NCBI GenBank assembly: GCA_023554245.1
Contig: JAMJQL010000075.1
Location: forward strand, 1 to 64,000
Length of the DNA: 64,000 bases
Reading direction: 5' to 3'
DNA from: Gemmatimonadota bacterium
Lineage (GTDB): Bacteria > Gemmatimonadota > Gemmatimonadetes > Palauibacterales > Palauibacteraceae
The notes below the pieces were generated by a model. The model searched no databases, had not been told where the DNA came from, and saw only the letters and a list, made by a program, of their open reading frames with translations. Below are positions 1 through 64,000 of this stretch, piece after piece. Position numbers and translations under genes: made by a program. Each line of letters begins with the position of its first letter. Position 1 is the stretch's first letter.

Positions 1-189
1 CGAGTCCCTCCTCCGGCATCAGGACTTGAGGGTAGTTCGCGGGCTGACGCCCGCTCAATGTCGCCCGCTGGCGCGGCCGACGGCGAGTCCCTCCTCCGGC
101 ATCAGGACTTGAGGGTAGTTCGCGGGCTGACGCCCGCTCAATGTCGCCCGCTGGCGCGGCCGACGGCGAGTCCCTCCTCCGGCATCAGG
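1..189. repeat. 83-bp perfect tandem repeat, at least 2.3 copies
   Basis: Two identical 83-bp units lie at 1-83 and 84-166, and the first 23 bases of a third at 167-189, after which the sequence diverges. The array is cut by the window edge, so its true length is unknown. Each unit contains a short perfect hairpin (GCGGGC-TGAC-GCCCGC, first copy 38-53) and a second GCCCGC that could compete for the same arm. The unit length is not a multiple of three, so the array does not encode a repeating peptide. The absence of any mismatch points to recent amplification, gene conversion or an assembly artefact. It does not look like a CRISPR array because there are no variable spacers. Confidence 0.9.
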
Positions 190-361
190 CCCCGAGCAAC
201 ACCCGAGCACGCGCGCCGAGGACCTTCCGAACCCTGTACCCGGACTGGACCCAGGCAAGACTGAGAACGGCGAGTATCAGGAGGGGTTCTTGCCCTCCGA
301 TCCCCACGGCGATCAGCTCCGCCGACAGCAGGTTGAAAGCGATTGCCGTTCGGGTGCTCAT
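185..361 (-). CDS. possible small membrane protein, unrecognised
   Basis: This 58-residue frame starts at ATG 361 and ends at 185, at the edge of the tandem repeat. It has one likely membrane segment (around residues 7-38, rich in Leu, Ile, Val and Ala), followed by a basic, Arg-rich tail. Codon third positions are mostly G or C, as in the neighbouring real genes. A G-rich stretch lies about 12 bases upstream and could act as a weak ribosome binding site; an in-frame TTG lies 12 bases further upstream. I do not recognise a family. It could equally be a chance frame in an intergenic region, and support is weak. Confidence 0.3.
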   Translation of the reverse strand: MSTRTAIAFNLLSAELIAVGIGGQEPLLILAVLSLAWVQSGYRVRKVLGARARVLLGA

Positions 362-945
362 ACCGGTTTCCAATCCCCCCCGGGTACGTTCTCGATCGTT
401 TGCCTCGCTCCAACTCCGCTACTCTCAACCCGTTCGGACCAACGTGTCAACTTCTGTGGTGCGATACCCGCCGGGGGAAGAGACGTTCGGATTGTCACGA
501 AATCGCGTGCCCGCGCGTTCTACTATCGGGCGACATGGCTTCTTGTGCCTAAGGCGCATGCGGCGGGTCGCCCGCCCCTCTCCTGGTCGAAGTGGGCGTC
601 CAGAGCGCTCCCGCGCTGAGGTCTCAGCCTCGGTTCGGGGGCGCTGGACACATCTGGACGGCAACCGACGATGGTCCTGCAGGGTCGCATCTCCCGATCC
701 GAGGTTGACTTCCGCGGCTCATCGGGTATCTTCCGCGCCGGAAACGCCATGCAGGCTAAAGGGGAGTGACGTCCAGACCTCCGGTTCCGCCGGGGGGCTC
801 ATTGTTTGAGGGACTGTCCAGCGCGAGGTGCGCCCCCCATGGTGCTTCTGTCGGCTGCTGGCCGGCGTGCGGGAACGGACTCGATCGTGGCGCGATAGCG
901 TCGGTCGGGTTTCGCTCTCAGGATCTAAGCAGGAGAAGGACTTCG
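362..945. other. intergenic stretch without recognisable gene
   Basis: Frames through this stretch on both strands are Arg- and Pro-rich, have no ribosome binding site and resemble no known family. A TTGACA hexamer on the minus strand at 445-450 has no convincing -10 partner. The last 150 or so bases presumably hold the promoter and 5' leader of the cold-shock gene, but I cannot point to a clear promoter. Confidence 0.5.
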
Positions 946-1158
946 ATGTCGCGTCTGCAGGGAACCGTGAAGTGGTTCAACAACGAGAAGGGTTTCGGGT
1001 TCGTTTCGTTCGACGATGGTGCGCGTGACGCCTTCGTCCATTTTTCCGAAATTCAGTCTGAGGGCTTCCGCACGCTTGAGGAAGGCGATCAGGTCGAGTT
1101 CGATCTCGCCGAGGAAGGCCGCGGTCCTAAGGCCAAGAACGTCGTAAAAATCGTCTGA
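946..1158 (+). CDS. cspA: cold-shock domain protein (CspA family)
   Basis: This 70-residue protein is a single cold-shock domain, an OB-fold that binds single-stranded RNA and DNA and acts as an RNA chaperone in the cytoplasm. The RNP1 motif KGFGFV lies at residues 15-20 and the RNP2 motif AFVHF at 29-33, with the conserved GTVKWFN start at 6-12. Length matches the family. ATG 946 is chosen because AGGAG lies about 10 bases upstream and the protein then begins exactly where family members do; the open frame extends upstream but with unrelated sequence. It stands alone, followed by a GC-rich hairpin. Whether it is cold-induced cannot be told from sequence. Confidence 0.95.
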
Positions 1159-1187
1159 CCCACCGGGTCGGACATTCGCGACACTGA

Positions 1188-1217
1188 GGGGGAGGTCTCG
1201 TTCTGCGGGGCCTCCCC
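1188..1217 (+). terminator. GC-rich hairpin after cspA
   Basis: GGGGAGG (1189-1195) pairs with CCTCCCC (1211-1217) 30 bases after the cspA stop codon. No T-run follows, so it may act as a Rho-assisted terminator or a 3'-end stabiliser. Confidence 0.4.
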
Positions 1218-1323
1218 TGTCGCACATCATGAGGTGGTGAATGCAGGGCGACCCGATCTGCGCTCTCGTGCGCGTCGAGTTGCGGCGCCGGGCGTGGCCG
1301 CCAACTTCGGGCTAGATTGCTCC

Positions 1324-2232
1324 ATGCGGAGGAGCTTCGCTTCGAAGAAGAGGGTGCGGTCGCATGGTCGCGGTCTCCAGGCGATCCGGATTCTGGCCAC
1401 GACGTTGCTGGCCGTGTCGATCGCCTGCGTCCCGGAGCCCGACGGTCAGTCCGAACAGGTCGAGCAGCTTCCCGTGATCGCCGTATCAGTCCTGCCTCTG
1501 GCGGGAATCGTCGACCAGATAGTTCCGGAAGATGCAGCGACGATCGAAGTTCTCGTGCCTCCCGGGACGTCTCCCCACGCCTTCGAACCGGGAATCGGTC
1601 AGCTCACGGTGATCGAGGGAGCCGACCTGGTGGTCGAGTTGGGCCATCCGGCCTTCCGGTGGGAGCGCGCATGGCTGGATGGTCTGCTTGCCAGCACCGA
1701 GGCCGTGCGGATACGGCTGGCCGAGGTCTGCGTGTTCGAGGAAGATGATCCACACATATGGCTCGATACGGATTGCCTGCGGAGCATGGCACGTAAGACA
1801 GCGACCGCCATGGGCGAGCTGATGCCGGAGCGGCTAACCGAGATCGAGAGCCGGCGCGTCGCCTTCGAAGAGGCGATCGGCGCCGCAGACCGATCGGTAT
1901 CCCGATCCATTTCCGACGCGGGCAGCCGGAGCTTCCTGGTCCAGCATCCGGCATGGGGTTACTTCGCCCGTGCCCATGGGTTGGAGCAGCTCTCGATTCT
2001 CTCGCACGGAAGTGGCGATCGGGGATCTGTGCGCCTGGCCCGTGTTATCGACGCAGCGAGAGCGGACGGAATCGCGACGGTGATCGTCCAGCCTCAGGTC
2101 AATCAGGAGGCGGCGCAGCTGGTAGCCGACGAAATCGGAGCGACGGTTCGTGAGGTAGACCCGTTGATGCGGAATCCGCTCGAGTCGCTGGAGGCGATGG
2201 CCGCGGCATTGCTTGGGGACGTCCGGAGATGA
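1324..2232 (+). CDS. znuA: metal ABC transporter substrate-binding lipoprotein (ZnuA-like)
   Basis: This 302-residue protein captures Zn2+ (possibly Mn2+) outside the inner membrane and delivers it to the ZnuBC importer. It starts with a basic region, a hydrophobic signal (about residues 20-34) and a lipobox with Cys35, so it is probably lipid-anchored. Likely metal ligands are His85 (SPHAFEP), His144 (DPHIWLD), His208 (VQHPAWGYFA) and the Asp of VREVDPL near the C-terminus, the usual cluster A-I layout. The His-rich loop of many ZnuA proteins is absent. ATG 1324 is preferred because upstream in-frame sequence is unlike a signal peptide. Its stop is followed directly by the ATPase gene. No Zur box was recognised. 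Confidence 0.85.
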   Translation: MRRSFASKKRVRSHGRGLQAIRILATTLLAVSIACVPEPDGQSEQVEQLPVIAVSVLPLAGIVDQIVPEDAATIEVLVPPGTSPHAFEPGIGQLTVIEGADLVVELGHPAFRWERAWLDGLLASTEAVRIRLAEVCVFEEDDPHIWLDTDCLRSMARKTATAMGELMPERLTEIESRRVAFEEAIGAADRSVSRSISDAGSRSFLVQHPAWGYFARAHGLEQLSILSHGSGDRGSVRLARVIDAARADGIATVIVQPQVNQEAAQLVADEIGATVREVDPLMRNPLESLEAMAAALLGDVRR

Positions 2233-2272
2233 TGGAACTGTCGGAATGCGGCCGCCGCAGGCCCGGGTCGAC

Positions 2273-3037
2273 ATGAGCTCTCCATTGATTCAGCTGACCG
2301 GGGTCAGCGTGGCACAGGGAGACTCGATCGTCCTCCAGGATATCGACTTCGAACTCCGCACGGGCGACTACGTCGGGATTATCGGCCCGAACGCGGGCGG
2401 CAAGACCACGCTGCTCAAGGTGATGCTCGGTCTGGTCCGTCCACAGCGGGGTCAGGTGCTGGCATTCGGCGCCCCACCCCGTGAGGCACGCGGCAGGATC
2501 GGATACGTGCCCCAGTATGCGAGGTTCGATGCCGACTTCCCGATCAGCGTGGCGGAAATGGTTGGCATCGGCCGGTTGGGTAGACGCGACCGCCGTCGAG
2601 ACCGGACCGCGGATCGGATCAGCGTCGAGCGTGCGCTGACTCGGCTGGAACTGGCTGGCGTGGCCGACGTCCAGGTGGGCGAGCTTTCCGGTGGGCAGCT
2701 GCAGCGCGCGCTGATCGCCAGGGCTCTCGTCTCCGAGCCGGAGGTTCTGCTCCTCGACGAGCCCACTGCCAGTCTCGATACGCCGATCGGACGCTCTGTT
2801 TACGACCTGCTCGAAGAATTGGCGCGAGACATACCGATCGTTCTGGTGTCGCACGATATCGGTGTAATATCGCGGACGGTGCGGACGATCGCCTGCCTCA
2901 ACGTGAGGCTGCATTACCACCGGTCCCGTGAACTGACTCCGGAGATGGTGGAGGCGGTCTACGGATGTCCGGTGGATCTCGTGGCTCACGGTGTTCCACA
3001 TCGGGTGTTCGAGACCCACACCGAAGCTGACGCGTGA
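2273..3037 (+). CDS. znuC: metal ABC transporter ATP-binding protein (ZnuC-like)
   Basis: This 254-residue cytoplasmic ATPase powers the ZnuABC-type metal importer. It has Walker A GPNAGGKT at residues 38-45, Q-loop Gln81, signature LSGGQ at 138-142, Walker B leading into DEPTASLD near 158-169, and the H-loop His at 194. ATG 2273 gives the normal N-terminus. Earlier in-frame starts exist (TTG 2213, ATG 2246), which would allow overlap with znuA and translational coupling. It is followed by the permease gene, whose start lies 13 bases after this stop. Zinc specificity is inferred from the family; manganese importers of the same class look alike. Confidence 0.88.
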   Translation: MSSPLIQLTGVSVAQGDSIVLQDIDFELRTGDYVGIIGPNAGGKTTLLKVMLGLVRPQRGQVLAFGAPPREARGRIGYVPQYARFDADFPISVAEMVGIGRLGRRDRRRDRTADRISVERALTRLELAGVADVQVGELSGGQLQRALIARALVSEPEVLLLDEPTASLDTPIGRSVYDLLEELARDIPIVLVSHDIGVISRTVRTIACLNVRLHYHRSRELTPEMVEAVYGCPVDLVAHGVPHRVFETHTEADA

Positions 3038-3050
3038 AGGCGAGCCGGGG

Positions 3051-3902
3051 ATGATCGGGGAAGCGCTCTCGTACCCGTTCTTTCAGCGGGCCCTGGTTGC
3101 GGGCCTTCTCGCTTCGGTGGCGTGCGGGGTGGTGGGCAGTCTGGTGGTGGTTCGCCGGATCGCTTCGATATCGGGCGGGCTATCGCACGCTGCGTTCGGC
3201 GGAGTCGGCCTCGGGTTTCTGGCGGGATTCGACCCGCTCCTCGGAGCGCTCGGATTCGGGGTGGCCTCGGCTCTCGGAATTGGCGTGGCCGAGCTGCGAC
3301 TCCGGCAGGGGCTGGACACGCTGATCGCCATGATCTGGGCCGTGGGCATGGCGATGGGCATCATATTCGTGTCCCTCGCACCGGGCGACCCGCCCGACCT
3401 GCTCGGCTATCTGTTCGGGAACATCCTGCTCGTAAATCCGCAGTACATACTCCTCGTGCTGGTCCTCGATCTCCTCATCGTCGGCGTGGTCGCGACCTTG
3501 TTTCGGAAGCTGCGCGCCATTTCGTTCGATGGGGAGTTCGCGTGGGTGATCGGTGTGCCTGTTGGGCCTCTTTTCCTCCTTCTTCTGACCCTGGTCGCGC
3601 TTACCGTCGTGATCCTGATCCGGGTTGTGGGCGTGATCCTCGTCATCGCGCTGCTCACCATCCCGGCAGCGATCGCGCGGCACTGGACCGACCATCTCTC
3701 GCGAATGATGTTGATGGCGACGGCGATCGGCGCGACTTCCATCGCCCTGGGCCTGTTCCTGACCTTCGGGCTCTCGATGGGCCCCGGCATCGACCTTCCC
3801 ACGGGACCTGCCATCATCCTGCTCACGGCGATCCTGTTCGGTCTGTCTGCCGCCGGCAGATACGTGATTGCGCGAGGCCGAAGTCCAGGGGGAGTTGACT
3901 GA
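3051..3902 (+). CDS. znuB: metal ABC transporter permease (ZnuB / ABC-3 family)
   Basis: This 283-residue polytopic inner-membrane protein forms the channel of the metal importer. It shows repeated hydrophobic segments along its length (roughly eight to nine) and the family signature region SGGLSHAAFGGVGLG near residues 41-55. Length is normal for ABC-3 permeases. ATG 3051 is chosen because the frame upstream lies inside znuC and has no membrane character. It is the last gene of the znuA-znuC-znuB unit. The following gene starts 85 bases downstream and has an unrelated efflux function. Confidence 0.88.
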   Translation: MIGEALSYPFFQRALVAGLLASVACGVVGSLVVVRRIASISGGLSHAAFGGVGLGFLAGFDPLLGALGFGVASALGIGVAELRLRQGLDTLIAMIWAVGMAMGIIFVSLAPGDPPDLLGYLFGNILLVNPQYILLVLVLDLLIVGVVATLFRKLRAISFDGEFAWVIGVPVGPLFLLLLTLVALTVVILIRVVGVILVIALLTIPAAIARHWTDHLSRMMLMATAIGATSIALGLFLTFGLSMGPGIDLPTGPAIILLTAILFGLSAAGRYVIARGRSPGGVD

Positions 3903-3987
3903 AACTCCGCGACGCGTGGAGGCGTAGAGTGCACCGGTGACGTTCTCAGGAGCCGGCGCAGAGCGGCAGGCGGGAAAGGCACGGGAG

Positions 3988-5085
3988 ATGAAGCGGAAGA
4001 CCAAGGTGTGGATGGGCGTGCTCGGTGGTGTCGCACTCGTCGGGGCTGCCGGTACGGTGATGGCGCTTCGCGGAAACGATGGGAGCTCCGAGCACCGCAC
4101 CGTCGAGGTTCGCAGGGATTCGCTCGTCCAGAAGGCCCTCGCCGTAGGCAACATCGAGCCCGACGTCGAGATCGCGGTCAAATCCCAGATCTCGGGCGTG
4201 GTCCGGAAGCTCTTCATCGATGAGGGTGCTTTCGTCAAATCCGGGGAACCTCTCCTCGAGGTAGCTCCGAATCCGACACCGATCGAACTGGCCGACTCGA
4301 AACGACAGGTCGAGCTCCGCGAAATCGAACTCACCAACCTGCGGAAGGACCTCGACAGGAAGCGGGAGCTTCGGGCACGCGAATTCATCACCCAGGAGGA
4401 GCTCGAGCGAGCCGAACGCGATTACGAGCAGTCCGTCGTCCAGGTCCAGATGGCGAAGGAACGGGTGGCTCTGATGGAGAAGGGCAGCGTGCGGATCGGA
4501 AGCCGAAACATCGAAGGCGTGATTCGTTCGCCGATCGATGGTTTCGTGCTCGAGGCCCTCGTGGAGCAAGGCGATCCGGTCGTCCCCCTTTCGAATTTCC
4601 AGGAGGGAACGGTTCTGATCACCATGGCGGAGATGAGCGATCTCATCTTCCGCGGAACGGTGGATGAGATCGACGTAGGGAAGTTGAGTGAGGGCATGCC
4701 GGCGTCGATCAAGATCGGGGCGTTGCCGGATGCCAGGGTCGAGGGTGAGGTCTATGCGATCTCGCTCAAAGCACGGACCGATGACAACGCCACGGTCTTC
4801 CCGATCGAGATTGCGCTCACCGACGTCGAAGGCGTGACCCTGCGTGCGGGGTACTCGGCCAATGCCGACATCATCATCGATCGACGGCAGGATGTTCTCG
4901 TGATCCCCGAGCGGCTCGTGCGGTTCGAAGATGACGTGGCCAGGGTCACGGTCCTGCTTCCGGACGGCTCGACGGTCGACCGCGAGATTCGCACGGGACT
5001 CAGCGACGCGATCCACGTCGAGGTCGTCGAAGGACTGGAAGAGGGCGAGAAGATCGTCGAGGCTCCACCGCGCGAGATCTCCTGA
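3988..5085 (+). CDS. efflux membrane-fusion protein (HlyD/MacA-type periplasmic adaptor)
   Basis: This 365-residue protein has one N-terminal membrane segment (residues 8-26) and then the standard adaptor order: a lipoyl/barrel-sandwich half near residues 50-85, a charged coiled-coil hairpin at about 95-155, the second lipoyl half (SPIDGFVLEALVEQGDPV), a beta-barrel domain and a membrane-proximal domain. Such adaptors bridge an inner-membrane transporter to an outer-membrane channel. The start ATG 3988 is preceded by GGGAG. Two FtsX-type permeases follow within 19 and 14 bases, which suggests a MacAB-like or lipoprotein/peptide exporter. Substrate is unknown. No outer-membrane TolC-type gene is in the window. 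Confidence 0.85.
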   Translation: MKRKTKVWMGVLGGVALVGAAGTVMALRGNDGSSEHRTVEVRRDSLVQKALAVGNIEPDVEIAVKSQISGVVRKLFIDEGAFVKSGEPLLEVAPNPTPIELADSKRQVELREIELTNLRKDLDRKRELRAREFITQEELERAERDYEQSVVQVQMAKERVALMEKGSVRIGSRNIEGVIRSPIDGFVLEALVEQGDPVVPLSNFQEGTVLITMAEMSDLIFRGTVDEIDVGKLSEGMPASIKIGALPDARVEGEVYAISLKARTDDNATVFPIEIALTDVEGVTLRAGYSANADIIIDRRQDVLVIPERLVRFEDDVARVTVLLPDGSTVDREIRTGLSDAIHVEVVEGLEEGEKIVEAPPREIS

Positions 5086-5103
5086 GCAGGCGCGGATATC
5101 GCC

Positions 5104-6345
5104 ATGGGACGACTCCGCACCGTCGCTTCGGAATTCTGGAATGACGTGCGTGCCCAGAAGCTCAGGACCAGCCTGACGATTCTGGGGATCACCTGGGGCA
5201 CCGTGGCCGTAGTCGTCCTGCTCGCGTTCGGGACCGGCCTCGAGCGGGCCACCCTCAAGCGTTTTCACGGCCTGGGAGACCGCGTCGTCATGCTGTTCGG
5301 CGGCACGACGACCAAACCGTTCCAGGGCTTCCCGGATGGCCGTTCCATCCGTCTCACGGAGGATGACGCGCACATCCTGAAACAGCAGGTGCCGGAGATC
5401 GAGCGGATCAGCCCCGAGTTCAGTCGGCGGGGCACGCCGGTGAAGCACGGGCGGGCGATCATGAACCCGAACATCACCGGTTGCTGGCCCGACTACACCT
5501 TCATGCGCAACGTCATCCCGGACTTCGGTGGCCGATTCATCAACGAGGAGGACGTCGAGAAGCGGCGCCGGGTCGCGGTTCTTGGCGACCGGGTCCGTGA
5601 GATGCTGTTCGAGGGAGAATCCGGCGATGTGGTGGGTCGGCAGATCATGATCGGGGCGACCCCATTCACGATCGTCGGCGTGATGAAGCCGAAGAACCAG
5701 AGCTCCTCGTACAACTCGCGAGACCAGGACCGGGTGTTCATCCCCGCGAGCACGCACCGGGCGATGTTCGGGGATCGCTACGTGAACAACCTGGTCTACC
5801 AGACGGCCGATCCCGAGGCGTCGCAACGCGCCGAGGAGCAGGTCTACAAGGTGCTCGGCGGGAAGTACCGATTCGATCCGACCGACGAGGATGCGCTCGG
5901 CGTGTGGGACACCACCGAGTTCGAGAAGATGTTCAGCTATCTCTTCCTCGCCTTCAACGGCTTCTTCGCGATTGTCGGCAGCTTCACGCTCACGGTGGGC
6001 GGCATCGGAGTCGCGAACATCATGTACATCGTCGTGAAGGAGAGAACGAAGGAGATCGGGATCAAACGCTCGGTCGGAGCGAGGAAGGCGGATATTCTCC
6101 GGCAGTTCTTCCTCGAGAGCACTGCGATCGTGTTCGTCGGAGCGCTGATCGGCTTCGTACTCTCGCTCGGGGTGGTGAGACTGGTGCGCTTCGGTGACAT
6201 GGAGGAATTCATAGGAGTCCCGACGGTGTCTCCGGCCGTGGCGATCATCACGATGTCTCTGCTGGGTCTGATCGCCCTGTTCGCCGGTTGGTTCCCCGCC
6301 CGCAAGGCGGCGAACCTCGACCCGGTCGAGTGCTTGAGGCAGTAG
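5104..6345 (+). CDS. MacB/FtsX-type ABC transporter permease (first copy)
   Basis: This 413-residue inner-membrane protein has the MacB permease layout: one N-terminal membrane helix (about residues 20-42), a large periplasmic MacB-PCD domain, and three C-terminal helices (about 277-300, 330-350 and 370-395). The conserved cytoplasmic element ERTKEIGIKRSVGARK lies between helices two and three, and the protein ends in the typical PARKAANLDPVECLRQ. It lacks an ABC ATPase domain, so it must borrow one encoded elsewhere. It sits between the adaptor and a second, similar permease, and the two may form a heterodimer. Family members act in mechanotransmission-type export rather than channel transport. 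Confidence 0.88.
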   Translation: MGRLRTVASEFWNDVRAQKLRTSLTILGITWGTVAVVVLLAFGTGLERATLKRFHGLGDRVVMLFGGTTTKPFQGFPDGRSIRLTEDDAHILKQQVPEIERISPEFSRRGTPVKHGRAIMNPNITGCWPDYTFMRNVIPDFGGRFINEEDVEKRRRVAVLGDRVREMLFEGESGDVVGRQIMIGATPFTIVGVMKPKNQSSSYNSRDQDRVFIPASTHRAMFGDRYVNNLVYQTADPEASQRAEEQVYKVLGGKYRFDPTDEDALGVWDTTEFEKMFSYLFLAFNGFFAIVGSFTLTVGGIGVANIMYIVVKERTKEIGIKRSVGARKADILRQFFLESTAIVFVGALIGFVLSLGVVRLVRFGDMEEFIGVPTVSPAVAIITMSLLGLIALFAGWFPARKAANLDPVECLRQ

Positions 6346-6358
6346 GGAGGCGGGGACG

Positions 6359-7606
6359 ATGTGGCGGATTCTGCTGGAAGAGTTCTTCGGGGACCTCAGG
6401 GCCCAGAAGACCCGTGCGTTTCTCACCATGTTCGCGATTACCTGGGGCACGATCGCCATCGTGCTGCTGCTCGCGTTCGGGGAGGGCCTGAAACAGCAGA
6501 TCAGCACCGGTCTCCTCAATGCGGGCGAGAAGATCTTCATGACCTACGGCGGCGAGACGAGCAAGGAGTTCGAAGGTCTGCCGCGCGGTCGGCGTGTCCG
6601 CCTGACCGAGGAGGACATGGAGCTCGTCGTCCGGTCGGTCGACGACATCGACATGGCCAGTCCTTCGTACGGGCGCTGGGGCGTGACTCTCACCTACGGA
6701 GACGTGAAGACGACGACGTACATGGAAGGCGTGCATCCGGTGTTCTCGGAGCTGCGGAAGATGTATCCGAAGACCGGCGGTCGATTCATCAACGAGCGAG
6801 ACGTCGAGGAGCGCCGTCGGGTGCTGTTTCTCGGCGACTCGATCGCGTACCGGCTGTTCGGGGACGAGGATCCGATTGGAAAGACGCTCGATCTGGACGG
6901 TCTGCCGTTCACCGTCGTAGGCGTGATGCAGGGGAAGTTCCAGGACAGCATGAACAACGGTCCGGACGAGGAGCGTGCGATCATACCGGCATCGACGTTC
7001 AGGACGATCTATGGATACCGCTACGTGAACCACATCCTCTTCCACCCCCGCAGCAAGGAGCGGGCGGAGGAGACGAAGGCGGAGATCTTCCAGGTCCTCG
7101 GAGCAAAGTACCGGTTCGACCCGACCGACGAACGAGCGCTTCCGATGTGGGACTTCATCGAGAGCGAGAAGGAGACGCAGAAGATCGGTACCGGGATACA
7201 GATCTTCCTGGGAATGGTAGGTCTGTTCACCCTCCTGGTCGCCGGGGTCGGGATCGCGAACATCATGTACGTGGTGGTGAAGGAACGAACGCACGAGATC
7301 GGCGTGAAGCTGGCCGTGGGAGCGAGGAAGTCACACATCCGGAAGCAGTTCGTGTTCGAGGCCTTGCTGGTGTCGTTGATCGGAGGTCTGCTGGGGCTGG
7401 CCGTCTCGGTCGGTATCGTGACACTGGTCGACATGATTCCGACCGAAGGGAACCCGGCGATGAACTACATCGCGAATCCGAGGCTGTCGTGGCCGATCAC
7501 CCTCGGCTGCATGGGAATACTGATGGCGATCGGACTGGCGGCTGGATATCTCCCCGCACGAAAGGCGGCGGCAATCGATCCCGTGGAGTCTCTGCGGTAC
7601 GAGTGA
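6359..7606 (+). CDS. MacB/FtsX-type ABC transporter permease (second copy)
   Basis: This 415-residue protein is a diverged paralogue of the preceding permease. It shares the N-terminal stretch around TWGT, the periplasmic block with NERDVEERRRVLFLGD, the element KERTHEIGVKLAVGARK and the end PARKAAAIDPVESLRYE. Topology is the same: one helix, a large periplasmic domain, then three helices. ATG 6359 lies 14 bases after the upstream stop with GGGAGG ahead of it. The tandem pair suggests a heterodimeric transporter core arising by duplication. The ATPase partner is not in the window. Confidence 0.88.
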   Translation: MWRILLEEFFGDLRAQKTRAFLTMFAITWGTIAIVLLLAFGEGLKQQISTGLLNAGEKIFMTYGGETSKEFEGLPRGRRVRLTEEDMELVVRSVDDIDMASPSYGRWGVTLTYGDVKTTTYMEGVHPVFSELRKMYPKTGGRFINERDVEERRRVLFLGDSIAYRLFGDEDPIGKTLDLDGLPFTVVGVMQGKFQDSMNNGPDEERAIIPASTFRTIYGYRYVNHILFHPRSKERAEETKAEIFQVLGAKYRFDPTDERALPMWDFIESEKETQKIGTGIQIFLGMVGLFTLLVAGVGIANIMYVVVKERTHEIGVKLAVGARKSHIRKQFVFEALLVSLIGGLLGLAVSVGIVTLVDMIPTEGNPAMNYIANPRLSWPITLGCMGILMAIGLAAGYLPARKAAAIDPVESLRYE

Positions 7607-7688
7607 GTCTGAACTCGAACGGGAACATGGAACGTCCGGTCAGCCGCAGCGGTTGCCGGCATACGCCTGAACCAGGCGAGGAGGGGAA

Positions 7689-7988
7689 GTGGAGGAGTTC
7701 TTTTTCGCGATGATCCCGATCACGCTGTTTCTGACCGCGGGCGGCGTGCTCGTCCTGCGCCCGCTGACGAAGCGGCTGGGCCTGTTGATGGAATCGACCG
7801 CGCGCGCGAAGCAGGCAGGTGCTGTCGACCAGGAGCAGATGGCGCAGCTGAAGCTGATGGTGGAAACTCAGAACCTGAAGATCGAGCGGATGGAGCAGCA
7901 GATCGCCTTCACGGAATCTCTGCTGGAGGCTCGGACCGCAGGATTCCTTTCGGCTCGGTCCACCGGGGCACCGCCGCGCGAGATGTAG
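7689..7988 (+). CDS. small single-pass membrane protein with coiled coil, unrecognised
   Basis: This 99-residue protein starts at GTG 7689, preceded by a strong GAGGAGGGGA site. Residues 5-25 form one membrane helix. Residues 30-80 are charged and heptad-like (KLMVETQNLKIERMEQQI), typical of a coiled coil facing the cytoplasm. The layout recalls PspB-like or division-associated small proteins, but no diagnostic motif is present, so I assign no function. It follows the transporter genes by 82 bases and may be co-transcribed with them. Confidence 0.6.
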   Translation: MEEFFFAMIPITLFLTAGGVLVLRPLTKRLGLLMESTARAKQAGAVDQEQMAQLKLMVETQNLKIERMEQQIAFTESLLEARTAGFLSARSTGAPPREM

Positions 7989-8053
7989 GTTACCGGGCCG
8001 GCGTGCCAGCTTCCCGCGCGGCTCCCGTCGCCGCTCTTTGCCAGGCCCTGGGC

Positions 8054-8752
8054 TCAGGGGGAGAGGAAGAAAAGTACGCCCGCGAATAGTGAGAAGGCGG
8101 TACCCGACTCGCCGGTGTCGTCGAGAGTGTCGGAGACGCTCGTACCGTCGTCGGCCCAGGTCCCTTCGATCCGGTAATCTCCCACGCTCAGCCAATCGAA
8201 ACTTCCGCCGATGTCGAGCAGAAGCGAGCGGGACACCGGGAGTTGAACCCCGATCTTGGCCCCGATCTCCAATCCACTTCGGGTGCGGGTCCCGATCACC
8301 TCGCGGCCACAGAGCGGCAGTCGACATCCGACGTCATCGGACAGTTGGGTCCAGCCGAGTCGAGCGGTCACGTACGGAACCATGTTCGACTCGATATCGA
8401 GGAACTTCCAGGTGCCGAGACCGAACAGGCTCAGCTTGCCCAGAGAGCCGTCGTAGGAATCCGCCCCCGGTGATCCGTCCGCGACGTCGAAACCGAACCA
8501 GGTGTACGATCCACCGATCCCGGCCTGTACCGGCGTGTCCTCGAAGTCGTAGATGACTTCTCCGCCCAGTCGGAACCCCCCACTCGTGCTGTCGCCGATC
8601 GCTCCTCCGAGCAGGGAATAGCCCCCGTTCGCGCCCAGAGCGAGCCCTGACGGGGAGCGATCCCGACTGCCGGGAAAATTCTGGGCATTGAGGGTGCCCG
8701 CAGCTGCGAACAGGGCCACGGCGAGGATCGGTATCGATCTGCTTACGCGCAT
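8054..8752 (-). CDS. outer-membrane beta-barrel protein, OmpW/OmpA-barrel-like size
   Basis: This 232-residue protein has a signal peptide (residues 1-23, ending LNAQ) and then alternating hydrophobic and polar strands rich in Gly, Tyr and Trp. The C-terminus ends in an aromatic, strand-like stretch (AFSLFAGVLFFLSP), which suggests a barrel of about eight strands. I cannot name a family. ATG 8752 is chosen because AGGGAG lies just upstream and the signal peptide then starts correctly. It is transcribed away from the JAMM-protein gene. A TTGACA hexamer (8826-8831, minus strand) is present upstream but lacks a good -10 box. Confidence 0.65.
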   Translation of the reverse strand: MRVSRSIPILAVALFAAAGTLNAQNFPGSRDRSPSGLALGANGGYSLLGGAIGDSTSGGFRLGGEVIYDFEDTPVQAGIGGSYTWFGFDVADGSPGADSYDGSLGKLSLFGLGTWKFLDIESNMVPYVTARLGWTQLSDDVGCRLPLCGREVIGTRTRSGLEIGAKIGVQLPVSRSLLLDIGGSFDWLSVGDYRIEGTWADDGTSVSDTLDDTGESGTAFSLFAGVLFFLSP

Positions 8753-8957
8753 GGCAAGACTCCCTGGGCGGAACAGGTCCGAGTAAGAGCGGGTCACATG
8801 CGACACTCGCCTGCGCCACTGCTGGTGTCAACCTTGGTGGCTCGCGCTTGCCGCCCCGACAGGAAGCGCCGATAATCGCAGCAGATGCGAGTCGTGAGGG
8901 AGGGGTGCCGGCGCGAGCGGCCCGTCCCGGCGGAACGGGACTGCCCAAAGCGGACAC

Positions 8958-10985
8958 ATGGATTCAGACACGCGGGACGACAAAGACGGGAAGCCGGTCT
9001 GGCAGAGGTCGGAGAATGACCGCCAGATCGATGCCGATGCGTACCATATCTGGACGCCTCGGCCCCTGATCCGAAGCGTGTACTGGCGGCCGGAAGAGGA
9101 GCCCCCGAGAGAAGCCGTATCGGGTTCCTACGAGCTGTTCGTGGACCAGCGCGCCTTTACATCCATGCACGAGCACGTGTGGGGAGCCGGAGCCGACGAG
9201 AGCCCGTTTGGCTACCTGGTCGGCGATCTTTGCGAGGATCCCACGGCGAATCGGCGCTTCGTGATCGTCACGCAGGTGGTTCCAGCCCGGTTCCCATTCC
9301 AGGAGGCACAGCCGGAGCAGATCAGCGGTGAGGCCTCGGTCGCCCTGAAGCTGGAGGCGGATCGCAAGCGAGGCGTTCTCGTCGGCTGGTATCACGCACA
9401 TTCAGCAGGTGAGCCGATCCTCACGGCCGCCGACGTTTCCACCCACGAGCGACTGTTTCCGGATCCGTGGCAGGTCGCGATCCTCTTCGTGTCGGACCCG
9501 GACCGTCCCGCCGGCGCCACCTTCCGCCGCACACCCGAAGGACTGGACGGCGAGCTTCCGTTGCCGTTTTACGAGATGGTCACCAACGAGTCGCTACTCG
9601 CCAAGGGCGTGCGCAGGTCCCGGATCGACTGGGAGAACGTATCGACCCTCGACAAGGTCCGTGCGGAGCCGCCCCCGCGTCCCGAAGCGCGACCGTCTAC
9701 CCATGCGGAGCCGCCCGCTCCGCCGCCTCAGGTTCCTGCCGGCCCGGATCCCGAACCCGATCGGAAAGTGGAGCCGGAGCCGGCGGTCGAGGTTGAAACG
9801 GAACCCTTGTCGACCGCAGAGACTGAGCAAGTAGCGGAAGAGGCGAGCCGCGAGTCTCCCCCCGATGGACTCGAAGACGATCTCGACTTCGACGCGCTGA
9901 TCGCCGAGGTCGAGAGTGCCGGCCTGGAGGTCGAGGAGCCGGCCCCCGAGCCCGACACGGAGGAGGCTGTAGAGGAAGATACGGCCGGCGAGTCGGAGAT
10001 CGAGGATGCACTCGACGCGCTGACGGAGGTGGAAGACGATCTCGCCTCGGCCGACGCTGCGGCCGACCCCTCGACGGACGAGTCACTGACCCTCGAGGGT
10101 GCCCCGGAGGAGGATCCGGCCCTCGCCGAGGAAGCCCCCCCGCAGGAGCCCTCTGCACAGGCGGTTGCCGAGTCCATGCAGGAGGCTGCCGCCGGACCGG
10201 GAGTAGATGAACCGCAGCCGCATGCTCCGCCGGCCGAGGTCGGGGAACCGATGGTGGAAGAACTGTCGCCCCGCGAAGAGCCGGTCGAAGTTGCCACGCC
10301 CGCGGTCGAGCCGGGCGAGGAAACGGAATCAGCTGCCGGTGGCCGACGTCGTTGGGCCCTGCCCGTGCTCGGACTTCTCATCGCGATCGCCGTGATCGCG
10401 GTTCTGATCCGCGGCCTCGGGAGTGGCGTGGATTCGGATTCGGCTGCCACGCCGGACCGGACGGAAGCGACTCCCGCCGTGCAGGATCGGGAACGGCCGG
10501 ATCCGGAAGCGCCAACGGAGGCGATCGTGAGCGACCCGGCCGCCGGTGCCGCTCTCGCCGAGGGTGAAACGGACACTCCGTCTGCGGCGGAATCCGGGCA
10601 GCCTGTTCCGGCCGGACAGGGGTCGGGCGACGGCGCGGTTGCGGACCCCGATTCGGCAATTGCCGGGGTCGCGGACCCGAGTGCCGTACCGACACCCGCT
10701 CCGGTCTCGATCGAGACGCTCCGAGACCTGAGCGATACCGTGGTTGAGTCGATCAGTACGTTTTACGGTCGCTCCGGCGCGTTCGACAGGGGTGAGATCG
10801 AATGCCCTGATCTGCAGGCGTCCTTCGTGGAGGTTATGGACTCGTGGATCGACTACAGCACGCGAGGGAGGGCCGACTGGCAGGGGAGAATGCCTCCGGA
10901 CGTCGAAGAGCGGGACGAGCGCCTGTATCTCGGGGTTCAGGATGTCGAGCGGCTGTTCGAGGGCTCGTCCTGTCCGCGGCCCTGA
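8958..10985 (+). CDS. membrane-anchored JAMM/MPN-domain protein
   Basis: This 675-residue protein has an N-terminal JAB/MPN domain (about residues 55-215). It carries the full JAMM zinc ligand set: Glu81 in ESPFGYLVG, His146 and His148 in WYHAHSAGEPILTAAD, and Asp159. Spacing matches the classic HxHx(10)D motif, with Ser and Thr in place of the usual Pro and Ser. Known JAMM proteins are isopeptidases or metalloproteases, so catalysis is plausible. Residues of about 225-455 are a low-complexity, acidic and Pro-rich linker. One membrane helix follows near 464-485, then a variable linker and a small C-terminal domain (about 575-675) of unknown fold. If the N-terminus stays inside, the zinc domain is cytoplasmic and the C-terminus periplasmic. 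A peptidase gene overlaps its 3' end. Confidence 0.75.
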   Translation: MDSDTRDDKDGKPVWQRSENDRQIDADAYHIWTPRPLIRSVYWRPEEEPPREAVSGSYELFVDQRAFTSMHEHVWGAGADESPFGYLVGDLCEDPTANRRFVIVTQVVPARFPFQEAQPEQISGEASVALKLEADRKRGVLVGWYHAHSAGEPILTAADVSTHERLFPDPWQVAILFVSDPDRPAGATFRRTPEGLDGELPLPFYEMVTNESLLAKGVRRSRIDWENVSTLDKVRAEPPPRPEARPSTHAEPPAPPPQVPAGPDPEPDRKVEPEPAVEVETEPLSTAETEQVAEEASRESPPDGLEDDLDFDALIAEVESAGLEVEEPAPEPDTEEAVEEDTAGESEIEDALDALTEVEDDLASADAAADPSTDESLTLEGAPEEDPALAEEAPPQEPSAQAVAESMQEAAAGPGVDEPQPHAPPAEVGEPMVEELSPREEPVEVATPAVEPGEETESAAGGRRRWALPVLGLLIAIAVIAVLIRGLGSGVDSDSAATPDRTEATPAVQDRERPDPEAPTEAIVSDPAAGAALAEGETDTPSAAESGQPVPAGQGSGDGAVADPDSAIAGVADPSAVPTPAPVSIETLRDLSDTVVESISTFYGRSGAFDRGEIECPDLQASFVEVMDSWIDYSTRGRADWQGRMPPDVEERDERLYLGVQDVERLFEGSSCPRP

Positions 10986-12088
10986 CCGCGGCCTCCTGCA
11001 CTACGCCCGCCAGCTCGTTGTTCGCACAGTCCGACGGTCAATCGGTCGAGTATCCGCGCCCGCGAGCATCCGATCTCGGCATACGAATCGGTGGTCTGAG
11101 CTCGGGTGAGTGGAACGCGATCACCGATGTCGGCGATGTCCGTGTGGGCCACACGACAGTCGTGCACGGAGATTCGATTCGGACAGGCGTTACCGCGATT
11201 CTCCCGCACGGTGGGAACGTGTTCCGCGATCGCGTGCGTGCGGCGCTCGTGGTCGGCAACGGGTTCGGCAAACTGATCGGGGGGACACAGCTCTCCGAGC
11301 TCGGAGAACTCGAAACGCCCCTGCTTCTGACCGGCACCCTGAACGTCTGGCGGGTGGCGGACGCACTCGTGGACACGCTCCTGGCAAGCCCGGGATTCGA
11401 GAGCGTCCGTTCGATCAATCCAGTAATCGGAGAGACCAACGACGGCTGGCTCAGCGACATACGGGCCCGACCGATCGGAGCCGCGGAGGTCCGTGAGGCG
11501 TTACGAAGCGCCGTCCATGGCCCGGTCGAGGAAGGCTCCGTCGGAGCCGGCACCGGAACGCGCGCTCTGGGCTGGAAGGGAGGAATCGGCACCTCCTCCC
11601 GCGTGTTGCCCGACGAGCTGGGCGGTTTCACGGTGGGTGTACTGGTCCAGAGTAATTTCGGGGGGTCTCTCGTCGTCGCGGGGATCCCGGTCGGACGCAT
11701 CCTCAGGGACGAGGTGGGCGAGGAGCCCCGGGAGCCTGCGGACGCGGCTGGCGGCGGTTCGATCATGATCATCATCGCGACCGATGCTCCGCTGGACCAC
11801 CGGGGGCTCGAGCGTCTCGGAATGCGGTCGTTCGGAGGACTCGCGCGGACGGGAGCGGCACTCTCACACGGTTCAGGCGACTATGCCATCGCCTTCACGA
11901 CGGACGGGGACAGGCCGATGACTCCCGGAGGCCGAACGCTGACGGCCGTGTTCGGTGCGGTCCAGGCCGCGACCGAAGAGGCGATTCTCAACTCGATGTT
12001 CCGGGCCACGACGGTCACGGGATTCCGGGGTCGCAGGTCAGAGGCGATTCCCATCGACAGGTTGCGCGAGATCCTCGAGACTCGTTGA
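10844..12088 (+). CDS. P1-family peptidase (DmpA/BapA-type, S58)
   Basis: This 414-residue protein belongs to the self-processing L-aminopeptidase/D-esterase family. Family landmarks are ETNDGWLSDI (about residue 197), the GAGTG...KGGIGTSSR block (about 240-260) and HGSGDYAIAF near 341-350, where the Ser after Gly (about Ser344) is the likely autocleavage point and nucleophile. A hydrophobic stretch ending LTAASC or SLFAQ suggests export. The only ordinary in-frame start giving that segment is GTG 10844, which overlaps the JAMM gene by 142 bases and leaves an unusually long N-terminal region, so the start is uncertain. The substrate is probably a short peptide or beta-amino-acid peptide. Confidence 0.8.
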   Translation: MDRLQHAREGRLAGENASGRRRAGRAPVSRGSGCRAAVRGLVLSAALTAASCTTPASSLFAQSDGQSVEYPRPRASDLGIRIGGLSSGEWNAITDVGDVRVGHTTVVHGDSIRTGVTAILPHGGNVFRDRVRAALVVGNGFGKLIGGTQLSELGELETPLLLTGTLNVWRVADALVDTLLASPGFESVRSINPVIGETNDGWLSDIRARPIGAAEVREALRSAVHGPVEEGSVGAGTGTRALGWKGGIGTSSRVLPDELGGFTVGVLVQSNFGGSLVVAGIPVGRILRDEVGEEPREPADAAGGGSIMIIIATDAPLDHRGLERLGMRSFGGLARTGAALSHGSGDYAIAFTTDGDRPMTPGGRTLTAVFGAVQAATEEAILNSMFRATTVTGFRGRRSEAIPIDRLREILETR

Positions 12089-12850
12089 GCGCGCCGCCGA
12101 GATCGCGTCCCTGACCCGGTCACGAGTCTCTCTTACGATCGTCTGGCGCTCTTCCGCCGAGCACTCGGGGACCGACACCGGCTCGAGAATCCTGACGACG
12201 ACATCGGCACGACCGAACATCCACGATCCCTTCCGTATCGCTTCGCGGGTTCCCGAGACCGCGATCGGAAGGATCTGAGATCCGGTCTCCGCCGCCATGC
12301 GAAAGGCTCCGCTGCGGAAGGGCAGCATGTCTCCGGTCTTCGAACGGGTCCCCTCGGGGAAGATCATGACCGAGGACCCTCGCTCAATCCATTCCAGCAT
12401 CTTCCCGTAGGCTTCTCCCCGACTCTTCACGGAGCTTCGCCTGACTGCCACGTCCCCTGCCATTCGCATCATCCATCCGAGAAACGGCACCCGGAAGATC
12501 GACTCCTTCGACATCCACTTCATCTCCCAGGGCAGGGTGCCGATGATCACGATGTCGGCCAGGGACTCGTGATTGCTGACGGCGACGAAAGGATGTGAAT
12601 CGCGTCGTGGCGGATCACCGACGATTCGTCGCTTCCACCACGGATTGAGTGCGATGAGAATCTTCGCACCCAGGCGGAAGGTGCTGCCCGCCCAGTAACG
12701 GCGCTTGTCCCACCATGCCGTCAGCAGGTAGACGATCAGCACTACGGGAGTCCAGAGGGCCGTGAACAACAGCCAGATGGCCCAGATCACGATGCTTCCC
12801 ATTCGTACCCCGAGACCCGGGCCTTGCGGCTCGCTCACGGGGTCACGCAC
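12038..12850 (-). CDS. plsC: 1-acyl-glycerol-3-phosphate acyltransferase (PlsC family)
   Basis: This 270-residue inner-membrane enzyme should transfer an acyl chain to lysophosphatidic acid in phospholipid synthesis. The catalytic NHx4D motif is NHESLAD at residues 93-99, and the phosphate-binding motif FPEGTRS is at 164-170. Two N-terminal hydrophobic segments (about 18-45) anchor it. The GTG start at 12850 overlaps the nhaA stop by 8 bases, so it is probably translationally coupled to nhaA. Its 3' end overlaps the convergent P1-peptidase gene by 51 bases. A second PlsC-like gene lies at 21.6 kb, so acyl acceptor preference is uncertain. Confidence 0.85.
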   Translation of the reverse strand: MRDPVSEPQGPGLGVRMGSIVIWAIWLLFTALWTPVVLIVYLLTAWWDKRRYWAGSTFRLGAKILIALNPWWKRRIVGDPPRRDSHPFVAVSNHESLADIVIIGTLPWEMKWMSKESIFRVPFLGWMMRMAGDVAVRRSSVKSRGEAYGKMLEWIERGSSVMIFPEGTRSKTGDMLPFRSGAFRMAAETGSQILPIAVSGTREAIRKGSWMFGRADVVVRILEPVSVPECSAEERQTIVRETRDRVRDAISAARSTSLEDLAQPVDGNRL

Positions 12851-14213
12851 CCTCGTCCGGCACCGAGGGACCCAGCCTCAGAACCACGATGCCGACGACG
12901 GCCGACAGGAGCGAACCGACGATGATCCCAATCTTCGCTTTGTCCAGCACCTCGTAGTCGGCGAATGCCAGTGACGCGATGAAGATCGACATCGTGAACC
13001 CGATTCCGGCGAGCAGGGCGCCACCCCAGATCTGACGCCAGAGCGCCCCCTCGGGCAGTTCGCCGAGCCCCAGCTTGATCGCGAGCCAGGCGAACGCAGT
13101 GATTCCGACCTGCTTTCCGACGAACAGGCCGAGTGCGATTCCGAGGGTCAACGGGTGCACGAGCGAGCTCGCCAGTTGCCCGAACGGGATCTCGACACCT
13201 GCATTGGCGAAGGCGAAAATCGGCAGGACGACGAAGGCCGACCAGGGGTGAATCGCGTTCTCGAGCCGATAGAGGGGAGCACTCGAAGCGGCGGCATCCT
13301 CGGCGATGTCCTCCAGCGCCGCCTCACGTGCATCGACCTCCTCCCAGAGCTCGCTTCCGGGTGGCAGGACCTCCTCCATGGAGTCCAGGAGGATCTGCAT
13401 CGACTCGGACAGGTCTTCCGGCTGGGTAGTGCGGTCGGACCTTCGAATCGAAGCAGGGACGAAGGCGGCCGCTACCACGCCGGCAATCGTGGCATGGATG
13501 CCCGAGAGCAGTACGAAATACCAGAGAATCACGGCGAGAAAGACATACGCAGTCGGCTTCTTGACACCTGCCAGATTGCAGATCAGAAGCCCGCCGACCA
13601 CCATGGCCGCCCACATCAGGGCCGTCATGTCGAGTCCGGCGGTGTAGAAGAAGGCGATCACGAGCACCGCCATGATATCATCGGCGATCGCGAGAGCGGT
13701 GACGAACGACTTCAGCCACAGCGGCGCCCGGCTTCCCAGGAGGGCCAGCAGCGTGACGGCGAAGGCGATGTCGGTAGCCATCGGGATCGCCCAGCCGTCC
13801 AGATACGGTCCGCTGCGGTTCAGTGCGAGGAAAATCGCAGCCGGAATGATGGCTCCGCCGAGCGCCGCGACCACGGGGAGTGCAGCCCGGCGGAAGGACG
13901 CGAGTTCTCCGAACAGGAGCTCCCGCTTGATCTCCAGTCCGACCAGGAAGAAAAAGATCGCCATCAGGCCATCGTTGATCCAGTGGCCGAGCGAGAGCTT
14001 CAACGACCAGTCGCCGAACACCAGGCCGCCATAGGTCTTCCATACCTCCCGGTAGGCATCCCCCATCGGAGAATTCGCCAGGATGAGCGCCAGCGCCGTC
14101 GCACTGAGCATGACGATCCCACCCGAGGTCTCCGCGTGGAGAAATTCCACGAAGGCGCGGGAGAAGCGGCGTGCCGTCGGTGCGTCTCCCGTATTCGCAG
14201 CTGCTGTCGTCAT
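12843..14213 (-). CDS. nhaA: Na+/H+ antiporter NhaA
   Basis: This 456-residue, roughly 12-helix inner-membrane protein exchanges Na+ or Li+ for H+. Family motifs include INDGLMAIFFFLVGLEIKRE, the sodium-site helix with IADDIMAVLVIA (the paired Asp residues), MATDIAFA and GFTMSIFIASLAF. A hydrophilic insert of about 50 residues (around 265-320) separates the two helix bundles, longer than in E. coli NhaA. ATG 14213 has GAGGGAA upstream. It is divergent from the ETF-QO gene and followed by a coupled plsC. Confidence 0.93.
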   Translation of the reverse strand: MTTAAANTGDAPTARRFSRAFVEFLHAETSGGIVMLSATALALILANSPMGDAYREVWKTYGGLVFGDWSLKLSLGHWINDGLMAIFFFLVGLEIKRELLFGELASFRRAALPVVAALGGAIIPAAIFLALNRSGPYLDGWAIPMATDIAFAVTLLALLGSRAPLWLKSFVTALAIADDIMAVLVIAFFYTAGLDMTALMWAAMVVGGLLICNLAGVKKPTAYVFLAVILWYFVLLSGIHATIAGVVAAAFVPASIRRSDRTTQPEDLSESMQILLDSMEEVLPPGSELWEEVDAREAALEDIAEDAAASSAPLYRLENAIHPWSAFVVLPIFAFANAGVEIPFGQLASSLVHPLTLGIALGLFVGKQVGITAFAWLAIKLGLGELPEGALWRQIWGGALLAGIGFTMSIFIASLAFADYEVLDKAKIGIIVGSLLSAVVGIVVLRLGPSVPDEGA

Positions 14214-14256
14214 CCGTCACGTTCCCTCGAAAGGAGTTTTTCCGATCCAGTTCGGT

Positions 14257-14307
14257 GCGACCGGTCGTGGTGGACACGCGTCCGGTCGCCGAGCATCTTG
14301 ACCGGTC
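14257..14307. promoter_or_regulatory. repeated GACCGGTC palindromes between nhaA and ETF-QO gene
   Basis: The 8-bp palindrome GACCGGTC occurs at 14259-14266 and again at 14300-14307, 41 bases apart. GCGACCGG (14257-14264) also forms an inverted repeat with CCGGTCGC (14282-14289). This could be a cluster of operator half-sites serving the divergent genes. No matching regulator is known to me, and such GC-rich palindromes can arise by chance here. Confidence 0.3.
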
Positions 14308-14358
14308 CCGCGAGGGCGCCGCAAGACTCGGGTCCGTCCGCTGCCGGAACGGGCACCC

Positions 14359-16068
14359 GTGGCAGAGCTGACCAGCAACCAGGACACACCATTGAAGCAG
14401 ATCAAGGACGCTGAGGGAAGAATCATCCCGCTCCGGGCCCAGCCCGATTTTCCAAAGGACCGATTCATACTCCGCGAGGCGCCCGATGAAGAGGCCGTGC
14501 CGATGGATGTTCTGTTCGTCGGCGGCGGGCCGGCCGGCCTGGCGGGCGCGATCGAGCTCGCTCGTCTGGTTCGGCGGGATGCCGAGTCCGGCGGCGATCT
14601 CGGTGACCTGGAGATCGGGGTACTCGAGAAGGCGCCGAGCCTGGGAGAGCACTGTCTCTCGGGGGCCGTGATCAATCCGTCTCCCTTCCGGGAGCTGTTT
14701 CCTGACCTGGCGCCGGACGCGTACCCGTTTCGCGGAGAGGTCGCCGGCGAGCGTGTCCTGATGCTGACCCGGAACGGTCAGAGGCGGCTGCCTGCACCCC
14801 CGCCGATGCGAAATCACGGCAATCACGTGGCCTCTCTGTGCGAAGTTGTGGCGTGGCTCGGTGAGAGAGCCGAAGAACTCGGTGTGAACGTGTTCACCGG
14901 CTTTCCGGCCGACGCTCTGCTGATGGACGGTGAAGCCGTCACCGGCGTTCGAACTACGCCGGCCGGGCTGAATCGGGACGGGAATCCGGGATCGGGTTTC
15001 ATGCCTGCGACCGACCTGACATCGCGGGTCACGGTGCTCGCCGAGGGCTGCCGCGGACCGCTCACGACGGCATGGCTGCAGGAATCCGGCATCAAGTCGG
15101 AGAATCCACAGATCTACGCGCTGGGAGTCAAGGAGCTGTGGCAGGTCCCGAAGCCGCCGGGCGAAGTGATTCATACTCTGGGCTGGCCGCTGCCTTCCGA
15201 CGCGTTCGGAGGCACGTGGATCTACCCGATGGGCGAAGACCTGGTCTCGATCGGCATCGTTGTCGGCCTCGACTACCGACAGACCGGCCTCGATGTCCAC
15301 GACCTGCTTCAGACCGTAAAGGGTCATCCCCTCTTCCGCGGCCTCCTCGAGGGCGGCGAAATGGTCGAGTGGGGCGCGAAGACGATTCCCGAGGGAGGAT
15401 GGTGGTCCATCCCCGAGCGGCTCTCGGGCGCCGGGCTCCTCGTCGCCGGAGACGCGGCCGGTCTCGTGGACGTCCCCTCGCTGAAGGGAGTCCATTATGC
15501 CATGTGGTCGGGTATTCACGCCGCGCGCAGCGCATTCGAGGCCCTCAAAACCGGCGAACCCACGGCGGAGGCGCTCGCCGGATACGAAGAACGGATCCGA
15601 ACCGGTGAGATGGCCCGAGAACTGTACCGGCGTCGGAACATGCGACTGTCTTTCAAGGGCGGATTCTGGTCGGGAGCGGTGAAATCGGCCCTGGCTGTGG
15701 CGAGTGGCGGCCGGGTGCCCGGCGGGCGGATCGAAGTGGAGGAGGATGCGGCGGAGCCACGAACGGTTACCGAATCGGATCCGCCGTCGACCGACGGGCG
15801 CTACACGTTCAGCAAGGTGGACGCGGTCTTCCGCTCCGGGAATGCCACCCGCGACGACATTCCCTCGCACCTGATCGCACCTGATGAGGTCTCGCGCGAC
15901 CTGGCCGGCCTGTACGAGCACATGTGCCCGGCGGGTGTCTACGAGTGGGGCGAGGATGGCCTGGTGATCAACGCGCCGAACTGTATCGACTGCCGGGCTA
16001 CCGATGTTCTCGGGCCGCGCTGGACGCCTCGGGAGGGAGGAAGCGGACCCAGCTACAAGCGGATGTAG
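14359..16068 (+). CDS. electron-transfer flavoprotein:quinone oxidoreductase (ETF-QO)
   Basis: This 569-residue membrane-associated flavoprotein passes electrons from ETF to the quinone pool, linking fatty-acid and amino-acid oxidation to respiration. The FAD motif VGGGPAG is at residues 54-60, and the body matches the family over its full length. The C-terminal iron-sulfur region has Cys523, Cys542 and Cys545, but the fourth ligand position (C-x2-C-x2-C) is Thr548 (NCIDCRATD) instead of Cys. The cluster may therefore use another ligand, such as the neighbouring Asp549, or be of 3Fe type. No etfA or etfB is in the window. Start GTG 14359 gives a normal N-terminus. Confidence 0.85.
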   Translation: MAELTSNQDTPLKQIKDAEGRIIPLRAQPDFPKDRFILREAPDEEAVPMDVLFVGGGPAGLAGAIELARLVRRDAESGGDLGDLEIGVLEKAPSLGEHCLSGAVINPSPFRELFPDLAPDAYPFRGEVAGERVLMLTRNGQRRLPAPPPMRNHGNHVASLCEVVAWLGERAEELGVNVFTGFPADALLMDGEAVTGVRTTPAGLNRDGNPGSGFMPATDLTSRVTVLAEGCRGPLTTAWLQESGIKSENPQIYALGVKELWQVPKPPGEVIHTLGWPLPSDAFGGTWIYPMGEDLVSIGIVVGLDYRQTGLDVHDLLQTVKGHPLFRGLLEGGEMVEWGAKTIPEGGWWSIPERLSGAGLLVAGDAAGLVDVPSLKGVHYAMWSGIHAARSAFEALKTGEPTAEALAGYEERIRTGEMARELYRRRNMRLSFKGGFWSGAVKSALAVASGGRVPGGRIEVEEDAAEPRTVTESDPPSTDGRYTFSKVDAVFRSGNATRDDIPSHLIAPDEVSRDLAGLYEHMCPAGVYEWGEDGLVINAPNCIDCRATDVLGPRWTPREGGSGPSYKRM

Positions 16069-16077
16069 CTCACGAGA

Positions 16078-16112
16078 AGAGCGGCACGTCCCGTGAGGGA
16101 TCGTGCCGCTCT
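16078..16112. terminator. bidirectional hairpin with GTGA tetraloop
   Basis: AGAGCGGCACG (16078-16088) pairs perfectly with CGTGCCGCTCT (16102-16112). An inner TCCC-GTGA-GGGA extends the stem to about 15 base pairs with one bulged T. It lies between the convergent ETF-QO and S46 peptidase genes and probably ends both transcripts. There is no T-run. Confidence 0.6.
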
Positions 16113-16167
16113 CGTCGACCTCTGGCCCTCGGTCCGGGTCAGCGCCCGGTCCGACGGACGACTCGGA

Positions 16168-18408
16168 TCAGCGACCTCCGAGAAGCTCGTTCACCAGTTC
16201 GGTCATTCCGTAGACGTTCTTCAGCGCCTCGATGATTCCCGCCGAATGGACCGACACCGTCCGTCCATTCTCGGCCGCGAAGAAGAACTCGTTCGGCAGC
16301 GACTCCGGGTTGCCGTCGAATGCGATCCCCACGAGCCTCGCGTCACGGTCGATGACGGGGCTCCCGCTGTTCCCGCCCGTGATGTCGTTGGTCGAAACGA
16401 AGTTGATGGGTACGCTCATGTTCACTCGATCCTTGGCGTCCCACCAGCTCTGCGGCATCGTCCAGGGCATCTCGTTGTTGAACTCGGTCGCACGGGCGTA
16501 GTAGCCGTAGATCGAGGTCTGCGCCGGCGCGAAGGTCTCGTTGTAGCGATACCTCTCCACGACGCCGTCGGTGATCCGAAGCGTGAAGGTCGCGTCCGGC
16601 GGGAGATCGGTCCCGTACACGGCGAACAGCGCCTTCGCGAACCGCTCGTTCTGGACCTCCTCGGCAGCGTTGGCGGACGACCAACCCGGCAGCGCCGTGG
16701 CCTGTGCCGCGCGCATCTCCGCTACCAGATCCAGGAGCGGATCATTCGCTGCGGCGATCGCATCCGGCCCGCCATCCATGATCTCGGTCCGGAATGCCGG
16801 ATCCGCGATCCGCGAACCATTGATCATCCGGGTCGCCGCGGCCTCGTAGCTCTCGCCGGGGCGCACGACCTGATTGAGAGGAGCGTCGGCCGGCAGCCAG
16901 GTGCTCGCCAGCATCAACCGTCCCGCGAGCATCCCCATCGACTGATCCATCGGGAAGCTGGACGCGTTCGCCAGCTGGCCCCGCACCTGCGCGGCGGCAT
17001 CTCCCTGGAACTGGGGGTTACGCTCGGCGTCCGGCTTTGCCATTTCCGTCACGTACTGCTGAAGCAGGCCGGCGGTGGCCAGGTGCTGCGAGGCACCCAG
17101 GAAGCCTGGATTGTTCATGTAGACGGTCGGCGCCAGCATTGCCTTCTGCTGCTGGATCTTCGCGAGGTTGTCCCATACATCGCCGTACTCGGCCTGCAGA
17201 GCGGGATCGGCAGCGACTGCGGCCTTGAACTCCTGCTCCCAGCGGATCTTCTTTGCCGTGAGGTCGGTCGAGCGCAGGCCCGCGAGCTCGCCCCTGTACA
17301 GCTTCTGCGTGTTCTCGTATCCGAAGATCATGTTCTGCATTGCACGGCCGCGCTCCGGATCGGTCCGCTGGATCTCGTGCAGGATCTCGAGTCGCTGGTC
17401 AAAGAAATCGAGGATCATCGGATGCCAGATCTCTCGCTCGTACATGTACTGCGAGAGGGTGATCTGCCGGGCCGTGGAGCCGGGGTTCCCGGTCACGAAC
17501 ACGAGCTCGCCCTCGGCGGCTCCGTCCGGATCCCACTCGAAGAAGTGCGGCGTGCTGGCCGGCGTCGTGCCGTCCGCTTCGTACGCCCTGACGAAAGTGA
17601 CGTCGAGGTTGTAGCGGGGGTAGACGAAGTTGTCGGGATCCCCACCGAAAAAGCCGGCCTGCAGCTCGGGAGCGAAGACCAGCTTCACGGGCTGGAACCG
17701 ACGGAACTTGTAGATCTTGTACTGCCCGCCGTGAAAGAGGTTGACCACCTGGCACTGAAAGTCGCTGTTCGCCTCGCACTGCCCGGTGAGCTCCTCCGAG
17801 AGGGAAGCCTGCGCCTCGGAAATCTCCTCGTTCGTCATGCCGGCCTGCGCGACGCCGTGAATGCGGTCGGTGATGTCGTCGATCTCGATCAGCTGATCGA
17901 GGAAGAGATTCGGGCAGACGCGCTCCTGGGACCTCGACCTCGCCTCGAATCCGTTGACGAGAAAGTCCTCGCCCTCGCCGGCCACCGCGTCCACGCAGCC
18001 CCGGGCGCAATGGTGATTGGTCATCACCAGGCCATCCGCTGACACGAAGGAGGCCGAGCAGCCGCCTCCGTAGCGGACCGAGGAGAGACGGGCGTGCTCG
18101 AGCCAGTCGGCGCTCGGCCGGAAACCGTAGGTCTCGGCCCAGTAGTCGAGCGGCGGGTTCTCGAAGGTCCACATCGTGCCCATCTCGGTGCCGTCGAGCA
18201 CTACCTCCTCGGCGAGGGCCATGGCCTCGGCGGAAGGTGTCAGAAGAGAGCCTGTTTCGGGCACTACGCCGGGAGGCGGCGGTGCCTTCGCGTTCGCGGC
18301 CGGAAGGTCGACCTGTGTCTCGGGTGGAGTGGATCCCGAGCTGGCACAGCCGGCCAGGGCGACCGTTGCCGTCGCCATCAGCCAGCGTTTCATACGGGGG
18401 AGATGCAT
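16168..18408 (-). CDS. S46-family dipeptidyl-peptidase (DPP7/DPP11-like), lipoprotein
   Basis: This 746-residue serine peptidase is expected to release dipeptides from the N-termini of oligopeptides in the periplasm or at the outer membrane. It has a lipoprotein signal with ALAGC (Cys21). The catalytic His lies in TNHHCARG (about 131-138), the Asp in YNLDVTFVR, and the Ser in TGGNSGSPVID near the C-terminus. Length fits the family (about 700-750). ATG 18408 is chosen for GGAGAA five bases upstream; ATG 18393 is an alternative. S46 peptidases are typical of asaccharolytic, peptide-using Gram-negatives. Preference (DPP7 versus acidic-specific DPP11) is not settled here. Confidence 0.9.
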   Translation of the reverse strand: MHLPRMKRWLMATATVALAGCASSGSTPPETQVDLPAANAKAPPPPGVVPETGSLLTPSAEAMALAEEVVLDGTEMGTMWTFENPPLDYWAETYGFRPSADWLEHARLSSVRYGGGCSASFVSADGLVMTNHHCARGCVDAVAGEGEDFLVNGFEARSRSQERVCPNLFLDQLIEIDDITDRIHGVAQAGMTNEEISEAQASLSEELTGQCEANSDFQCQVVNLFHGGQYKIYKFRRFQPVKLVFAPELQAGFFGGDPDNFVYPRYNLDVTFVRAYEADGTTPASTPHFFEWDPDGAAEGELVFVTGNPGSTARQITLSQYMYEREIWHPMILDFFDQRLEILHEIQRTDPERGRAMQNMIFGYENTQKLYRGELAGLRSTDLTAKKIRWEQEFKAAVAADPALQAEYGDVWDNLAKIQQQKAMLAPTVYMNNPGFLGASQHLATAGLLQQYVTEMAKPDAERNPQFQGDAAAQVRGQLANASSFPMDQSMGMLAGRLMLASTWLPADAPLNQVVRPGESYEAAATRMINGSRIADPAFRTEIMDGGPDAIAAANDPLLDLVAEMRAAQATALPGWSSANAAEEVQNERFAKALFAVYGTDLPPDATFTLRITDGVVERYRYNETFAPAQTSIYGYYARATEFNNEMPWTMPQSWWDAKDRVNMSVPINFVSTNDITGGNSGSPVIDRDARLVGIAFDGNPESLPNEFFFAAENGRTVSVHSAGIIEALKNVYGMTELVNELLGGR

Positions 18409-18503
18409 CGGATTCTCCGTGGAAAAAATGATCCTGTCGAGGCCGATCCGGCGACCTCGGAACATCGAAACACGACAACGGGAAAAGGTACAGCGGTATC
18501 GAG

Positions 18504-18548
18504 CCGGCGTACACCGCGAATCCGATTTCCGGATCCGCGGTGTGCCGG
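18504..18548 (-). terminator. imperfect hairpin downstream of acnA
   Basis: CCGGC-GT-ACACCGCG-A-ATCCG is followed after a short loop by its near-complement CGGAT-C-CGCGGTGT-GCCGG, giving about 18 pairs. It starts 13 bases after the acnA stop on the minus strand and precedes the S46 peptidase gene. No T-run follows directly. Confidence 0.5.
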
Positions 18549-18560
18549 TCGAATCTTGCC

Positions 18561-21347
18561 TCAGTCGTCGAGCATCTGGCGAAGCACGGTCTGGAGGATT
18601 CCGCCATTCCGGTAGTAGTCGAGCTCGACCTCGGTGTCGAGTCGCACGTCCACCTCGAACTCGGTCTCGGTGCCGGTCTCGTGAAGGGCACTCACGCGGA
18701 CCCTTCCCCCGGCTGCCAGGCCGTCCGAGATCCCCCCGATCGTGTAGGTTTCCGTGCCGTCGAGCCCCAGTGACTCTGCGCTGGCACCGGCCTCGAACTG
18801 CAGCGGAAGAATCCCCATGCCGATCAGGTTGCTCCGGTGGATCCGTTCGTACCCGACGGCGATTACGGCTCGGATTCCCAGCAGGGCCGGGCCCTTCGCG
18901 GCCCAGTCGCGTGAACTGCCGGTGCCGTACTCGGCTCCGGCGAGCACGATCAGCGGCACCCCTTCGTCGGCGTAGCGCATGGCGGCGTCGTAGATCGACA
19001 GCTCCTCCCCGTCCGGAAGGTGGCGCGTGAATCCGCCCTCGACCCCGGGAACCAGACGATTCCTCAGCCTGACATTCGCGAAGGTGCCTCTCATCATCAC
19101 TTCGTGGTTACCGCGGCGCGAGCCGTAGGAATTGAATTCGGCCGGCGGGACGCCATGGTCCTCGAGGTAGCGCGCCGCCGGCGAGTCGCGCGAGATCGCC
19201 CCGGCGGGCGAGATGTGGTCCGTGGTGACCGAATCGCCCACGCTGACGAGCACCCTGGCGCCGCGGATGTCTCCGGGTGGCGTTGGCTCGGCGGACATGC
19301 CCTCGAAGAAGGGCGGCCGGCGCACGTACGTCGACTCCTCCGCCCAGGTGTATCGCTCTCCTTCGGGAACCGGGAGCGAACGCCACTGCTCGTCGCCCCG
19401 GAAGACGTCGGCATACTGTTCGCGGAATTGCTCGGTCCGAACCGATGTTCGAACCGCAGCCCGGATCTCGTCCTGACTGGGCCAGATGTCGGCCAGGAAC
19501 ACCGCCTGTCCATCCCGGCTGGTGCCGAGCGGCTCGGTCGCGAGGTCGATGTCCATCGTCCCGGCGAGAGCATACGCGACCACCAGTGGCGGGGATGCGA
19601 GGTAGTTCGCTCGCGTGTCCGGGTTGATACGACCCTCGAAGTTGCGATTGCCCGAGAGAACCGCGCAGACCGCCAGGTCCTCTTCGCGGATCGCCTTGGA
19701 GATCGGGACGGGCAACGGGCCGCTGTTGCCGATGCACGTGGTGCAACCATAGCCGACGACCGCGAATCCGAGCGCCTCGAGGTCGTCGAGAAGGTCTGCT
19801 TCGCGCAGGTACTCCGTCACCACCTTCGAACCCGGAGCGAGGCTGGTCTTGACCCACGGCTTGCGCTCGAGGCCCAGCTCGACCGCCTTCTTCGCCACGA
19901 GCCCGGCGCCCACCATCACGCTCGGATTGGAGGTGTTCGTGCAGCTGGTGATCGCAGCGATCACCACCGATCCATCCGACACTTCGAATTCCGTCGGCTC
20001 GCCCTCCAGGGTCTGCCACGAAACATGAGCCGAGCGGACGCGAGCGGGGACATCTGCTGCGTTGGCTCCGCCTCCCTCCGCCGACATGCGTGCGCCGGCA
20101 CCGCCATTGGCAGCCGGAGCAGGACTGCGAAGATCCGACAACCAGCGCCCAAAGGAGCGCCTGGCGTTCGCGAGAGCGATTCTCTGCTGCGGGAGCTTCG
20201 GCCCCGCAATGCTCGGTTCAACCGTCTCGAGATCGAGGCTCAGGGCGTCGGTGTAATCCGCGGGGGGTGCTCCGGGCTCGTGGAACAGCCCCGTTTCCCT
20301 GGCGTAGGCTTCGACCAGCGCTACCTGGTCCTCGCTTCGCCCGCTGAAACGCAGGTACGCGAGGGTCTCGGCGTCGATCGGAAAGATGGCGCAGGTCGAG
20401 CCGAATTCGGGCGACATGTTCCCGAGCGTGGCACGGTCGGCCAGTGACAATGCCGGGAGTCCCGGTCCGTAGAACTCGACGAACCTCCCCACGACGCCTC
20501 GCTGGCGCAGCATTTCGGTCACGCGCAGCACGAGGTCCGTGGCAGTCGCACCCTCGGGGAGCCGGCCCTCGAGCCGGAAACCGATCACTTCCGGAACGAG
20601 AAAACTGATGGGCTGGCCGAGCATCGCGGCTTCCGCCTCGATACCGCCCACCCCCCAACCGAGCACGCCCAGGCCGTTGATCATCGTCGTGTGGCTGTCT
20701 GTCCCGACCAGCGTGTCAGGATAGGCGATCCGTCCATCTCCATCTCTGCCCTCGAATACGACGCGTGCCAGGTATTCGAGGTTGACCTGGTGGACTATGC
20801 CCGTGCTCGGGGGCACGACACGGAAGTTCTCGAACGCTTCCTGGCTCCAGCGCAGGAACTCGTAGCGTTCCCGGTTCCGCTCGAATTCTTTCTCCGCGTT
20901 GATCAGCAGCGACGCCAGAAGCCCGAACGAATCGACCTGTACCGAGTGATCGATCACGAGTTCGGAGGGCATCAGGGGGTTGATGCGAGATGGATCCCCT
21001 CCGAGGTCCAGCATGGCATCCCGCATGGCGGCCAGGTCGACTACGGCCGGAACTCCCGTGAAGTCCTGCAGGATCACTCGTGCCGGTCGGAACGCGATCT
21101 CTCGTTCCTTCTCCGGCTCCCACATCGCGAGTGCTTCGATATCGTCGGCCGTCACCGACCCTCCGTCTTCATGACGCAGGAGGTTCTCGAGCAGGATCCG
21201 GATCGAAAACGGGAGTCGGCCGACCCGACCGATCCCAGCGCGTTCGAGCGCACCGGGATCGAAAATCGTGACGGTCGAAGCGTCGGGTAGTGATAGCTCG
21301 CGCCGCGCTCCGAAGGAGTCGTGGCTCTGGTGCCTGGTCTCGGGCAT
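18561..21347 (-). CDS. acnA: aconitate hydratase (AcnA type)
   Basis: This 928-residue enzyme interconverts citrate and isocitrate in the TCA cycle. The [4Fe-4S] cluster Cys residues are seen in [12 protein letters not shown] and [14 protein letters not shown]. The C-terminal swivel domain carries [11 protein letters not shown] and the substrate-binding Arg region. Length is normal for AcnA/IRP-type aconitases (about 890-930). ATG 21347 is preferred because AAAGGA lies just upstream and the protein starts like the family. It is divergent from an acyltransferase gene. Citrate synthase and isocitrate dehydrogenase genes lie 5-6 kb away. Confidence 0.96.
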
Positions 21348-21367
21348 GTCATTCCTTTCAACCCCCC

Positions 21368-21410
21368 GGTCTGCGGGTACGGCAGACGACAACCGGGGCA
21401 AGGTCTGCGG
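21368..21410. promoter_or_regulatory. GTCTGC repeats upstream of acnA
   Basis: GTCTGC (21369-21374) and GCAGAC (21382-21387) form an inverted repeat with a 7-base spacer, and the longer GGTCTGCGG recurs at 21368-21376 and 21402-21410. This is a possible operator in the acnA upstream region. It is unsupported beyond the pattern. Confidence 0.3.
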
Positions 21411-21563
21411 TTCCTACTGCGTCGGTCGAACGAGTCCGAATATGAGCCACGGACGGCCGGTCGTCGACCCATGCGCTGGCCTCGATCTACCGCGCGAGGG
21501 ATATTGTCGGACTGGATCGGGCCGGGATTCGGCGCGATCGACGAACACCCTGCGAGGGCGTGC

Positions 21564-22547
21564 ATGGCGCGACGCTACAAGGCGGATCACCGGGGGCGGC
21601 TGTTCAACGCAGTGTGGCCATTCACGCGCTGGTTCTTCTCCCTGGTGACCGTAACGGTCGGAGCGATCCTGTTCTTCGGCCTCAGCCGGACGGAGATCAT
21701 CGGGCGACGCAACGCGCTTCGCGCTCGCAACGTGCTGCTGCTGTCCAACCACCAGTCCCTGATCGACAGCTTCCTGATCGGGTTCAGCGCATACTACGGA
21801 CCGGCCATCTATCGCCCCTGGCTGGCCCCGTGGAATCCGGCCGCTGAGGAGAACTTCTACAAGAACGCCTATCAGGGCTGGTGGTCGGACCAGTGGAAGT
21901 GCATTCCGGTGGCGCCGGGCCGCCGCGACATGCGGGCGCTCTACCGAATGATCCGCGCCCTTCGCGAAGGGACGATGATACTCTTTCCCGAAGGGACCCG
22001 GACTCGCACCGGCGAGGTGGGCAAGGGGAGACCGGGTGCCGGACTCGTGGCACTCGCGAATCGGCCGCACCTGATACCCGTGACCGTGGTGGGAATGGAC
22101 GACGTGCTCCCGATCGGTGCTGCCTGGCCCAGGCCGTTTCAGCGGGTGACGATCCTGTTCGGACCGGCGATCGACTACTCCCACCTGGCGGGGGAGGAGC
22201 GATCCAAGGAATCGGCCCAGGCAATCGTCGATCTCGCCATGTCGTTGATCCGATATCAGCACGACTGGATCCGCCGTTACCGGGAGGGCGAGATCGGACG
22301 GGACACCCCCCCCTGGGTCGAGGCCGGCTACCAGCGAATCCTCTCGGCGAGCCGTGAGGCGGCTGCGCTTGCGTCGGAGCGTCCGGAGGTCGAGAGTCTC
22401 CCGTCACCGGAGAGCGAAGTGGACTCCGGACCGAACATGGCGCCGGACGGCACCGGGCCTGAACCGGAACAGATACCAGAGGAGCGATCTTCGAATGAGA
22501 GCCGTATGGGGAATACTGATGTTGCTCGCGACGGTGGCCTGCAGTGA
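21564..22547 (+). CDS. lysophospholipid acyltransferase-like protein (PlsC family)
   Basis: This 327-residue protein has N-terminal hydrophobic segments (about 15-40), the catalytic NHx4D motif NHQSLID at residues 62-68 and FPEGTRTRTG at 141-150. It is therefore an acyl-CoA or acyl-ACP-dependent glycerophospholipid acyltransferase in the inner membrane. Residues beyond about 265 are an extra acidic, Pro/Ser/Glu-rich tail that most family members lack. ATG 21564 follows GCGAGGGCG. Its 3' end overlaps the cyclophilin gene by 53 bases. It differs from the 12-kb PlsC in the insert between the motifs, so the two probably use different acceptors or acyl donors. Confidence 0.8.
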   Translation: MARRYKADHRGRLFNAVWPFTRWFFSLVTVTVGAILFFGLSRTEIIGRRNALRARNVLLLSNHQSLIDSFLIGFSAYYGPAIYRPWLAPWNPAAEENFYKNAYQGWWSDQWKCIPVAPGRRDMRALYRMIRALREGTMILFPEGTRTRTGEVGKGRPGAGLVALANRPHLIPVTVVGMDDVLPIGAAWPRPFQRVTILFGPAIDYSHLAGEERSKESAQAIVDLAMSLIRYQHDWIRRYREGEIGRDTPPWVEAGYQRILSASREAAALASERPEVESLPSPESEVDSGPNMAPDGTGPEPEQIPEERSSNESRMGNTDVARDGGLQ

Positions 22548-23073
22548 GGCCAGCCAGGAAACGGAGGCACCCATGGTTGTAATGGAGACGTCAAAAGGCA
22601 CGGTTAAAATCGAGATGTATCCCGACGAGGCGCCGATCTCGGTGGATAACTTCCTCGCGTACGTAGATTCGGGATTCTACGACGGGCTCTCCTTCCACCG
22701 CGTCGTCCCCGGATTCGTGATCCAGGGTGGAGGCTTCGAGGGGGACATGGTGAAGCGGGAGCCGACCCGTGATGCGATCCAGAACGAATCGGACAACGGG
22801 CTGAAGAATCTGCGCGGCACCCTTTCGATGGCGCGCCTTCCGTCGGCGCACAGCGCGACCTCGCAATTCTTCGTGAATCTCGTCGACAATCCGGCCCTGG
22901 ATCACGGGGGGAGACCGGGCCAGACCTGGGGCTACGCGGTGTTCGGACGCGTGGTGGACGGGATGGGAGTGATCGACGAGATCGCCCAGGTCCGAACGGG
23001 GCAGAAGGCCGGGATGGGAGATGTTCCGGTCGAGCCTGTCGTGATCGTGCGGGCCTACCGGGACGACGGTTGA
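22495..23073 (+). CDS. cyclophilin-type peptidyl-prolyl isomerase, lipoprotein
   Basis: This 192-residue protein has a lipoprotein signal with LLATVAC (Cys16) followed by a compact cyclophilin domain. Active-site landmarks are FHRVVPGFVIQGG, SMARLPSAHSATSQFFVNL and WGYAVFGRVVDGM. It should catalyse proline isomerisation during folding of exported proteins, anchored to a membrane. ATG 22495 is preferred because GGAG lies upstream and it gives the signal peptide; it overlaps the upstream acyltransferase by 53 bases. A strong hairpin follows. Confidence 0.9.
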   Translation: MRAVWGILMLLATVACSEASQETEAPMVVMETSKGTVKIEMYPDEAPISVDNFLAYVDSGFYDGLSFHRVVPGFVIQGGGFEGDMVKREPTRDAIQNESDNGLKNLRGTLSMARLPSAHSATSQFFVNLVDNPALDHGGRPGQTWGYAVFGRVVDGMGVIDEIAQVRTGQKAGMGDVPVEPVVIVRAYRDDG

Positions 23074-23079
23074 TGAAAG

Positions 23080-23110
23080 CGGCCCGGGTGGCTTCGCGCC
23101 TCCCGGGCCG
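23080..23110. terminator. bidirectional terminator-like hairpin
   Basis: CGGCCCGGG (23080-23088) pairs perfectly with CCCGGGCCG (23102-23110). Inner pairs 23090-23092 with 23098-23100 close a TTCGC loop. It lies between the convergent cyclophilin and ornithine aminotransferase genes. Confidence 0.6.
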
Positions 23111-23154
23111 ATCTCACGCCAGCTGAGCGCAACCTCGCCCGGCGAGCGTCTGCC

Positions 23155-24378
23155 TCAGGCGGCTCCCACCGGGCTTCCGACTCCGACCACCTCGGTGATC
23201 ACGTCGAGCGCCACCTCCAGCTCGTCACGCGAAATGACCAGCGGTGGTGCGATCCTGATTACCTGGTGATGCGTATCGTTGCAGAGTATTCCGCGCTCCA
23301 TCAGTGCATTGCAGAAAGGCCGGGCTGGGCCGGACTCCTTCTTGATTTCCACGCCGATCATCAGACCTCTACCGCGCACCTCGGCGACGTGAGGTGACTC
23401 GATGTCCCGAAGTCGATCCTGCAGCCAGGTGCCCAGCTCGAGTGACCTGTCGGGCAGGCCTTCGTCGACGATCACGGCCAGGGAGGCCTCGCCGACTGCC
23501 GCTCCGAGCGGATTGCCTCCGAATGTGGATCCATGATCGCCCGGGTGGAATACGTCCATCACGTCATCGTTCGCGAGGATGCCCGAGACGGGAAACACGC
23601 CTCCGCCGAGGGCCTTGCCGACGATCAGAATGTCACCCCGCTCTCCATCCCAATCCCCGCAGAACATCTTGCCGGTCCGGCCGAGCCCGGTCTGGATCTC
23701 GTCGTTGAGGACCAGGACCCGGTTCGCCCGGCAGATCTCCTGGACCGTCTTCATGTAACCGTCCGGGGGAACTACGATTCCGCCTTCGCCCTGGATCGGC
23801 TCCACGAGAAAGCCGACCGTATCGGGGCCGATGGCCCGCTCCAGCGCGTCCGTGTCGCCGTACGGGATCGTGATGAACCCCGGCGCGAACGGTCCGAAGC
23901 CCTGCCGATACTGGTGTTCGGACGAGAACCCCACGATGGTGGTCGTACGACCGTGGAAGTTGTTCTCACACACTATGATCTCGGCCTGGTCCGCAGGAAC
24001 TCCCTTGACTTCGTATCCCCACTTGCGCGCGGCCTTGAGGGCAGTCTCCACGGCCTCGGCCCCGGTGTTCATCGGCAGCGCACGGTCGAAACCCGTTGCC
24101 TCGCACAGCCGGCGAAGAAACGGGCCCATTCGGTCGTTGTGGAAGGCGCGCGAAGTGAGGGTCAACCGACCGGCCTGCCGTTCCAGGGCCTCGATGATGC
24201 GGGGGTGCCGGTGTCCCTGGTTCACCGCCGAGTAGGCAGCGAGCATGTCGAGATACTTGCGCCCGTCGACGTCCCAGACCCAGACACCTTCACCACGTTC
24301 CAGCACGACCGGGAGCGGTCCGTAGTTGTGGGCGCTCCACTGATCGACCTCGCGTATGTACTCTGCCGTACGGGACAT
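23155..24378 (-). CDS. rocD: ornithine--oxo-acid aminotransferase
   Basis: This 407-residue class-III PLP enzyme converts ornithine and 2-oxoglutarate to glutamate semialdehyde and glutamate in arginine catabolism or proline synthesis. The PLP lysine is in LIVGKALGGGVFP, the cofactor-binding Asp in LVLNDEIQTGLGRTGK, and the substrate region in LAAYSAVNQGHRHPRI. Sequence follows ornithine aminotransferases more closely than acetylornithine aminotransferases. ATG 24378 has GAGGAG upstream. It appears to be a single-gene unit. Confidence 0.88.
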   Translation of the reverse strand: MSRTAEYIREVDQWSAHNYGPLPVVLERGEGVWVWDVDGRKYLDMLAAYSAVNQGHRHPRIIEALERQAGRLTLTSRAFHNDRMGPFLRRLCEATGFDRALPMNTGAEAVETALKAARKWGYEVKGVPADQAEIIVCENNFHGRTTTIVGFSSEHQYRQGFGPFAPGFITIPYGDTDALERAIGPDTVGFLVEPIQGEGGIVVPPDGYMKTVQEICRANRVLVLNDEIQTGLGRTGKMFCGDWDGERGDILIVGKALGGGVFPVSGILANDDVMDVFHPGDHGSTFGGNPLGAAVGEASLAVIVDEGLPDRSLELGTWLQDRLRDIESPHVAEVRGRGLMIGVEIKKESGPARPFCNALMERGILCNDTHHQVIRIAPPLVISRDELEVALDVITEVVGVGSPVGAA

Positions 24379-24752
24379 TCTAGACTCCTCGATATATTTC
24401 CAGCGCAGCGAAATCCTGTGACTCCCGGCCCGCGCCGGGCTGCCCGCGCCGACCGAACGTGAAACGTCGCACGTCAAGGCGCAACGGGACCCTCACCGGG
24501 GTCTGGACAGCGACGGCATCATCCCTCATCCTGACCCGCCTCCGACGGCGACTGGCGCCGGCGAGGACGACCCGGGAACAGGGCGACCAATGTACATCTT
24601 CATCACACTGCTGCTCGCGCTTATGATCAGCGGATTCGGCGCCGGTTTCGCATTTGCCTGCCGCATGCAGCCAGACGAGAATCGGGACGGAAGCGCCCGC
24701 TGACCTCCTGTTCGGGCTGTCATCGCATCGACCCGAGCGACGATCGGGTCGA
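24379..24752. other. intergenic stretch with one possible small gene
   Basis: Apart from the 37-residue frame annotated separately at 24590-24703, this stretch holds the upstream region of rocD. There the tetramer ACGT recurs at 7-base steps (24457, 24464, 24471) and a short CCCGGC/GCCGGG hairpin lies at 24424-24439. I see no other gene. Confidence 0.5.
24590..24703 (+). CDS. possible 37-residue membrane microprotein
   Basis: The frame from ATG 24590 encodes one hydrophobic helix (about residues 3-23, YIFITLLLALMISGFGAGFA) followed by a short polar, charged tail ending at 24703. This is the classic look of a small single-pass membrane protein. The ribosome binding site is weak (CAGGG about 8 bases upstream). 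No family is recognised, and a chance frame cannot be excluded. Confidence 0.35.
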   Translation: MYIFITLLLALMISGFGAGFAFACRMQPDENRDGSAR

Positions 24753-25784
24753 TCAGGGCGCGCCCGCATTCAGGATCTCTTCAATCAGGGTCGGATCGTC
24801 CGGTAGCAACTCGGCCGCCGGAAGCCTCGGGACCAGCTCCCTCCACTCCGGACGCAGCTCGAACGCCTCGGCGAACAGGGGCAGAGACTCCTCGACACGA
24901 CCGACGCTGGCCAGGGTCGCGGCGTGCCAGAACAGAGGTTCCGATTCCCCGGGGAGCAGGGCCTCCGCCTTTCGATACTCTTCCACGGCACCGTCCACGT
25001 CGCCCTCCGTCAGTCGGGCATCCCCGGCATTCATGTGACGGTAGGCGCGGGCCACTCCGAGCAGTCGTTCCAGCTCGACCAGGGGCTGGTCGCTGTCTTC
25101 CACGCGCAGGTCGAACAGCCGGTCTTCCCACGGCCGGCCGGAAGTCGTGGCAGCGACCACCAGCAAGGCGGCCGACTGGCGACCCCTGATGTCCCCGCCC
25201 CGGTCCTCTGCCGCAACCAGCGCCGCCATGAGGCGGGCGGCCAGATCTCCGGTCCCGGCGGAATACGCTTCGAACATCGCATCGCAGACCCCCGTCCGGT
25301 GCATCAGGTTCGCCTGGACCGTGAACCCGTCTCCCTGCCTGTCGCAGGCATGCGGGATCGCGAGGTCGCCGGTCCAGGCAGCCGTCGCCCCGTTAGCGTC
25401 GACGAAGCCCACCTGCCTGACCTCCGGGGTAGGGTCCGCGGCGACGAGACCCGCCAGGGCTTCCTGCGCTCCGCGCCCGGTCCGCATCAGCTCGAGTCCC
25501 AGGGATCCGTAGGACGGATCGATGAAGGACTGAGTGGCGACCGCGCCCACCCCGCTCTCCGCCCAGGGTACGCTCGAGCCGACCGAGAACCAGTGCGACT
25601 GAACGGCCACACCGAGCTCGCCGGTGGCCGGGTCCCGCGCGACGATCGAATAGGTGTGAACCGGTCTGACCGGTCGGAGGGCGGTGTGGTCGTGCGATCG
25701 GGTCTCCTGGGCGTTGATGCCGGTTACGGTCGATAGAAGCAGGAGTGCAGTCGTCAGGTGGATCCGGCGGTCGCGCAACATCAT
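24753..25784 (-). CDS. exported DUF1028-family protein with TPR-like tail
   Basis: This 343-residue protein has a signal peptide (about residues 1-25, ending INAQ) and a DUF1028 domain starting at HTYSIVARDPATGELGVAVQS, the standard opening of this Ntn-hydrolase-like family. Conserved blocks such as GVGAVATQSFIDPSYG and a GD/N-rich core follow. The last 90 or so residues resemble tetratricopeptide helices (AEALLPGESEPLFWHAATLASVGRVEE). The family's reaction is not established; hydrolase activity is plausible by fold only. It starts at the first ATG of an ATGATG pair and is divergent from the next gene. Confidence 0.8.
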   Translation of the reverse strand: MMLRDRRIHLTTALLLLSTVTGINAQETRSHDHTALRPVRPVHTYSIVARDPATGELGVAVQSHWFSVGSSVPWAESGVGAVATQSFIDPSYGSLGLELMRTGRGAQEALAGLVAADPTPEVRQVGFVDANGATAAWTGDLAIPHACDRQGDGFTVQANLMHRTGVCDAMFEAYSAGTGDLAARLMAALVAAEDRGGDIRGRQSAALLVVAATTSGRPWEDRLFDLRVEDSDQPLVELERLLGVARAYRHMNAGDARLTEGDVDGAVEEYRKAEALLPGESEPLFWHAATLASVGRVEESLPLFAEAFELRPEWRELVPRLPAAELLPDDPTLIEEILNAGAP

Positions 25785-25883
25785 CTCACAGGCTCCAGTC
25801 GGGCGTTTCGCAGGTCAGGCCAACGTAATGAATCGTTTCCCGGATGGCAGTGTAGACAACTGAGTCTCGGGCCGGAAGTTCGG

Positions 25884-25912
25884 TGGACAATGGACCGATT
25901 TTCTGCTATGTT
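25884..25912 (+). promoter_or_regulatory. sigma70-like promoter TGGACA-N17-TATGTT
   Basis: The -35 box is at 25884-25889 and the -10 box at 25907-25912 with 17-base spacing, in an AT-richer patch. Transcription would start near 25919, about 50 bases before the small gene at 25968. The -10 box overlaps a small inverted repeat CTGCTA-TGT-TAGCAG (25903-25917). Confidence 0.5.
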
Positions 25913-25967
25913 AGCAGTCTGTTTTTGATCGGGAGCGGCCCGGGGAGACCACTGCTTCGAGGTGTGA

Positions 25968-26219
25968 ATGACAAAGCATTTTCGGGATGACGATGGTCGG
26001 CGCTGGAAGGCATGGCTCGCTTCACGCGACGTGTTCTGGCCCGATCCCGATGACAAGAGGAAGGTGGAGGACCGCGAAGCCGTGATCTTCGTCTGCTTCT
26101 CCGATCCTTCGGAGCCGCAGCGCAGGATCCGGTTGCCGGCCGGTTCGTTCGAGACGCTGTCGACGGACGATCTGGTCTCGCAGTTCGAGAAGGCGGAGGC
26201 CGATCCGGCCATCCGGTAA
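25968..26219 (+). CDS. small cytoplasmic protein, unrecognised
   Basis: This 83-residue, charged, Trp-containing soluble protein has no signal or membrane segment. Residues 35-60 look like two beta strands (AVIFVCFSDPSEPQRRIRLPAG), followed by a helix. It has a plausible promoter about 50 bases upstream, a GAGGTG site before ATG 25968, and a hairpin after the stop, so it looks like a genuine, independently transcribed gene. I do not recognise a family. Confidence 0.6.
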   Translation: MTKHFRDDDGRRWKAWLASRDVFWPDPDDKRKVEDREAVIFVCFSDPSEPQRRIRLPAGSFETLSTDDLVSQFEKAEADPAIR

Positions 26220-26245
26220 TCGGCAGCAGGCAGTACAGATCGCGC

Positions 26246-26286
26246 AGGGGGCGTGACGCCCGGCACCTCCGGACGTCTCGCCCCCT
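26246..26286 (+). terminator. hairpin with short T-run after the 83-residue gene
   Basis: AGGGGGCG (26246-26253) pairs with CGCCCCCT (26279-26286), followed by TTCTGC. It lies between the small gene and citrate synthase and may end or attenuate transcription. Confidence 0.45.
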
Positions 26287-26335
26287 TTCTGCACCAGGAA
26301 TCGGACCACTCGACAGGCGGAGGCTGGACTCACGC

Positions 26336-27469
26336 ATGAGCGGGAACAACAGAACTTCAGGCGGACTCGCAGGCGTCGTTGCGGCAGAGTCCGCGCTCAG
26401 CAAGATCGATGGCGAGAGCGGCAAGCTCTGGTACCGGGGCTACGACATCCACACGCTCGCGAAGGGCGCCGCCTTTCCCGAGGTCCTCTATCTGCTCTGG
26501 TACGGCGATCTGCCGAATCGGGCGGAGCTGATCGCATTCGAGGGACTGCTGGCCGCAGAGCGGGAGCTTCCTTCTGAGGTGATGGAGGTTCTGCGCGGGC
26601 TTCCGAGCGACACGGTGCCGATGTCGGCCCTGCGCACGGCGGTATCGGCACTGGGCTGCGTGGATCCGGATTCCGAATCGAACGATCGCGGCGCCGATCT
26701 GGCCAAGGGAGTCCGGCTGGTGTCACAGATGCCGACGGTCGTGGCCGCTTTCCATCGCCTGAGGGAAGGAAAAGCGCCGATCTCACCCGACCCCGATCTG
26801 TCGCATTCGGCCAACTTCCTCTACATGCTCAATGGGGATCGACCGGGCGAGACCGCGACACGCGCTCTCGACACTTCGCTGATTCTCTACCTGGAGCACG
26901 GCCTCAACGCCTCCACGTTCGCCTGCCGGATCGTGGCATCCACGCTTTCCGACATGCACTCGGCGATCACGGCCGGCATCGGGGCACTGAAGGGGCCGCT
27001 CCACGGCGGAGCGAATCAGCGGGCGATGGAGATGCTCCTGGAGATCGAAGAGCACGGGGACGCCGAGGCCTGGGTGGATGCGGCACTGGCCGAGGGGAAG
27101 AAGATCATGGGATTCGGCCACCGTGTCTATCGAACGGAGGACCCGCGGGCCACCCACCTCCGGCGGATGTCCGAAGAACTTTCAGACGACGCGGGAGCGG
27201 CCAGGCTGCACGCCCTGGCGCGGACGGTGGAGTCGACGATGCTGGACAGGAAAAGTATCCCCTGCAACGTCGATTTCTACTGTGCGACCGTTTACGGCAG
27301 TCTCGGTTTTCCACTCGACCTCTATACGCCGCTCTTCGCGATCGGTAGAGTAGGGGGTTGGGTCGGGCATGTGATGGAACAGCACGAGAACAATCGACTG
27401 ATCCGACCGCGCGCCGAGTACGTCGGCGAGCTCGATCGTCGTTTCGTTCGGCTCGAAGAGAGACGCTGA
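26336..27469 (+). CDS. gltA: citrate synthase
   Basis: This 377-residue enzyme condenses oxaloacetate and acetyl-CoA in the TCA cycle. Catalytic residues are visible: His in the block [17 protein letters not shown], His in MGFGHRVYR and Asp in PCNVDFYC. Its length matches the shorter, type-I (Gram-positive/archaeal-like) dimeric citrate synthases rather than the longer NADH-sensitive hexamers. A 2-methylcitrate synthase activity cannot be excluded from sequence alone. Isocitrate dehydrogenase follows 35 bases downstream, which supports a TCA-cycle role. Confidence 0.92.
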
Positions 27470-27504
27470 AACAGAGAACCTCGAAGCAAGGAGCGGAGGC
27501 GCAC

Positions 27505-28761
<1,257 letters not shown>

Positions 28762-28800
28762 GGTCGATCCGCCGAGCGCGCGCGGACGGACCCTGATCTC

Positions 28801-30819
28801 ATGCGCCGTGTGGCCGGAGCCCCGGACGCCGCGAGCCCCCGATCGGGCTCGGCGTCCGGGCGCCGACCTTCACCTCTGCTGGCGGTCGTGCTGGCGCTGA
28901 CCCTCCTGACGGCCCTTCCTCCGGCCGAGGCAGCAGCTCAGGAGACCGATCCGCCGGCGGCAGCCGACACGCTCCGGGCAGACTCGCTCCGGGCAGACAC
29001 GCTCCGGGCAGACTCGCTCCTTGTTCCGGCGGACTCCGTGGCCGACCAGCAGGCTCTGCCCGGTGCGCCGGTCGATTCTCTCGCCCTGGAGGCCGACAGC
29101 CTGATCGGCCCGCTCGAGCAGCCACTGGAAGGCACCCTGCGAGACAGCGCGGAGGCGCTTCCTTTCGCGAGGCTTCCCGATCTGATCGATCTGCCGGTGG
29201 AGGGCGCCTCGGTCGTGGTCGCGGACCTCGCGCGCGAAGACCTTCTCACGAGCAATGGGCTGACGCTTCTCGAGTTGCTCGAGGAGCAGCCAGCTCTGAC
29301 GCCGCTCCGGGCGAGCTTCTTCGGTGGGCCGCACCAGGCCAGCTGGGGTGGGTTGGGTCCAGGATTCCTGACCGTCCTGATCGACGGCAGGGAAGTGCCG
29401 ACGATGGACGGCGCACAACCGGATCTCACACGGTTCCCGATTGCTGCGCTGCAGCGCGTACGCATCGTCAGGGGCCTTGCCGGCTGGCGCGTCGAGCTGT
29501 TCACGATGTCGAGACAGAAGCGCGATGCCTATTCCCGAGTCGAAGGGGGCACCGGAGATCCAGGCCTGAGCCGCTTGCGACTCGTGTTCGACAACGGCTT
29601 CGGGCGCACGGTCCGGGTGGCTGCGAGTGCCGATCTGGTCGATGCGGCCGGGGAGTTTCCATCGAGCGATTTCGACTTCTTCGGGCTGCTCGAGTGGACG
29701 CCGGGAGACGAACGTTCGGGCATCGCCCTCACGTACGAATCGGAATCGATGGACAGGGAAGTGTACACCCCCGTCAACCTTCGACGGACGGAAGTCTTCC
29801 TCAGAGGTCGATATCCATTCGGCGACCGGATCCAGCTTCAGATGTTCGGCGGCTCCACGGGGTGGAAACTCGAGGACGAGGCTGTACCGGACTCCGCTCT
29901 GGCCGACAGGTCGGTCCTGAGCGGTGGAGCTACGCTTCGAGGTGACTGGGACAGAATCGGAGCAGGTGTAACGCTGGCGGCATGGGACAGTGACGTTCAC
30001 CCGCATCTTCAGCTCGACGCCGATGTTGGAGGGCGCGTCATCGGTCCGATTCGAGCCGAGCTCGGCGGGCGGCTCGCATCGTGGGAGGACTTCGACGTCT
30101 CGGAGCTCAGGGGGGGAGTTTCGGTAGACCTGCCCCTGCACCTCACTCTGCGAGCCGGTGCTGCGACGGGTACCCGGGGTGTCTCGTATCCGACCTTCGG
30201 GCAAGCCGATTCTCTCGGTTTCACGATCTTCAACGGCCGACTCGAGTTGACCTTGCCGTCTCTCACCCTCTACGGACTGGCGGAACGGCAGGACCTGGAT
30301 CGACAGCTCCCGTATCGATCTTCATTCGACCGATATCAGGAACCGATCGAAGGTCCCGCTGGCGTGACCGCCCTGGAGGCTGGCGGTTCCTTCCCCATAC
30401 TGCCGCTGTCGTGGCTGATCGAGGAGGCGAGCCCGCTCCGGCTCGGGGGCTTCTTCCGCTACCAGAGTTTCGATGAGTCGGCTCGACTGATGTACGTGCC
30501 GCAGTACCTGGCACGCGGCACCCTGGGATTCGACGACGAGTTCCTCGACGGGAATCTCGGCGTGCGCCTCGCACTCGGAATCAAGCACAGGGGCAGCATG
30601 GGAGTGCCGACGGCCGGTGCCGTAACCGAGCCTTCATCCACCCTGACCGGCGTTCCCGAGTACACGTTTCTGGACTGGAACATGGCGATACGGATCCTGA
30701 GCGTGATCGTCTACTATCGGTACGACAATATTACGGGCTTCAGCGCCAACGACTTCGTGGGGCTGTCGTATCCGGGTACGCGTTCGGTGTTCGGCGTGAA
30801 GTGGACGTTCCTGAATTGA
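28801..30819 (+). CDS. outer-membrane protein with TonB-plug-like domain
   Basis: This 672-residue protein has a signal peptide (about residues 24-48), an Ala/Asp/Leu-rich low-complexity stretch, a plug-like domain (about 135-220, with LLELLEEQPALTPL and VLIDGREVPTMDGAQPDL) and a long beta-rich region ending in aromatic SVFGVKWTFLN, typical of outer-membrane barrels. It resembles TonB-dependent receptors but is shorter than most, and no TonB box is obvious. Ligand is unknown. A 15-base tandem repeat encodes ADTLR/ADSLR units near residues 55-74. Start ATG 28801 gives a long n-region but is the only ATG ahead of the signal. Confidence 0.65.
   Translation: MRRVAGAPDAASPRSGSASGRRPSPLLAVVLALTLLTALPPAEAAAQETDPPAAADTLRADSLRADTLRADSLLVPADSVADQQALPGAPVDSLALEADSLIGPLEQPLEGTLRDSAEALPFARLPDLIDLPVEGASVVVADLAREDLLTSNGLTLLELLEEQPALTPLRASFFGGPHQASWGGLGPGFLTVLIDGREVPTMDGAQPDLTRFPIAALQRVRIVRGLAGWRVELFTMSRQKRDAYSRVEGGTGDPGLSRLRLVFDNGFGRTVRVAASADLVDAAGEFPSSDFDFFGLLEWTPGDERSGIALTYESESMDREVYTPVNLRRTEVFLRGRYPFGDRIQLQMFGGSTGWKLEDEAVPDSALADRSVLSGGATLRGDWDRIGAGVTLAAWDSDVHPHLQLDADVGGRVIGPIRAELGGRLASWEDFDVSELRGGVSVDLPLHLTLRAGAATGTRGVSYPTFGQADSLGFTIFNGRLELTLPSLTLYGLAERQDLDRQLPYRSSFDRYQEPIEGPAGVTALEAGGSFPILPLSWLIEEASPLRLGGFFRYQSFDESARLMYVPQYLARGTLGFDDEFLDGNLGVRLALGIKHRGSMGVPTAGAVTEPSSTLTGVPEYTFLDWNMAIRILSVIVYYRYDNITGFSANDFVGLSYPGTRSVFGVKWTFLN
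28966..29020 (+). repeat. 15-bp in-frame tandem repeat (ADTLR/ADSLR)
   Basis: Units of the form GACWCGCTCCGGGCA run from 28966 through 29020 (3.7 copies). One base alternates so that Thr and Ser alternate in the encoded pentapeptide. It lies in the exported linker of the outer-membrane protein and could vary in copy number by slippage. Confidence 0.85.
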
Positions 30820-30923
30820 GAAATGGATGACCTCGGGTCGTACGCCACGTTTGATCATTGTAAAGCACACGGAAATATAGGCATGAATGTATACCTCTCG
30901 TGTGATTTGACAGGTTCAGTTCG

Positions 30924-30953
30924 TTGACGGGCATGGGGTCGGGAACCTATTCT
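30924..30953 (+). promoter_or_regulatory. promoter TTGACG-N18-TATTCT ahead of yicC
   Basis: The -35 box is at 30924-30929 and the -10 box at 30948-30953 with an 18-base spacer, in a clearly AT-richer gap. Transcription would start near 30960, only about 5 bases before the yicC ATG at 30965. The mRNA would therefore be leaderless or nearly so. This is likely the main promoter of the 30.9-41.1 kb operon. Confidence 0.6.
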
Positions 30954-30964
30954 CTTCGGTCTAT

Positions 30965-31849
30965 ATGATTCGCAGCATGACGGGATTCGGGTCCGCTCCG
31001 CTGGAGTCGGGCGACACGATCGGGAGCATCGAGCTCCGATCCGTGAATTCACGGCACCTCAAGCTCAATTTTCGGTTACCCGCCGGGGCAGAAGCCTGGG
31101 AGGAACCGATTCGTGGCGCGATCGGGGATCGATTGCGCCGTGGACACGTGGATGTGACGCTTCGCCTGTCGCCAGCCCGCGAGGCCGCCGTTCGCTTCGA
31201 GGTGGACGAAATTCGGCTCGCCTCCTACCTGGAGGCGCTGAGGCGCGTGCAGGGAGCCCACGAGCTGGCGGGGACGCCCGACCTCGAGATGGTCAGCCGG
31301 ATCGACGGAATCCTCGTGGAGAGGTCGCCCGACCTGTTGGGGTCGGTCGATGCGGAGCGATTGCGGGAGGCGGCGAACCGGGCGGCCGACGAGCTGATCG
31401 AAATGCGCAGCCGTGAAGGAGATCGGCTGGCCGAGGAATTGAACGAGCGCCTCGATGCTCTCACCGGGAGACTGGAGGAGATCGAGAAGCTCGCGCCCGT
31501 GCGCCTCGAGTCCGAGCGCGCCCGGCTTCAGCGGTCGGTCGCCGAGCTCGCCGGGGGCGTCGACGTCGACGATGATCGCCTCGCGCGTGAAATCGCTGTG
31601 CTTGCCGACCGCTGGGACATCAGGGAGGAGATCGTCCGGGCCCGGGCGCACGTCGCGGCTTTCCGGGACCTGCTTCATCTCCCGGGTGAAGAGCCGGTGG
31701 GCAAGCGACTGGGCTTTCTGAGCCAGGAGCTGCTTCGCGAGGTGAACACGATCGGCTCGAAGGGAAACGACGCGACCATTGCTCATCACGTCGTCGAGGC
31801 GAAGAACGAACTGGAGACGATGCGCGAGCAGATCGAGAACATCGAATGA
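30965..31849 (+). CDS. yicC: YicC/YloC-family endoribonuclease
   Basis: This 294-residue protein opens with MIRSMTGFG, the hallmark N-terminus of the YicC family, and ends with the conserved KRLGFLSQELLREVNTIGSKGND...MREQIENIE block. E. coli YicC is an RNase implicated in small-RNA turnover; here the role is inferred. No Shine-Dalgarno site precedes ATG 30965, and a promoter -10 box ends 11 bases upstream, which suggests leaderless translation. It overlaps gmk by four bases (ATGA), the usual neighbour of this gene. Confidence 0.92.
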   Translation: MIRSMTGFGSAPLESGDTIGSIELRSVNSRHLKLNFRLPAGAEAWEEPIRGAIGDRLRRGHVDVTLRLSPAREAAVRFEVDEIRLASYLEALRRVQGAHELAGTPDLEMVSRIDGILVERSPDLLGSVDAERLREAANRAADELIEMRSREGDRLAEELNERLDALTGRLEEIEKLAPVRLESERARLQRSVAELAGGVDVDDDRLAREIAVLADRWDIREEIVRARAHVAAFRDLLHLPGEEPVGKRLGFLSQELLREVNTIGSKGNDATIAHHVVEAKNELETMREQIENIE

Positions 31850-32493
31850 ATGACCCCCTGCTGCTGGTTCTCGCCGGGCCGTCCGGTGGCGGGAAGACCA
31901 CGGTATGCCGGAGAATCGTCAAGAAGCGTCGGGATGCGGGTTTTTCGGTGTCGGCGACGACACGGCCCCCGAGGCCCGGGGAATTGGATGGCGCGGACTA
32001 CCACTTCGTGACCCGCGAGGAGTTCCAACGCCTGCTCGAAACAGATGGACTGCTGGAATGGGCGGAAGTCCACGGAGAGCTTTACGGAACTCCGCGGGAG
32101 GCACTGGGGGAACGAACGGATCCGACGAACTGCCTGTTGCTCGACATCGATGTGCAGGGAGCCCGGCAGGTCCGCGAGCGTGCGCCCGGGGCCGTTCTCG
32201 TGTTTCTGGTTCCACCCTCGGCGGAGGAGATGCTGGCCCGGCTGCGTCGGCGGGGCAGCGAAGATGAGCCCGGGCTGGCGCGACGAATGCGCACGGCCCT
32301 GTCGGAACTCGAGGCTGCCGCGGAATTCGACTACGTGGTGGTGAACGAAGTGCTCGATGCAACGGTACGAACCGTCGAGTCGATCCTGGAGGCGGAGCTC
32401 CACCGGGCTTCCCGCGTCAGGGACGACGTACTGGAGAGAACGGCCGGTCTGAGGAAGGCCCTCGAAGCCGACCTCGCCGGATCTCATACCTGA
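31846..32493 (+). CDS. gmk: guanylate kinase
   Basis: This 215-residue cytoplasmic enzyme phosphorylates GMP to GDP. The P-loop GPSGGGKTT is at residues 11-19, and GMP-binding elements follow (TTRPPRPGELDGADYHFV, EWAEVHGELYGTP). ATG 31846 overlaps the yicC stop as ATGA, implying translational coupling. rpoZ follows after 16 bases, the common gmk-rpoZ-coaBC order. Confidence 0.95.
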   Translation: MNDPLLLVLAGPSGGGKTTVCRRIVKKRRDAGFSVSATTRPPRPGELDGADYHFVTREEFQRLLETDGLLEWAEVHGELYGTPREALGERTDPTNCLLLDIDVQGARQVRERAPGAVLVFLVPPSAEEMLARLRRRGSEDEPGLARRMRTALSELEAAAEFDYVVVNEVLDATVRTVESILEAELHRASRVRDDVLERTAGLRKALEADLAGSHT

Positions 32494-32509
32494 ACGAGGA
32501 GAAGAAATC

Positions 32510-32728
32510 GTGTCCAAGGTCTACAGTCCGGATGATCTGGTGCCGGCCGCGCCCGACAAGTACATGGGCGTGCTGGTGGCGGCCAAGTATGCGCGCGAGC
32601 TGAACGTGCTCCCGCTCGAACGCTCGCCATACGGCGCCGACAAGCTGACGACGATGGCCCTGTCGGCCCTGGCTTCGGGTGATCTCGAGTTCCGCCTGGT
32701 CAAGCGAAGACGGGCTGAAGGAGAGTGA
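32510..32728 (+). CDS. rpoZ: RNA polymerase omega subunit
   Basis: This 72-residue protein matches the omega subunit in size and in the helix region KYMGVLVAAKYARELN followed by KLTTMALSALASGDLEF. It helps assemble and stabilise RNA polymerase. The GTG start at 32510 has GAGGAGAAG upstream. It lies between gmk and coaBC, the standard context, which greatly supports the call for such a short protein. Confidence 0.88.
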   Translation: MSKVYSPDDLVPAAPDKYMGVLVAAKYARELNVLPLERSPYGADKLTTMALSALASGDLEFRLVKRRRAEGE

Positions 32729-32740
32729 ACCGGGGGATCA

Positions 32741-33952
32741 ATGCGCCCCTTTGACGGTCGGCGGGTGCTCCTGGTCGTCGCCGGGGGGATAGCGGCCTAC
32801 AAGTCGGTTCATCTGCTGCGTTCGCTGCGCTCCGAAGGAGCGGAGGTTGAGGTGATGATGACCGGTGCGGCCGAGCATTTCGTCGGTCGGGTCACCTTCG
32901 AGGCCCTGGCCGGACGTCCAGTGCATACGGACCTGTGGACACGGCCGCTGGCGCACATCGAGCTGGGGCGTGATTGCGATCTGGCGATCGTGGCGCCGGC
33001 GACGGCGGACCTGCTGGCAGCAATGGCTCATGGAAGGGCTGACGACCTGGCTTCGGCCACGCTCCTGGCAGCCGATTGTCCGGTGCTCGCCTGCCCGGCA
33101 ATGAACACGCGCATGTGGGAGCACCCGGCCACCGTCCGCAACCTGGAGATGTTGACCGAGGATGGTGTTCGGCTGGTCGGACCGGAGGACGGGCCGCTCG
33201 CCGAGGGAGAGTTCGGCGTGGGGCGGATGGCCGAGCCCGAGCAGATCATGTCGGTGGCCGGAAGACTCCTCGAAGTCGATTCGATTCTCGGGGGCAGGAA
33301 GGTGGTCGTCACCGCCGGGCCGACGCGCGAGGCCATCGATCCGGTGCGATTCCTCGGAAATCGATCATCAGGCCGGATGGGATTCGAACTGGCGGCCTCT
33401 GCCTGGCGTCGAGGGGCCGAGGTCGTCTGTATACACGGGCCCGCAACCGTGCCCCGGCCGCACGGACCGAAGATGATCGAGACGGAGGATGCGGACGCGA
33501 TGCTCCGTTCCCTGCGCACGGAGCTCGACGGGGCTGCAGTCCTGTGCATGGCAGCGGCGGTTTCCGATTTTCGGGCTGCATCGCCCTCCCGGGAGAAGAT
33601 CAAGAAGGAAGACGTGGACGCGGAGGGCTTTCGGCTGGAGCTCGAGCGGGGTCCGGACCTTCTCGTGGAGACGAAAGAGCAGCGCGAGTCTTCGAATATC
33701 TTCACCCTTGGATTCGCGCTCGAGACCCGCGACGGACTGAGGAACGCCCGGTCCAAGCTGGAGGGGAAGGGCATGGATCTGGTCGCGCTCAACATCGCCG
33801 GATCGCCCGGCAGCGGATTCGACGTCGATACCAATCGCATCACGGTGCTGGATCCTGCGGGGACGGTCGAGGAGCTGCCTCTGCTGACGAAACGGGAAGC
33901 CGCCGATCGTCTTCTGGATCGGATCGAGGACCAGCTCGGGGACGGAAGCTGA
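32741..33952 (+). CDS. coaBC: bifunctional phosphopantothenoylcysteine decarboxylase/synthetase
   Basis: This 403-residue enzyme makes 4'-phosphopantetheine in coenzyme A synthesis. The N-terminal CoaC half has His72 in AHIELG and the FMN/substrate motif PAMNTRMW (119-126). The C-terminal CoaB half has ITAGPTREAIDPVRFLGNRSSG-type start and the KKEDVDAEGFRLEL strand. In the substrate-clamp motif, usually ACG-x-x-G-x-GRM with the active-site Cys, the sequence here is LAEGEFGVGRM, with Glu155 replacing Cys. Other lineages are known to vary here, so activity may persist by a modified mechanism. Position after rpoZ is canonical. Confidence 0.92.
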   Translation: MRPFDGRRVLLVVAGGIAAYKSVHLLRSLRSEGAEVEVMMTGAAEHFVGRVTFEALAGRPVHTDLWTRPLAHIELGRDCDLAIVAPATADLLAAMAHGRADDLASATLLAADCPVLACPAMNTRMWEHPATVRNLEMLTEDGVRLVGPEDGPLAEGEFGVGRMAEPEQIMSVAGRLLEVDSILGGRKVVVTAGPTREAIDPVRFLGNRSSGRMGFELAASAWRRGAEVVCIHGPATVPRPHGPKMIETEDADAMLRSLRTELDGAAVLCMAAAVSDFRAASPSREKIKKEDVDAEGFRLELERGPDLLVETKEQRESSNIFTLGFALETRDGLRNARSKLEGKGMDLVALNIAGSPGSGFDVDTNRITVLDPAGTVEELPLLTKREAADRLLDRIEDQLGDGS

Positions 33953-33960
33953 GCGGCGCC

Positions 33961-34818
33961 GTGTCCGATCGCGCCCGACTGCTGGCCGAGCACCTCCGGC
34001 ACAGGAGGTTGCTGGGGGAGACCGAGGTGTTCTGCGAGCCGGGCATGCGTGAGGACATCCTGACGCGGGCGGAGAGCCTGACTCGCAAGGCGGGGCGCGG
34101 ACAGGCTACCGAGGCGGTGACCGGCGCAGCCCGGGTTTCAACGGCTGCGTCTACGGCCGGCTCGACGATCGCGGCTCCGCTCGATCGAGAGCTGGAACGG
34201 CTGGCGCGAGAAGGTCCGACTGCGGAAATCCTCGGCATCGAGGATCTCGAGCGACTCAAGGCCGTATCCGACGCCTGCACACGCTGCGGCTTGCATGCGA
34301 CGCGAACCCGACCGGTCTTTGCCGACGGATCCAGCACAGCCCGCGTGATGTGCGTTGGCGAGGCTCCCGGTCAGAAGGAAGACGAGACCGGCCTGCCATT
34401 CGTGGGACGCGCCGGCCAGCTTCTCGATCGCCTGCTGGCGTCGGTCGGACTCGGCCGATCGGAGGTTTTCATCTGCAACGTCCTGAAGTGCCGTCCTCCC
34501 GCGAACCGGAATCCTTCCCCCGAAGAGATCGAGAGCTGCTCTCCCTTCCTGCGTCGGCAGCTCTCGTTGGTGGACCCGGAGCTGGTGATCGCGTTCGGTA
34601 CCTTTGCGGCGCGCACTCTGCTGAATGCGAACGAGTCGCTGGGTCGGATGCGCCGCCAGGTGCACCAGTACGAAGGACGACCGCTGGTGGTCACCTATCA
34701 TCCGGCAGCCCTGCTGAGAAACCCGGGTTGGATCCGACCCACCTGGGAGGACTTGCAGCGGGTACGGGAGATTCTCGACGATGGTGCGCGTGCGGCTCCG
34801 GGGGACAATCATGGCTGA
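33961..34818 (+). CDS. family-4 uracil-DNA glycosylase (iron-sulfur)
   Basis: This 285-residue enzyme removes uracil from DNA. The four iron-sulfur Cys residues are at about 106, 109 (ACTRC), 177 and 193 (KCRPPANRNPSPEEIESC). The active-site motif is GEAPGQKEDETGLPFVGRAG and the second motif is HPAALLRNPG. About 90 N-terminal residues form an extra variable region, as in several family-4 proteins. GTG 33961, eight bases after coaBC, is chosen because the frame upstream lies within coaBC. Its stop overlaps the dnaB start (ATGGCTGA). Confidence 0.9.
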   Translation: MSDRARLLAEHLRHRRLLGETEVFCEPGMREDILTRAESLTRKAGRGQATEAVTGAARVSTAASTAGSTIAAPLDRELERLAREGPTAEILGIEDLERLKAVSDACTRCGLHATRTRPVFADGSSTARVMCVGEAPGQKEDETGLPFVGRAGQLLDRLLASVGLGRSEVFICNVLKCRPPANRNPSPEEIESCSPFLRRQLSLVDPELVIAFGTFAARTLLNANESLGRMRRQVHQYEGRPLVVTYHPAALLRNPGWIRPTWEDLQRVREILDDGARAAPGDNHG

Positions 34819-36211
34819 ATCGGGGATTTCGATGAGGACCGACCGGGGCATCCAGAGCGCGAGGCAGCCACCCTGGTCCGAAGAGGCCGAGATATCGGTG
34901 CTCTCGGCCATGCTGATCGATGGGGACGCCGTCGCCCGGGCCGTAGAGATGGTGGATGACTCCTCCTTCTATCGCGAGGCGAATCGCCGCGTATTCCGCG
35001 CAATGATCCGCCTTTACTCGCGTGGAGAGGTGATCGATGCCGTAACGCTCTCCGATGAACTGAAGAGTGCAGGGGAGCTCGAAGGGGCGGGGGGCATGTC
35101 GTACCTCGCCCGGCTCGTCGATGCCGTGCCCACGGCGGCCAACATCGAATACCACTGCCGGATTCTCCAGGACAAGGCAGTTCTCCGGAAACTGATCGAA
35201 GCATCGACGGACATCATACAGGACGCCTACGAAGCCCCGGCAGGAGAGGTGGATGACACTCTGGATCGCGCGGAACAGAGGATCTTCCAGATCGCGCAGT
35301 CATCCGAGCGTCAGGGCTTCGTCTGGATCAAGGAGATCCTCTGGCCGACGTTCGAGCGGATCGAGGAGTTGCAGCGAAGTCCGGGTTCGGTCACCGGCGT
35401 AGCAGCTGGATTCCCGGACCTCGACAACATGACGGCTGGATTCCAGCCGGGGGACCTCGTCGTCGTTGCGGGACGTCCTTCGATGGGCAAGACGGCTCTG
35501 GCCCTGAATTTCGCCCAGCATGCCGCGATCGAACAGGATGTGCCGGTCGCGGTATTCTCACTGGAGATGTCAAAGGAGCAGCTTGTGCAGCGGTTGCTCT
35601 GCGCCGAGGGGCGGGTCGATTCCGGCCGCCTCCGCCGGGGCAGGCTTCAGGACGACGAGTACGCCCGGCTCGCGACTGCGGCCGGCCACCTGAACACGGC
35701 GCCGATCTGGATCGACGACACTCCCGCGATCACACCGAACGAGGTGCGGGCCAAGGCCCGTCGCCTGGCCTCCGAGACGAATCTCGGAATGCTGGTCGTG
35801 GATTACCTTCAGCTGATGGCTGGCCCGCGGAACGTGGAGAATCGTCAGCAGGAGATCAGCGCCATATCGCGTTCTCTCAAGGCGGTGGCGAAGGAACTGA
35901 ACATTCCGGTGATCGCGCTGTCGCAGCTCTCCCGGGGACCGGAGCAGCGTACCGACAAGCGACCGATGCTGGCTGACCTCAGGGAGTCCGGGGCAATCGA
36001 GCAGGACGCGGATGTGGTGATGTTCGTGTACCGTGAAGAGGCCTATCGTAAGGACGGCGACATGCTCGACGAGCAGGGAGAATCGATCGAGGGGCGGGCT
36101 GAGCTGATCGTGGGGAAGCAGCGGAACGGGCCGACCGGCACGGTACACCTCTATTTCCACAAGCCGTACACGCTGTTCGAGTCTCTGGCGCGAAGGGGGC
36201 CCGGAAGCTGA
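34811..36211 (+). CDS. dnaB: replicative DNA helicase DnaB
   Basis: This 466-residue hexameric helicase unwinds DNA at replication forks. It has the N-terminal primase-interacting domain (about 15-130), the linker, and the RecA-like motor with Walker A GRPSMGKTAL (about 221), the Walker B strand LVVDYLQLM and the arginine-finger region RESGAIEQDADVVMFVYREE. ATG 34811 overlaps the upstream stop by 8 bases; ATG 34832 is an alternative. No intein is present. radA begins at or just after its stop. Confidence 0.95.
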   Translation: MAESGISMRTDRGIQSARQPPWSEEAEISVLSAMLIDGDAVARAVEMVDDSSFYREANRRVFRAMIRLYSRGEVIDAVTLSDELKSAGELEGAGGMSYLARLVDAVPTAANIEYHCRILQDKAVLRKLIEASTDIIQDAYEAPAGEVDDTLDRAEQRIFQIAQSSERQGFVWIKEILWPTFERIEELQRSPGSVTGVAAGFPDLDNMTAGFQPGDLVVVAGRPSMGKTALALNFAQHAAIEQDVPVAVFSLEMSKEQLVQRLLCAEGRVDSGRLRRGRLQDDEYARLATAAGHLNTAPIWIDDTPAITPNEVRAKARRLASETNLGMLVVDYLQLMAGPRNVENRQQEISAISRSLKAVAKELNIPVIALSQLSRGPEQRTDKRPMLADLRESGAIEQDADVVMFVYREEAYRKDGDMLDEQGESIEGRAELIVGKQRNGPTGTVHLYFHKPYTLFESLARRGPGS

Positions 36212-37587
36212 GAACCCGCACCCTCTTCTTCTGCCGCGACTGTGGCGGGGAATCGTTGCGCTGGGAGGGGAAGTGCCCCTCCTGCGGCGCCTGGAACACG
36301 CTCGTCGAGGCACCCGCCCCCGTGGGGAGCGGCGGCCGCAGGGCGAGGGAATCCGGCAGCAGGTCCGGAGCTTCGGTAGCGGAAGTGAGTCGTCTCGGCG
36401 GTGCAGCCGGAGACGTTCCGCGGCCGGAGCGGCGCCCGATTGAATTCGGCGAGGTCGATCGGGTGCTGGGAGGTGGACTCGTTCCCGGGTCCGTTCTGTT
36501 GCTCGGCGGCGCTCCCGGTGTCGGCAAGTCGACACTCCTGCTGCAGCTCGCCGGTCGGGCCCAGATCGGGGGCGCCCGGGTCCTGTACGTGTCGGGGGAA
36601 GAGTCGAGGGAACAGGTGGGCCTCCGCGCAGCGCGATTGGGATCTGGAACCTCGGAGCTCCGCTTCGTCGCGACGGACCGCCTGGAGGAGGTCCTGGCCG
36701 CCGTGGAAGCCGAAGCTCCGGACCTGGTCTGCATAGACTCGATCCAGACGATGTGGAGTGGCGATCTGACTTCGGCTCCAGGTACCGTCACGCAGGTGCG
36801 GGCCTGCTCGGCAGCGCTCCAGGCCCGGGCGAAGGCCACGGGGGCGGCCACGGTTCTCGTCGGGCACGTCACGAAGGGCGGTGCGCTCGCCGGACCGCGC
36901 ACGCTCGAGCACCTCGTGGATGTCGTTCTGCACTTCGAGGGCCACCGACTCGGTGAGCACCGGCTGCTCCGGGGGAGCAAGAACCGATTCGGCAGCGTCG
37001 ACGAGCTCGCGGTATTCCGCATGACCGGATCCGGCCTGGAGCCGGTCCCCGATCCGGGCGGGCTGTTCATCGAAGATCGACCGGAAGGTGTGAGCGGCTC
37101 GGCGGTCGCAGTGCCTCTGCACGGCACGCGACCTCTTCCGGCCGAAGTGCAGGCGTTGACCGCTACCTCCCGGTATGCGACACCCCAGCGGATCGCGACC
37201 GGATTCCCGCCGCGCCGGCTTACGATTCTTCTCGCAGTTCTCGAACGGCGTGCCGGCCTCGACCTGGGGGGGAGCGACGTCTTCCTCAGCGTCATTGGAG
37301 GTCTCCGTCTCACCGATCCGGCGGCGGACCTTGCCGTTGCCGCGGCGCTCGCTTCGGCGAGCCGGGATCGCCCGATCGCCGGAGGAACCGCATTTGCCGC
37401 CGAGATCGGGCTCGGCGGCGAGCTCAGGGCGATCTCGCACGCCGAAACCCGCGTCACGGCTGCCGTGAGGGCCGGCTTCGACTGCGTCTTTCTTCCGGCG
37501 GCGTTGCGTCCGTCCCTGGGGAAGGTCGCGGCCGCCCGCTACGTGGCCACGCTCTCCGAGGCGCTCGACCTGCTGGAGACCGAATGA
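36208..37587 (+). CDS. radA: DNA repair protein RadA, probable CTG start
   Basis: This protein of about 459 residues promotes branch migration in recombinational repair. It has an N-terminal zinc finger (Cys9, Cys12, Cys23, Cys26), Walker A GGAPGVGKST, the KNRFGS motif and a Lon-like C-terminal domain. No ATG, GTG or TTG lies in frame before the first two Cys residues. The first ordinary start is TTG 36256, which would delete half the finger. CTG 36208 overlaps the dnaB stop (CTGA, like the ATGA junctions in this operon) and follows GGAAG, so it is chosen. The 3' end overlaps ispD by four bases. Confidence 0.88.
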   Translation: MRTRTLFFCRDCGGESLRWEGKCPSCGAWNTLVEAPAPVGSGGRRARESGSRSGASVAEVSRLGGAAGDVPRPERRPIEFGEVDRVLGGGLVPGSVLLLGGAPGVGKSTLLLQLAGRAQIGGARVLYVSGEESREQVGLRAARLGSGTSELRFVATDRLEEVLAAVEAEAPDLVCIDSIQTMWSGDLTSAPGTVTQVRACSAALQARAKATGAATVLVGHVTKGGALAGPRTLEHLVDVVLHFEGHRLGEHRLLRGSKNRFGSVDELAVFRMTGSGLEPVPDPGGLFIEDRPEGVSGSAVAVPLHGTRPLPAEVQALTATSRYATPQRIATGFPPRRLTILLAVLERRAGLDLGGSDVFLSVIGGLRLTDPAADLAVAAALASASRDRPIAGGTAFAAEIGLGGELRAISHAETRVTAAVRAGFDCVFLPAALRPSLGKVAAARYVATLSEALDLLETE

Positions 37588-38291
37588 GAGTCGCGGTCGT
37601 GATCGTAGCGGCAGGAACGGGATCCCGTTTCGGTGGCGAGCCGAAGCAGTTTCGACGACTCGGAGGTGCTCCTCTCCTGTCGTGGAGCTGTCATACGCTG
37701 GCCCGGCACCCGGGGGTGTCGGATCTGATCGTGGTCGTGCCCGCCGAGGTGGAGAAGAGGCCTCCCGGCTGGCTCGTCGAAGTCGCGGACGAGGTCGTCG
37801 CGGGTGGTGAGACCCGTCGGGAGTCGGTCGCTCTGGGGCTGGCGGCGGTTCCGGATCGGTCGGAGTTCGTCCTGGTGCACGACGGAGCCCGGCCCTTCGT
37901 CACGCCGTCCCTGATCGGCAGAGTCATCGACGCGGGCCGGGAGGGTCCAGCAATCCCCGGTCTCCAGATCACCGACACCGTCAAGATGATCGATGACGGA
38001 TCACGGATCCTCGCCACCCTCGATCGAGACCGACTGCGCACCGTTCAGACGCCTCAAGCGTTTCCAACCAGCCTGCTCTCTGAACTCCATCTGAGGGCTG
38101 AGCAGGAGGCGACACCGGCAACCGATGATGCGGCGCTTGCCGAGCGATTCGGGGTGCCGGTGAGAGTGATAGACGGTGACCCCGTCAATCTCAAGATCAC
38201 GACGCGTGCCGATTTCGCCCTGGCCGAGTGGCTGGTCGCTGGTGGACACACCCGACGCGCCGGAGTCGAGCCGCCGCCTCCGGAAGACTGA
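37584..38291 (+). CDS. ispD: 2-C-methyl-D-erythritol 4-phosphate cytidylyltransferase
   Basis: This 235-residue enzyme couples CTP to methylerythritol phosphate in the MEP isoprenoid pathway. The CTP-binding motif AAGTGSRFGGEPKQF is at residues 9-23; HDGARPFVTPSLI and TPQAF are also conserved. Its ATG overlaps the radA stop (ATGA). ispF is not adjacent; the next gene is tsaC, five bases downstream. Confidence 0.92.
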   Translation: MRVAVVIVAAGTGSRFGGEPKQFRRLGGAPLLSWSCHTLARHPGVSDLIVVVPAEVEKRPPGWLVEVADEVVAGGETRRESVALGLAAVPDRSEFVLVHDGARPFVTPSLIGRVIDAGREGPAIPGLQITDTVKMIDDGSRILATLDRDRLRTVQTPQAFPTSLLSELHLRAEQEATPATDDAALAERFGVPVRVIDGDPVNLKITTRADFALAEWLVAGGHTRRAGVEPPPPED

Positions 38292-38295
38292 GATC

Positions 38296-38940
38296 GTGGC
38301 CACTTTCGTCGAGATCAGCAGTTTCACGGAATCGAGGTGGGAGACACTGGCCAGCCAGGCGCTGCAGGCGGGCGGAATCCTGGTCCACCCGACGACGTCC
38401 GTGTACGGGATCGGCGGGACGGGGCGGCTCTCCGACCACACCGTCGCCCGATTGAAAGGCAGGGCGGATTCGATCCCGATCCTGCGCCTCGTGCGGGATG
38501 TCGAGCAGCTCCGAAGACTTTACCCGGCAGTCAGGTGGAGTGCCGAAGCCGAGTTGCTCGCGGCCGAATTCTGGCCCGGACCTCTGACTCTGGTTCTCGA
38601 CGACGGGTCCGAACAGGGGCTGGCGGTTCGCGCCGAGGCTCATCCGGTCACGCGACAGCTTCTGGCTCGTCTCGATGGAGAGATCGGATCTACGAGCCTC
38701 AATCTCACCGGCGAGCCGCCGGCACGAACGGCTCCTGAGGCGCGACGGATTCTGCGAGCGATGCCGGAGGCCGACGCGCCGCTGTACTTCCTGACGGCAG
38801 GCGATCTGCCCGGTCCTCCACCTTCGACCCTGCTGTCGCTGAGGGCGGAGGTGCCGAGGATCCTCAGGGAAGGAGCGATCCGACGCGAGCAGATCGAGCG
38901 CTCGATAGGCACTCCGGTCCTGCCCGAGAGTTCGCCGTGA
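38296..38940 (+). CDS. tsaC: L-threonylcarbamoyladenylate synthase (Sua5/YrdC/YwlC family)
   Basis: This 214-residue protein makes threonylcarbamoyl-AMP for the t6A37 modification of ANN-decoding tRNAs. The family signature is seen as GGILVHPTTSVYGIGG, with KGRADSIPIL, FWPGPLTLVL and STSLNLTGEPP blocks. The length is that of a single YrdC domain without the extra Sua5 domain. GTG 38296 is used, since upstream sequence lies in ispD. GTGA couples it to the following phosphatase, the same neighbour pair (ywlC, ywlE) as in Bacillus. Confidence 0.9.
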   Translation: MATFVEISSFTESRWETLASQALQAGGILVHPTTSVYGIGGTGRLSDHTVARLKGRADSIPILRLVRDVEQLRRLYPAVRWSAEAELLAAEFWPGPLTLVLDDGSEQGLAVRAEAHPVTRQLLARLDGEIGSTSLNLTGEPPARTAPEARRILRAMPEADAPLYFLTAGDLPGPPPSTLLSLRAEVPRILREGAIRREQIERSIGTPVLPESSP

Positions 38941-39413
38941 GACCCCTGCGTCTGCTCTTCGTCTGCACGGGGAACACCTGTCGCAGTCCGATGGCCGAGC
39001 TGCTGGCGCAGCTTCGACTGGAGGTGATGGGACTCGACGGTATCGAGGTCAGCTCGGCAGGTACGTCGGCCGTCGACGGAGCGCCCGCGTCGGTTCCTGC
39101 CCGAGCGGTGGCACGTGCCCGGGGAGTGAGTCTCGAGTCACACCGTTCCAGGCGGCTTACTACCGAGCGAATCGGGGACGTCGATCTGGTGGTCGCGATG
39201 ACCGACCGTCATGCACGGGAGGTGTCGCGCCTCGACCCGCAGGCGGTTGTAGTTCTCGCGACTTCGGTTCTCCCGGATTCGCATCCGGCCCGCGGCTCGG
39301 ATCTCCCCGATCCATTCGGCGGGAGCCTGGATGAATACGAAGAGACCTGGACGGCGATAGACGCGTGCGTGCAGGCGCTGTTGGACCGGATCGCCACAGA
39401 GCGAGGGGACTGA
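38937..39413 (+). CDS. low-molecular-weight phosphatase, probably protein-arginine phosphatase (YwlE-like)
   Basis: This 158-residue enzyme has the signature CTGNTCRS with nucleophile Cys10 and Arg16, and the general-acid Asp in DLPDPFGGS. Thr14 occupies the position where YwlE has Thr11, the residue known to favour phosphoarginine over phosphotyrosine; tyrosine-specific relatives usually carry Ile or another residue there. Arginine specificity is therefore inferred. It starts at GTG 38937, overlapping the tsaC stop. No McsB-type arginine kinase is in the window. Confidence 0.85.
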   Translation: MRPLRLLFVCTGNTCRSPMAELLAQLRLEVMGLDGIEVSSAGTSAVDGAPASVPARAVARARGVSLESHRSRRLTTERIGDVDLVVAMTDRHAREVSRLDPQAVVVLATSVLPDSHPARGSDLPDPFGGSLDEYEETWTAIDACVQALLDRIATERGD

Positions 39414-39444
39414 GTCCTTTGTGCCCTGCGAGAGTGGAGATCGG

Positions 39445-40296
39445 GTGAGCGCCCTGTCTGGTGAGCGGAAACGGCGATTCGGGCTGATCGGCGATCCCGT
39501 GCAGCACTCGCTCTCTCCCGCCATGCACCAGGCCGCCTTCCGGGAGTTAGGTGTGGAGGCGTCCTACGAGCTGGTCCGGGTTCCAGCCAGAACCCCGGAC
39601 GCCGTCGAGTCGGCGATGTTCGAGCTCGCAGCCGGCGGAGGGGGAAACGTCACACTGCCGCACAAACGGCGGGCGGCGGAGGCCCTCGAGGTCGCGACCG
39701 AAGTCGTCGGGCGAACCGGGGCCTGCAACTGCTTCTGGCTGGACGCAGCCGGTCGGCTGGCGGGTGACAACACGGACGTGGGAGGAATCAGAGCAGTCCT
39801 CGAGTCGCTGGACGGATTCGACCCGGTCGGATCTCACGTGCTGGTGGTCGGCGCGGGCGGGGCGGGCACGGCGGCCGTGGTGGCCGCACTCGACGGCGGT
39901 GCTTCACGTGTGCACGTGCGAAATCGAACCGGCGAGAGGGTCTCGCGGCTGATCTCGTCTCTAGGTGACCCGAGGCTCGGTGAAGCAGACGGTGAAACGG
40001 GTGTCGAGGACTGGGATCTCGTGATTCAGGCGACCAGTCTCGGGCTTTTCGAGGAAGATTCGTTGCCCGTTCCGCTCCGGGAGATGGCGCCGGCGCATGC
40101 GCTGGATCTCGTCTACCGCCCGGGCGGCACGGCCTGGTGTCGGCACGCTCGCGCCTCAGGCTGGACGGCGGAAGACGGATTGAGGGTGCTGCTCGAACAG
40201 GGGGTCCTGTCCCTGGAACGCTGGCTTGGTTTCCCGATCGCACCTCCTGTGCGGGTCGCCATGGAGAGGGCGCTGGTCCGGGCCGCCGCCCGGTGA
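39445..40296 (+). CDS. aroE: shikimate dehydrogenase
   Basis: This 283-residue enzyme reduces 3-dehydroshikimate with NADPH in aromatic amino-acid synthesis. Key motifs are SLSPAMHQAAF, NVTLPHKRRA (catalytic Lys), GDNTDVGG (substrate Asp) and the nucleotide-binding VGAGGAGTA. GTG 39445 with GGAG just upstream is preferred over GTG 39421. A GTGA junction couples it to comF. The usual NTDG is NTDV here, a mild variation. Confidence 0.9.
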   Translation: MSALSGERKRRFGLIGDPVQHSLSPAMHQAAFRELGVEASYELVRVPARTPDAVESAMFELAAGGGGNVTLPHKRRAAEALEVATEVVGRTGACNCFWLDAAGRLAGDNTDVGGIRAVLESLDGFDPVGSHVLVVGAGGAGTAAVVAALDGGASRVHVRNRTGERVSRLISSLGDPRLGEADGETGVEDWDLVIQATSLGLFEEDSLPVPLREMAPAHALDLVYRPGGTAWCRHARASGWTAEDGLRVLLEQGVLSLERWLGFPIAPPVRVAMERALVRAAAR

Positions 40297-41093
40297 CCAG
40301 CGCCTGCCGGAATCATGCTGGTAGCGAGATTCGCTCCTTCGCAGGACTCATCGCCCGGACCGGGATTCGCCTTGCCGGTCAGGCCTTCGATGCGCTGCTG
40401 CCGCAGATCTGCGTCTCGTGTTCCGCCGCGGTGGATGCCGGGCGTGCGCCACTCTGCGGCGCATGCGAAACGCGGCTCCGCGAGATTCCAGCGCCCCTGT
40501 GTCCCCGCTGCGGCTTCACGGCGTTCAGCGATCTGTCAGCGCCGGGCGGCTGCGCAGAATGCGACGAGTGGCCCGAGGTGCTCAGGCGGACGGAATCGGC
40601 ATTCCTGCTCTCTCGACCGGCGACTCAGGTCATTCACGGCCTGAAGTACGAGGGGTGGACGTCGCTGGGGTCTCGCATGGGCGCCCTGATGGCACCGGCC
40701 GCCCGTCGAGTGTGCCGCGGTCCGGCCCTCCTCGTGCCAGTGCCACTGACTCCGGCGCGCCTGCGAGAACGGGGATTCAACCAGGCTCATCTCCTGGCGG
40801 AGGGACTGGGGCTGGAACTCGGCTGGCCTGTACGGTCCCTCCTCGCCAGGACCCGAACGGGACGCAGGCAGGCGCGTTCGGGTCGCAGGACGCGCGCAGG
40901 TAATGTGGCCGGAGCCTTTCAAGTTGCCCCCGGCTGCGTCGATTCTGCTGACGGGTCAGTGGTTCTGGTGGATGACGTCATCACGACGGGAGCTACGCTC
41001 GCCGAGTGCTGCCGGGCACTCGGCGACGCGGGGGTTCCTTGCGCGGGAGCGGAGAGCTTCGCTCGCACGCCGCCGCGAAGCCCGGCCGCCTGA
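40293..41093 (+). CDS. comF: ComF-family phosphoribosyltransferase-like protein
   Basis: This 266-residue protein has an N-terminal zinc-ribbon-like region with four CxxC-type pairs (CVSC, CGAC, CPRC, CAEC) and a phosphoribosyltransferase fold with [17 protein letters not shown]. ComF relatives are needed for DNA uptake in naturally competent bacteria and may work with recombination or replication proteins; competence here is unproven. GTG 40293 overlaps the aroE stop, making it the last gene of the tightly coupled operon. A 109-base gap precedes gap. Confidence 0.88.
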
Positions 41094-41202
41094 CTCTGCG
41101 GGGTCTTGTCCGCGGCCGGTTTCCCTTGCAAGCTTCGTAATCTCCGGGGCACGCGGGCCCCGCTCGTACCCGTCCATTCCCTCAGCATCGAGGAGCAGTG
41201 AT

Positions 41203-42213
41203 ATGTCGGTGAAGATCGCGATAAACGGATTCGGCCGCATCGGCCGCAACATTCTTCGTTCCGCGCTACAGGAGGGGCTCGGTGACCTCGATGTTGTCGC
41301 AATCAACGACCTCACCGATGCCACGACCCTCGCGCACCTGTTCAGCTACGACTCGGTACACGGTCGTTTTGACGGCACAGTCGAGGTCGACGGGAATGAT
41401 CTCGTGATCGATGGGGAGCGCTTCACGGTCCTCTCGGAAAGGGACCCGTCGAGGCTGCCCTGGTCCGATCTGGACGTCGACATCGTGTTCGAGGCGACCG
41501 GTCTCTTCCGGAAGCGTCCGGACGCGCAGAAGCACCTGGACGCGGGGGCGAAGAAGGTCGTGGTCACCGCCCCGGCGGTGGATCCCGACATCACCATGGT
41601 GTTAGGCGTCAATGACAGGGATTACGATCCGTCGACGCACAACATCATCTCGAATGCGTCCTGCACCACGAATTGCGTGGCACCCGTGGTCAAGGTTCTG
41701 CTCGACGCATTCGGGTTCAAGAACGGGCTGATGACCACCGTGCACAGCTACACCAACGATCAGAGCATTCTGGATCTCCCGCACAAGGACCTTCGCAGGG
41801 CACGGGCTGCGGCGGTCTCGATCATTCCCACGACGACGGGCGCGGCCAAGGCCACGGGGCTGGTGCTGCCGGCCGTGAAGGGAAAGATCGACGGCATGGC
41901 GATGCGGGTGCCGACCCCGAACGTCTCGATCGTGGATCTCGTCGCCAACGTCGAGAAGGAAACGAACGTGGAGGAAGTGAACGCCGCCATGCGCTCCGCT
42001 TCCGAGGGTGCGTTGGCTGGAATCCTGGGGTACGAAGAGACGCCTCTCGTGTCCGTCGACTACATTGGTGATCCGCGCAGCTCGATCGTCGATGGCCTCT
42101 TCACCTCCGTGGTGGATGGGAATCTCGTGAAGGTGGTTTCCTGGTACGACAACGAGTGGGGATACTCCAGCCGATGCGTGGATCTCGCGCGCCGGATCGG
42201 CGAGCACCTTTGA
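41203..42213 (+). CDS. gap: glyceraldehyde-3-phosphate dehydrogenase
   Basis: This 336-residue glycolytic enzyme oxidises glyceraldehyde-3-phosphate using NAD. It opens with [13 protein letters not shown] and has the catalytic Cys in SNASCTTNC and the conserved end [13 protein letters not shown] 41203 has GAGGAG upstream. The 109-base gap before it probably holds the promoter of the gap-pgk-tpi unit; TAATCT at 41138-41143 could be a -10 box but lacks a clear -35 partner. pgk follows 13 bases downstream. Confidence 0.96.
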
Positions 42214-42226
42214 TCCGGGAGTAGGT

Positions 42227-43432
42227 ATGCGAGCCAGAACGATTCGGGATCTCGACCCGGCCGATCTCGACGGACGCCGGGCCCTCGTCCGCGTGGACTT
42301 CAACGTGCCCATGGACGAGGACGGCACGGTTCGGGATTCCAACCGTATCGAGGCCAGCGTCCCGACCCTGAAGTACCTTCTGGAGCACGGGGCGCGGCCC
42401 GTCCTGCTGTCTCACCTGGGCAGGCCGAAGGGGAAGGTCGTACCGCGGTATTCACTCGCACCGGTGGCTCCGATTCTCTCCGATCTGCTGGGGACGCCCG
42501 TACATTTCCTCCCGGAAACCGATACGGACGCGGCCGTGTCGGCCACGGAGACACTGGAACCGGGAAGCGTGCTGCTGCTGGAGAACACCCGGTTCCTCCC
42601 CGGCGAGACGAAGAACGATCCCGACCTGTCTCGCCGTCTGGCCCGACTCGGCGACCTGTTCGTCAACGACGCATTCGGGAGCACGCACCGGGCCCACGCC
42701 TCTGTCGTGGGTGTGGCCGAGCTGCTCGATCCCGCCGTCGCGGGACTTCTCGTCGAGTCGGAGCTCGAGGCATTCGCCCAGCTGCGAAATCCGCGCAGCA
42801 GGCCTTTCGTGGTCGCGTTCGGTGGCGCCAAGATCTCGGACAAGATCCCGTTGATCGAGGCGTTTCTCGAGCGGGCCGACGCCGTGCTGGTCGGTGGTGC
42901 GATGGCGAATACCTTCCTCAAGGCGGAAGGCCACGACATGGGCGGCTCTCTGGTCGAGGAGGACGCGATCGAGGTGGCTGAGGAATTCCTCCGACGGCCC
43001 GAGCACCGGCTCAGTCTCCCGTCCGATCTGGTCGTAGCCGAGGCGAACGCGCCCGATGCGACCCTGTCGGAGATCGTGCGAGCGGACCGTGTGCCTTCCG
43101 ACCGGGCGGCATTCGACATCGGGCCCCGGACCCGGGAGACGTTCGAGCACGCAATTCAGCAGAGCCGGACCTTCTTCTGGAACGGACCCATGGGACTGTT
43201 CGAGCGTCCCGGCTTCGATTCCGGAACGGTGGCGGTCGCGCGGGCTGCGGCGGAGGCGACGGCCGAGGGCGCGTTCACGGTAGTGGGGGGAGGCGATTCC
43301 GCGAGTGCGATCCGTCAGGCGGGACTGGCAGGCGCGGTCTCGCACGTCTCGACCGGTGGTGGCGCAGCCCTCGAATACCTCGCGCATGGAGCGCTGCCAG
43401 GACTCGAAGCGCTGGACAAGGCGGGAAAATGA
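42227..43432 (+). CDS. pgk: phosphoglycerate kinase
   Basis: This 401-residue two-domain enzyme transfers phosphate from 1,3-bisphosphoglycerate to ADP. Conserved elements include RALVRVDFNVPMDEDG, LLSHLGRPKGK, ENTRFLPGETKNDP, the NDAFGSTHRAHAS block and the nucleotide site FFWNGPMGLFE and GGGDSASAI. It lies between gap and tpiA, and its stop overlaps the tpiA start (ATGA). Confidence 0.97.
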   Translation: MRARTIRDLDPADLDGRRALVRVDFNVPMDEDGTVRDSNRIEASVPTLKYLLEHGARPVLLSHLGRPKGKVVPRYSLAPVAPILSDLLGTPVHFLPETDTDAAVSATETLEPGSVLLLENTRFLPGETKNDPDLSRRLARLGDLFVNDAFGSTHRAHASVVGVAELLDPAVAGLLVESELEAFAQLRNPRSRPFVVAFGGAKISDKIPLIEAFLERADAVLVGGAMANTFLKAEGHDMGGSLVEEDAIEVAEEFLRRPEHRLSLPSDLVVAEANAPDATLSEIVRADRVPSDRAAFDIGPRTRETFEHAIQQSRTFFWNGPMGLFERPGFDSGTVAVARAAAEATAEGAFTVVGGGDSASAIRQAGLAGAVSHVSTGGGAALEYLAHGALPGLEALDKAGK

Positions 43433-44196
43433 CCGGTCAAGAATCGCCGCTGTTCGCAGCGAACTGGAAGATGTTCAAGGGGCCTCGGGCGACCGAGGCG
43501 TTCGTCGAGTCCTTCGTGTCGCGATATCGGCCCCGCGAGGATCGACGTATCGCGTTTTTTCCTCCATCGATCAGTCTCGAAGCGTTCGTCCGCGCCTCCG
43601 CTGACCGTCCCGACCTCGAGGTCGGGATCCAGGACGTTCACCAGGAGGTGGAGGGAGCTCACACCGGGGCCGTTTCCGCATCGATGGCTGTGGAAGCCGG
43701 GGCGAAGTGGGCGCTCGCGGGTCACTCCGAGCGCCGGCGGGAATTCGGCGACGACGACGCGATCGTCGCGGTGAAGACGGCTCGTGCTCTCGAGGCAGGG
43801 CTGAGACCGATCGTCTGCATCGGCGAGACCCTGGAGGAGCGCGAAGCCGGTCTGCTGCAGCCGGTGCTGGAGCGGCAGGTTCGAGAAGTGCTTGCGGCAG
43901 TTCCGGCTCCCGGACTGACCTGGGCCTACGAACCGGTCTGGGCGATCGGCACCGGGCTTACCGCATCGCCCGCGGATGCCGAGGAAGCGCACGGCATCGT
44001 GCGCTCGGCGATCGGCGCGGCTGCCGGCCCGGTTTTCGCCGATGCCGCGGTGGTTCTGTACGGCGGCAGTGTGAAGCCGGGCAACATCGGGGAGCTGATG
44101 GCGGCCTCCGGAGTCAACGGGGTGCTGGTGGGAGGCGCGAGCCTCGACCCGGAGTCCTTCGCGGCGATCTGCGGGGTTGCGCTGCCGGCAGGCTGA
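43429..44196 (+). CDS. tpiA: triosephosphate isomerase
   Basis: This 255-residue TIM-barrel enzyme interconverts dihydroxyacetone phosphate and glyceraldehyde-3-phosphate. The catalytic residues are visible: Lys in AANWKMF, His in GHSERR, Glu in YEPVWAIGTG, and the phosphate-binding GGSVKPGN. The ATG at 43429 overlaps the pgk stop. A clear intrinsic terminator follows 49 bases after the stop. Confidence 0.97.
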   Translation: MTGQESPLFAANWKMFKGPRATEAFVESFVSRYRPREDRRIAFFPPSISLEAFVRASADRPDLEVGIQDVHQEVEGAHTGAVSASMAVEAGAKWALAGHSERRREFGDDDAIVAVKTARALEAGLRPIVCIGETLEEREAGLLQPVLERQVREVLAAVPAPGLTWAYEPVWAIGTGLTASPADAEEAHGIVRSAIGAAAGPVFADAAVVLYGGSVKPGNIGELMAASGVNGVLVGGASLDPESFAAICGVALPAG

Positions 44197-44210
44197 CCGG
44201 GCCGGGTTCG

Positions 44211-44239
44211 TTGACGTTGTGGTGATTGCGCGCTACGTT
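44211..44239 (+). promoter_or_regulatory. promoter TTGACG-N17-TACGTT ahead of secG
   Basis: The -35 box is at 44211-44216 and the -10 box at 44234-44239, spacing 17. Predicted transcription start is near 44246, the first base of the terminator stem that ends the glycolytic operon. The secG mRNA would therefore begin with that hairpin. The same -10 hexamer occurs ahead of sppA and the aspartate aminotransferase gene. Confidence 0.6.
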
Positions 44240-44245
44240 GCGGAT

Positions 44246-44279
44246 CTCTGCGGGTCCGATGGCCCGCAGAGTCTTTTTT
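44246..44279 (+). terminator. intrinsic terminator after tpiA
   Basis: CTCTGCGGG (44246-44254) pairs perfectly with CCCGCAGAG (44263-44271) around an 8-base loop, followed by TCTTTTTT (44272-44279). This is the clearest Rho-independent terminator in the window. It lies 49 bases after tpiA and 23 bases before secG. Confidence 0.85.
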
Positions 44280-44301
44280 GTGCAACGGAGATTGGGGACG
44301 G

Positions 44302-44724
44302 ATGTTTACGCTACTCGTAATACTGATCAGCCTCGTGGCTGTCTTTCTCATCGGGATCATCCTGCTGCAATCGGGGAAGGGGGGAGGACTGGCGGCCGAA
44401 TTCGGCGGCGCGTCCTCGTCCACCGATTCGATCATGGGAGGGCGGCAGGCTGCCACCGTATTGACACGTGCCACGTGGATCGGCGGAGCGGTGTTCCTCG
44501 CGCTCTCGCTGCTTCTCGCGATCCTCTCGACCCGTACTTCGGGCCCGGCAGAGTCGATCCTGCGATCCGAATTTCAGACCCCGGGTGCGGCCCCGACCTC
44601 GGTGCTCGAATCCGAGGGCGAGGCGCCTCCGTCGATTCTCCAGGATGGCGGCGAAGCGGGTGCGGCGGATCAGCCCTCCCGGGATCCCGGAGCCGCGGCC
44701 GAGGAGACCGACGGAGGGAACTGA
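44302..44724 (+). CDS. secG: preprotein translocase subunit SecG
   Basis: This 140-residue protein has two membrane helices (about residues 2-22 and 52-74) flanking the conserved LQSGKGGGLAAEFGG loop that defines SecG, part of the SecYEG channel. The 60-residue tail rich in Glu, Ala and Pro is longer than in E. coli. ATG 44302 is preferred over the upstream TGT-containing frame because GGAG lies ahead. Its position right after gap-pgk-tpi is the common arrangement in bacteria. Confidence 0.92.
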   Translation: MFTLLVILISLVAVFLIGIILLQSGKGGGLAAEFGGASSSTDSIMGGRQAATVLTRATWIGGAVFLALSLLLAILSTRTSGPAESILRSEFQTPGAAPTSVLESEGEAPPSILQDGGEAGAADQPSRDPGAAAEETDGGN

Positions 44725-44771
44725 TACCGGCAGTCTTGCCCGGCGAGTCACCGGCGGACCCTGACGCAGCG

Positions 44772-44797
44772 GCGGGCCGCTCCAGCGAGTGGCCCGC
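44772..44797. terminator. hairpin between convergent secG and rnhA
   Basis: GCGGGCC-GCT (44772-44781) pairs with AGT-GGCCCGC (44788-44797) around CCAGCG, including one G-T pair. ATTTCAT follows on the plus strand. It probably serves both genes. Confidence 0.55.
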
Positions 44798-44800
44798 ATT

Positions 44801-45397
44801 TCATCCCGGTGGAAGCGGTACCGGACGGAAAGGCGCCTCGGGAGGCAGGTCCAGGAAGTCGAGGTATTTCCCCGCCTCCTGCTTCTCCATGATCCACGCC
44901 TCGAATTCCGACGGGACCACCCCCTCGATCGAGCGCCCGGCGCGAGCGGTCCGCACGGCCAGGTCGTTCGCGTACTCGTTCTTGGGGTGGTCGGCGTGCC
45001 CTCGCACCCAGCGCCACTCGACCCTGTGGCGGCGGGCGCGCCTCACCAGTCTTCGCCACGACTCGAGGTTCTCGATCGGGCCCCCCTTACGCTTCCACCC
45101 CTTCCGGGCCCAGCCGTGAACCCACTCCGACATCCCCTTCACCAGGTACTGGCTGTCCGAGGTGAATACGACATCGCAGGGCCGTTTCAGACTCTCGAGT
45201 CCCACGATCGCCGATTGGATCGCCATCCGGTTGTTGGTGGTATCGGGCTCGAATATCGCGTAGTCTCTGCGGTACCAGCCCAGACGTTCGTCAAACCGCT
45301 CGATCAGTCCTGCTGCGGCTCCCGGACGGGCACGATCCCGAAACTGGTTGCCCAGGCAGGACTCGTCTGCGTAGATATACACCGTTTTCTCGGACAA
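44801..45397 (-). CDS. RNase HI-like protein with altered catalytic residues
   Basis: This 198-residue protein has the RNase HI fold markers: the first strand with Asp11 (YADESCLGN), the TNNRM block, SDSQYLVKG with Asp81, the basic protrusion WARKGWKRKG, and VRGHADHPKNEYANDLA. Compared with E. coli RNase HI (Asp10, Glu48, Asp70, Asp134), the Glu after NNRM is Ala59 and the last Asp aligns to Asn144, with Asp145 next to it. Two of four metal ligands thus look changed, so activity on RNA-DNA hybrids is uncertain. The TTG start at 45397 lacks a strong ribosome site. An extra C-terminal tail of about 35 residues is present. Confidence 0.8.
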   Translation of the reverse strand: MSEKTVYIYADESCLGNQFRDRARPGAAAGLIERFDERLGWYRRDYAIFEPDTTNNRMAIQSAIVGLESLKRPCDVVFTSDSQYLVKGMSEWVHGWARKGWKRKGGPIENLESWRRLVRRARRHRVEWRWVRGHADHPKNEYANDLAVRTARAGRSIEGVVPSEFEAWIMEKQEAGKYLDFLDLPPEAPFRPVPLPPG

Positions 45398-45453
45398 TGT
45401 GCGCCCCGTGGGGTGGTGCCGATTCCAGGATCGAGCCTGAAGGGACGAAGCCC

Positions 45454-46584
45454 GTGCCGCTGACGCAAGCCCAGGATGGAGCGCTGTTGCTGGAGGATGG
45501 TCGACGGTTCCCCGGAAGACTGGTCGGAGGCAGCGACCCGGGCGTCGGAGAGGTCGCGTTTACGACGAATCTCACGGGATACCAGGAGGTTCTGACCGAT
45601 CCCTCGTTCGCCGGGCAGATCGTCGTGATGACAGCTCCGATGATCGGTAACTACGGGGTAACCGAACAGGATGCGCAGTCGCGCCGTCCGTGGGTAGCAG
45701 GCTTCGTGGTTCGCGAGCTCGCCGCGGCCGGCCGGTCCTGGCGGGCCGATGAATCGCTCCTGGATTATCTCGTACGTCACCGTATTCCCGCGCTGGTGGA
45801 GGTCGACACCCGGGCCGTGACCCGGCACGTGCGCGAACTGGGAGCCATGCGCGCCCTGATCATGCCGGGCGCCTGGAATGACGAGAGGGGTCTAGAGGTC
45901 CTTCGGGCGGAGCCTCTGATGGAGGGCAGGGACCTGGCGACGGGTGTTTCGACACCCGAGCCCTACGAGATCGCCCCGCAGGGGGCGGAGCGCGGTACAG
46001 TCGTCTGTCTCGATTACGGCGTGAAGCGCAAGAGCCTGGAGTTGATCGCCGAATCCGGTTTCAGGGTCCGGGTCGAGCCGGCCTCGGTGTCTGTCGAGAG
46101 CATTCTCGCTGAGCGGCCGGCCGGCGTCTTCGTATCGAACGGGCCTGGTGATCCGGAGGCGATTCCGGGTGCGGCCGAGAAGATCCGGTCGCTGATCGAC
46201 GCGGGTCTGCCGGTATTCGGTATCTGTCTGGGTTGCCAGCTGCTCGCGCGGGCGCTCGGAGGAAGAACCTGGAAGTTGCCCTACGGTCACAGGGGCGGGA
46301 ATCACCCCGTCCGGAATCTCGATACGGGCGCTGTCGAGATCACCTCCCAGAACCACGGCTTCGCGATCGAAGGGGATGGCGATGGCGTGGCGGGCGCACC
46401 CGGGTTGCGCGTCACTCACCGGAACCTCAACGACGGAACGATCGAAGGCGTTGCACACGTTGATTTTCCGGTGTTTGCAGTACAATACCACCCCGAAGCG
46501 GCGCCCGGTCCTCACGACAGCCGCTACCTGTTCGACCGGTTCGTAGAAGCGATTAGCGCAAGTACCGATTCCGCAACTGGTTGA
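45454..46584 (+). CDS. carA: carbamoyl-phosphate synthase small subunit
   Basis: This 376-residue glutaminase subunit releases ammonia from glutamine for carbamoyl phosphate synthesis (pyrimidines and arginine). It has the N-terminal CarA domain with TTNLTGYQEVLTDPSFAGQ and a class-I amidotransferase domain with nucleophile Cys in FGICLGCQLL and the His-Glu pair in YHPEAAPGPHD. GTG 45454 with AGGGACG upstream gives a normal N-terminus. carB does not follow; sppA does, under its own promoter. The motif is GCQ where most have GHQ. Confidence 0.93.
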   Translation: MPLTQAQDGALLLEDGRRFPGRLVGGSDPGVGEVAFTTNLTGYQEVLTDPSFAGQIVVMTAPMIGNYGVTEQDAQSRRPWVAGFVVRELAAAGRSWRADESLLDYLVRHRIPALVEVDTRAVTRHVRELGAMRALIMPGAWNDERGLEVLRAEPLMEGRDLATGVSTPEPYEIAPQGAERGTVVCLDYGVKRKSLELIAESGFRVRVEPASVSVESILAERPAGVFVSNGPGDPEAIPGAAEKIRSLIDAGLPVFGICLGCQLLARALGGRTWKLPYGHRGGNHPVRNLDTGAVEITSQNHGFAIEGDGDGVAGAPGLRVTHRNLNDGTIEGVAHVDFPVFAVQYHPEAAPGPHDSRYLFDRFVEAISASTDSATG

Positions 46585-46610
46585 CAGGACTCGAAGCCCG
46601 CAGCTACGTT
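46581..46610 (+). promoter_or_regulatory. promoter TTGACA-N18-TACGTT ahead of sppA
   Basis: The consensus -35 TTGACA (46581-46586) overlaps the carA stop codon, and TACGTT (46605-46610) follows at 18 bases. Transcription would start near 46617, about 75 bases before the sppA start. Confidence 0.6.
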
Positions 46611-46692
46611 TCGCCGTCGGCGGAGGCCGTGGCGGGCTCTTCCGGACCCCGACAGGCTCCGTGCCTTCCCGATCGTCTGGGGGCGTAGCTGC

Positions 46693-47592
46693 TTGCAGTC
46701 TAGAAACGGTGCACTCGGTATCTTTCTCATCCTGCTGCTGTTCGCATCGGGAGCGATCCTCTCCGCGCGACTGCTGTTCGGGGACCGTGTACCTGGTCTG
46801 ACCCACGACAGGGTGGCGGTGCTTCCGATCACGGGGATCATCGAATCGGAGCGACAGTTCGTCAAAGACCTCGATTCGTTTCGGGAAGATCCGTCGGTTA
46901 AGGCCTTCGTGGTAGAAATTCGGTCGCCGGGCGGAGGAGTCGGTGCGTCGCAGGCCATTCACGGAGAGCTGGAGCGTCTGCGACGCGAGGACGAGCGGCC
47001 GGTGATCGCATGGATCGGCGACGTCGGAGCCTCCGGCGGCTACTACGTCGCGCTCCCGGCGGACTCGATCTTCGCTCTTCCCGGCTCGATCACCGGCTCG
47101 ATCGGCGTGATCATGCAGTTTCCGAATGCCGAAGAGTTGTTCCGTAAGGTCGGGGTGGAGCTGGAAGTCGTGAAGAGCGGACGTCTCAAGGACATTGGCT
47201 CGCCGGTCCGGGAGTTGACCGAGCAGGAACGCATGGTTCTGCAGGAGCTGGTAGACGACGTATGGAACCAGTTCGTCGAAGCCGTCATGCAGGGGCGCGA
47301 CCTGGATCGCCCGCGTGTCGAAGATCTCGCCGACGGGAGAATATTCTCCGGGGAGCGTGCGCTCGACATGGGACTGATCGACAGACTCGGGACGCTGCAG
47401 GACGCGCTCGATACGGCGGGCGAGATGGCAGGCCTCGGTCCGCATCCCCGCACCATACGTCCCACGCGCCAGCGAATCGGATTGCTGGATCTGTTGCTGG
47501 GGGGAATCGAGGAGTCCCGGCTTGCCAGCTGGATCGGGCCGGTAAGCGCCGGGACGGCGAGCACGCCCCGGCTGAGATACGAATGGCCATGA
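46693..47592 (+). CDS. sppA: signal peptide peptidase SppA
   Basis: This 299-residue inner-membrane protein has one N-terminal helix (about residues 7-28) and a ClpP-like serine/lysine protease domain facing the periplasm. The nucleophile Ser is in GDVGASGGYYVAL and the general-base Lys in VVKSGRLKDIGSP. It degrades cleaved signal peptides. Its length is that of the short, Bacillus-type SppA that assembles as an octamer. TTG 46693 is the only start ahead of the helix, with GGGGGCG upstream. HU follows. Confidence 0.92.
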   Translation: MQSRNGALGIFLILLLFASGAILSARLLFGDRVPGLTHDRVAVLPITGIIESERQFVKDLDSFREDPSVKAFVVEIRSPGGGVGASQAIHGELERLRREDERPVIAWIGDVGASGGYYVALPADSIFALPGSITGSIGVIMQFPNAEELFRKVGVELEVVKSGRLKDIGSPVRELTEQERMVLQELVDDVWNQFVEAVMQGRDLDRPRVEDLADGRIFSGERALDMGLIDRLGTLQDALDTAGEMAGLGPHPRTIRPTRQRIGLLDLLLGGIEESRLASWIGPVSAGTASTPRLRYEWP

Positions 47593-47642
47593 CGCACGAG
47601 CGCTCCAATGCGTTCTGAACCCGCGGTGAGAGGAGATCTGCC

Positions 47643-47933
47643 ATGACGAAAGCGGACCTGGTCGAACAGGTATACGAAGCGATCGGACCTGGCGTGACGA
47701 AGAAGGACTGCGGTGCGGTCGTCGACGCCTTCCTCAACGCGGTGAAGCTCGCTCTCGCCAACGGAGAGCACATCGAGATCCGGGGGTTCGGGACCTTCAA
47801 GGTGCGCGAGCGGCGGCCACGTATCGCTCGTAATCCGCGCACCGGCGAGACAGTAGAGGTGCCGTCGCGGGCCGTTCCGGTATTCAAGCCTTCACGGCTG
47901 TTCAAGGCGGAAGTCGACCAGCGAGTGTCGTGA
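47643..47933 (+). CDS. hup: HU-family DNA-binding protein
   Basis: This 96-residue nucleoid protein bends DNA as a dimer. It shows the HU pattern MTKADLVEQV at the start, the GEHIEIRGFGTFKVRER beta region and the DNA-binding arm ARNPRTGETVEVPS, ending in VPVFKPSRLFKAEV. ATG 47643 has GAGAGGAG upstream. It lies 50 bases after sppA and probably shares its transcript. A strong hairpin follows. Confidence 0.95.
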   Translation: MTKADLVEQVYEAIGPGVTKKDCGAVVDAFLNAVKLALANGEHIEIRGFGTFKVRERRPRIARNPRTGETVEVPSRAVPVFKPSRLFKAEVDQRVS

Positions 47934-47948
47934 CGTCGTCGCAGCGCC

Positions 47949-48004
47949 GAAGCCGGACGATCGGCGGAGCTGCCCGAACGCGGGCGCCCGGATCGTCCGG
48001 CTTC
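47949..48004. terminator. 14-bp perfect inverted repeat between hup and aminotransferase gene
   Basis: GAAGCCGGACGATC (47949-47962) is exactly complementary to 47991-48004. The loop contains a second hairpin GCCCG-AACG-CGGGC (47972-47985). It lies 15 bases after hup and 5 bases from the convergent aminotransferase stop, fitting a bidirectional terminator, though no T-run is seen. Confidence 0.65.
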
Positions 48005-48009
48005 CTCAC

Positions 48010-49185
48010 TCAGCGCTGCGAAAACCAGTCCCGCAGCAGCTCCGCACCCTGCGCGAGTATCTCATCTTCCACCGAGAAGTTGAGCCGCAGGAATCCGGGG
48101 GTGCCGAATGCCTCGCCGGGCACGCAGGCGACGCCGGTCTCCTGCAGAAGCGCCTCCGCGACCTCGGCCGAATCCACATCGGCTGCACCGCCATCGATTC
48201 GGCCGTACAGGTAGATCGCGCCCGGCGGGAGCGGTACTTCGAGTCCATCGATGCCCTGCAGTTCCGCATGCGCCGATCTTCGGCGTCGGTCCAGGATGGC
48301 CCTGAAGTCCGCGATGACCTTTTCACGACCCTCCGAGGCGAGGACCGCCGCCGCAGCGAACTGCGACGGGCCAGCAGCGGCCGAGGTCGTCTGGCTCTGG
48401 AGATCTGAGGCTTTCTTGATGAGCGCCGGCGGCCCGACCGCCCAGCCGATGCGCCAGCCGGGCATGGAAAACGCCTTGGACATGCCATCCATCGCCACGA
48501 CGTGCTCGGGTCGATCCTCGACGTCGAACACCGACGGGGCAGGCGTTCCATCGTAGTGCAAGCGCCGGTAGATCTCGTCGGAGAGAATCCAGATGCCGTG
48601 CTCACCCGCCCAGGCGCAGATGCTCTCCAGGGTATCCTGATCCATGACCGCCCCGGAGGGATTCGAAGGACTGTTGAGGAACAGCCCTCGTGTCGAGTCG
48701 GTTCGCATCGACTCGAGCCCGTCGACGGTCAATGCAAAGCCCTCGTCGAAGTCGGTGGGGACGACCACCGGTGTCGCGCGCGCGAGCTCCACGATCGCCA
48801 GGTACGAGGTCCAGAACGGTGCCGGGACCAGGACCTCGTCTCCCTCTCCGAACAGGGAGAAGCAGAGGTTGAAGAGAGCCTGTTTGACGCCAGCACTGAC
48901 CAGAACGCCCGCCGGATCCTCGGGCGCATGGGCCGAGGTTTCGACCAGATAGCGAGTGACCCCCTCGCGCAGTTCGGGAAACCCGGGCGTCGGCGGGTAG
49001 CCTGTCCTGCCCGCCCTGACGGCAGCCGCCGATCCCTCGGCCGCCACCTCCGGCGTGGCGAAGGAAGGCTCACCGGCTGACAGGTCGATGATCGACCGAC
49101 CCTCGGACCGCATCTTCCGGGCTCGAGCGGTGATGGCCAGGGTCGCAGATGGCTTCAGAGCGGAGACATTGGTCGAGAAGCGCAC
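48010..49185 (-). CDS. aspC: aspartate aminotransferase (class I/II, AspC-like)
   Basis: This 391-residue PLP enzyme interconverts aspartate and oxaloacetate. Family markers are LKPSATLAITARAR near the start, SAGEPSFATPE, GRTGYPPTPGFPELREG, the NSPSNPSGA loop, DEIYRRLHYDG and the PLP lysine in MDGMSKAFSMPGWRIGW. GTG 49185 with GGGAG upstream gives the usual N-terminus; the open frame continues upstream but with unrelated sequence. A promoter with a palindrome lies about 110 bases upstream. Prephenate or other oxo-acid specificity is possible within this subgroup. Confidence 0.9.
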   Translation of the reverse strand: MRFSTNVSALKPSATLAITARARKMRSEGRSIIDLSAGEPSFATPEVAAEGSAAAVRAGRTGYPPTPGFPELREGVTRYLVETSAHAPEDPAGVLVSAGVKQALFNLCFSLFGEGDEVLVPAPFWTSYLAIVELARATPVVVPTDFDEGFALTVDGLESMRTDSTRGLFLNSPSNPSGAVMDQDTLESICAWAGEHGIWILSDEIYRRLHYDGTPAPSVFDVEDRPEHVVAMDGMSKAFSMPGWRIGWAVGPPALIKKASDLQSQTTSAAAGPSQFAAAAVLASEGREKVIADFRAILDRRRRSAHAELQGIDGLEVPLPPGAIYLYGRIDGGAADVDSAEVAEALLQETGVACVPGEAFGTPGFLRLNFSVEDEILAQGAELLRDWFSQR

Positions 49186-49298
49186 GACAACTCCCGCGTC
49201 GGGTAATTGAAGCGGACAGGAGGGGACGATAGCTTTCGCCCCGCGTTCGAGCAGGGTCCCGGCTTCCGAACGGCTCGTGGACCCGTACGGCAGGTGAA

Positions 49299-49328
49299 AA
49301 CGTATTCCTGACGCATCGAATGCGTCAA
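49299..49328 (-). promoter_or_regulatory. promoter TTGACG-N18-TACGTT for aspC
   Basis: Read on the minus strand, TTGACG (49328-49323) and TACGTT (49304-49299) are separated by 18 bases. Transcription would start near 49292, leaving a leader of about 107 bases before the GTG at 49185. Confidence 0.6.
49309..49327. promoter_or_regulatory. 19-bp perfect palindrome, probable operator
   Basis: TGACGCAT-CGA-ATGCGTCA is a perfect inverted repeat with 8-base arms. It overlaps the -35 box and most of the spacer of the aspC promoter, and lies 25 bases before the divergent gene at 49352. The arms resemble a homodimeric regulator site. It is not followed by a T-run, so a terminator is unlikely. Confidence 0.55.
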
Positions 49329-49351
49329 GCAGGGCGAAAGGGTCGTGACCG

Positions 49352-49684
49352 ATGATCAGTGAGACAATCACCGCGCTGGAGCCGGATGCAGCGATCGAGT
49401 TGGCGAGAGGGTTCTTCACGGATCCGCGGTCGCCGCTGCCCGCAACGGTAGTCGAACACGGAGACGGACACCTGGCCGTCGAGACCTTTCGCAGCACCGT
49501 GGCCGTGTCGGCGTTCCCGGATCCCGAGGGACGCGGCACGCGAGTTCGTGTGAGCACCTTGAGGCGTAATGACGCCGTCGGGAAGCTCCTGACCTTGCTG
49601 GCGACCGAGATCCCTGCCGCTCCGGAGGGGCCGGCGAACGCGAGTCCGGCCGGGGCGGCGGAGGAAGGCCGGCCAGCGGAATGA
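49352..49684 (+). CDS. small protein coupled to moaD, unrecognised
   Basis: This 110-residue soluble protein has alternating beta strands in the middle (TVVEHGDGHLAVETFRSTVAV, RVRVSTLRR) and a low-complexity Ala/Gly/Pro tail. No known domain is recognised. Its stop overlaps the moaD start as ATGA, so it is translated with the molybdopterin genes and may have a related role, though that is inference. ATG 49352 is preceded by AAAGGG. The palindrome at 49309-49327 lies just upstream. Confidence 0.65.
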   Translation: MISETITALEPDAAIELARGFFTDPRSPLPATVVEHGDGHLAVETFRSTVAVSAFPDPEGRGTRVRVSTLRRNDAVGKLLTLLATEIPAAPEGPANASPAGAAEEGRPAE

Positions 49685-49938
49685 CGGCCGGCGAGTTCCC
49701 GGTCCGTGTGATGCTGTTCGGCCACTATCGGGAACTCGTCGGAGCTCCGAGCCTGGATCTCACCCTTCCCGACGGAGCGAAGGTCGAGGATCTCGTGACC
49801 CTGCTCCGGGACCTGCCCGTCCTGGCAGAACTCCCCGAACGACCGGCCGTGGCTGTGAATCGACAATACGCCGCCGCCGCCCGCGCACTCGCCCGCGGTG
49901 ACGAGATCGCGTTGATCCCTCCGGTGGCCGGTGGCTGA
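49681..49938 (+). CDS. moaD: molybdopterin synthase sulfur-carrier subunit MoaD
   Basis: This 85-residue ubiquitin-fold protein ends in Gly-Gly (PPVAGG), the C-terminus that carries thiocarboxylate sulfur for molybdopterin synthesis. The strand pattern VRVMLFGHYRELVG and ALARGDEIALIPPVAGG is typical of MoaD. It overlaps the upstream small gene (ATGA) and the downstream moaE start (GTG 49931) by 8 bases. Confidence 0.92.
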   Translation: MTAGEFPVRVMLFGHYRELVGAPSLDLTLPDGAKVEDLVTLLRDLPVLAELPERPAVAVNRQYAAAARALARGDEIALIPPVAGG

Positions 49939-50389
49939 GCCCCGGCTGGTCGTCGGCGTCGTCGACCGACCGATTTCCGCTTCGGAGCTCGTCGAGATGG
50001 TCGGGTCGAGCGAGGATGGGGCGGTGGTCTGTTTCGAGGGAAGGGTGAGGACCCGAAATCGCGGGCGGGTCGTCGTGCGGCTGCACTACGAGGCCTATCC
50101 TGGGATGGCAGACGAGACGCTGCGGGAGATCGCTGCCGAAGCGGCCCGCATACACGCTGCGGGTTCGGTAGCCGCATTTCACAGAACCGGCACCCTCGAT
50201 ATCGGCGAAGTCAGCGTCGCCATCGCCGCGTCCGCCATGCACCGGTCGAACGCATTCGATGCCGTGCGCCACGTAATCGAGCAGGTGAAGGTCAGATTGC
50301 CCGTGTGGAAGAGGGAGGAGTACGCCGATGGCTCGAGCGAGTGGCTGGATGGGGTGACGCCGGATGCTGGAGCGGGGGTCTCGGAATGA
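49931..50389 (+). CDS. moaE: molybdopterin synthase catalytic subunit MoaE
   Basis: This 152-residue subunit pairs with MoaD to convert precursor Z into molybdopterin. Conserved parts are GAVVCFEGRVRTRNRGRVV, LHYEAYPGMADETL, VAFHRTGTLDIGEVSVAIAASA-type strands and the active-site Lys region RLPVWKREEY. The GTG at 49931 overlaps moaD, and the stop overlaps the moaA ATG, so moaD-moaE-moaA form one coupled unit. The C-terminal 15 residues are a short variable extension. Confidence 0.93.
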   Translation: MAEPRLVVGVVDRPISASELVEMVGSSEDGAVVCFEGRVRTRNRGRVVVRLHYEAYPGMADETLREIAAEAARIHAAGSVAAFHRTGTLDIGEVSVAIAASAMHRSNAFDAVRHVIEQVKVRLPVWKREEYADGSSEWLDGVTPDAGAGVSE

Positions 50390-51366
50390 GAGATGGTTTC
50401 GGCCGCACGATCGACTACCTGCGGATCTCGGTGATCGACAAGTGCAACCTCCGGTGCAACTACTGCATGCCCGTGGAGGGCTTCGAGTGGATCCCCCGGG
50501 CGGAGCTGCTGAGTTTCGAGGAGATCGCGGCGATCGTCCGGGAGCTGGTGGGGATGGGTCTCCGTCGCGTTCGGATCACGGGAGGAGAGCCCCTGATTCG
50601 CAAGGACCTGCCCGTGCTGGTCGCACTTCTTCGGGAGATCGATGGAGTCGAGGAGATATCTCTCTCGACCAACGGGATTCTTCTGCCGCGGTTCGCGACC
50701 GACCTCCGGCTGGCCGGAGTGGACCGTGTCAACATCAGCCTGGACACCCTGAGGAGGGACCGGTTCGAGGCGATCGCCCGTCGTCCCGAGCGTGTGTTCG
50801 ATGAGATCATGGCAGGGGTGGAGGCTGCGGAGCGCGCCGGTTTCGCTCCCATCAAGATCAATACCGTTCTGTTGCGGGGCCTCAACGATGACGAGGTCCC
50901 TCAGTTCGCGGAGCTGACGCGTTCGAGGCCCTGGCACGTCCGATTCATCGAGATGATGCCGGTCGGTGAGAACCTGCACCTCGCGGACCGGTTCATCGGG
51001 GCCGACGAGGTGCTCGAGCGACTCGGCAGTCTTGCCGAGCTCCTGCCGGATGCGGGGCCGCGCGGGAACGGGCCGGCCCGATATTTCCGCTTTCCCGGCG
51101 CTGTCGGTTCGGTCGGCGTCATAACGCCGCTCTCGCACAATTACTGCGACAGCTGCAATCGAATGCGTCTCACCGCTGACGGTCGACTGCGGACCTGCCT
51201 GTTCGGGTCTCACGAGGCCGACCTCAAGACGCCGCTTCGCGCTGCTGGCACGGTCAGGGCGGCCGTGGAACGCGCCCTGCAGCAGAAGCCGCAGCGGCAC
51301 ATGCTGATCAACGGAAGTGACTCGGGTTCCGGAGGGCTGGGAGCTTTGAGTCAGATTGGTGGATGA
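50386..51366 (+). CDS. moaA: GTP 3',8-cyclase MoaA (radical SAM)
   Basis: This 326-residue radical-SAM enzyme turns GTP into the cyclic precursor of molybdenum cofactor. The SAM-binding cluster motif is CNLRCNYC (Cx3Cx2C) near residues 21-28. The C-terminal substrate cluster is in NYCDSCNRMRLTADGRLRTC, and the protein ends in the functional Gly-Gly (SQIGG). ATG 50386 overlaps the moaE stop. moaB and moaC are not in the window. Confidence 0.95.
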   Translation: MRDGFGRTIDYLRISVIDKCNLRCNYCMPVEGFEWIPRAELLSFEEIAAIVRELVGMGLRRVRITGGEPLIRKDLPVLVALLREIDGVEEISLSTNGILLPRFATDLRLAGVDRVNISLDTLRRDRFEAIARRPERVFDEIMAGVEAAERAGFAPIKINTVLLRGLNDDEVPQFAELTRSRPWHVRFIEMMPVGENLHLADRFIGADEVLERLGSLAELLPDAGPRGNGPARYFRFPGAVGSVGVITPLSHNYCDSCNRMRLTADGRLRTCLFGSHEADLKTPLRAAGTVRAAVERALQQKPQRHMLINGSDSGSGGLGALSQIGG

Positions 51367-51388
51367 TTCAGATGAGGAGATCTCCCCT

Positions 51389-51628
51389 GTGACATGGGAA
51401 GAGAGAAAACTGTATCAGGACGGCCGGGCGCGAATTCAGGAGCTCAAGGACCGACTCGACGACGGGGCTGCGAATGACGCCCTCACGAGGGGCGAGGCCC
51501 TCGAAATTCTCGAGCTACTGGAGCTGTTCGCGGACCGAATGAGCCCCGAGCGCTGGGACAGGGCGCTCGAAGCGATCGCGAACGAGGCCGCGCGCCGGGC
51601 CGACATGCTGGTCGCCCGCCGGAACTGA
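51389..51628 (+). CDS. small helical protein after moaA, unrecognised
   Basis: This 79-residue, strongly charged, helix-rich soluble protein (EERKLYQDGRARIQELKDRL) has no recognised domain. GTG 51389 is chosen because GAGGAG lies about 9 bases upstream; an earlier GTG at 51359 overlaps moaA. High charge and heptad-like Leu spacing suggest a coiled coil. It could be a co-transcribed member of the moa unit, but its function is unknown. Confidence 0.6.
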   Translation: MTWEERKLYQDGRARIQELKDRLDDGAANDALTRGEALEILELLELFADRMSPERWDRALEAIANEAARRADMLVARRN

Positions 51629-51658
51629 ACCAGTCCGATCGGGGAGCGGCGTTCAGGA

Positions 51659-51674
51659 CCGGTTGCGGAACCGG
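51659..51674 (+). terminator. short hairpin CCGGTT-GCGG-AACCGG
   Basis: A perfect 6-base stem with a four-base loop lies 31 bases after the small gene. It has no T-run. It overlaps a poor promoter-like pair, TTGCGG (51663) and TAGGTT (51685), 16 bases apart, that could serve mdh. Confidence 0.3.
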
Positions 51675-51789
51675 GCCGCCCCGGTAGGTTGGGCGTCAGC
51701 GGCGCGCATCGGATCCGTCCCCCCGGGACGAGCGCACCGGACCAATAAGTCCCTTCTCATCCGCCAACCCGAGAAACGGACGGTTCATC

Positions 51790-52716
51790 GTGGAAAGAAT
51801 CACCGTAGTCGGAGCGGGGCACGTCGGAGCTACGGCGGCCCAGAGAATCGCCGAGCGCGAGCTCGCGCGGGAAGTTGTGGTGGTCGACATCCTGGAGGGA
51901 GTCCCCCAGGGCAAGGCGCTGGACCAGTGGGAATCGGCCCCGGTCGAGGGATTCGATACGCGGGTAACAGGAGCGCAAGGATACGCCGAGACCGCCGGAT
52001 CGGGTATCTACGTCGTCACGGCCGGACTCGCCCGGAAGCCCGGGATGAGCCGTGACGACCTGCTGCGGAAGAACACGGAGATCATTTCGGGGATCTCGAA
52101 GGAGATCGCCCGGCACAGCCCGGATTCGATCATCATCATGGTGACGAATCCTCTCGATGTCATGTCGTACGTCGCGATGAAGACGACGGGATTCGATCGC
52201 CAGCGGGTGGTGGGCATGGCCGGCATCCTGGATACGGCCCGCTTCCGCAGCTTCATCGCGCTCGAGCTGGACGTGAGCGTGCAGGACATCCAGGCTCTGG
52301 TGCTCGGAGGCCACGGCGACAGCATGGTCCCGATCGTCAGCACGGTCACCGTAGGCGGGATCCCCTTGACGGAAATGCTGTCCGAAGAGCGGATCGAGGC
52401 CCTCGTCGAGCGGACCCGAAAGGGAGGCGGCGAGATCGTGAAGCTGCTCGGTACCGGCAGCGCCTACTACGCGCCATCCTCCGCGGCAGTGCAGATGGTC
52501 GAGGCAATCGTGCGGGACAAGAAGCGGATCCTGCCCTGCGCGGCCTGGCTCGAGGGCGAATTCGGTCTCGAGGGGCTCTTCCTCGGCGTGCCATGCAAGC
52601 TGGGCCAGCCGGGGCTCGAAGCAGTCCTCGAGGTGCCGCTGACGGACGCCGAGCAGCAGGCCCTGGCCGCGTCGGCGGAGGCCGTACGAGGGACGATGAG
52701 CCTCCTGTCGCTCTGA
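51790..52716 (+). CDS. mdh: malate dehydrogenase (LDH-like type)
   Basis: This 308-residue NAD-dependent enzyme interconverts malate and oxaloacetate. The Rossmann motif is VVGAGHVGATAA; the substrate-loop Arg in LARKPGMSRDDL marks malate rather than lactate specificity; the catalytic Asp/His pair includes GGHGDSMVP. GTG 51790 gives the normal N-terminus, but no strong ribosome site is seen. With acnA, gltA and icd it adds a fourth TCA enzyme to the window. Confidence 0.94.
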   Translation: MERITVVGAGHVGATAAQRIAERELAREVVVVDILEGVPQGKALDQWESAPVEGFDTRVTGAQGYAETAGSGIYVVTAGLARKPGMSRDDLLRKNTEIISGISKEIARHSPDSIIIMVTNPLDVMSYVAMKTTGFDRQRVVGMAGILDTARFRSFIALELDVSVQDIQALVLGGHGDSMVPIVSTVTVGGIPLTEMLSEERIEALVERTRKGGGEIVKLLGTGSAYYAPSSAAVQMVEAIVRDKKRILPCAAWLEGEFGLEGLFLGVPCKLGQPGLEAVLEVPLTDAEQQALAASAEAVRGTMSLLSL

Positions 52717-52753
52717 GGCTCAAGAGTCGAATGCCGGCGGGCCGGAGGGCGAG

Positions 52754-53275
52754 TTGAATTACCTCGAATTCCTGGCCCGCTGGTACAACCTTCCGTTCCT
52801 CCTGTTCATCGTAGCGGGAGTGCTGACAGGCATTCTCCGCCGGGTCACCCGGCGACGTGGGACCGCTGTCTCTACGGGACTCGTGGCAGCCGGCGTCGTC
52901 GGACTCACGTGGAACGGCGCCCTTCACGACCTCGGCATCGGTGATTACGAGGATCGGTTCGCGCTGGTCCTCGCCGCATCCGCCATGATCGGCACACTCT
53001 TCGGCTGGAGCGTGCAGCGGGCGCGCAGCAAGCTCTTTCCAGCTGTCGAAGGACTGGCGTTCACGGTTGCAGGGCTGGAGGGTACGGAGGCCCGCATGAT
53101 CAGCCGGGAGGTCGATCAGGAGCCCGGCTCAGGTCGAGCGCAGTGGCGGGACTCGGACGGTGTCATGCACCTGGTGAGAGTGCACACGCCGGACTCGGGG
53201 ATTCGCTTCGGACGATCCGTGCGCCTGGTCGAATACGATGCGGAGTCGCGTTCCTACCGGGTCGAGGGTCTTTGA
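52754..53275 (+). CDS. NfeD-like membrane protein
   Basis: This 173-residue protein has two to three membrane helices in the first 100 residues (about 14-28, 38-55, 70-87) and a C-terminal soluble beta-rich domain (about 98-173) with LVRVHTPDSGIRFGRSVRLVEYD, which resembles the OB-fold of NfeD/YqiJ proteins. Such proteins often act with flotillin/SPFH proteins in membrane organisation; none is adjacent here. TTG 52754 is preceded by GGAGGGCGAG, a good ribosome site. Confidence 0.55.
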   Translation: MNYLEFLARWYNLPFLLFIVAGVLTGILRRVTRRRGTAVSTGLVAAGVVGLTWNGALHDLGIGDYEDRFALVLAASAMIGTLFGWSVQRARSKLFPAVEGLAFTVAGLEGTEARMISREVDQEPGSGRAQWRDSDGVMHLVRVHTPDSGIRFGRSVRLVEYDAESRSYRVEGL

Positions 53276-53326
53276 GACGGGCCCGGGCGCGGTAGCGTAT
53301 CGGGAGGTCGGCCCCTGCGCTGGAGG

Positions 53327-54664
53327 TCAGCTCAGCGGCAGCTCGTTAGCGAGAAGCAGACGAGCCACGGTCATGCCGGGCTCCTGTGCCAGTTGCAGCC
53401 GCCGCGGCGGGTCTATCGGTTCCCAATCCGAGTCCCACAGGAGCTCGACTTCGGGGCGAAAGAGATTCTCCGGGTCGGTGGCAGTCACCCGGCCGATCTC
53501 GCCGGACGTGAGTTGCACGTAACTATCCAGGGGGAATGCGGAGATCTCGTTGACGAGCGCCGACACCACCCCCGGATCGAACCACTCACCACCCATGGTC
53601 GCGATCTGCTCCAGGGCTTCGAGGGCGGTGTTCGGGGATCGGTAGGTCCGCGGGTGAGAAAGCGCCTCGAATACGTCGGCAACGGCTATGATCCGTGCCA
53701 GCGGGTCGATTGCGCCGCCCGTGAGTCCCACCGGGTACCCCTGACCCTGCCTGCGTTCGTGCTCCTGCAGGACTATTCGCACGAGCCATTCCCACGAATC
53801 GCCGAGGGGCTCGAGTATCTCCGCGCCCAGCTCCGGGTGCGTTCGAAGCGCCTCTCGCTGTTCCGGGGTGAAGCGTCCCGCATTCTCGAGCAACGCCTTC
53901 GGGAGCCTCGCCATACCCACGTCGTGGACCAGACCGGCGAGAATGGTCCGCACCACGTCCTCGGAGGGCAGCGCCATTCCAAGCGCCAGCTTCCCGGCAA
54001 TCACCGCGACGTTGGTGGAGTGACTTGCCAGGTCGTACGGCGTATGCGGCTCCAGGGATCGATTCACCAGCACATTGTCCAGAAGCAGGCTGGTGTGGAT
54101 GCGCTCGGCGATCAGACGTGCGGCATCCAGATCCGGGGTCAGGTCACGGGCGGCCGAGCCGAGCACGGTTTCCACGGTGACTGCAGCTTCCGCGTAGAGC
54201 CTGGAGGAAGCCCCGGCTTCGGGCCGTCGGGCTCGAACCCCGGGCGCGCCACCGGCGTCGGTCACCACTCCCCTCAGAGCTCCGTTGAGAAGCACCGGTG
54301 AGCAGGGGAGAGTCAGAAACAGCTCGGCGCCTCGAGCGCGAGAGGAAGGATCCCCACTCCTCGAGCCATCGAGCAGGATCAACGAGCGGACCCCCGTGCG
54401 ACCGATACCGTCTTCTTCCTGCCCGGGGGCGAGCGAGGCCGAGTCCGCGAGAGCGTCTTCATGCACCACGAGCAGCTCGGCTCCTGCCTCGGCCGCCGCG
54501 GTAAGCGGATCGCCACCGGCATCAGCCCCGAGGGACTGGAGTCCCGGAACGGCCTCGGAGAGGACACGCAACAGCTCTCCGCTGCCCCGGGGAGGGAGCA
54601 GTACGACCGCTCGCGATCGCTCGCCGGGCGTATCCATGCTCATCATCGGGTTCGTTCCTCGCAT
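53327..54664 (-). CDS. HD-GYP-like protein with degenerate motifs
   Basis: This 445-residue cytoplasmic protein has an N-terminal receiver-like alpha/beta region (about 18-135) lacking a clear phosphoacceptor Asp, and a C-terminal HD-GYP domain. Conserved landmarks are His215 (SHSTNVA), HD247-248 (VHDVGM), His276 (THPELGA), His302 in EHERRQGQGYP (GYP at 309-311) and Asp330 in VADVFEAL. The usual HHExxDGxGYP reads EHERRQGQGYP, so one metal His and the Asp are replaced by Glu and Gln. Cyclic-di-GMP hydrolysis is therefore uncertain. ATG 54664 is supported by a promoter placed just upstream. Confidence 0.8.
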   Translation of the reverse strand: MRGTNPMMSMDTPGERSRAVVLLPPRGSGELLRVLSEAVPGLQSLGADAGGDPLTAAAEAGAELLVVHEDALADSASLAPGQEEDGIGRTGVRSLILLDGSRSGDPSSRARGAELFLTLPCSPVLLNGALRGVVTDAGGAPGVRARRPEAGASSRLYAEAAVTVETVLGSAARDLTPDLDAARLIAERIHTSLLLDNVLVNRSLEPHTPYDLASHSTNVAVIAGKLALGMALPSEDVVRTILAGLVHDVGMARLPKALLENAGRFTPEQREALRTHPELGAEILEPLGDSWEWLVRIVLQEHERRQGQGYPVGLTGGAIDPLARIIAVADVFEALSHPRTYRSPNTALEALEQIATMGGEWFDPGVVSALVNEISAFPLDSYVQLTSGEIGRVTATDPENLFRPEVELLWDSDWEPIDPPRRLQLAQEPGMTVARLLLANELPLS

Positions 54665-54692
54665 CTGAGGTTCCTCTTGCGTACCGAACTCG

Positions 54693-54721
54693 ATTATCGT
54701 CTGCCGGCCCCCGCCTGCCAA
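54693..54721 (-). promoter_or_regulatory. promoter TTGGCA-N17-GATAAT for HD-GYP gene
   Basis: On the minus strand the -35 box is at 54721-54716 and the -10 box at 54698-54693, spacing 17. Transcription would start near 54686, about 22 bases before ATG 54664, which rules out the farther upstream start at 54721. Confidence 0.6.
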
Positions 54722-54762
54722 GCGCTCTCGCCCCCCGGCGCGCTCAGGAGCATCTTGACCCT

Positions 54763-55143
54763 ATGAACAGAACTGCCTGGATTCTCGGTTCGCTGTCCGC
54801 TTTCGTCTGCGTCGCTGCCGGGGCATTCGGAGCGCATGCGCTCGAGTCCGTCGTCGATCCGGACCTCCTCGTGGTCTACGAGACGGGCGTGCGCTACCAG
54901 ATGTTCCATGCCCTGGCCCTGCTCGCCATCGGCCTGGGTGCTACGGTCCGGCCTGAAGGGCGGTGGTCGATTCCGATCTGGCTCTTCGCCTGCGGCACGG
55001 TCCTGTTCTCCGGCAGCCTCTACCTCATGGCACTGACAGGCGCCCGGTGGCTGGGTGCGGTCACCCCGATCGGCGGTCTCTGCTTCCTCGCGGGCTGGAT
55101 CGCCACCGGATTCATAGGCGCACGCAGGAAGACCTCCTCTTGA
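54763..55143 (+). CDS. DUF423 family membrane protein
   Basis: This 126-residue protein has four membrane helices and the DUF423 (YwdK/YgdD-like) pattern: AGAFGAHAL near the start, YQMFHALALLAIG, GTVLFSGSLYLMALTGARWLG and TPIGGLCFLAGW. The family is widespread but has no firmly assigned function. ATG 54763 has AGGAG upstream. It is divergent from the HD-GYP gene and convergent with dcd, whose end lies 18 bases away. Confidence 0.88.
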   Translation: MNRTAWILGSLSAFVCVAAGAFGAHALESVVDPDLLVVYETGVRYQMFHALALLAIGLGATVRPEGRWSIPIWLFACGTVLFSGSLYLMALTGARWLGAVTPIGGLCFLAGWIATGFIGARRKTSS

Positions 55144-55161
55144 GCACCCGACCGGGCCAGC

Positions 55162-55716
55162 TCAGAGGCGAGGCGGAGTCACCCCGGTCTGTCCCTGGTA
55201 CTTCCCCTTCTTGTCGGCGTAGCTGACCTCGCACGGCTCGTCGGATTCGAAGAACAGGACCTGTGCAATCCCTTCGTTCGCGTAGATCCGGGCAGGGAGG
55301 GGAGTCGTGTTGCTGATCTCCAGGGTCACGTGGCCTTCCCATTCCGGCTCGAAGGGCGTGACGTTGGTGATGATGCCGCAGCGAGCATAGGTCGACTTGC
55401 CCACGCAGATCGTCAGCACGTTTCGCGGGATTCGGAAGTACTCGATCGACCGCGCGAGTGCGAACGAATTCGGCGGCACAATGCAGATATCGCCCTGGAA
55501 CTCTATGAAGGAACGCTCATCGAATGACTTCGGGTCAACGACGGGAGACAGAGCATTGTGAAAGATCCGGAACTCGTCGGACACCCGCATGTCGTACCCG
55601 TAGCTGGACAATCCGTAGGAAATCACACCCTCCCGGACCTGGCGCTCCGTGAATGGCTCGATCATCCCGTGCTCGGTGGCCATGCGGCGAATCCAGCCGT
55701 CGCTCTTGATGCTCAT
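55162..55716 (-). CDS. dcd: dCTP deaminase
   Basis: This 184-residue trimeric enzyme deaminates dCTP to dUTP for thymidylate synthesis. Conserved blocks are [38 protein letters not shown] and the catalytic Glu in [20 protein letters not shown] 55716 overlaps the alpha/beta-hydrolase stop (ATGA), so the two genes are co-translated on the minus strand. Confidence 0.95.
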
Positions 55717-56582
55717 CTTCGGTCTGTCCTCCCCGGCTGCCCGGCGCCGTCGAGTTCGAGGATCATCTGAACGACCCGGTCCGGAGCTTCCTCGGGCACT
55801 CCGTGGGCACACTCTTCCAACACGTCATACGGACCTCCGAGGCGGGCCGCCCAGCGGGCGACCTCCTTCGGCGGAGCGCGACGGTCATGTCGACCTGTGA
55901 CGAGCCGCACGTGCGTTTCCGCGGGCACAGCACATGACTCGAGCTCCGAAGGTCGCCAGTCGGCGACGACTCGAAGAATCGCGTCGATCTTGTCACCCGA
56001 GTCGAGGGTGTCTGCGTATCTCCGGATCGTTTCTTCCGTCGCCTTGCGCGGATCGGCGTACACGCGCCGCGTGAGGATATACCGGGTGAGGGGTCGGCGG
56101 TAGTGCCTGACGAACGGGAGGAGCACCCGCCGCACAGCGGGGAGGGAGAGAAGGTCGAGCACCGGCGGGCGGCGAGTCCACGGACTGACCGGATTGATGA
56201 GCAGGAGCCCGCCGCACTCTCGAACGGCTGAGAGTGCAACGGCCAGCGCCGCTCCGTGGGAATGTCCGACCACGATCGGCGACCTGAGATCCAGCTCGTC
56301 GAACAGTGCGACGATTCGATCCGTCTCGTCGCCGAGTCGAAATCTGTCTCCCGGCGAAGCGGGCGATGCCCCCCGACCCGCGAGGTCCGGTGCGACGAGT
56401 CGATAGCGGTCGGTGAGGCGGGGCATCAGCGAGGCCCATTCGGTCCGATTCGCGCTCAGACCGTGCAGCAGCAGGAGGTCTCGCCCCCGGCCCGAGACGA
56501 GTGCGAAGAGATCCCCGACCCGGCGCTCCTCGGCCGAGTCGGATCCCCCGGCAAAGCGCTCTTGTGCTCGGGAACCGGTCAT
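55713..56582 (-). CDS. alpha/beta-hydrolase
   Basis: This 289-residue protein has the alpha/beta-hydrolase pattern: oxyanion-hole [13 protein letters not shown] (about 36-48), nucleophile Ser in [10 protein letters not shown] (elbow GHSHG), acid Asp in [10 protein letters not shown] and His in [11 protein letters not shown]. No signal peptide is evident. It resembles haloperoxidase or carboxylesterase-type enzymes, but the substrate cannot be told. It lies upstream of dcd on the minus strand and is divergent from the nuo operon. Confidence 0.85.
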
Positions 56583-56728
56583 AGTCTCTTATCCGCTACG
56601 TGAATTCCGGTGCGTCGCCCGAATGTGGTGATCCGTGCCTGAAAACGCACGTTCTGTTTACGCTGCCATGGGTCGCGCTCAGGTTTCGCGCGACGAGTGA
56701 GACCGTTCACACCGTGCCGGGACTGGTC

Positions 56729-57085
56729 ATGCGGCAGGCATACATCGGCATCGCCATCCTTCTCGTCGTCGGCCTGCTCAACGCAGGCCTCTTCCTGGCG
56801 TTGTCCCATCTCGCCAGCGTTCGACGGCCGACGAAGGTGAAGGCTTCGGCCTACGAGTCGGGGATCGATCCGCTCGGCGACACGCGCGACCGTTTTTCGG
56901 TCAAGTTCTACATGGTCGCGATCCTGTTCATCGTCTTCGACATCGAGACGATATTCTTCTTTCCGTGGGCCTCGATATTCCGCGAACTGGGGCTGCCCGG
57001 GCTGATCGCGATGTCCGTGTTCGTGCTCGTGCTCGGTGTCGGGCTGGCGTATGAGTGGAAGAAGGGCGCGCTGGAATGGGAATGA
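56729..57085 (+). CDS. nuoA: NADH-quinone oxidoreductase subunit A
   Basis: This 118-residue subunit has three membrane helices and the conserved segment [20 protein letters not shown] followed by [17 protein letters not shown], diagnostic of NuoA. ATG 56729 gives the standard length; an in-frame GTG at 56714 is also possible, and neither has a strong ribosome site. It opens the nuoA-B-CD-E-F-G-H operon. I could not identify a clear promoter in the gap from the divergent hydrolase. Confidence 0.93.
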
Positions 57086-57104
57086 TGCGAGGGGGCTCAC
57101 GGGG

Positions 57105-57803
57105 ATGACGACTGGCAAGCAGTTGCCGACGATCCAGGGACTCGAGGCAGGGGCCGACATGGGACCGCCGAGATCCTGGCTCACCACGCGAATCGACTAC
57201 CTGGTCAACTGGTCGCGACGCAACTCCATCTGGCCGATGCCTTTCGGTACGGCGTGCTGCGCGATCGAGATGATGGCGGCGGCGGCCTCGCGATACGATC
57301 TGGCCCGGTTCGGCATGGAGAGGTTTTCCTTCAGCCCGCGCCAGGCCGACCTCATGATCGTCGCGGGCCGGGTGTCCTACAAACTGGCTCCGATCATGCG
57401 GCGGGTGTGGGACCAGATGCCGCAGCCCAAGTGGTGTGTCTCGATGGGCGCCTGCGCGAGTTCGGGCGGGATGTTCGACAACTACACGATCATGCAGGGG
57501 ATCGACCAGGTGGTGCCGGTCGACGTATACGTACCCGGTTGCCCGCCGCGCCCGGAGAGCCTGATCTACGCACTTCTGATGATTCAGGAGAAGATCAAGG
57601 GCGAATCGCTCGTGAACCCGGAGCTCCGGATGGAAAACCCGGACGCGGTAGGGCGGCCGAATCTCCCGCCCGAGGCGATCGAGCTCGTCGCACAGCCCTT
57701 CGGAAACTCGACCCGGCAGAACCGGTTGAGCGGAGCCGTGCCGAGCGGCGCGATCCTGCGTCCTCGGGATCGACTCGAGCGATTGCTAGAGCACCAGGAC
57801 TGA
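57105..57803 (+). CDS. nuoB: NADH-quinone oxidoreductase subunit B
   Basis: This 232-residue subunit carries cluster N2, the last iron-sulfur centre before quinone. The ligands are Cys51-Cys52 (GTACCAIE), Cys117 (MGACASSGG) and Cys146 (VPGCPPRPE). A C-terminal extension of about 50 residues beyond the core is present. ATG 57105 lies 20 bases after nuoA with GAGGGGG upstream. Confidence 0.95.
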
Positions 57804-57808
57804 TCGCA

Positions 57809-59680
57809 ATGTCTTCTACTACCGTGCCAGAACAGACCATCGACCTCATCACCGGCACGCCACCGGCGGAAGGTGGAGCGGACACCGATCCGGCGATCCA
57901 GGCTCTTCGCCGGCGATTCGATTCGGCGATCCTGTCGGTGCACACGGATGCCGTCGATGCCCCCTGCGCAGTAATCGATCCGGCCAGCAACTACGATGTG
58001 CTCGAGTTCCTGAAGACCGATCCGGCCATGGCCTACGATCTCCTGGTCGACGTCATGGGCGTGGACATTGGCGGCGGTCGGCCAATCCGGGTCTGGTACC
58101 AGCTCTGGTCGATGAGGCACGGCCGGCAGCTCAGGATCGAGTGCCGGGTTCCCTACGAGAACCTGGAGCTCAGGTCGGTCACCCCGCTGTGGCGGACGGC
58201 CAACTGGCTGGAGCGCGAGGTCTGGGACATGTACGGCGTGACGTTCACGGGCCACCCGGACCTCCGACGCATTCTCATGCCCGAGAACTACGACGAGGGC
58301 TTCCCGCTGCGGAAGGAATTTCCGCTTCGGGGCCGCTTCGCCCGGTCCGAGCAGGTTCGCCGGGCTCTCGAGCGGAAGGGCGAGGAGATCTACGCTCGTG
58401 AGGAGCTGGAGATGGCGGGAGTCCTCGCGGCGACCGAAGAGGATGCGCCGTCCGACGAGTTGATTCCCGAGCTCAGCATGAAGATCGGTCCGGAATTGCT
58501 GGCGGACGGTCTGGAAGCTGACCGAATGGTCATCAACATGGGCCCGCAGCACCCTGCGACGCACGGAGTGCTCCGGCTCGTGCTTCAGCTGGACGGCGAG
58601 AACGTCGAACGCTGCATTCCGCACATCGGCTATCTGCACACGGGCTTCGAGAAGACTTGCGAGTATCGCGAGTGGAACCAGGTCGTCCCGTACACCGACC
58701 GCATGGACTATCTCGCGCCGATGATCTACAACATCGCGTACGCCGGCGCGGTCGAAAGCCTGCTCGGAATCGAGATCACGCCGCGTTGCCGCGCAGTTCG
58801 CCTGATTCTGAGCGAGTTGAACCGGCTGCTCGGGCACCTGCTGTGGCTCGGCACGACGGCGATGGACATCGGTGCCACCACGGTCTTCATCTACACCTTC
58901 GGCGAGCGGGAAACGATCTACAACCTCCATGAGGCGTACTGCGGATCGCGGATCACGAATTCCGCCACCCGCATCGGAGGCATGCTCGCAGATCTTCCGG
59001 CCGGCTGGCTCGAGGCGTGCCGCGATTTCGTGCGGAGGCTCCCTGAAACTCTGGATGAGAGCGAGCGCCTGCTCACCCGGAACAGCATCTGGATGGCGCG
59101 GACCATGGACATCGGCGTCATCGATGCCGAAACGGCTCTCAACTTCGGGCTCACGGGCCCCAACCTCCGGGCAAGCGGGATCGCCTACGACGTCAGAAAG
59201 GCGCGCCCGTACCTGGGCTACGACGAGTACGATTTCGACGTGCCGGTCGGCGTGACCGGTGACACGTACGATCGATACCTGGTCCGGCTCGAAGAGATGC
59301 GGCAGAGCATCCGGATTCTCGAGCAGGCGCTCGATCGGGTGCCGGATGGTCCGATCAACGTATCGGACCCGGCCGTGATCCTGCCGCCGAAGAGCGAGGC
59401 GATGGGGTCGATCGACGCGATGATCGCTCACTTCAAGCTGGTCATGGAAGGACTGCAGGTCCCTGCCGGCGAGGTGTGGTATTCGGTCGAGGCGACGAAG
59501 GGCGAGCTGGGGATCGGCATCGTGTCCGACGGCGGCTCGAAGCCCGTGCGCTGCCGGTTCCGTGCACCGTCGTTCGTCAACCTGTCGGCGCTTCCGTACC
59601 TGGTGGAAGGTGGCCTGGTCTCGGACGTGATCGCGGTCAACGCGAGCATCGACATCGTCCTCGGCGAGATCGATCGGTGA
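57809..59680 (+). CDS. nuoCD: NADH-quinone oxidoreductase, fused subunits C and D
   Basis: This 623-residue protein joins a NuoC domain (about residues 30-180, with WLEREVWDMYGVTFTGHPDL and PLRKEFPLRGR) to a NuoD domain (about 225-623, starting NMGPQHPATHGVLRL and including HTGFEKTCEYREW, with the quinone-site His/Tyr region). The fused form is known from E. coli and several other lineages. A charged linker of about 40 residues joins the two. ATG 57809 lies 6 bases after nuoB. Confidence 0.95.
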   Translation: MSSTTVPEQTIDLITGTPPAEGGADTDPAIQALRRRFDSAILSVHTDAVDAPCAVIDPASNYDVLEFLKTDPAMAYDLLVDVMGVDIGGGRPIRVWYQLWSMRHGRQLRIECRVPYENLELRSVTPLWRTANWLEREVWDMYGVTFTGHPDLRRILMPENYDEGFPLRKEFPLRGRFARSEQVRRALERKGEEIYAREELEMAGVLAATEEDAPSDELIPELSMKIGPELLADGLEADRMVINMGPQHPATHGVLRLVLQLDGENVERCIPHIGYLHTGFEKTCEYREWNQVVPYTDRMDYLAPMIYNIAYAGAVESLLGIEITPRCRAVRLILSELNRLLGHLLWLGTTAMDIGATTVFIYTFGERETIYNLHEAYCGSRITNSATRIGGMLADLPAGWLEACRDFVRRLPETLDESERLLTRNSIWMARTMDIGVIDAETALNFGLTGPNLRASGIAYDVRKARPYLGYDEYDFDVPVGVTGDTYDRYLVRLEEMRQSIRILEQALDRVPDGPINVSDPAVILPPKSEAMGSIDAMIAHFKLVMEGLQVPAGEVWYSVEATKGELGIGIVSDGGSKPVRCRFRAPSFVNLSALPYLVEGGLVSDVIAVNASIDIVLGEIDR

Positions 59681-59732
59681 ACTCGCCCACCGCTGCTCAG
59701 GGCACGAACTCCGAACGGAGAGAGCGGAAGAC

Positions 59733-60290
59733 GTGAAGAAAGTCCACCCAGCCGTCGTTGGGGCGCAGCCGTTCCAGCTGGCGGAGCACCGACCGGTCGA
59801 GCGACTCTTCGAAGATGCGGAAGGCCGCGATCGCCTCGAGAAGTCCCTCAGCAGGTATCCGGAGAAGAAGGGCGCACTCCTCCCCATGCTCGCATATGCG
59901 CAGGAGCGGAACGGCTGGCTCTCGCCGGAAGCGATGGAGGAGATCGCCGAGGCGCTCGACCTGACGCCCGCCTACGTCCGGTCGGTGGCGACTTTCTACA
60001 CGATGTACGCGAAGCGTCCTGTCGGACGGTACTGGATCCAGGTCTGCACCTGCATCTCCTGTCACGTGAACCGCGGGGAGGAAGTGTTCGAGTCCTTCCT
60101 CGAGCACACGGGCACCCGCGCAGGCGAAGTGTCTGAGGATGGCCGGTACACGGTGATCGAGGCCGAGTGCCTGGGGGCCTGCGGCTTCGCCACCGTCGTG
60201 CAGGTGAATGACCGCTACTTCGAAAACGTCACCCCGGAGACGGTGCCGGAGGTGCTGGCGCAGCTCGAACCGGGCGAACCCGAGGCATAG
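59733..60290 (+). CDS. nuoE: NADH-quinone oxidoreductase subunit E
   Basis: This 185-residue subunit holds the [2Fe-2S] cluster N1a. The ligands are Cys105, Cys110 (VCTCISC), Cys146 and Cys150 (ECLGACG). The helical N-terminal region (RYPEKKGALLPMLAYAQERNGWLS) is typical. GTG 59733 is preceded by GGAGAGAG. It is followed 5 bases later by nuoF. Confidence 0.93.
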   Translation: MKKVHPAVVGAQPFQLAEHRPVERLFEDAEGRDRLEKSLSRYPEKKGALLPMLAYAQERNGWLSPEAMEEIAEALDLTPAYVRSVATFYTMYAKRPVGRYWIQVCTCISCHVNRGEEVFESFLEHTGTRAGEVSEDGRYTVIEAECLGACGFATVVQVNDRYFENVTPETVPEVLAQLEPGEPEA

Positions 60291-60294
60291 CCAG

Positions 60295-61572
60295 ATGGGA
60301 TTCCCGCACGACCACGACCTCGAGATCGGTACGATCCTCTCGCGGCACTTCGGTGACCCGAAGGCTCGGGAGCTGGACACGTGGCTGACCTACGGAGGAT
60401 ACGAAGGACTCAAGCAGGCCGTCGAGATGGACCCGGGCGAGATCACGACGATCGTCAAGGACTCGGGACTCAGGGGAAGAGGCGGCGCCGGTTTCCCGAC
60501 CGGTCTCAAGTGGAGCTTCATGCCGCAGGAGAAGAGCGGTCCGCACTACCTTTGCTGCAACGCGGACGAGTCCGAGCCGGGAGCTTTCAAGGACCGTGAG
60601 ATCCTGCGCTGGGTCCCTCACCTGCTGATCGAAGGTTGCCTGATCGCGGCTCGAGCCATTCGTGCCGAACACGCTTACATCTACGTGCGGGGAGAGTATT
60701 TCCCCTTCACCTCGATTCTCAACGATGCGGTGGTCGAGGCCTACGAGGCCGGCTATATCGGCAGAGACATACTGGGCAGCGGGTGGGACTGCGACTTGAC
60801 CGTCCACATAGGTGCCGGCGCCTACATCGCGGGCGAGGAAACCGGCCTGATGAGTTCGCTCACCGGAGGGCGGGCGGAACCGAAGATCAAGCCGCCGTTT
60901 CCCGCGCAGTCGGGCGTATTCGGCAAGCCGACCACGGTCAACAACGTGGAGACTCTCGCCGCGGTTCCGATGATCCTGATCAACGGGGCGGACTGGTACC
61001 GTCAATGGGGGACCGAGAAGAGTCCGGGCACCAAGTTGTGGTGCTGCTCAGGTCACCTGGTGCGCCCGGGGAACTACGAACTCGAGCTCGGAGTGCCGCT
61101 CAAGGACGTGATCTACGATGTGTGCGGTGGCGCTCCCGACGGAAAGAAGATCAAGGCAGTGATCCCGGGCGGGTCTTCGACCGCCATGCTCACGGCCGAC
61201 GAACTCGACGTGCCCTCGACCTACGAAGGGCTGCAGGAGGCGGGCAGCTCTCTGGGGACGGCGTCGCCGATCGTTCTGAACGAAGATACCAATATCGTCC
61301 GCGCGATGCGTCGAATCGCGGATTTCTACGCGCACGAGTCGTGCGGCCAGTGCGTTCAGTGCCGGGAGGGCACCTCCTGGGTTGCCAAGATCCTCAAGCG
61401 CATTGAGGACGGCGACGGGCGGCTTTCGGACCTGGATACCCTGTACGACCTCTGTGAGCAGTTGACGGGACGCACGATATGCGTGCTCGCCGACAGCGTC
61501 GTCTTCCCGCTCCGGTCCTCGCTGGACAAGTTCCGGGACGAGTACGAGGCGCTGATCGGCGGACGAGCCTGA
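60295..61572 (+). CDS. nuoF: NADH-quinone oxidoreductase subunit F
   Basis: This 425-residue subunit binds NADH and FMN and carries cluster N3. It has the glycine-rich GLRGRGGAGFPTGLKW, the NADH/FMN region CNADESEPGAFKDRE, YIAGEETGLMSSLTGG, and cluster ligands in ESCGQCVQCREG plus a later Cys in GRTICVLAD. ATG 60295 lies four bases after nuoE. Length is normal. Confidence 0.95.
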   Translation: MGFPHDHDLEIGTILSRHFGDPKARELDTWLTYGGYEGLKQAVEMDPGEITTIVKDSGLRGRGGAGFPTGLKWSFMPQEKSGPHYLCCNADESEPGAFKDREILRWVPHLLIEGCLIAARAIRAEHAYIYVRGEYFPFTSILNDAVVEAYEAGYIGRDILGSGWDCDLTVHIGAGAYIAGEETGLMSSLTGGRAEPKIKPPFPAQSGVFGKPTTVNNVETLAAVPMILINGADWYRQWGTEKSPGTKLWCCSGHLVRPGNYELELGVPLKDVIYDVCGGAPDGKKIKAVIPGGSSTAMLTADELDVPSTYEGLQEAGSSLGTASPIVLNEDTNIVRAMRRIADFYAHESCGQCVQCREGTSWVAKILKRIEDGDGRLSDLDTLYDLCEQLTGRTICVLADSVVFPLRSSLDKFRDEYEALIGGRA

Positions 61573-61600
61573 ACCGAGCCTTACGAGGCGCGAGACACGG

Positions 61601-63181
61601 ATGAGCGAACCAGCCAGCGAGACGATACGGCTTACGATCGACGGCGTGGAGGTCGCGGTCCCGAAGGGCACGACAGTGCTCAAGGCGGCCGAGACGGCCG
61701 GCATCGTAGTGCCTCACTACTGCTATCACCCCGGAATTCCGACACGTCCGGCGCAGTGCCGGATGTGCCTGGTGGAGATCGAGGGGCAGCCTAAGCTCCA
61801 GCCGTCCTGCGTAATGACGGCGGGAGATGGAATGAACGTGGTCACGCAGAGCGAGGCGGCTCGAGAGGCTCGTCGCTCCGTGATCGAGTTTCTGCTCCTC
61901 AACCACCCGGTCGATTGTCCGATATGCGACGCGGCCGGGCAGTGCATGCTGCAGGACTACGCCTACGAGACCGGCCAGCTGGAGAGTCGTTTCCAGGAAG
62001 CGAAGCTGGTGCTGGGCAGGGACAGGATCGCCGACGACATCCTCTACTTCGCCGATCGGTGCATCCTCTGCACGCGCTGCGTGCGATTCATGCGAGACGT
62101 GGCCGGTGACGAGGCGCTGATCGTCGCGCAACGAGGGCACAAGGCCTATATCGACACCTTCCCCGGGAAGGACCTGGACAACGAATTCCGCGGCAACATC
62201 GTCGACGTGTGTCCTGTCGGGGCCTTGGTTCACGAGGACTTCCTGTTCAAGGCCCGCGCCTGGGACATGGATTCGGCGCCTGGCGTCTGTCCCGGGTGCT
62301 CGAACGGCTGCAACATCGAGATCGGGGCCAAGGAGAATCAGGTCGTACGGATCAAGCCACGCTACAATGCCGAAGTGAACTCCTACTGGATGTGCGACTA
62401 CGGGCGAAAGCACCTGGTGATGGCCAACCGTGGTGCCCGGATCGACCTTCCGCTGATCCGGCGCAACGGAGAGCTCGAGGCCGTCCACTGGGGCGAGGCG
62501 CTGACCTGGCTGTCCGAACGGATGCCCGAGGGCGACGGAGTGGCGGTGGTCTCCCCGTTCGAATCCACCGAATCGATCGCCGCCTTCCGGGCGCTGCTCG
62601 CCAGAATTGGAATCAGCGGTGGTGGGTACCGTCTCGCCCGCGGCGACGAGGCGCAACTCGCGGGCTTTCCGAAATTGAAGCTGCGGGCCGAGCGTGCTCC
62701 GAATGCAACAGCCGCAGAGTTGTTCGGATTCCGCGAGGTAGAGAGTCTGCCTTCGATCGCCGCGGGCGCCACCGTGATCGTGGCCGGAGACCGGCTGGAC
62801 GACCTTCCCGCCGACTTCGCTGGTGACGCGGGATTCTTCGCCTATCTGGGCAGCCACCTCTCCGAGGCGGCCCGCAACGCGGACGTGATTCTGCCGATCA
62901 CGACCTTTCTCGAGATGGAAGGAACCTTCATCAATCACGAGGGGCGCCTGCAGCGATTCCGTCAGGCACTGGTGCCGCCCGGGGTGGCCAGGCCCGCCTG
63001 GATGGTCATCCGACGTCTGCTGTCGCTTCTCGGGGACGGGGCGGATGTGCTCGAGGCTGAGGCGGCGTTCGAACGGGCGGCCACGGAGACGCCGGGACTG
63101 GCCGGGATCGCATGGAGCGCGATCGGGCCGAAGGGCGTTCTGGTGCGAACGGACGGCGCTGCGGCGCCGTCGGCGAGATAG
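61601..63181 (+). CDS. nuoG: NADH-quinone oxidoreductase subunit G, short form
   Basis: This 526-residue subunit carries the peripheral-arm clusters. A [2Fe-2S] site has Cys41, Cys53, Cys56 and Cys70; a His-Cys3 site has His102, Cys106, Cys109 and Cys115; two further sites share Cys154, Cys157, Cys160 and Cys204; the N7 motif Cys230, Cys233, Cys237 and Cys265 is also present. The molybdopterin-oxidoreductase-like C-terminal region is much shorter than in the 780-900-residue NuoG of E. coli or Thermus. The reading frame ends cleanly and nuoH starts 8 bases later, so this looks like a genuine short form. Confidence 0.92.
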   Translation: MSEPASETIRLTIDGVEVAVPKGTTVLKAAETAGIVVPHYCYHPGIPTRPAQCRMCLVEIEGQPKLQPSCVMTAGDGMNVVTQSEAAREARRSVIEFLLLNHPVDCPICDAAGQCMLQDYAYETGQLESRFQEAKLVLGRDRIADDILYFADRCILCTRCVRFMRDVAGDEALIVAQRGHKAYIDTFPGKDLDNEFRGNIVDVCPVGALVHEDFLFKARAWDMDSAPGVCPGCSNGCNIEIGAKENQVVRIKPRYNAEVNSYWMCDYGRKHLVMANRGARIDLPLIRRNGELEAVHWGEALTWLSERMPEGDGVAVVSPFESTESIAAFRALLARIGISGGGYRLARGDEAQLAGFPKLKLRAERAPNATAAELFGFREVESLPSIAAGATVIVAGDRLDDLPADFAGDAGFFAYLGSHLSEAARNADVILPITTFLEMEGTFINHEGRLQRFRQALVPPGVARPAWMVIRRLLSLLGDGADVLEAEAAFERAATETPGLAGIAWSAIGPKGVLVRTDGAAAPSAR

Positions 63182-63189
63182 AGGACGCG

Positions 63190-64000
63190 ATGGACCCGAT
63201 GACCGGCACCGCGTTCGTCATCGCGACGACGTTGAAAATCCTGGTGTTTTTCGTCCTGCTGCTCGTGTTCGTAGCTCTTTCCACCTACTTCGAGCGGAAG
63301 GTCGCGGGCTTCATCCAGGACCGAAGCGGTCCGAATCGCGTCGGCCCGCTGGGACTGCTCCAGGTCATGGCCGACGGGCTGAAGTTCATTCTGAAGGAAG
63401 AGGTCGAGCCCGGTGGGGCCAACAAGAAGTTCTTCTTCCTCGCCCCCGTGCTCGGGCTGGTGCCTGCGACCGTCCTGTTCGCCGTCATGCCCTTCGCCTC
63501 ACCGGCACCGACCCGCTGGGGACTGATGGAGATGATCGTGGCCGACGTTCCGGTCGGGTTTCTCTACGTCCTGGCTATCGCTTCCCTGGGGGTGTACGGG
63601 ATCGTGATGGCAGGTTGGGCCTCCAACTCGAAATACTCCTTCCTGGGCGGACTGCGCGGCTCCGCACAGATGGTCAGCTACGAGGTGGCTCTCGGGATGA
63701 GCCTGGTCCCCGTGCTGATGCTCGTGGGCAACGTACAGATGCCCGAGATCGTATCGGCCCAGCAGAATTTCGCAACAGGCCCGGCCGCGTACGGTGCCTG
63801 GTTCTTCCTTCCCCTCATGTTGACGGCGTTCGTCTTCCTCGTCGCGGGTCTGGCGGAGACGGGCCGGGTACCTTTCGATCTCGCGGAGGCGGAAGGGGAG
63901 CTGGTCGGCGGCTTCCACACCGAATACTCGTCGATGAAGTTCGGCATGTTCTTCCTCGGCGAATACGCGCACCTGATCACGACCGCGGCTCTCATTACCG
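63190..64000 (+). CDS. nuoH: NADH-quinone oxidoreductase subunit H (partial, cut by window end)
   Basis: The frame from ATG 63190 runs off the right edge (270 complete codons visible). It encodes several membrane helices with the NuoH hallmarks STYFERKVAGFIQDRSGPNRVG, LLQVMADGLKFILKEE and the acidic loop GRVPFDLAEAEGELVGGFHTEYS that lines the quinone tunnel. NuoH couples quinone reduction to proton pumping. ATG lies 8 bases after nuoG. Confidence 0.95.
   Translation, partial: MDPMTGTAFVIATTLKILVFFVLLLVFVALSTYFERKVAGFIQDRSGPNRVGPLGLLQVMADGLKFILKEEVEPGGANKKFFFLAPVLGLVPATVLFAVMPFASPAPTRWGLMEMIVADVPVGFLYVLAIASLGVYGIVMAGWASNSKYSFLGGLRGSAQMVSYEVALGMSLVPVLMLVGNVQMPEIVSAQQNFATGPAAYGAWFFLPLMLTAFVFLVAGLAETGRVPFDLAEAEGELVGGFHTEYSSMKFGMFFLGEYAHLITTAALIT

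Follow-up and report, generated by a model that had tools for sequence, protein, structure and literature searches.

An apparently undescribed Gemmatimonadota family of predicted membrane-spanning MPN proteins, with an exported protein as candidate partner

The gene described here encodes a JAMM-fold protein that is predicted to cross the inner membrane once, and it apparently belongs to an undescribed family of Gemmatimonadota proteins, in which an MPN domain is followed by a linker, a membrane helix and a three-helix domain predicted to lie outside the cytoplasm. MPN/JAMM proteins are known as cytoplasmic soluble or complex-bound hydrolases and scaffolds. Judged from gene linkage, the conserved partner of the family is an exported protein, designated c1, and not the peptidase whose gene overlaps the gene in the window, i.e., the whole stretch of DNA analysed, 64,000 nucleotides in length. 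We give an even chance to the reading that the window copy, assigned to class A, is a single-pass inner-membrane MPN protein acting as a transmembrane scaffold or receptor together with a c1 partner, the P1 peptidase being separate. The architecture, its recurrence, the two-cysteine outer domain, the linkage to c1 and the drift of the active site were read from sequence. A literature search found no paper naming both Gemmatimonadota and JAMM.

Architecture of the protein

The features of the locus are collected in Table 1. The protein had been described, in a reading made from the sequence alone, as a membrane-anchored JAMM protein of a kind not recognised, and this is borne out by the open reading frame, by the Pfam JAB match and by the recurrence of the architecture in many genomes. 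The same-genus orthologue is 56% identical over the full length. A domain search and a structure prediction had been proposed as checks, and for the N-terminal region they gave a Pfam JAB match (PF01398, residues 62-165, E=1e-5, above the curated cut-off) and a confident MPN model. The model was calculated by AlphaFold2 with 38 relatives as input (pLDDT 93.7, pTM 0.91), and its best PDB matches in Foldseek were Abraxas/BRCC36, Rpn11 and CSN5, with E from 1.5e-8. Both MPN+ and MPN- subunits are included among these relatives; the top matches are Abraxas chains of the BRCA1-A complex. The window domain also carries family-specific motifs, namely an N-terminal strand with W-x-P and the C-terminal motifs PF(Y)E and W-x-N. 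Neither the JAMM protein nor the P1 protein of the window was matched by NCBIfam.

Table 1. Features of the JAMM-P1 locus, in window coordinates.
Feature	Position	Strand	Basis
Class A transmembrane MPN/JAMM-fold protein (predicted), 675 aa	8958..10985	+	ORF, ATG start; Pfam JAB; orthologue; tree
Predicted cytoplasmic MPN/JAMM domain	9036..9680	+	Alignment A1, AlphaFold2, Foldseek
Codons of Glu81 and Ser82; Ser82 at aligned JAMM catalytic-Glu position	9198..9203	+	Profile alignment
Zinc-ligand motif HxHx7[ST]xxD: His146, His148, Thr156, Asp159	9393..9434	+	Alignment
Acidic, Pro-rich linker, residues 226-465	9633..10352	+	Composition: 71 D/E, 38 P, 11 K/R
Single transmembrane helix (predicted), residues about 466-485	10353..10412, approximate limits	+	Hydropathy; positive side inside
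Predicted extracytoplasmic three-helix domain, last ~100 residues	10680..10982	+	Alignment A2, AlphaFold2
P1/S58 (DmpA-type) peptidase, longest possible ORF	10844..12088	+	Pfam, orthologues

The long acidic, Pro-rich linker and the one membrane helix, both noticed in the sequence-only reading, agree with the composition of residues 226-465 and with a hydropathy peak at about residues 466-485, which is found in the orthologues as well. The helix is preceded by GGRRR, so that the N-terminus would be in and the C-terminus out; the MPN domain should thus lie inside the membrane and the C-terminal domain outside. The latter was predicted by AlphaFold2 as a three-helix bundle (pLDDT 93), and both of its cysteines are conserved without exception in the 31 aligned C-terminal domains, a pair which fits an oxidised compartment. 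The domain belongs to no Pfam family and had no significant match in the PDB. In this respect the earlier description of its fold as unknown still holds for comparison with solved structures, but a confident fold prediction is now available. A function could not be assigned from the fold, the three-helix model being confident but having no significant PDB match.

Distribution and classes of the family

A profile search of 395 Gemmatimonadota genomes detected the family at strong scores in about 50 of them, which belong to the window genome's family and to two further families of the same class. The weaker matches in further genomes were generic JAB proteins. Nearly all complete copies share one domain order. 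A peptide-pattern search of the genome contigs returned one relative only.

The window genome (G000) holds three paralogues, assigned to classes A, B and C, of which A and C keep the zinc ligands and B has lost them. Class A comprised, in the tree, the window gene and members from G001, G003, G004, G009, G012, G015 and G018, with class B as its sister group; full-length identity within class A is 41-56% across the genera g1 and g4. Class B lacks the HxH, and its linker is replaced by a very long coiled-coil-like region rich in Ala, Glu and Arg. Class B proteins (L033, L043-L047, L204) reach about 1,400-1,600 aa and are without metal ligands, and the class B gene of the window genome seems to be split between contigs C84 and C117. 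The class C protein has 430 aa, with ligands kept. Ligand-bearing and ligand-less copies often occur in one genome, and in G031, G033 and G184 they are tandem genes.

Active site

The JAMM motif has been defined as EXnHS/THX7SXXD, with Glu as the acid-base catalyst, and mutation of this Glu in Csn5 abolishes activity (PMC300881). When the family profile was aligned to Rpn11, the catalytic Glu fell three residues N-terminal to the first Gly in GxxxG. The window protein has Ser82 in this column, and Glu81 is found at minus 4, one place off. The sequence-only reading had reported an intact JAMM ligand set: His146, His148 and Asp159 are indeed present, but Glu81 was misaligned, Ser82 taking its place. 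The pair Glu81-Ser82 corresponds to Arg-Ser in the same-genus orthologue from G001, which thus lacks Glu81 and any adjacent acid, and to Arg-Val in G003. At the Ser position of SxxD the window protein has Thr156, and most relatives have Ser or Thr.

Loss of the zinc ligands in orthologues had been named as an observation that would speak against the earlier reading, and such loss is rare in class A, where nine of ten copies keep them, the exception being the divergent extra copy L069. Among 83 MPN domains of the family, the full canonical set was present in 10, the ligands and a Glu displaced by one position in 11, the ligands without Glu in 34, and one or more ligands were lost in the remaining 28. 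Three orthologues (L040, L041, L042) have the complete set, as do copies from g5 and g6. Other ligand-bearing class A copies have Ser, Val, Ala or Gln at the aligned Glu position; the Glu is absent from every ligand-keeping copy of family f5, and in family f7 none of the sampled copies keeps all ligands. The ligand losses sit on several separate branches of the MPN tree. Residues invariant in the family are the Trp of WxP, the two GxxxG glycines, the GW preceding the first ligand His, and also Trp171, Phe204 and Glu206. As far as the alignments tell, it is the fold which is the conserved feature of the family, rather than the full active site.

These data bear on the strongest rival explanation, i.e., an active membrane-anchored JAMM metalloprotease in which Glu81 or another acid replaces the Glu, and which cuts a substrate released on an envelope signal. 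It draws on the confident MPN fold, on the three zinc ligands in nearly all class A copies and on the full canonical sets mentioned above, and Glu81, although displaced by one residue, might still function in catalysis. The replacements of the aligned Glu within class A and in f5, the same-genus orthologue without an acid at or beside this place, and the effect of the matching mutation in Csn5 argue against it, and we regard this explanation as unlikely, though as a serious competitor. The window domain probably binds zinc. We consider it at best a poor hydrolase, weak or no hydrolysis being more likely than robust activity. The earlier expectation of a likely zinc isopeptidase or protease is weakened accordingly by Ser82 and by the low number of family domains which combine Glu with all ligands. 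The scaffold reading has its own difficulty, since retention of zinc ligands in 55 of the 83 domains argues that the metal still matters.

The overlapping peptidase gene

The product of the downstream gene was recognised at first reading as a P1-family, DmpA-type peptidase, and this was confirmed by a complete catalytic domain (PF03576, E=6e-101), by its nearest solved relatives, which are DmpA/BapA-type aminopeptidases, and by the retained nucleophile/Gly-Ser self-cleavage motif GGGS at residues 303-306 of the long ORF. With a match to the DmpA/BapA (P1, S58) aminopeptidases over the whole catalytic domain, it is an ordinary member of that group, and by distribution it is unrelated to the JAMM protein. 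The P1 orthologues begin with signal-peptide-like sequences.

The overlap of up to 142 bases reported earlier stands as a maximum only. It is set by the most upstream GTG, which is seemingly not kept in the same-genus orthologue, and only 4 bases, GTGA or ATGA, are shared by the JAMM stop and the P1 start in G004, G009 (two copies), G012 and G021. A long dual-coding region was considered and is unsupported, because the orthologous P1 genes start at the JAMM stop. At the orthologous start position the window has CTGA, and CTG stands there in G001 too; in the P1 frame of window positions 10844-11020 there is no in-frame ATG, GTG or TTG between -142, the place of the upstream GTG, and +32 relative to the JAMM stop. 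Use of a non-standard start by the window P1 gene is possible.

Conservation of the gene pair beyond the window genome, on which the sequence-only reading had made its proposal depend, was found. Class A and P1 are adjacent wherever the class A contig continues, in G000, G001, G004, G009 (both copies), G012 and G021, the last locus being counted as a pair with a truncated class A end. The pair thus occurs in at least five relatives of the window genome, from two genera. The functional module proposed from this pairing fared less well. According to that proposal, a cytoplasmic zinc isopeptidase or protease and an exported P1 peptidase act jointly in two-compartment proteolysis or signalling, and the short overlaps, the adjacency in G001 and the signal-peptide-like starts of P1 are in its favour. 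However, P1 orthologues (59-75% identity) were found in 50 of 60 relatives and the JAMM family in 19 of the 60; the P1 orthologues span the order and the class, mostly in genomes without such a JAMM protein, among them G007, G002 and most g6 genomes. G007 has the same neighbourhood, consisting of three ABC transporter genes, P1, plsC and ETF-QO, minus the macB-macB-omp-JAMM block. Moreover, P1 overlaps other upstream genes elsewhere (an ABC permease gene by 1 base in G007, a different gene by 4 bases in G002 and a further one by 11 in two g6 genomes), so that, on this comparison of genomes, overlapping its upstream neighbour is characteristic of P1 itself. Wherever flanking sequence was available, the other JAMM paralogues had no P1 gene beside them, and in G045 the two genes are about 200 kb apart on one contig. 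The P1 distribution, the G007 locus and the other overlaps together make a dedicated two-compartment pair unlikely, and we rate the joint module as improbable. The adjacency in class A can be explained by one rearrangement, insertion or loss, in the ancestor of these genera. By its distribution, the overlapping P1 gene is a neighbour rather than an obligate partner of the JAMM gene.

Upstream, window positions 3937-7606 hold a tandem array of one HlyD/MacA-like gene and two MacB-type permease genes that differ from each other, and these genes accompany class A in other genera. In family f2 (L133, L134, L135), P1 is found a few genes from an apparent cluster of cysM, a generic JAMM gene and MoaD/MoeB, an unrelated JAMM near P1. 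A peptidase theme in genus g5, where an M1-type peptidase gene lies upstream of the JAMM gene, was dropped, the gap exceeding 800 bases in L058.

The linked exported protein c1

When neighbouring genes were clustered, c1 emerged as the gene that immediately follows class C and most f5 copies, frequently in a tandem JAMM-c1-JAMM-c1 arrangement. The c1 domain is 67 aa long, has two invariant cysteines, stands at the start of the protein and belongs to no Pfam family. The c1 proteins have signal-peptide-like starts, and Big_1 Ig-like repeats usually come after the domain; in other c1 proteins a TonB C-terminal domain (TonB_C) does. Several of the Big_1 proteins also carry TPRs and a C-terminal region which may resemble an outer-membrane barrel. 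For 43 of 57 strong c1 matches, the same strand carries a C-terminal domain of the JAMM family whose end lies 42-172 bases upstream, and some junctions are ATGA stop-start overlaps.

By raw counts, in which shared ancestry is ignored, 35 of the 50 genomes that have the JAMM family carried c1, as against 2 of the 345 others. In these two, the C-terminal domain occurs without the JAMM part, and c1 follows it immediately. The association thus follows the C-terminal domain, not the MPN domain, and contact of this domain with c1 in the periplasm would be the simplest reading. In f7, c1 and the JAMM protein co-occur unlinked. The window genome has its c1 genes on C34, together with class C, and on C190, together with TonB_C, and not at the window locus; no c1 lies beside class A, class B, g5 or g6 copies; several g5, g6 and f7 genomes gave no match in the c1 search.

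The class A copies could also be dispensable, decaying paralogues kept by drift alone. The missing linked c1 and the drifting active-site Glu would fit, but the full-length frame, all ligands and both outer cysteines are kept across genera g1 and g4, and we give this explanation little credence.

Proposed role and comparison with known systems

In the preferred reading of a transmembrane scaffold or receptor, a cytoplasmic MPN domain, an acidic linker and one membrane helix would lead to an outer three-helix domain clasped by a disulfide. In the periplasm, the outer domain would bind the c1 domain; c1 would in turn connect to Ig-like, TPR/outer-membrane-type or TonB-like parts, so that the protein would join the envelope to a cytoplasmic MPN assembly. 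The MPN+ and MPN- copies of one genome may form pairs like those of eukaryotic complexes. Lacking a linked c1 gene, the window copy would use c1 proteins encoded elsewhere, on C34 and C190, and P1 would be an older, separate exported enzyme which is co-translated with whichever gene lies upstream. More tentatively, and with clearly less than an even chance, we suggest a transmembrane MPN receptor system, in which MPN+ and MPN- proteins, each crossing the inner membrane, assemble inside in the manner of BRISC or Rpn8-Rpn11, exported Ig-like or TonB-like c1 proteins engage the disulfide-bonded outer domains and envelope events control the assembly.

With the JAMM/MPN+ metalloproteases (Rpn11, CSN5, BRCC36, AMSH; M67), the family shares the fold, the HxHx10D ligands and the Pfam JAB match. 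It differs from them in being membrane-tethered to an outer domain, in not keeping the aligned Glu and in its extra N- and C-terminal motifs. The MPN- pseudo-enzymes (Abraxas, KIAA0157, Rpn8, CSN6) have likewise lost the ligands that class B and other copies lack; class B resembles these systems also in its long coiled-coil-like region, and MPN+ and MPN- copies are often found in one genome, but the family is bacterial and membrane-anchored. The tandem genes with ligands kept and lost resemble MPN+/MPN- pairs such as BRCC36-KIAA0157 (PMC4579573), and their products may likewise form heterodimers. Prokaryotic JAB operons (Iyer et al. 2006, PMC1779556) have in common with the family a JAB-superfamily domain in bacteria; in contrast to them, no E1, E2 or Ubl neighbours were seen, and the partner is exported and Ig-like.

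A role as deconjugase for a ubiquitin-like modifier is very improbable: the fold is closest to ubiquitin-related JAMM subunits, but a search of the window genome for Pup gave no match while its control worked, E1, E2 and Ubl genes were not seen in the neighbourhood of any copy, and a bacterial E2 search of the window genome, its control not working, likewise gave no match. A defence system was also considered and rejected, PADLOC giving no match.

If the preferred reading is true, the family would represent a lineage-wide new use of the MPN fold, which would be linked across the inner membrane to a new outer domain with an exported partner of its own. The repeated active-site loss beside retained copies is natural material on the origin of MPN+/MPN- pairs. 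A natural error is also corrected, namely that of taking the peptidase for the partner because its gene overlaps so conspicuously.

Genomic surroundings of c1

Within the window's own family, a second type of c1 was noticed, in which the c1 domain is joined to a TonB C-terminal domain (L203:9079-9810 (-), L205-L209), and a separate TonB protein adjoins genes for the C-terminal domain only (L212, L213, L221). The JAMM-c1 genes of family f5 (L048, L136-L141, L153-L157) occupy a fixed site between a threonine-aldolase-like gene and dnaX, after which ybaB, recR and mglB/mglA-like genes follow. The class C JAMM-c1 operons (L034, L049, L052, L053, L217) adjoin imuA-, imuB- and dnaE2-like genes; at this site, G007 has kept the outer domain and c1 and has lost the MPN part.
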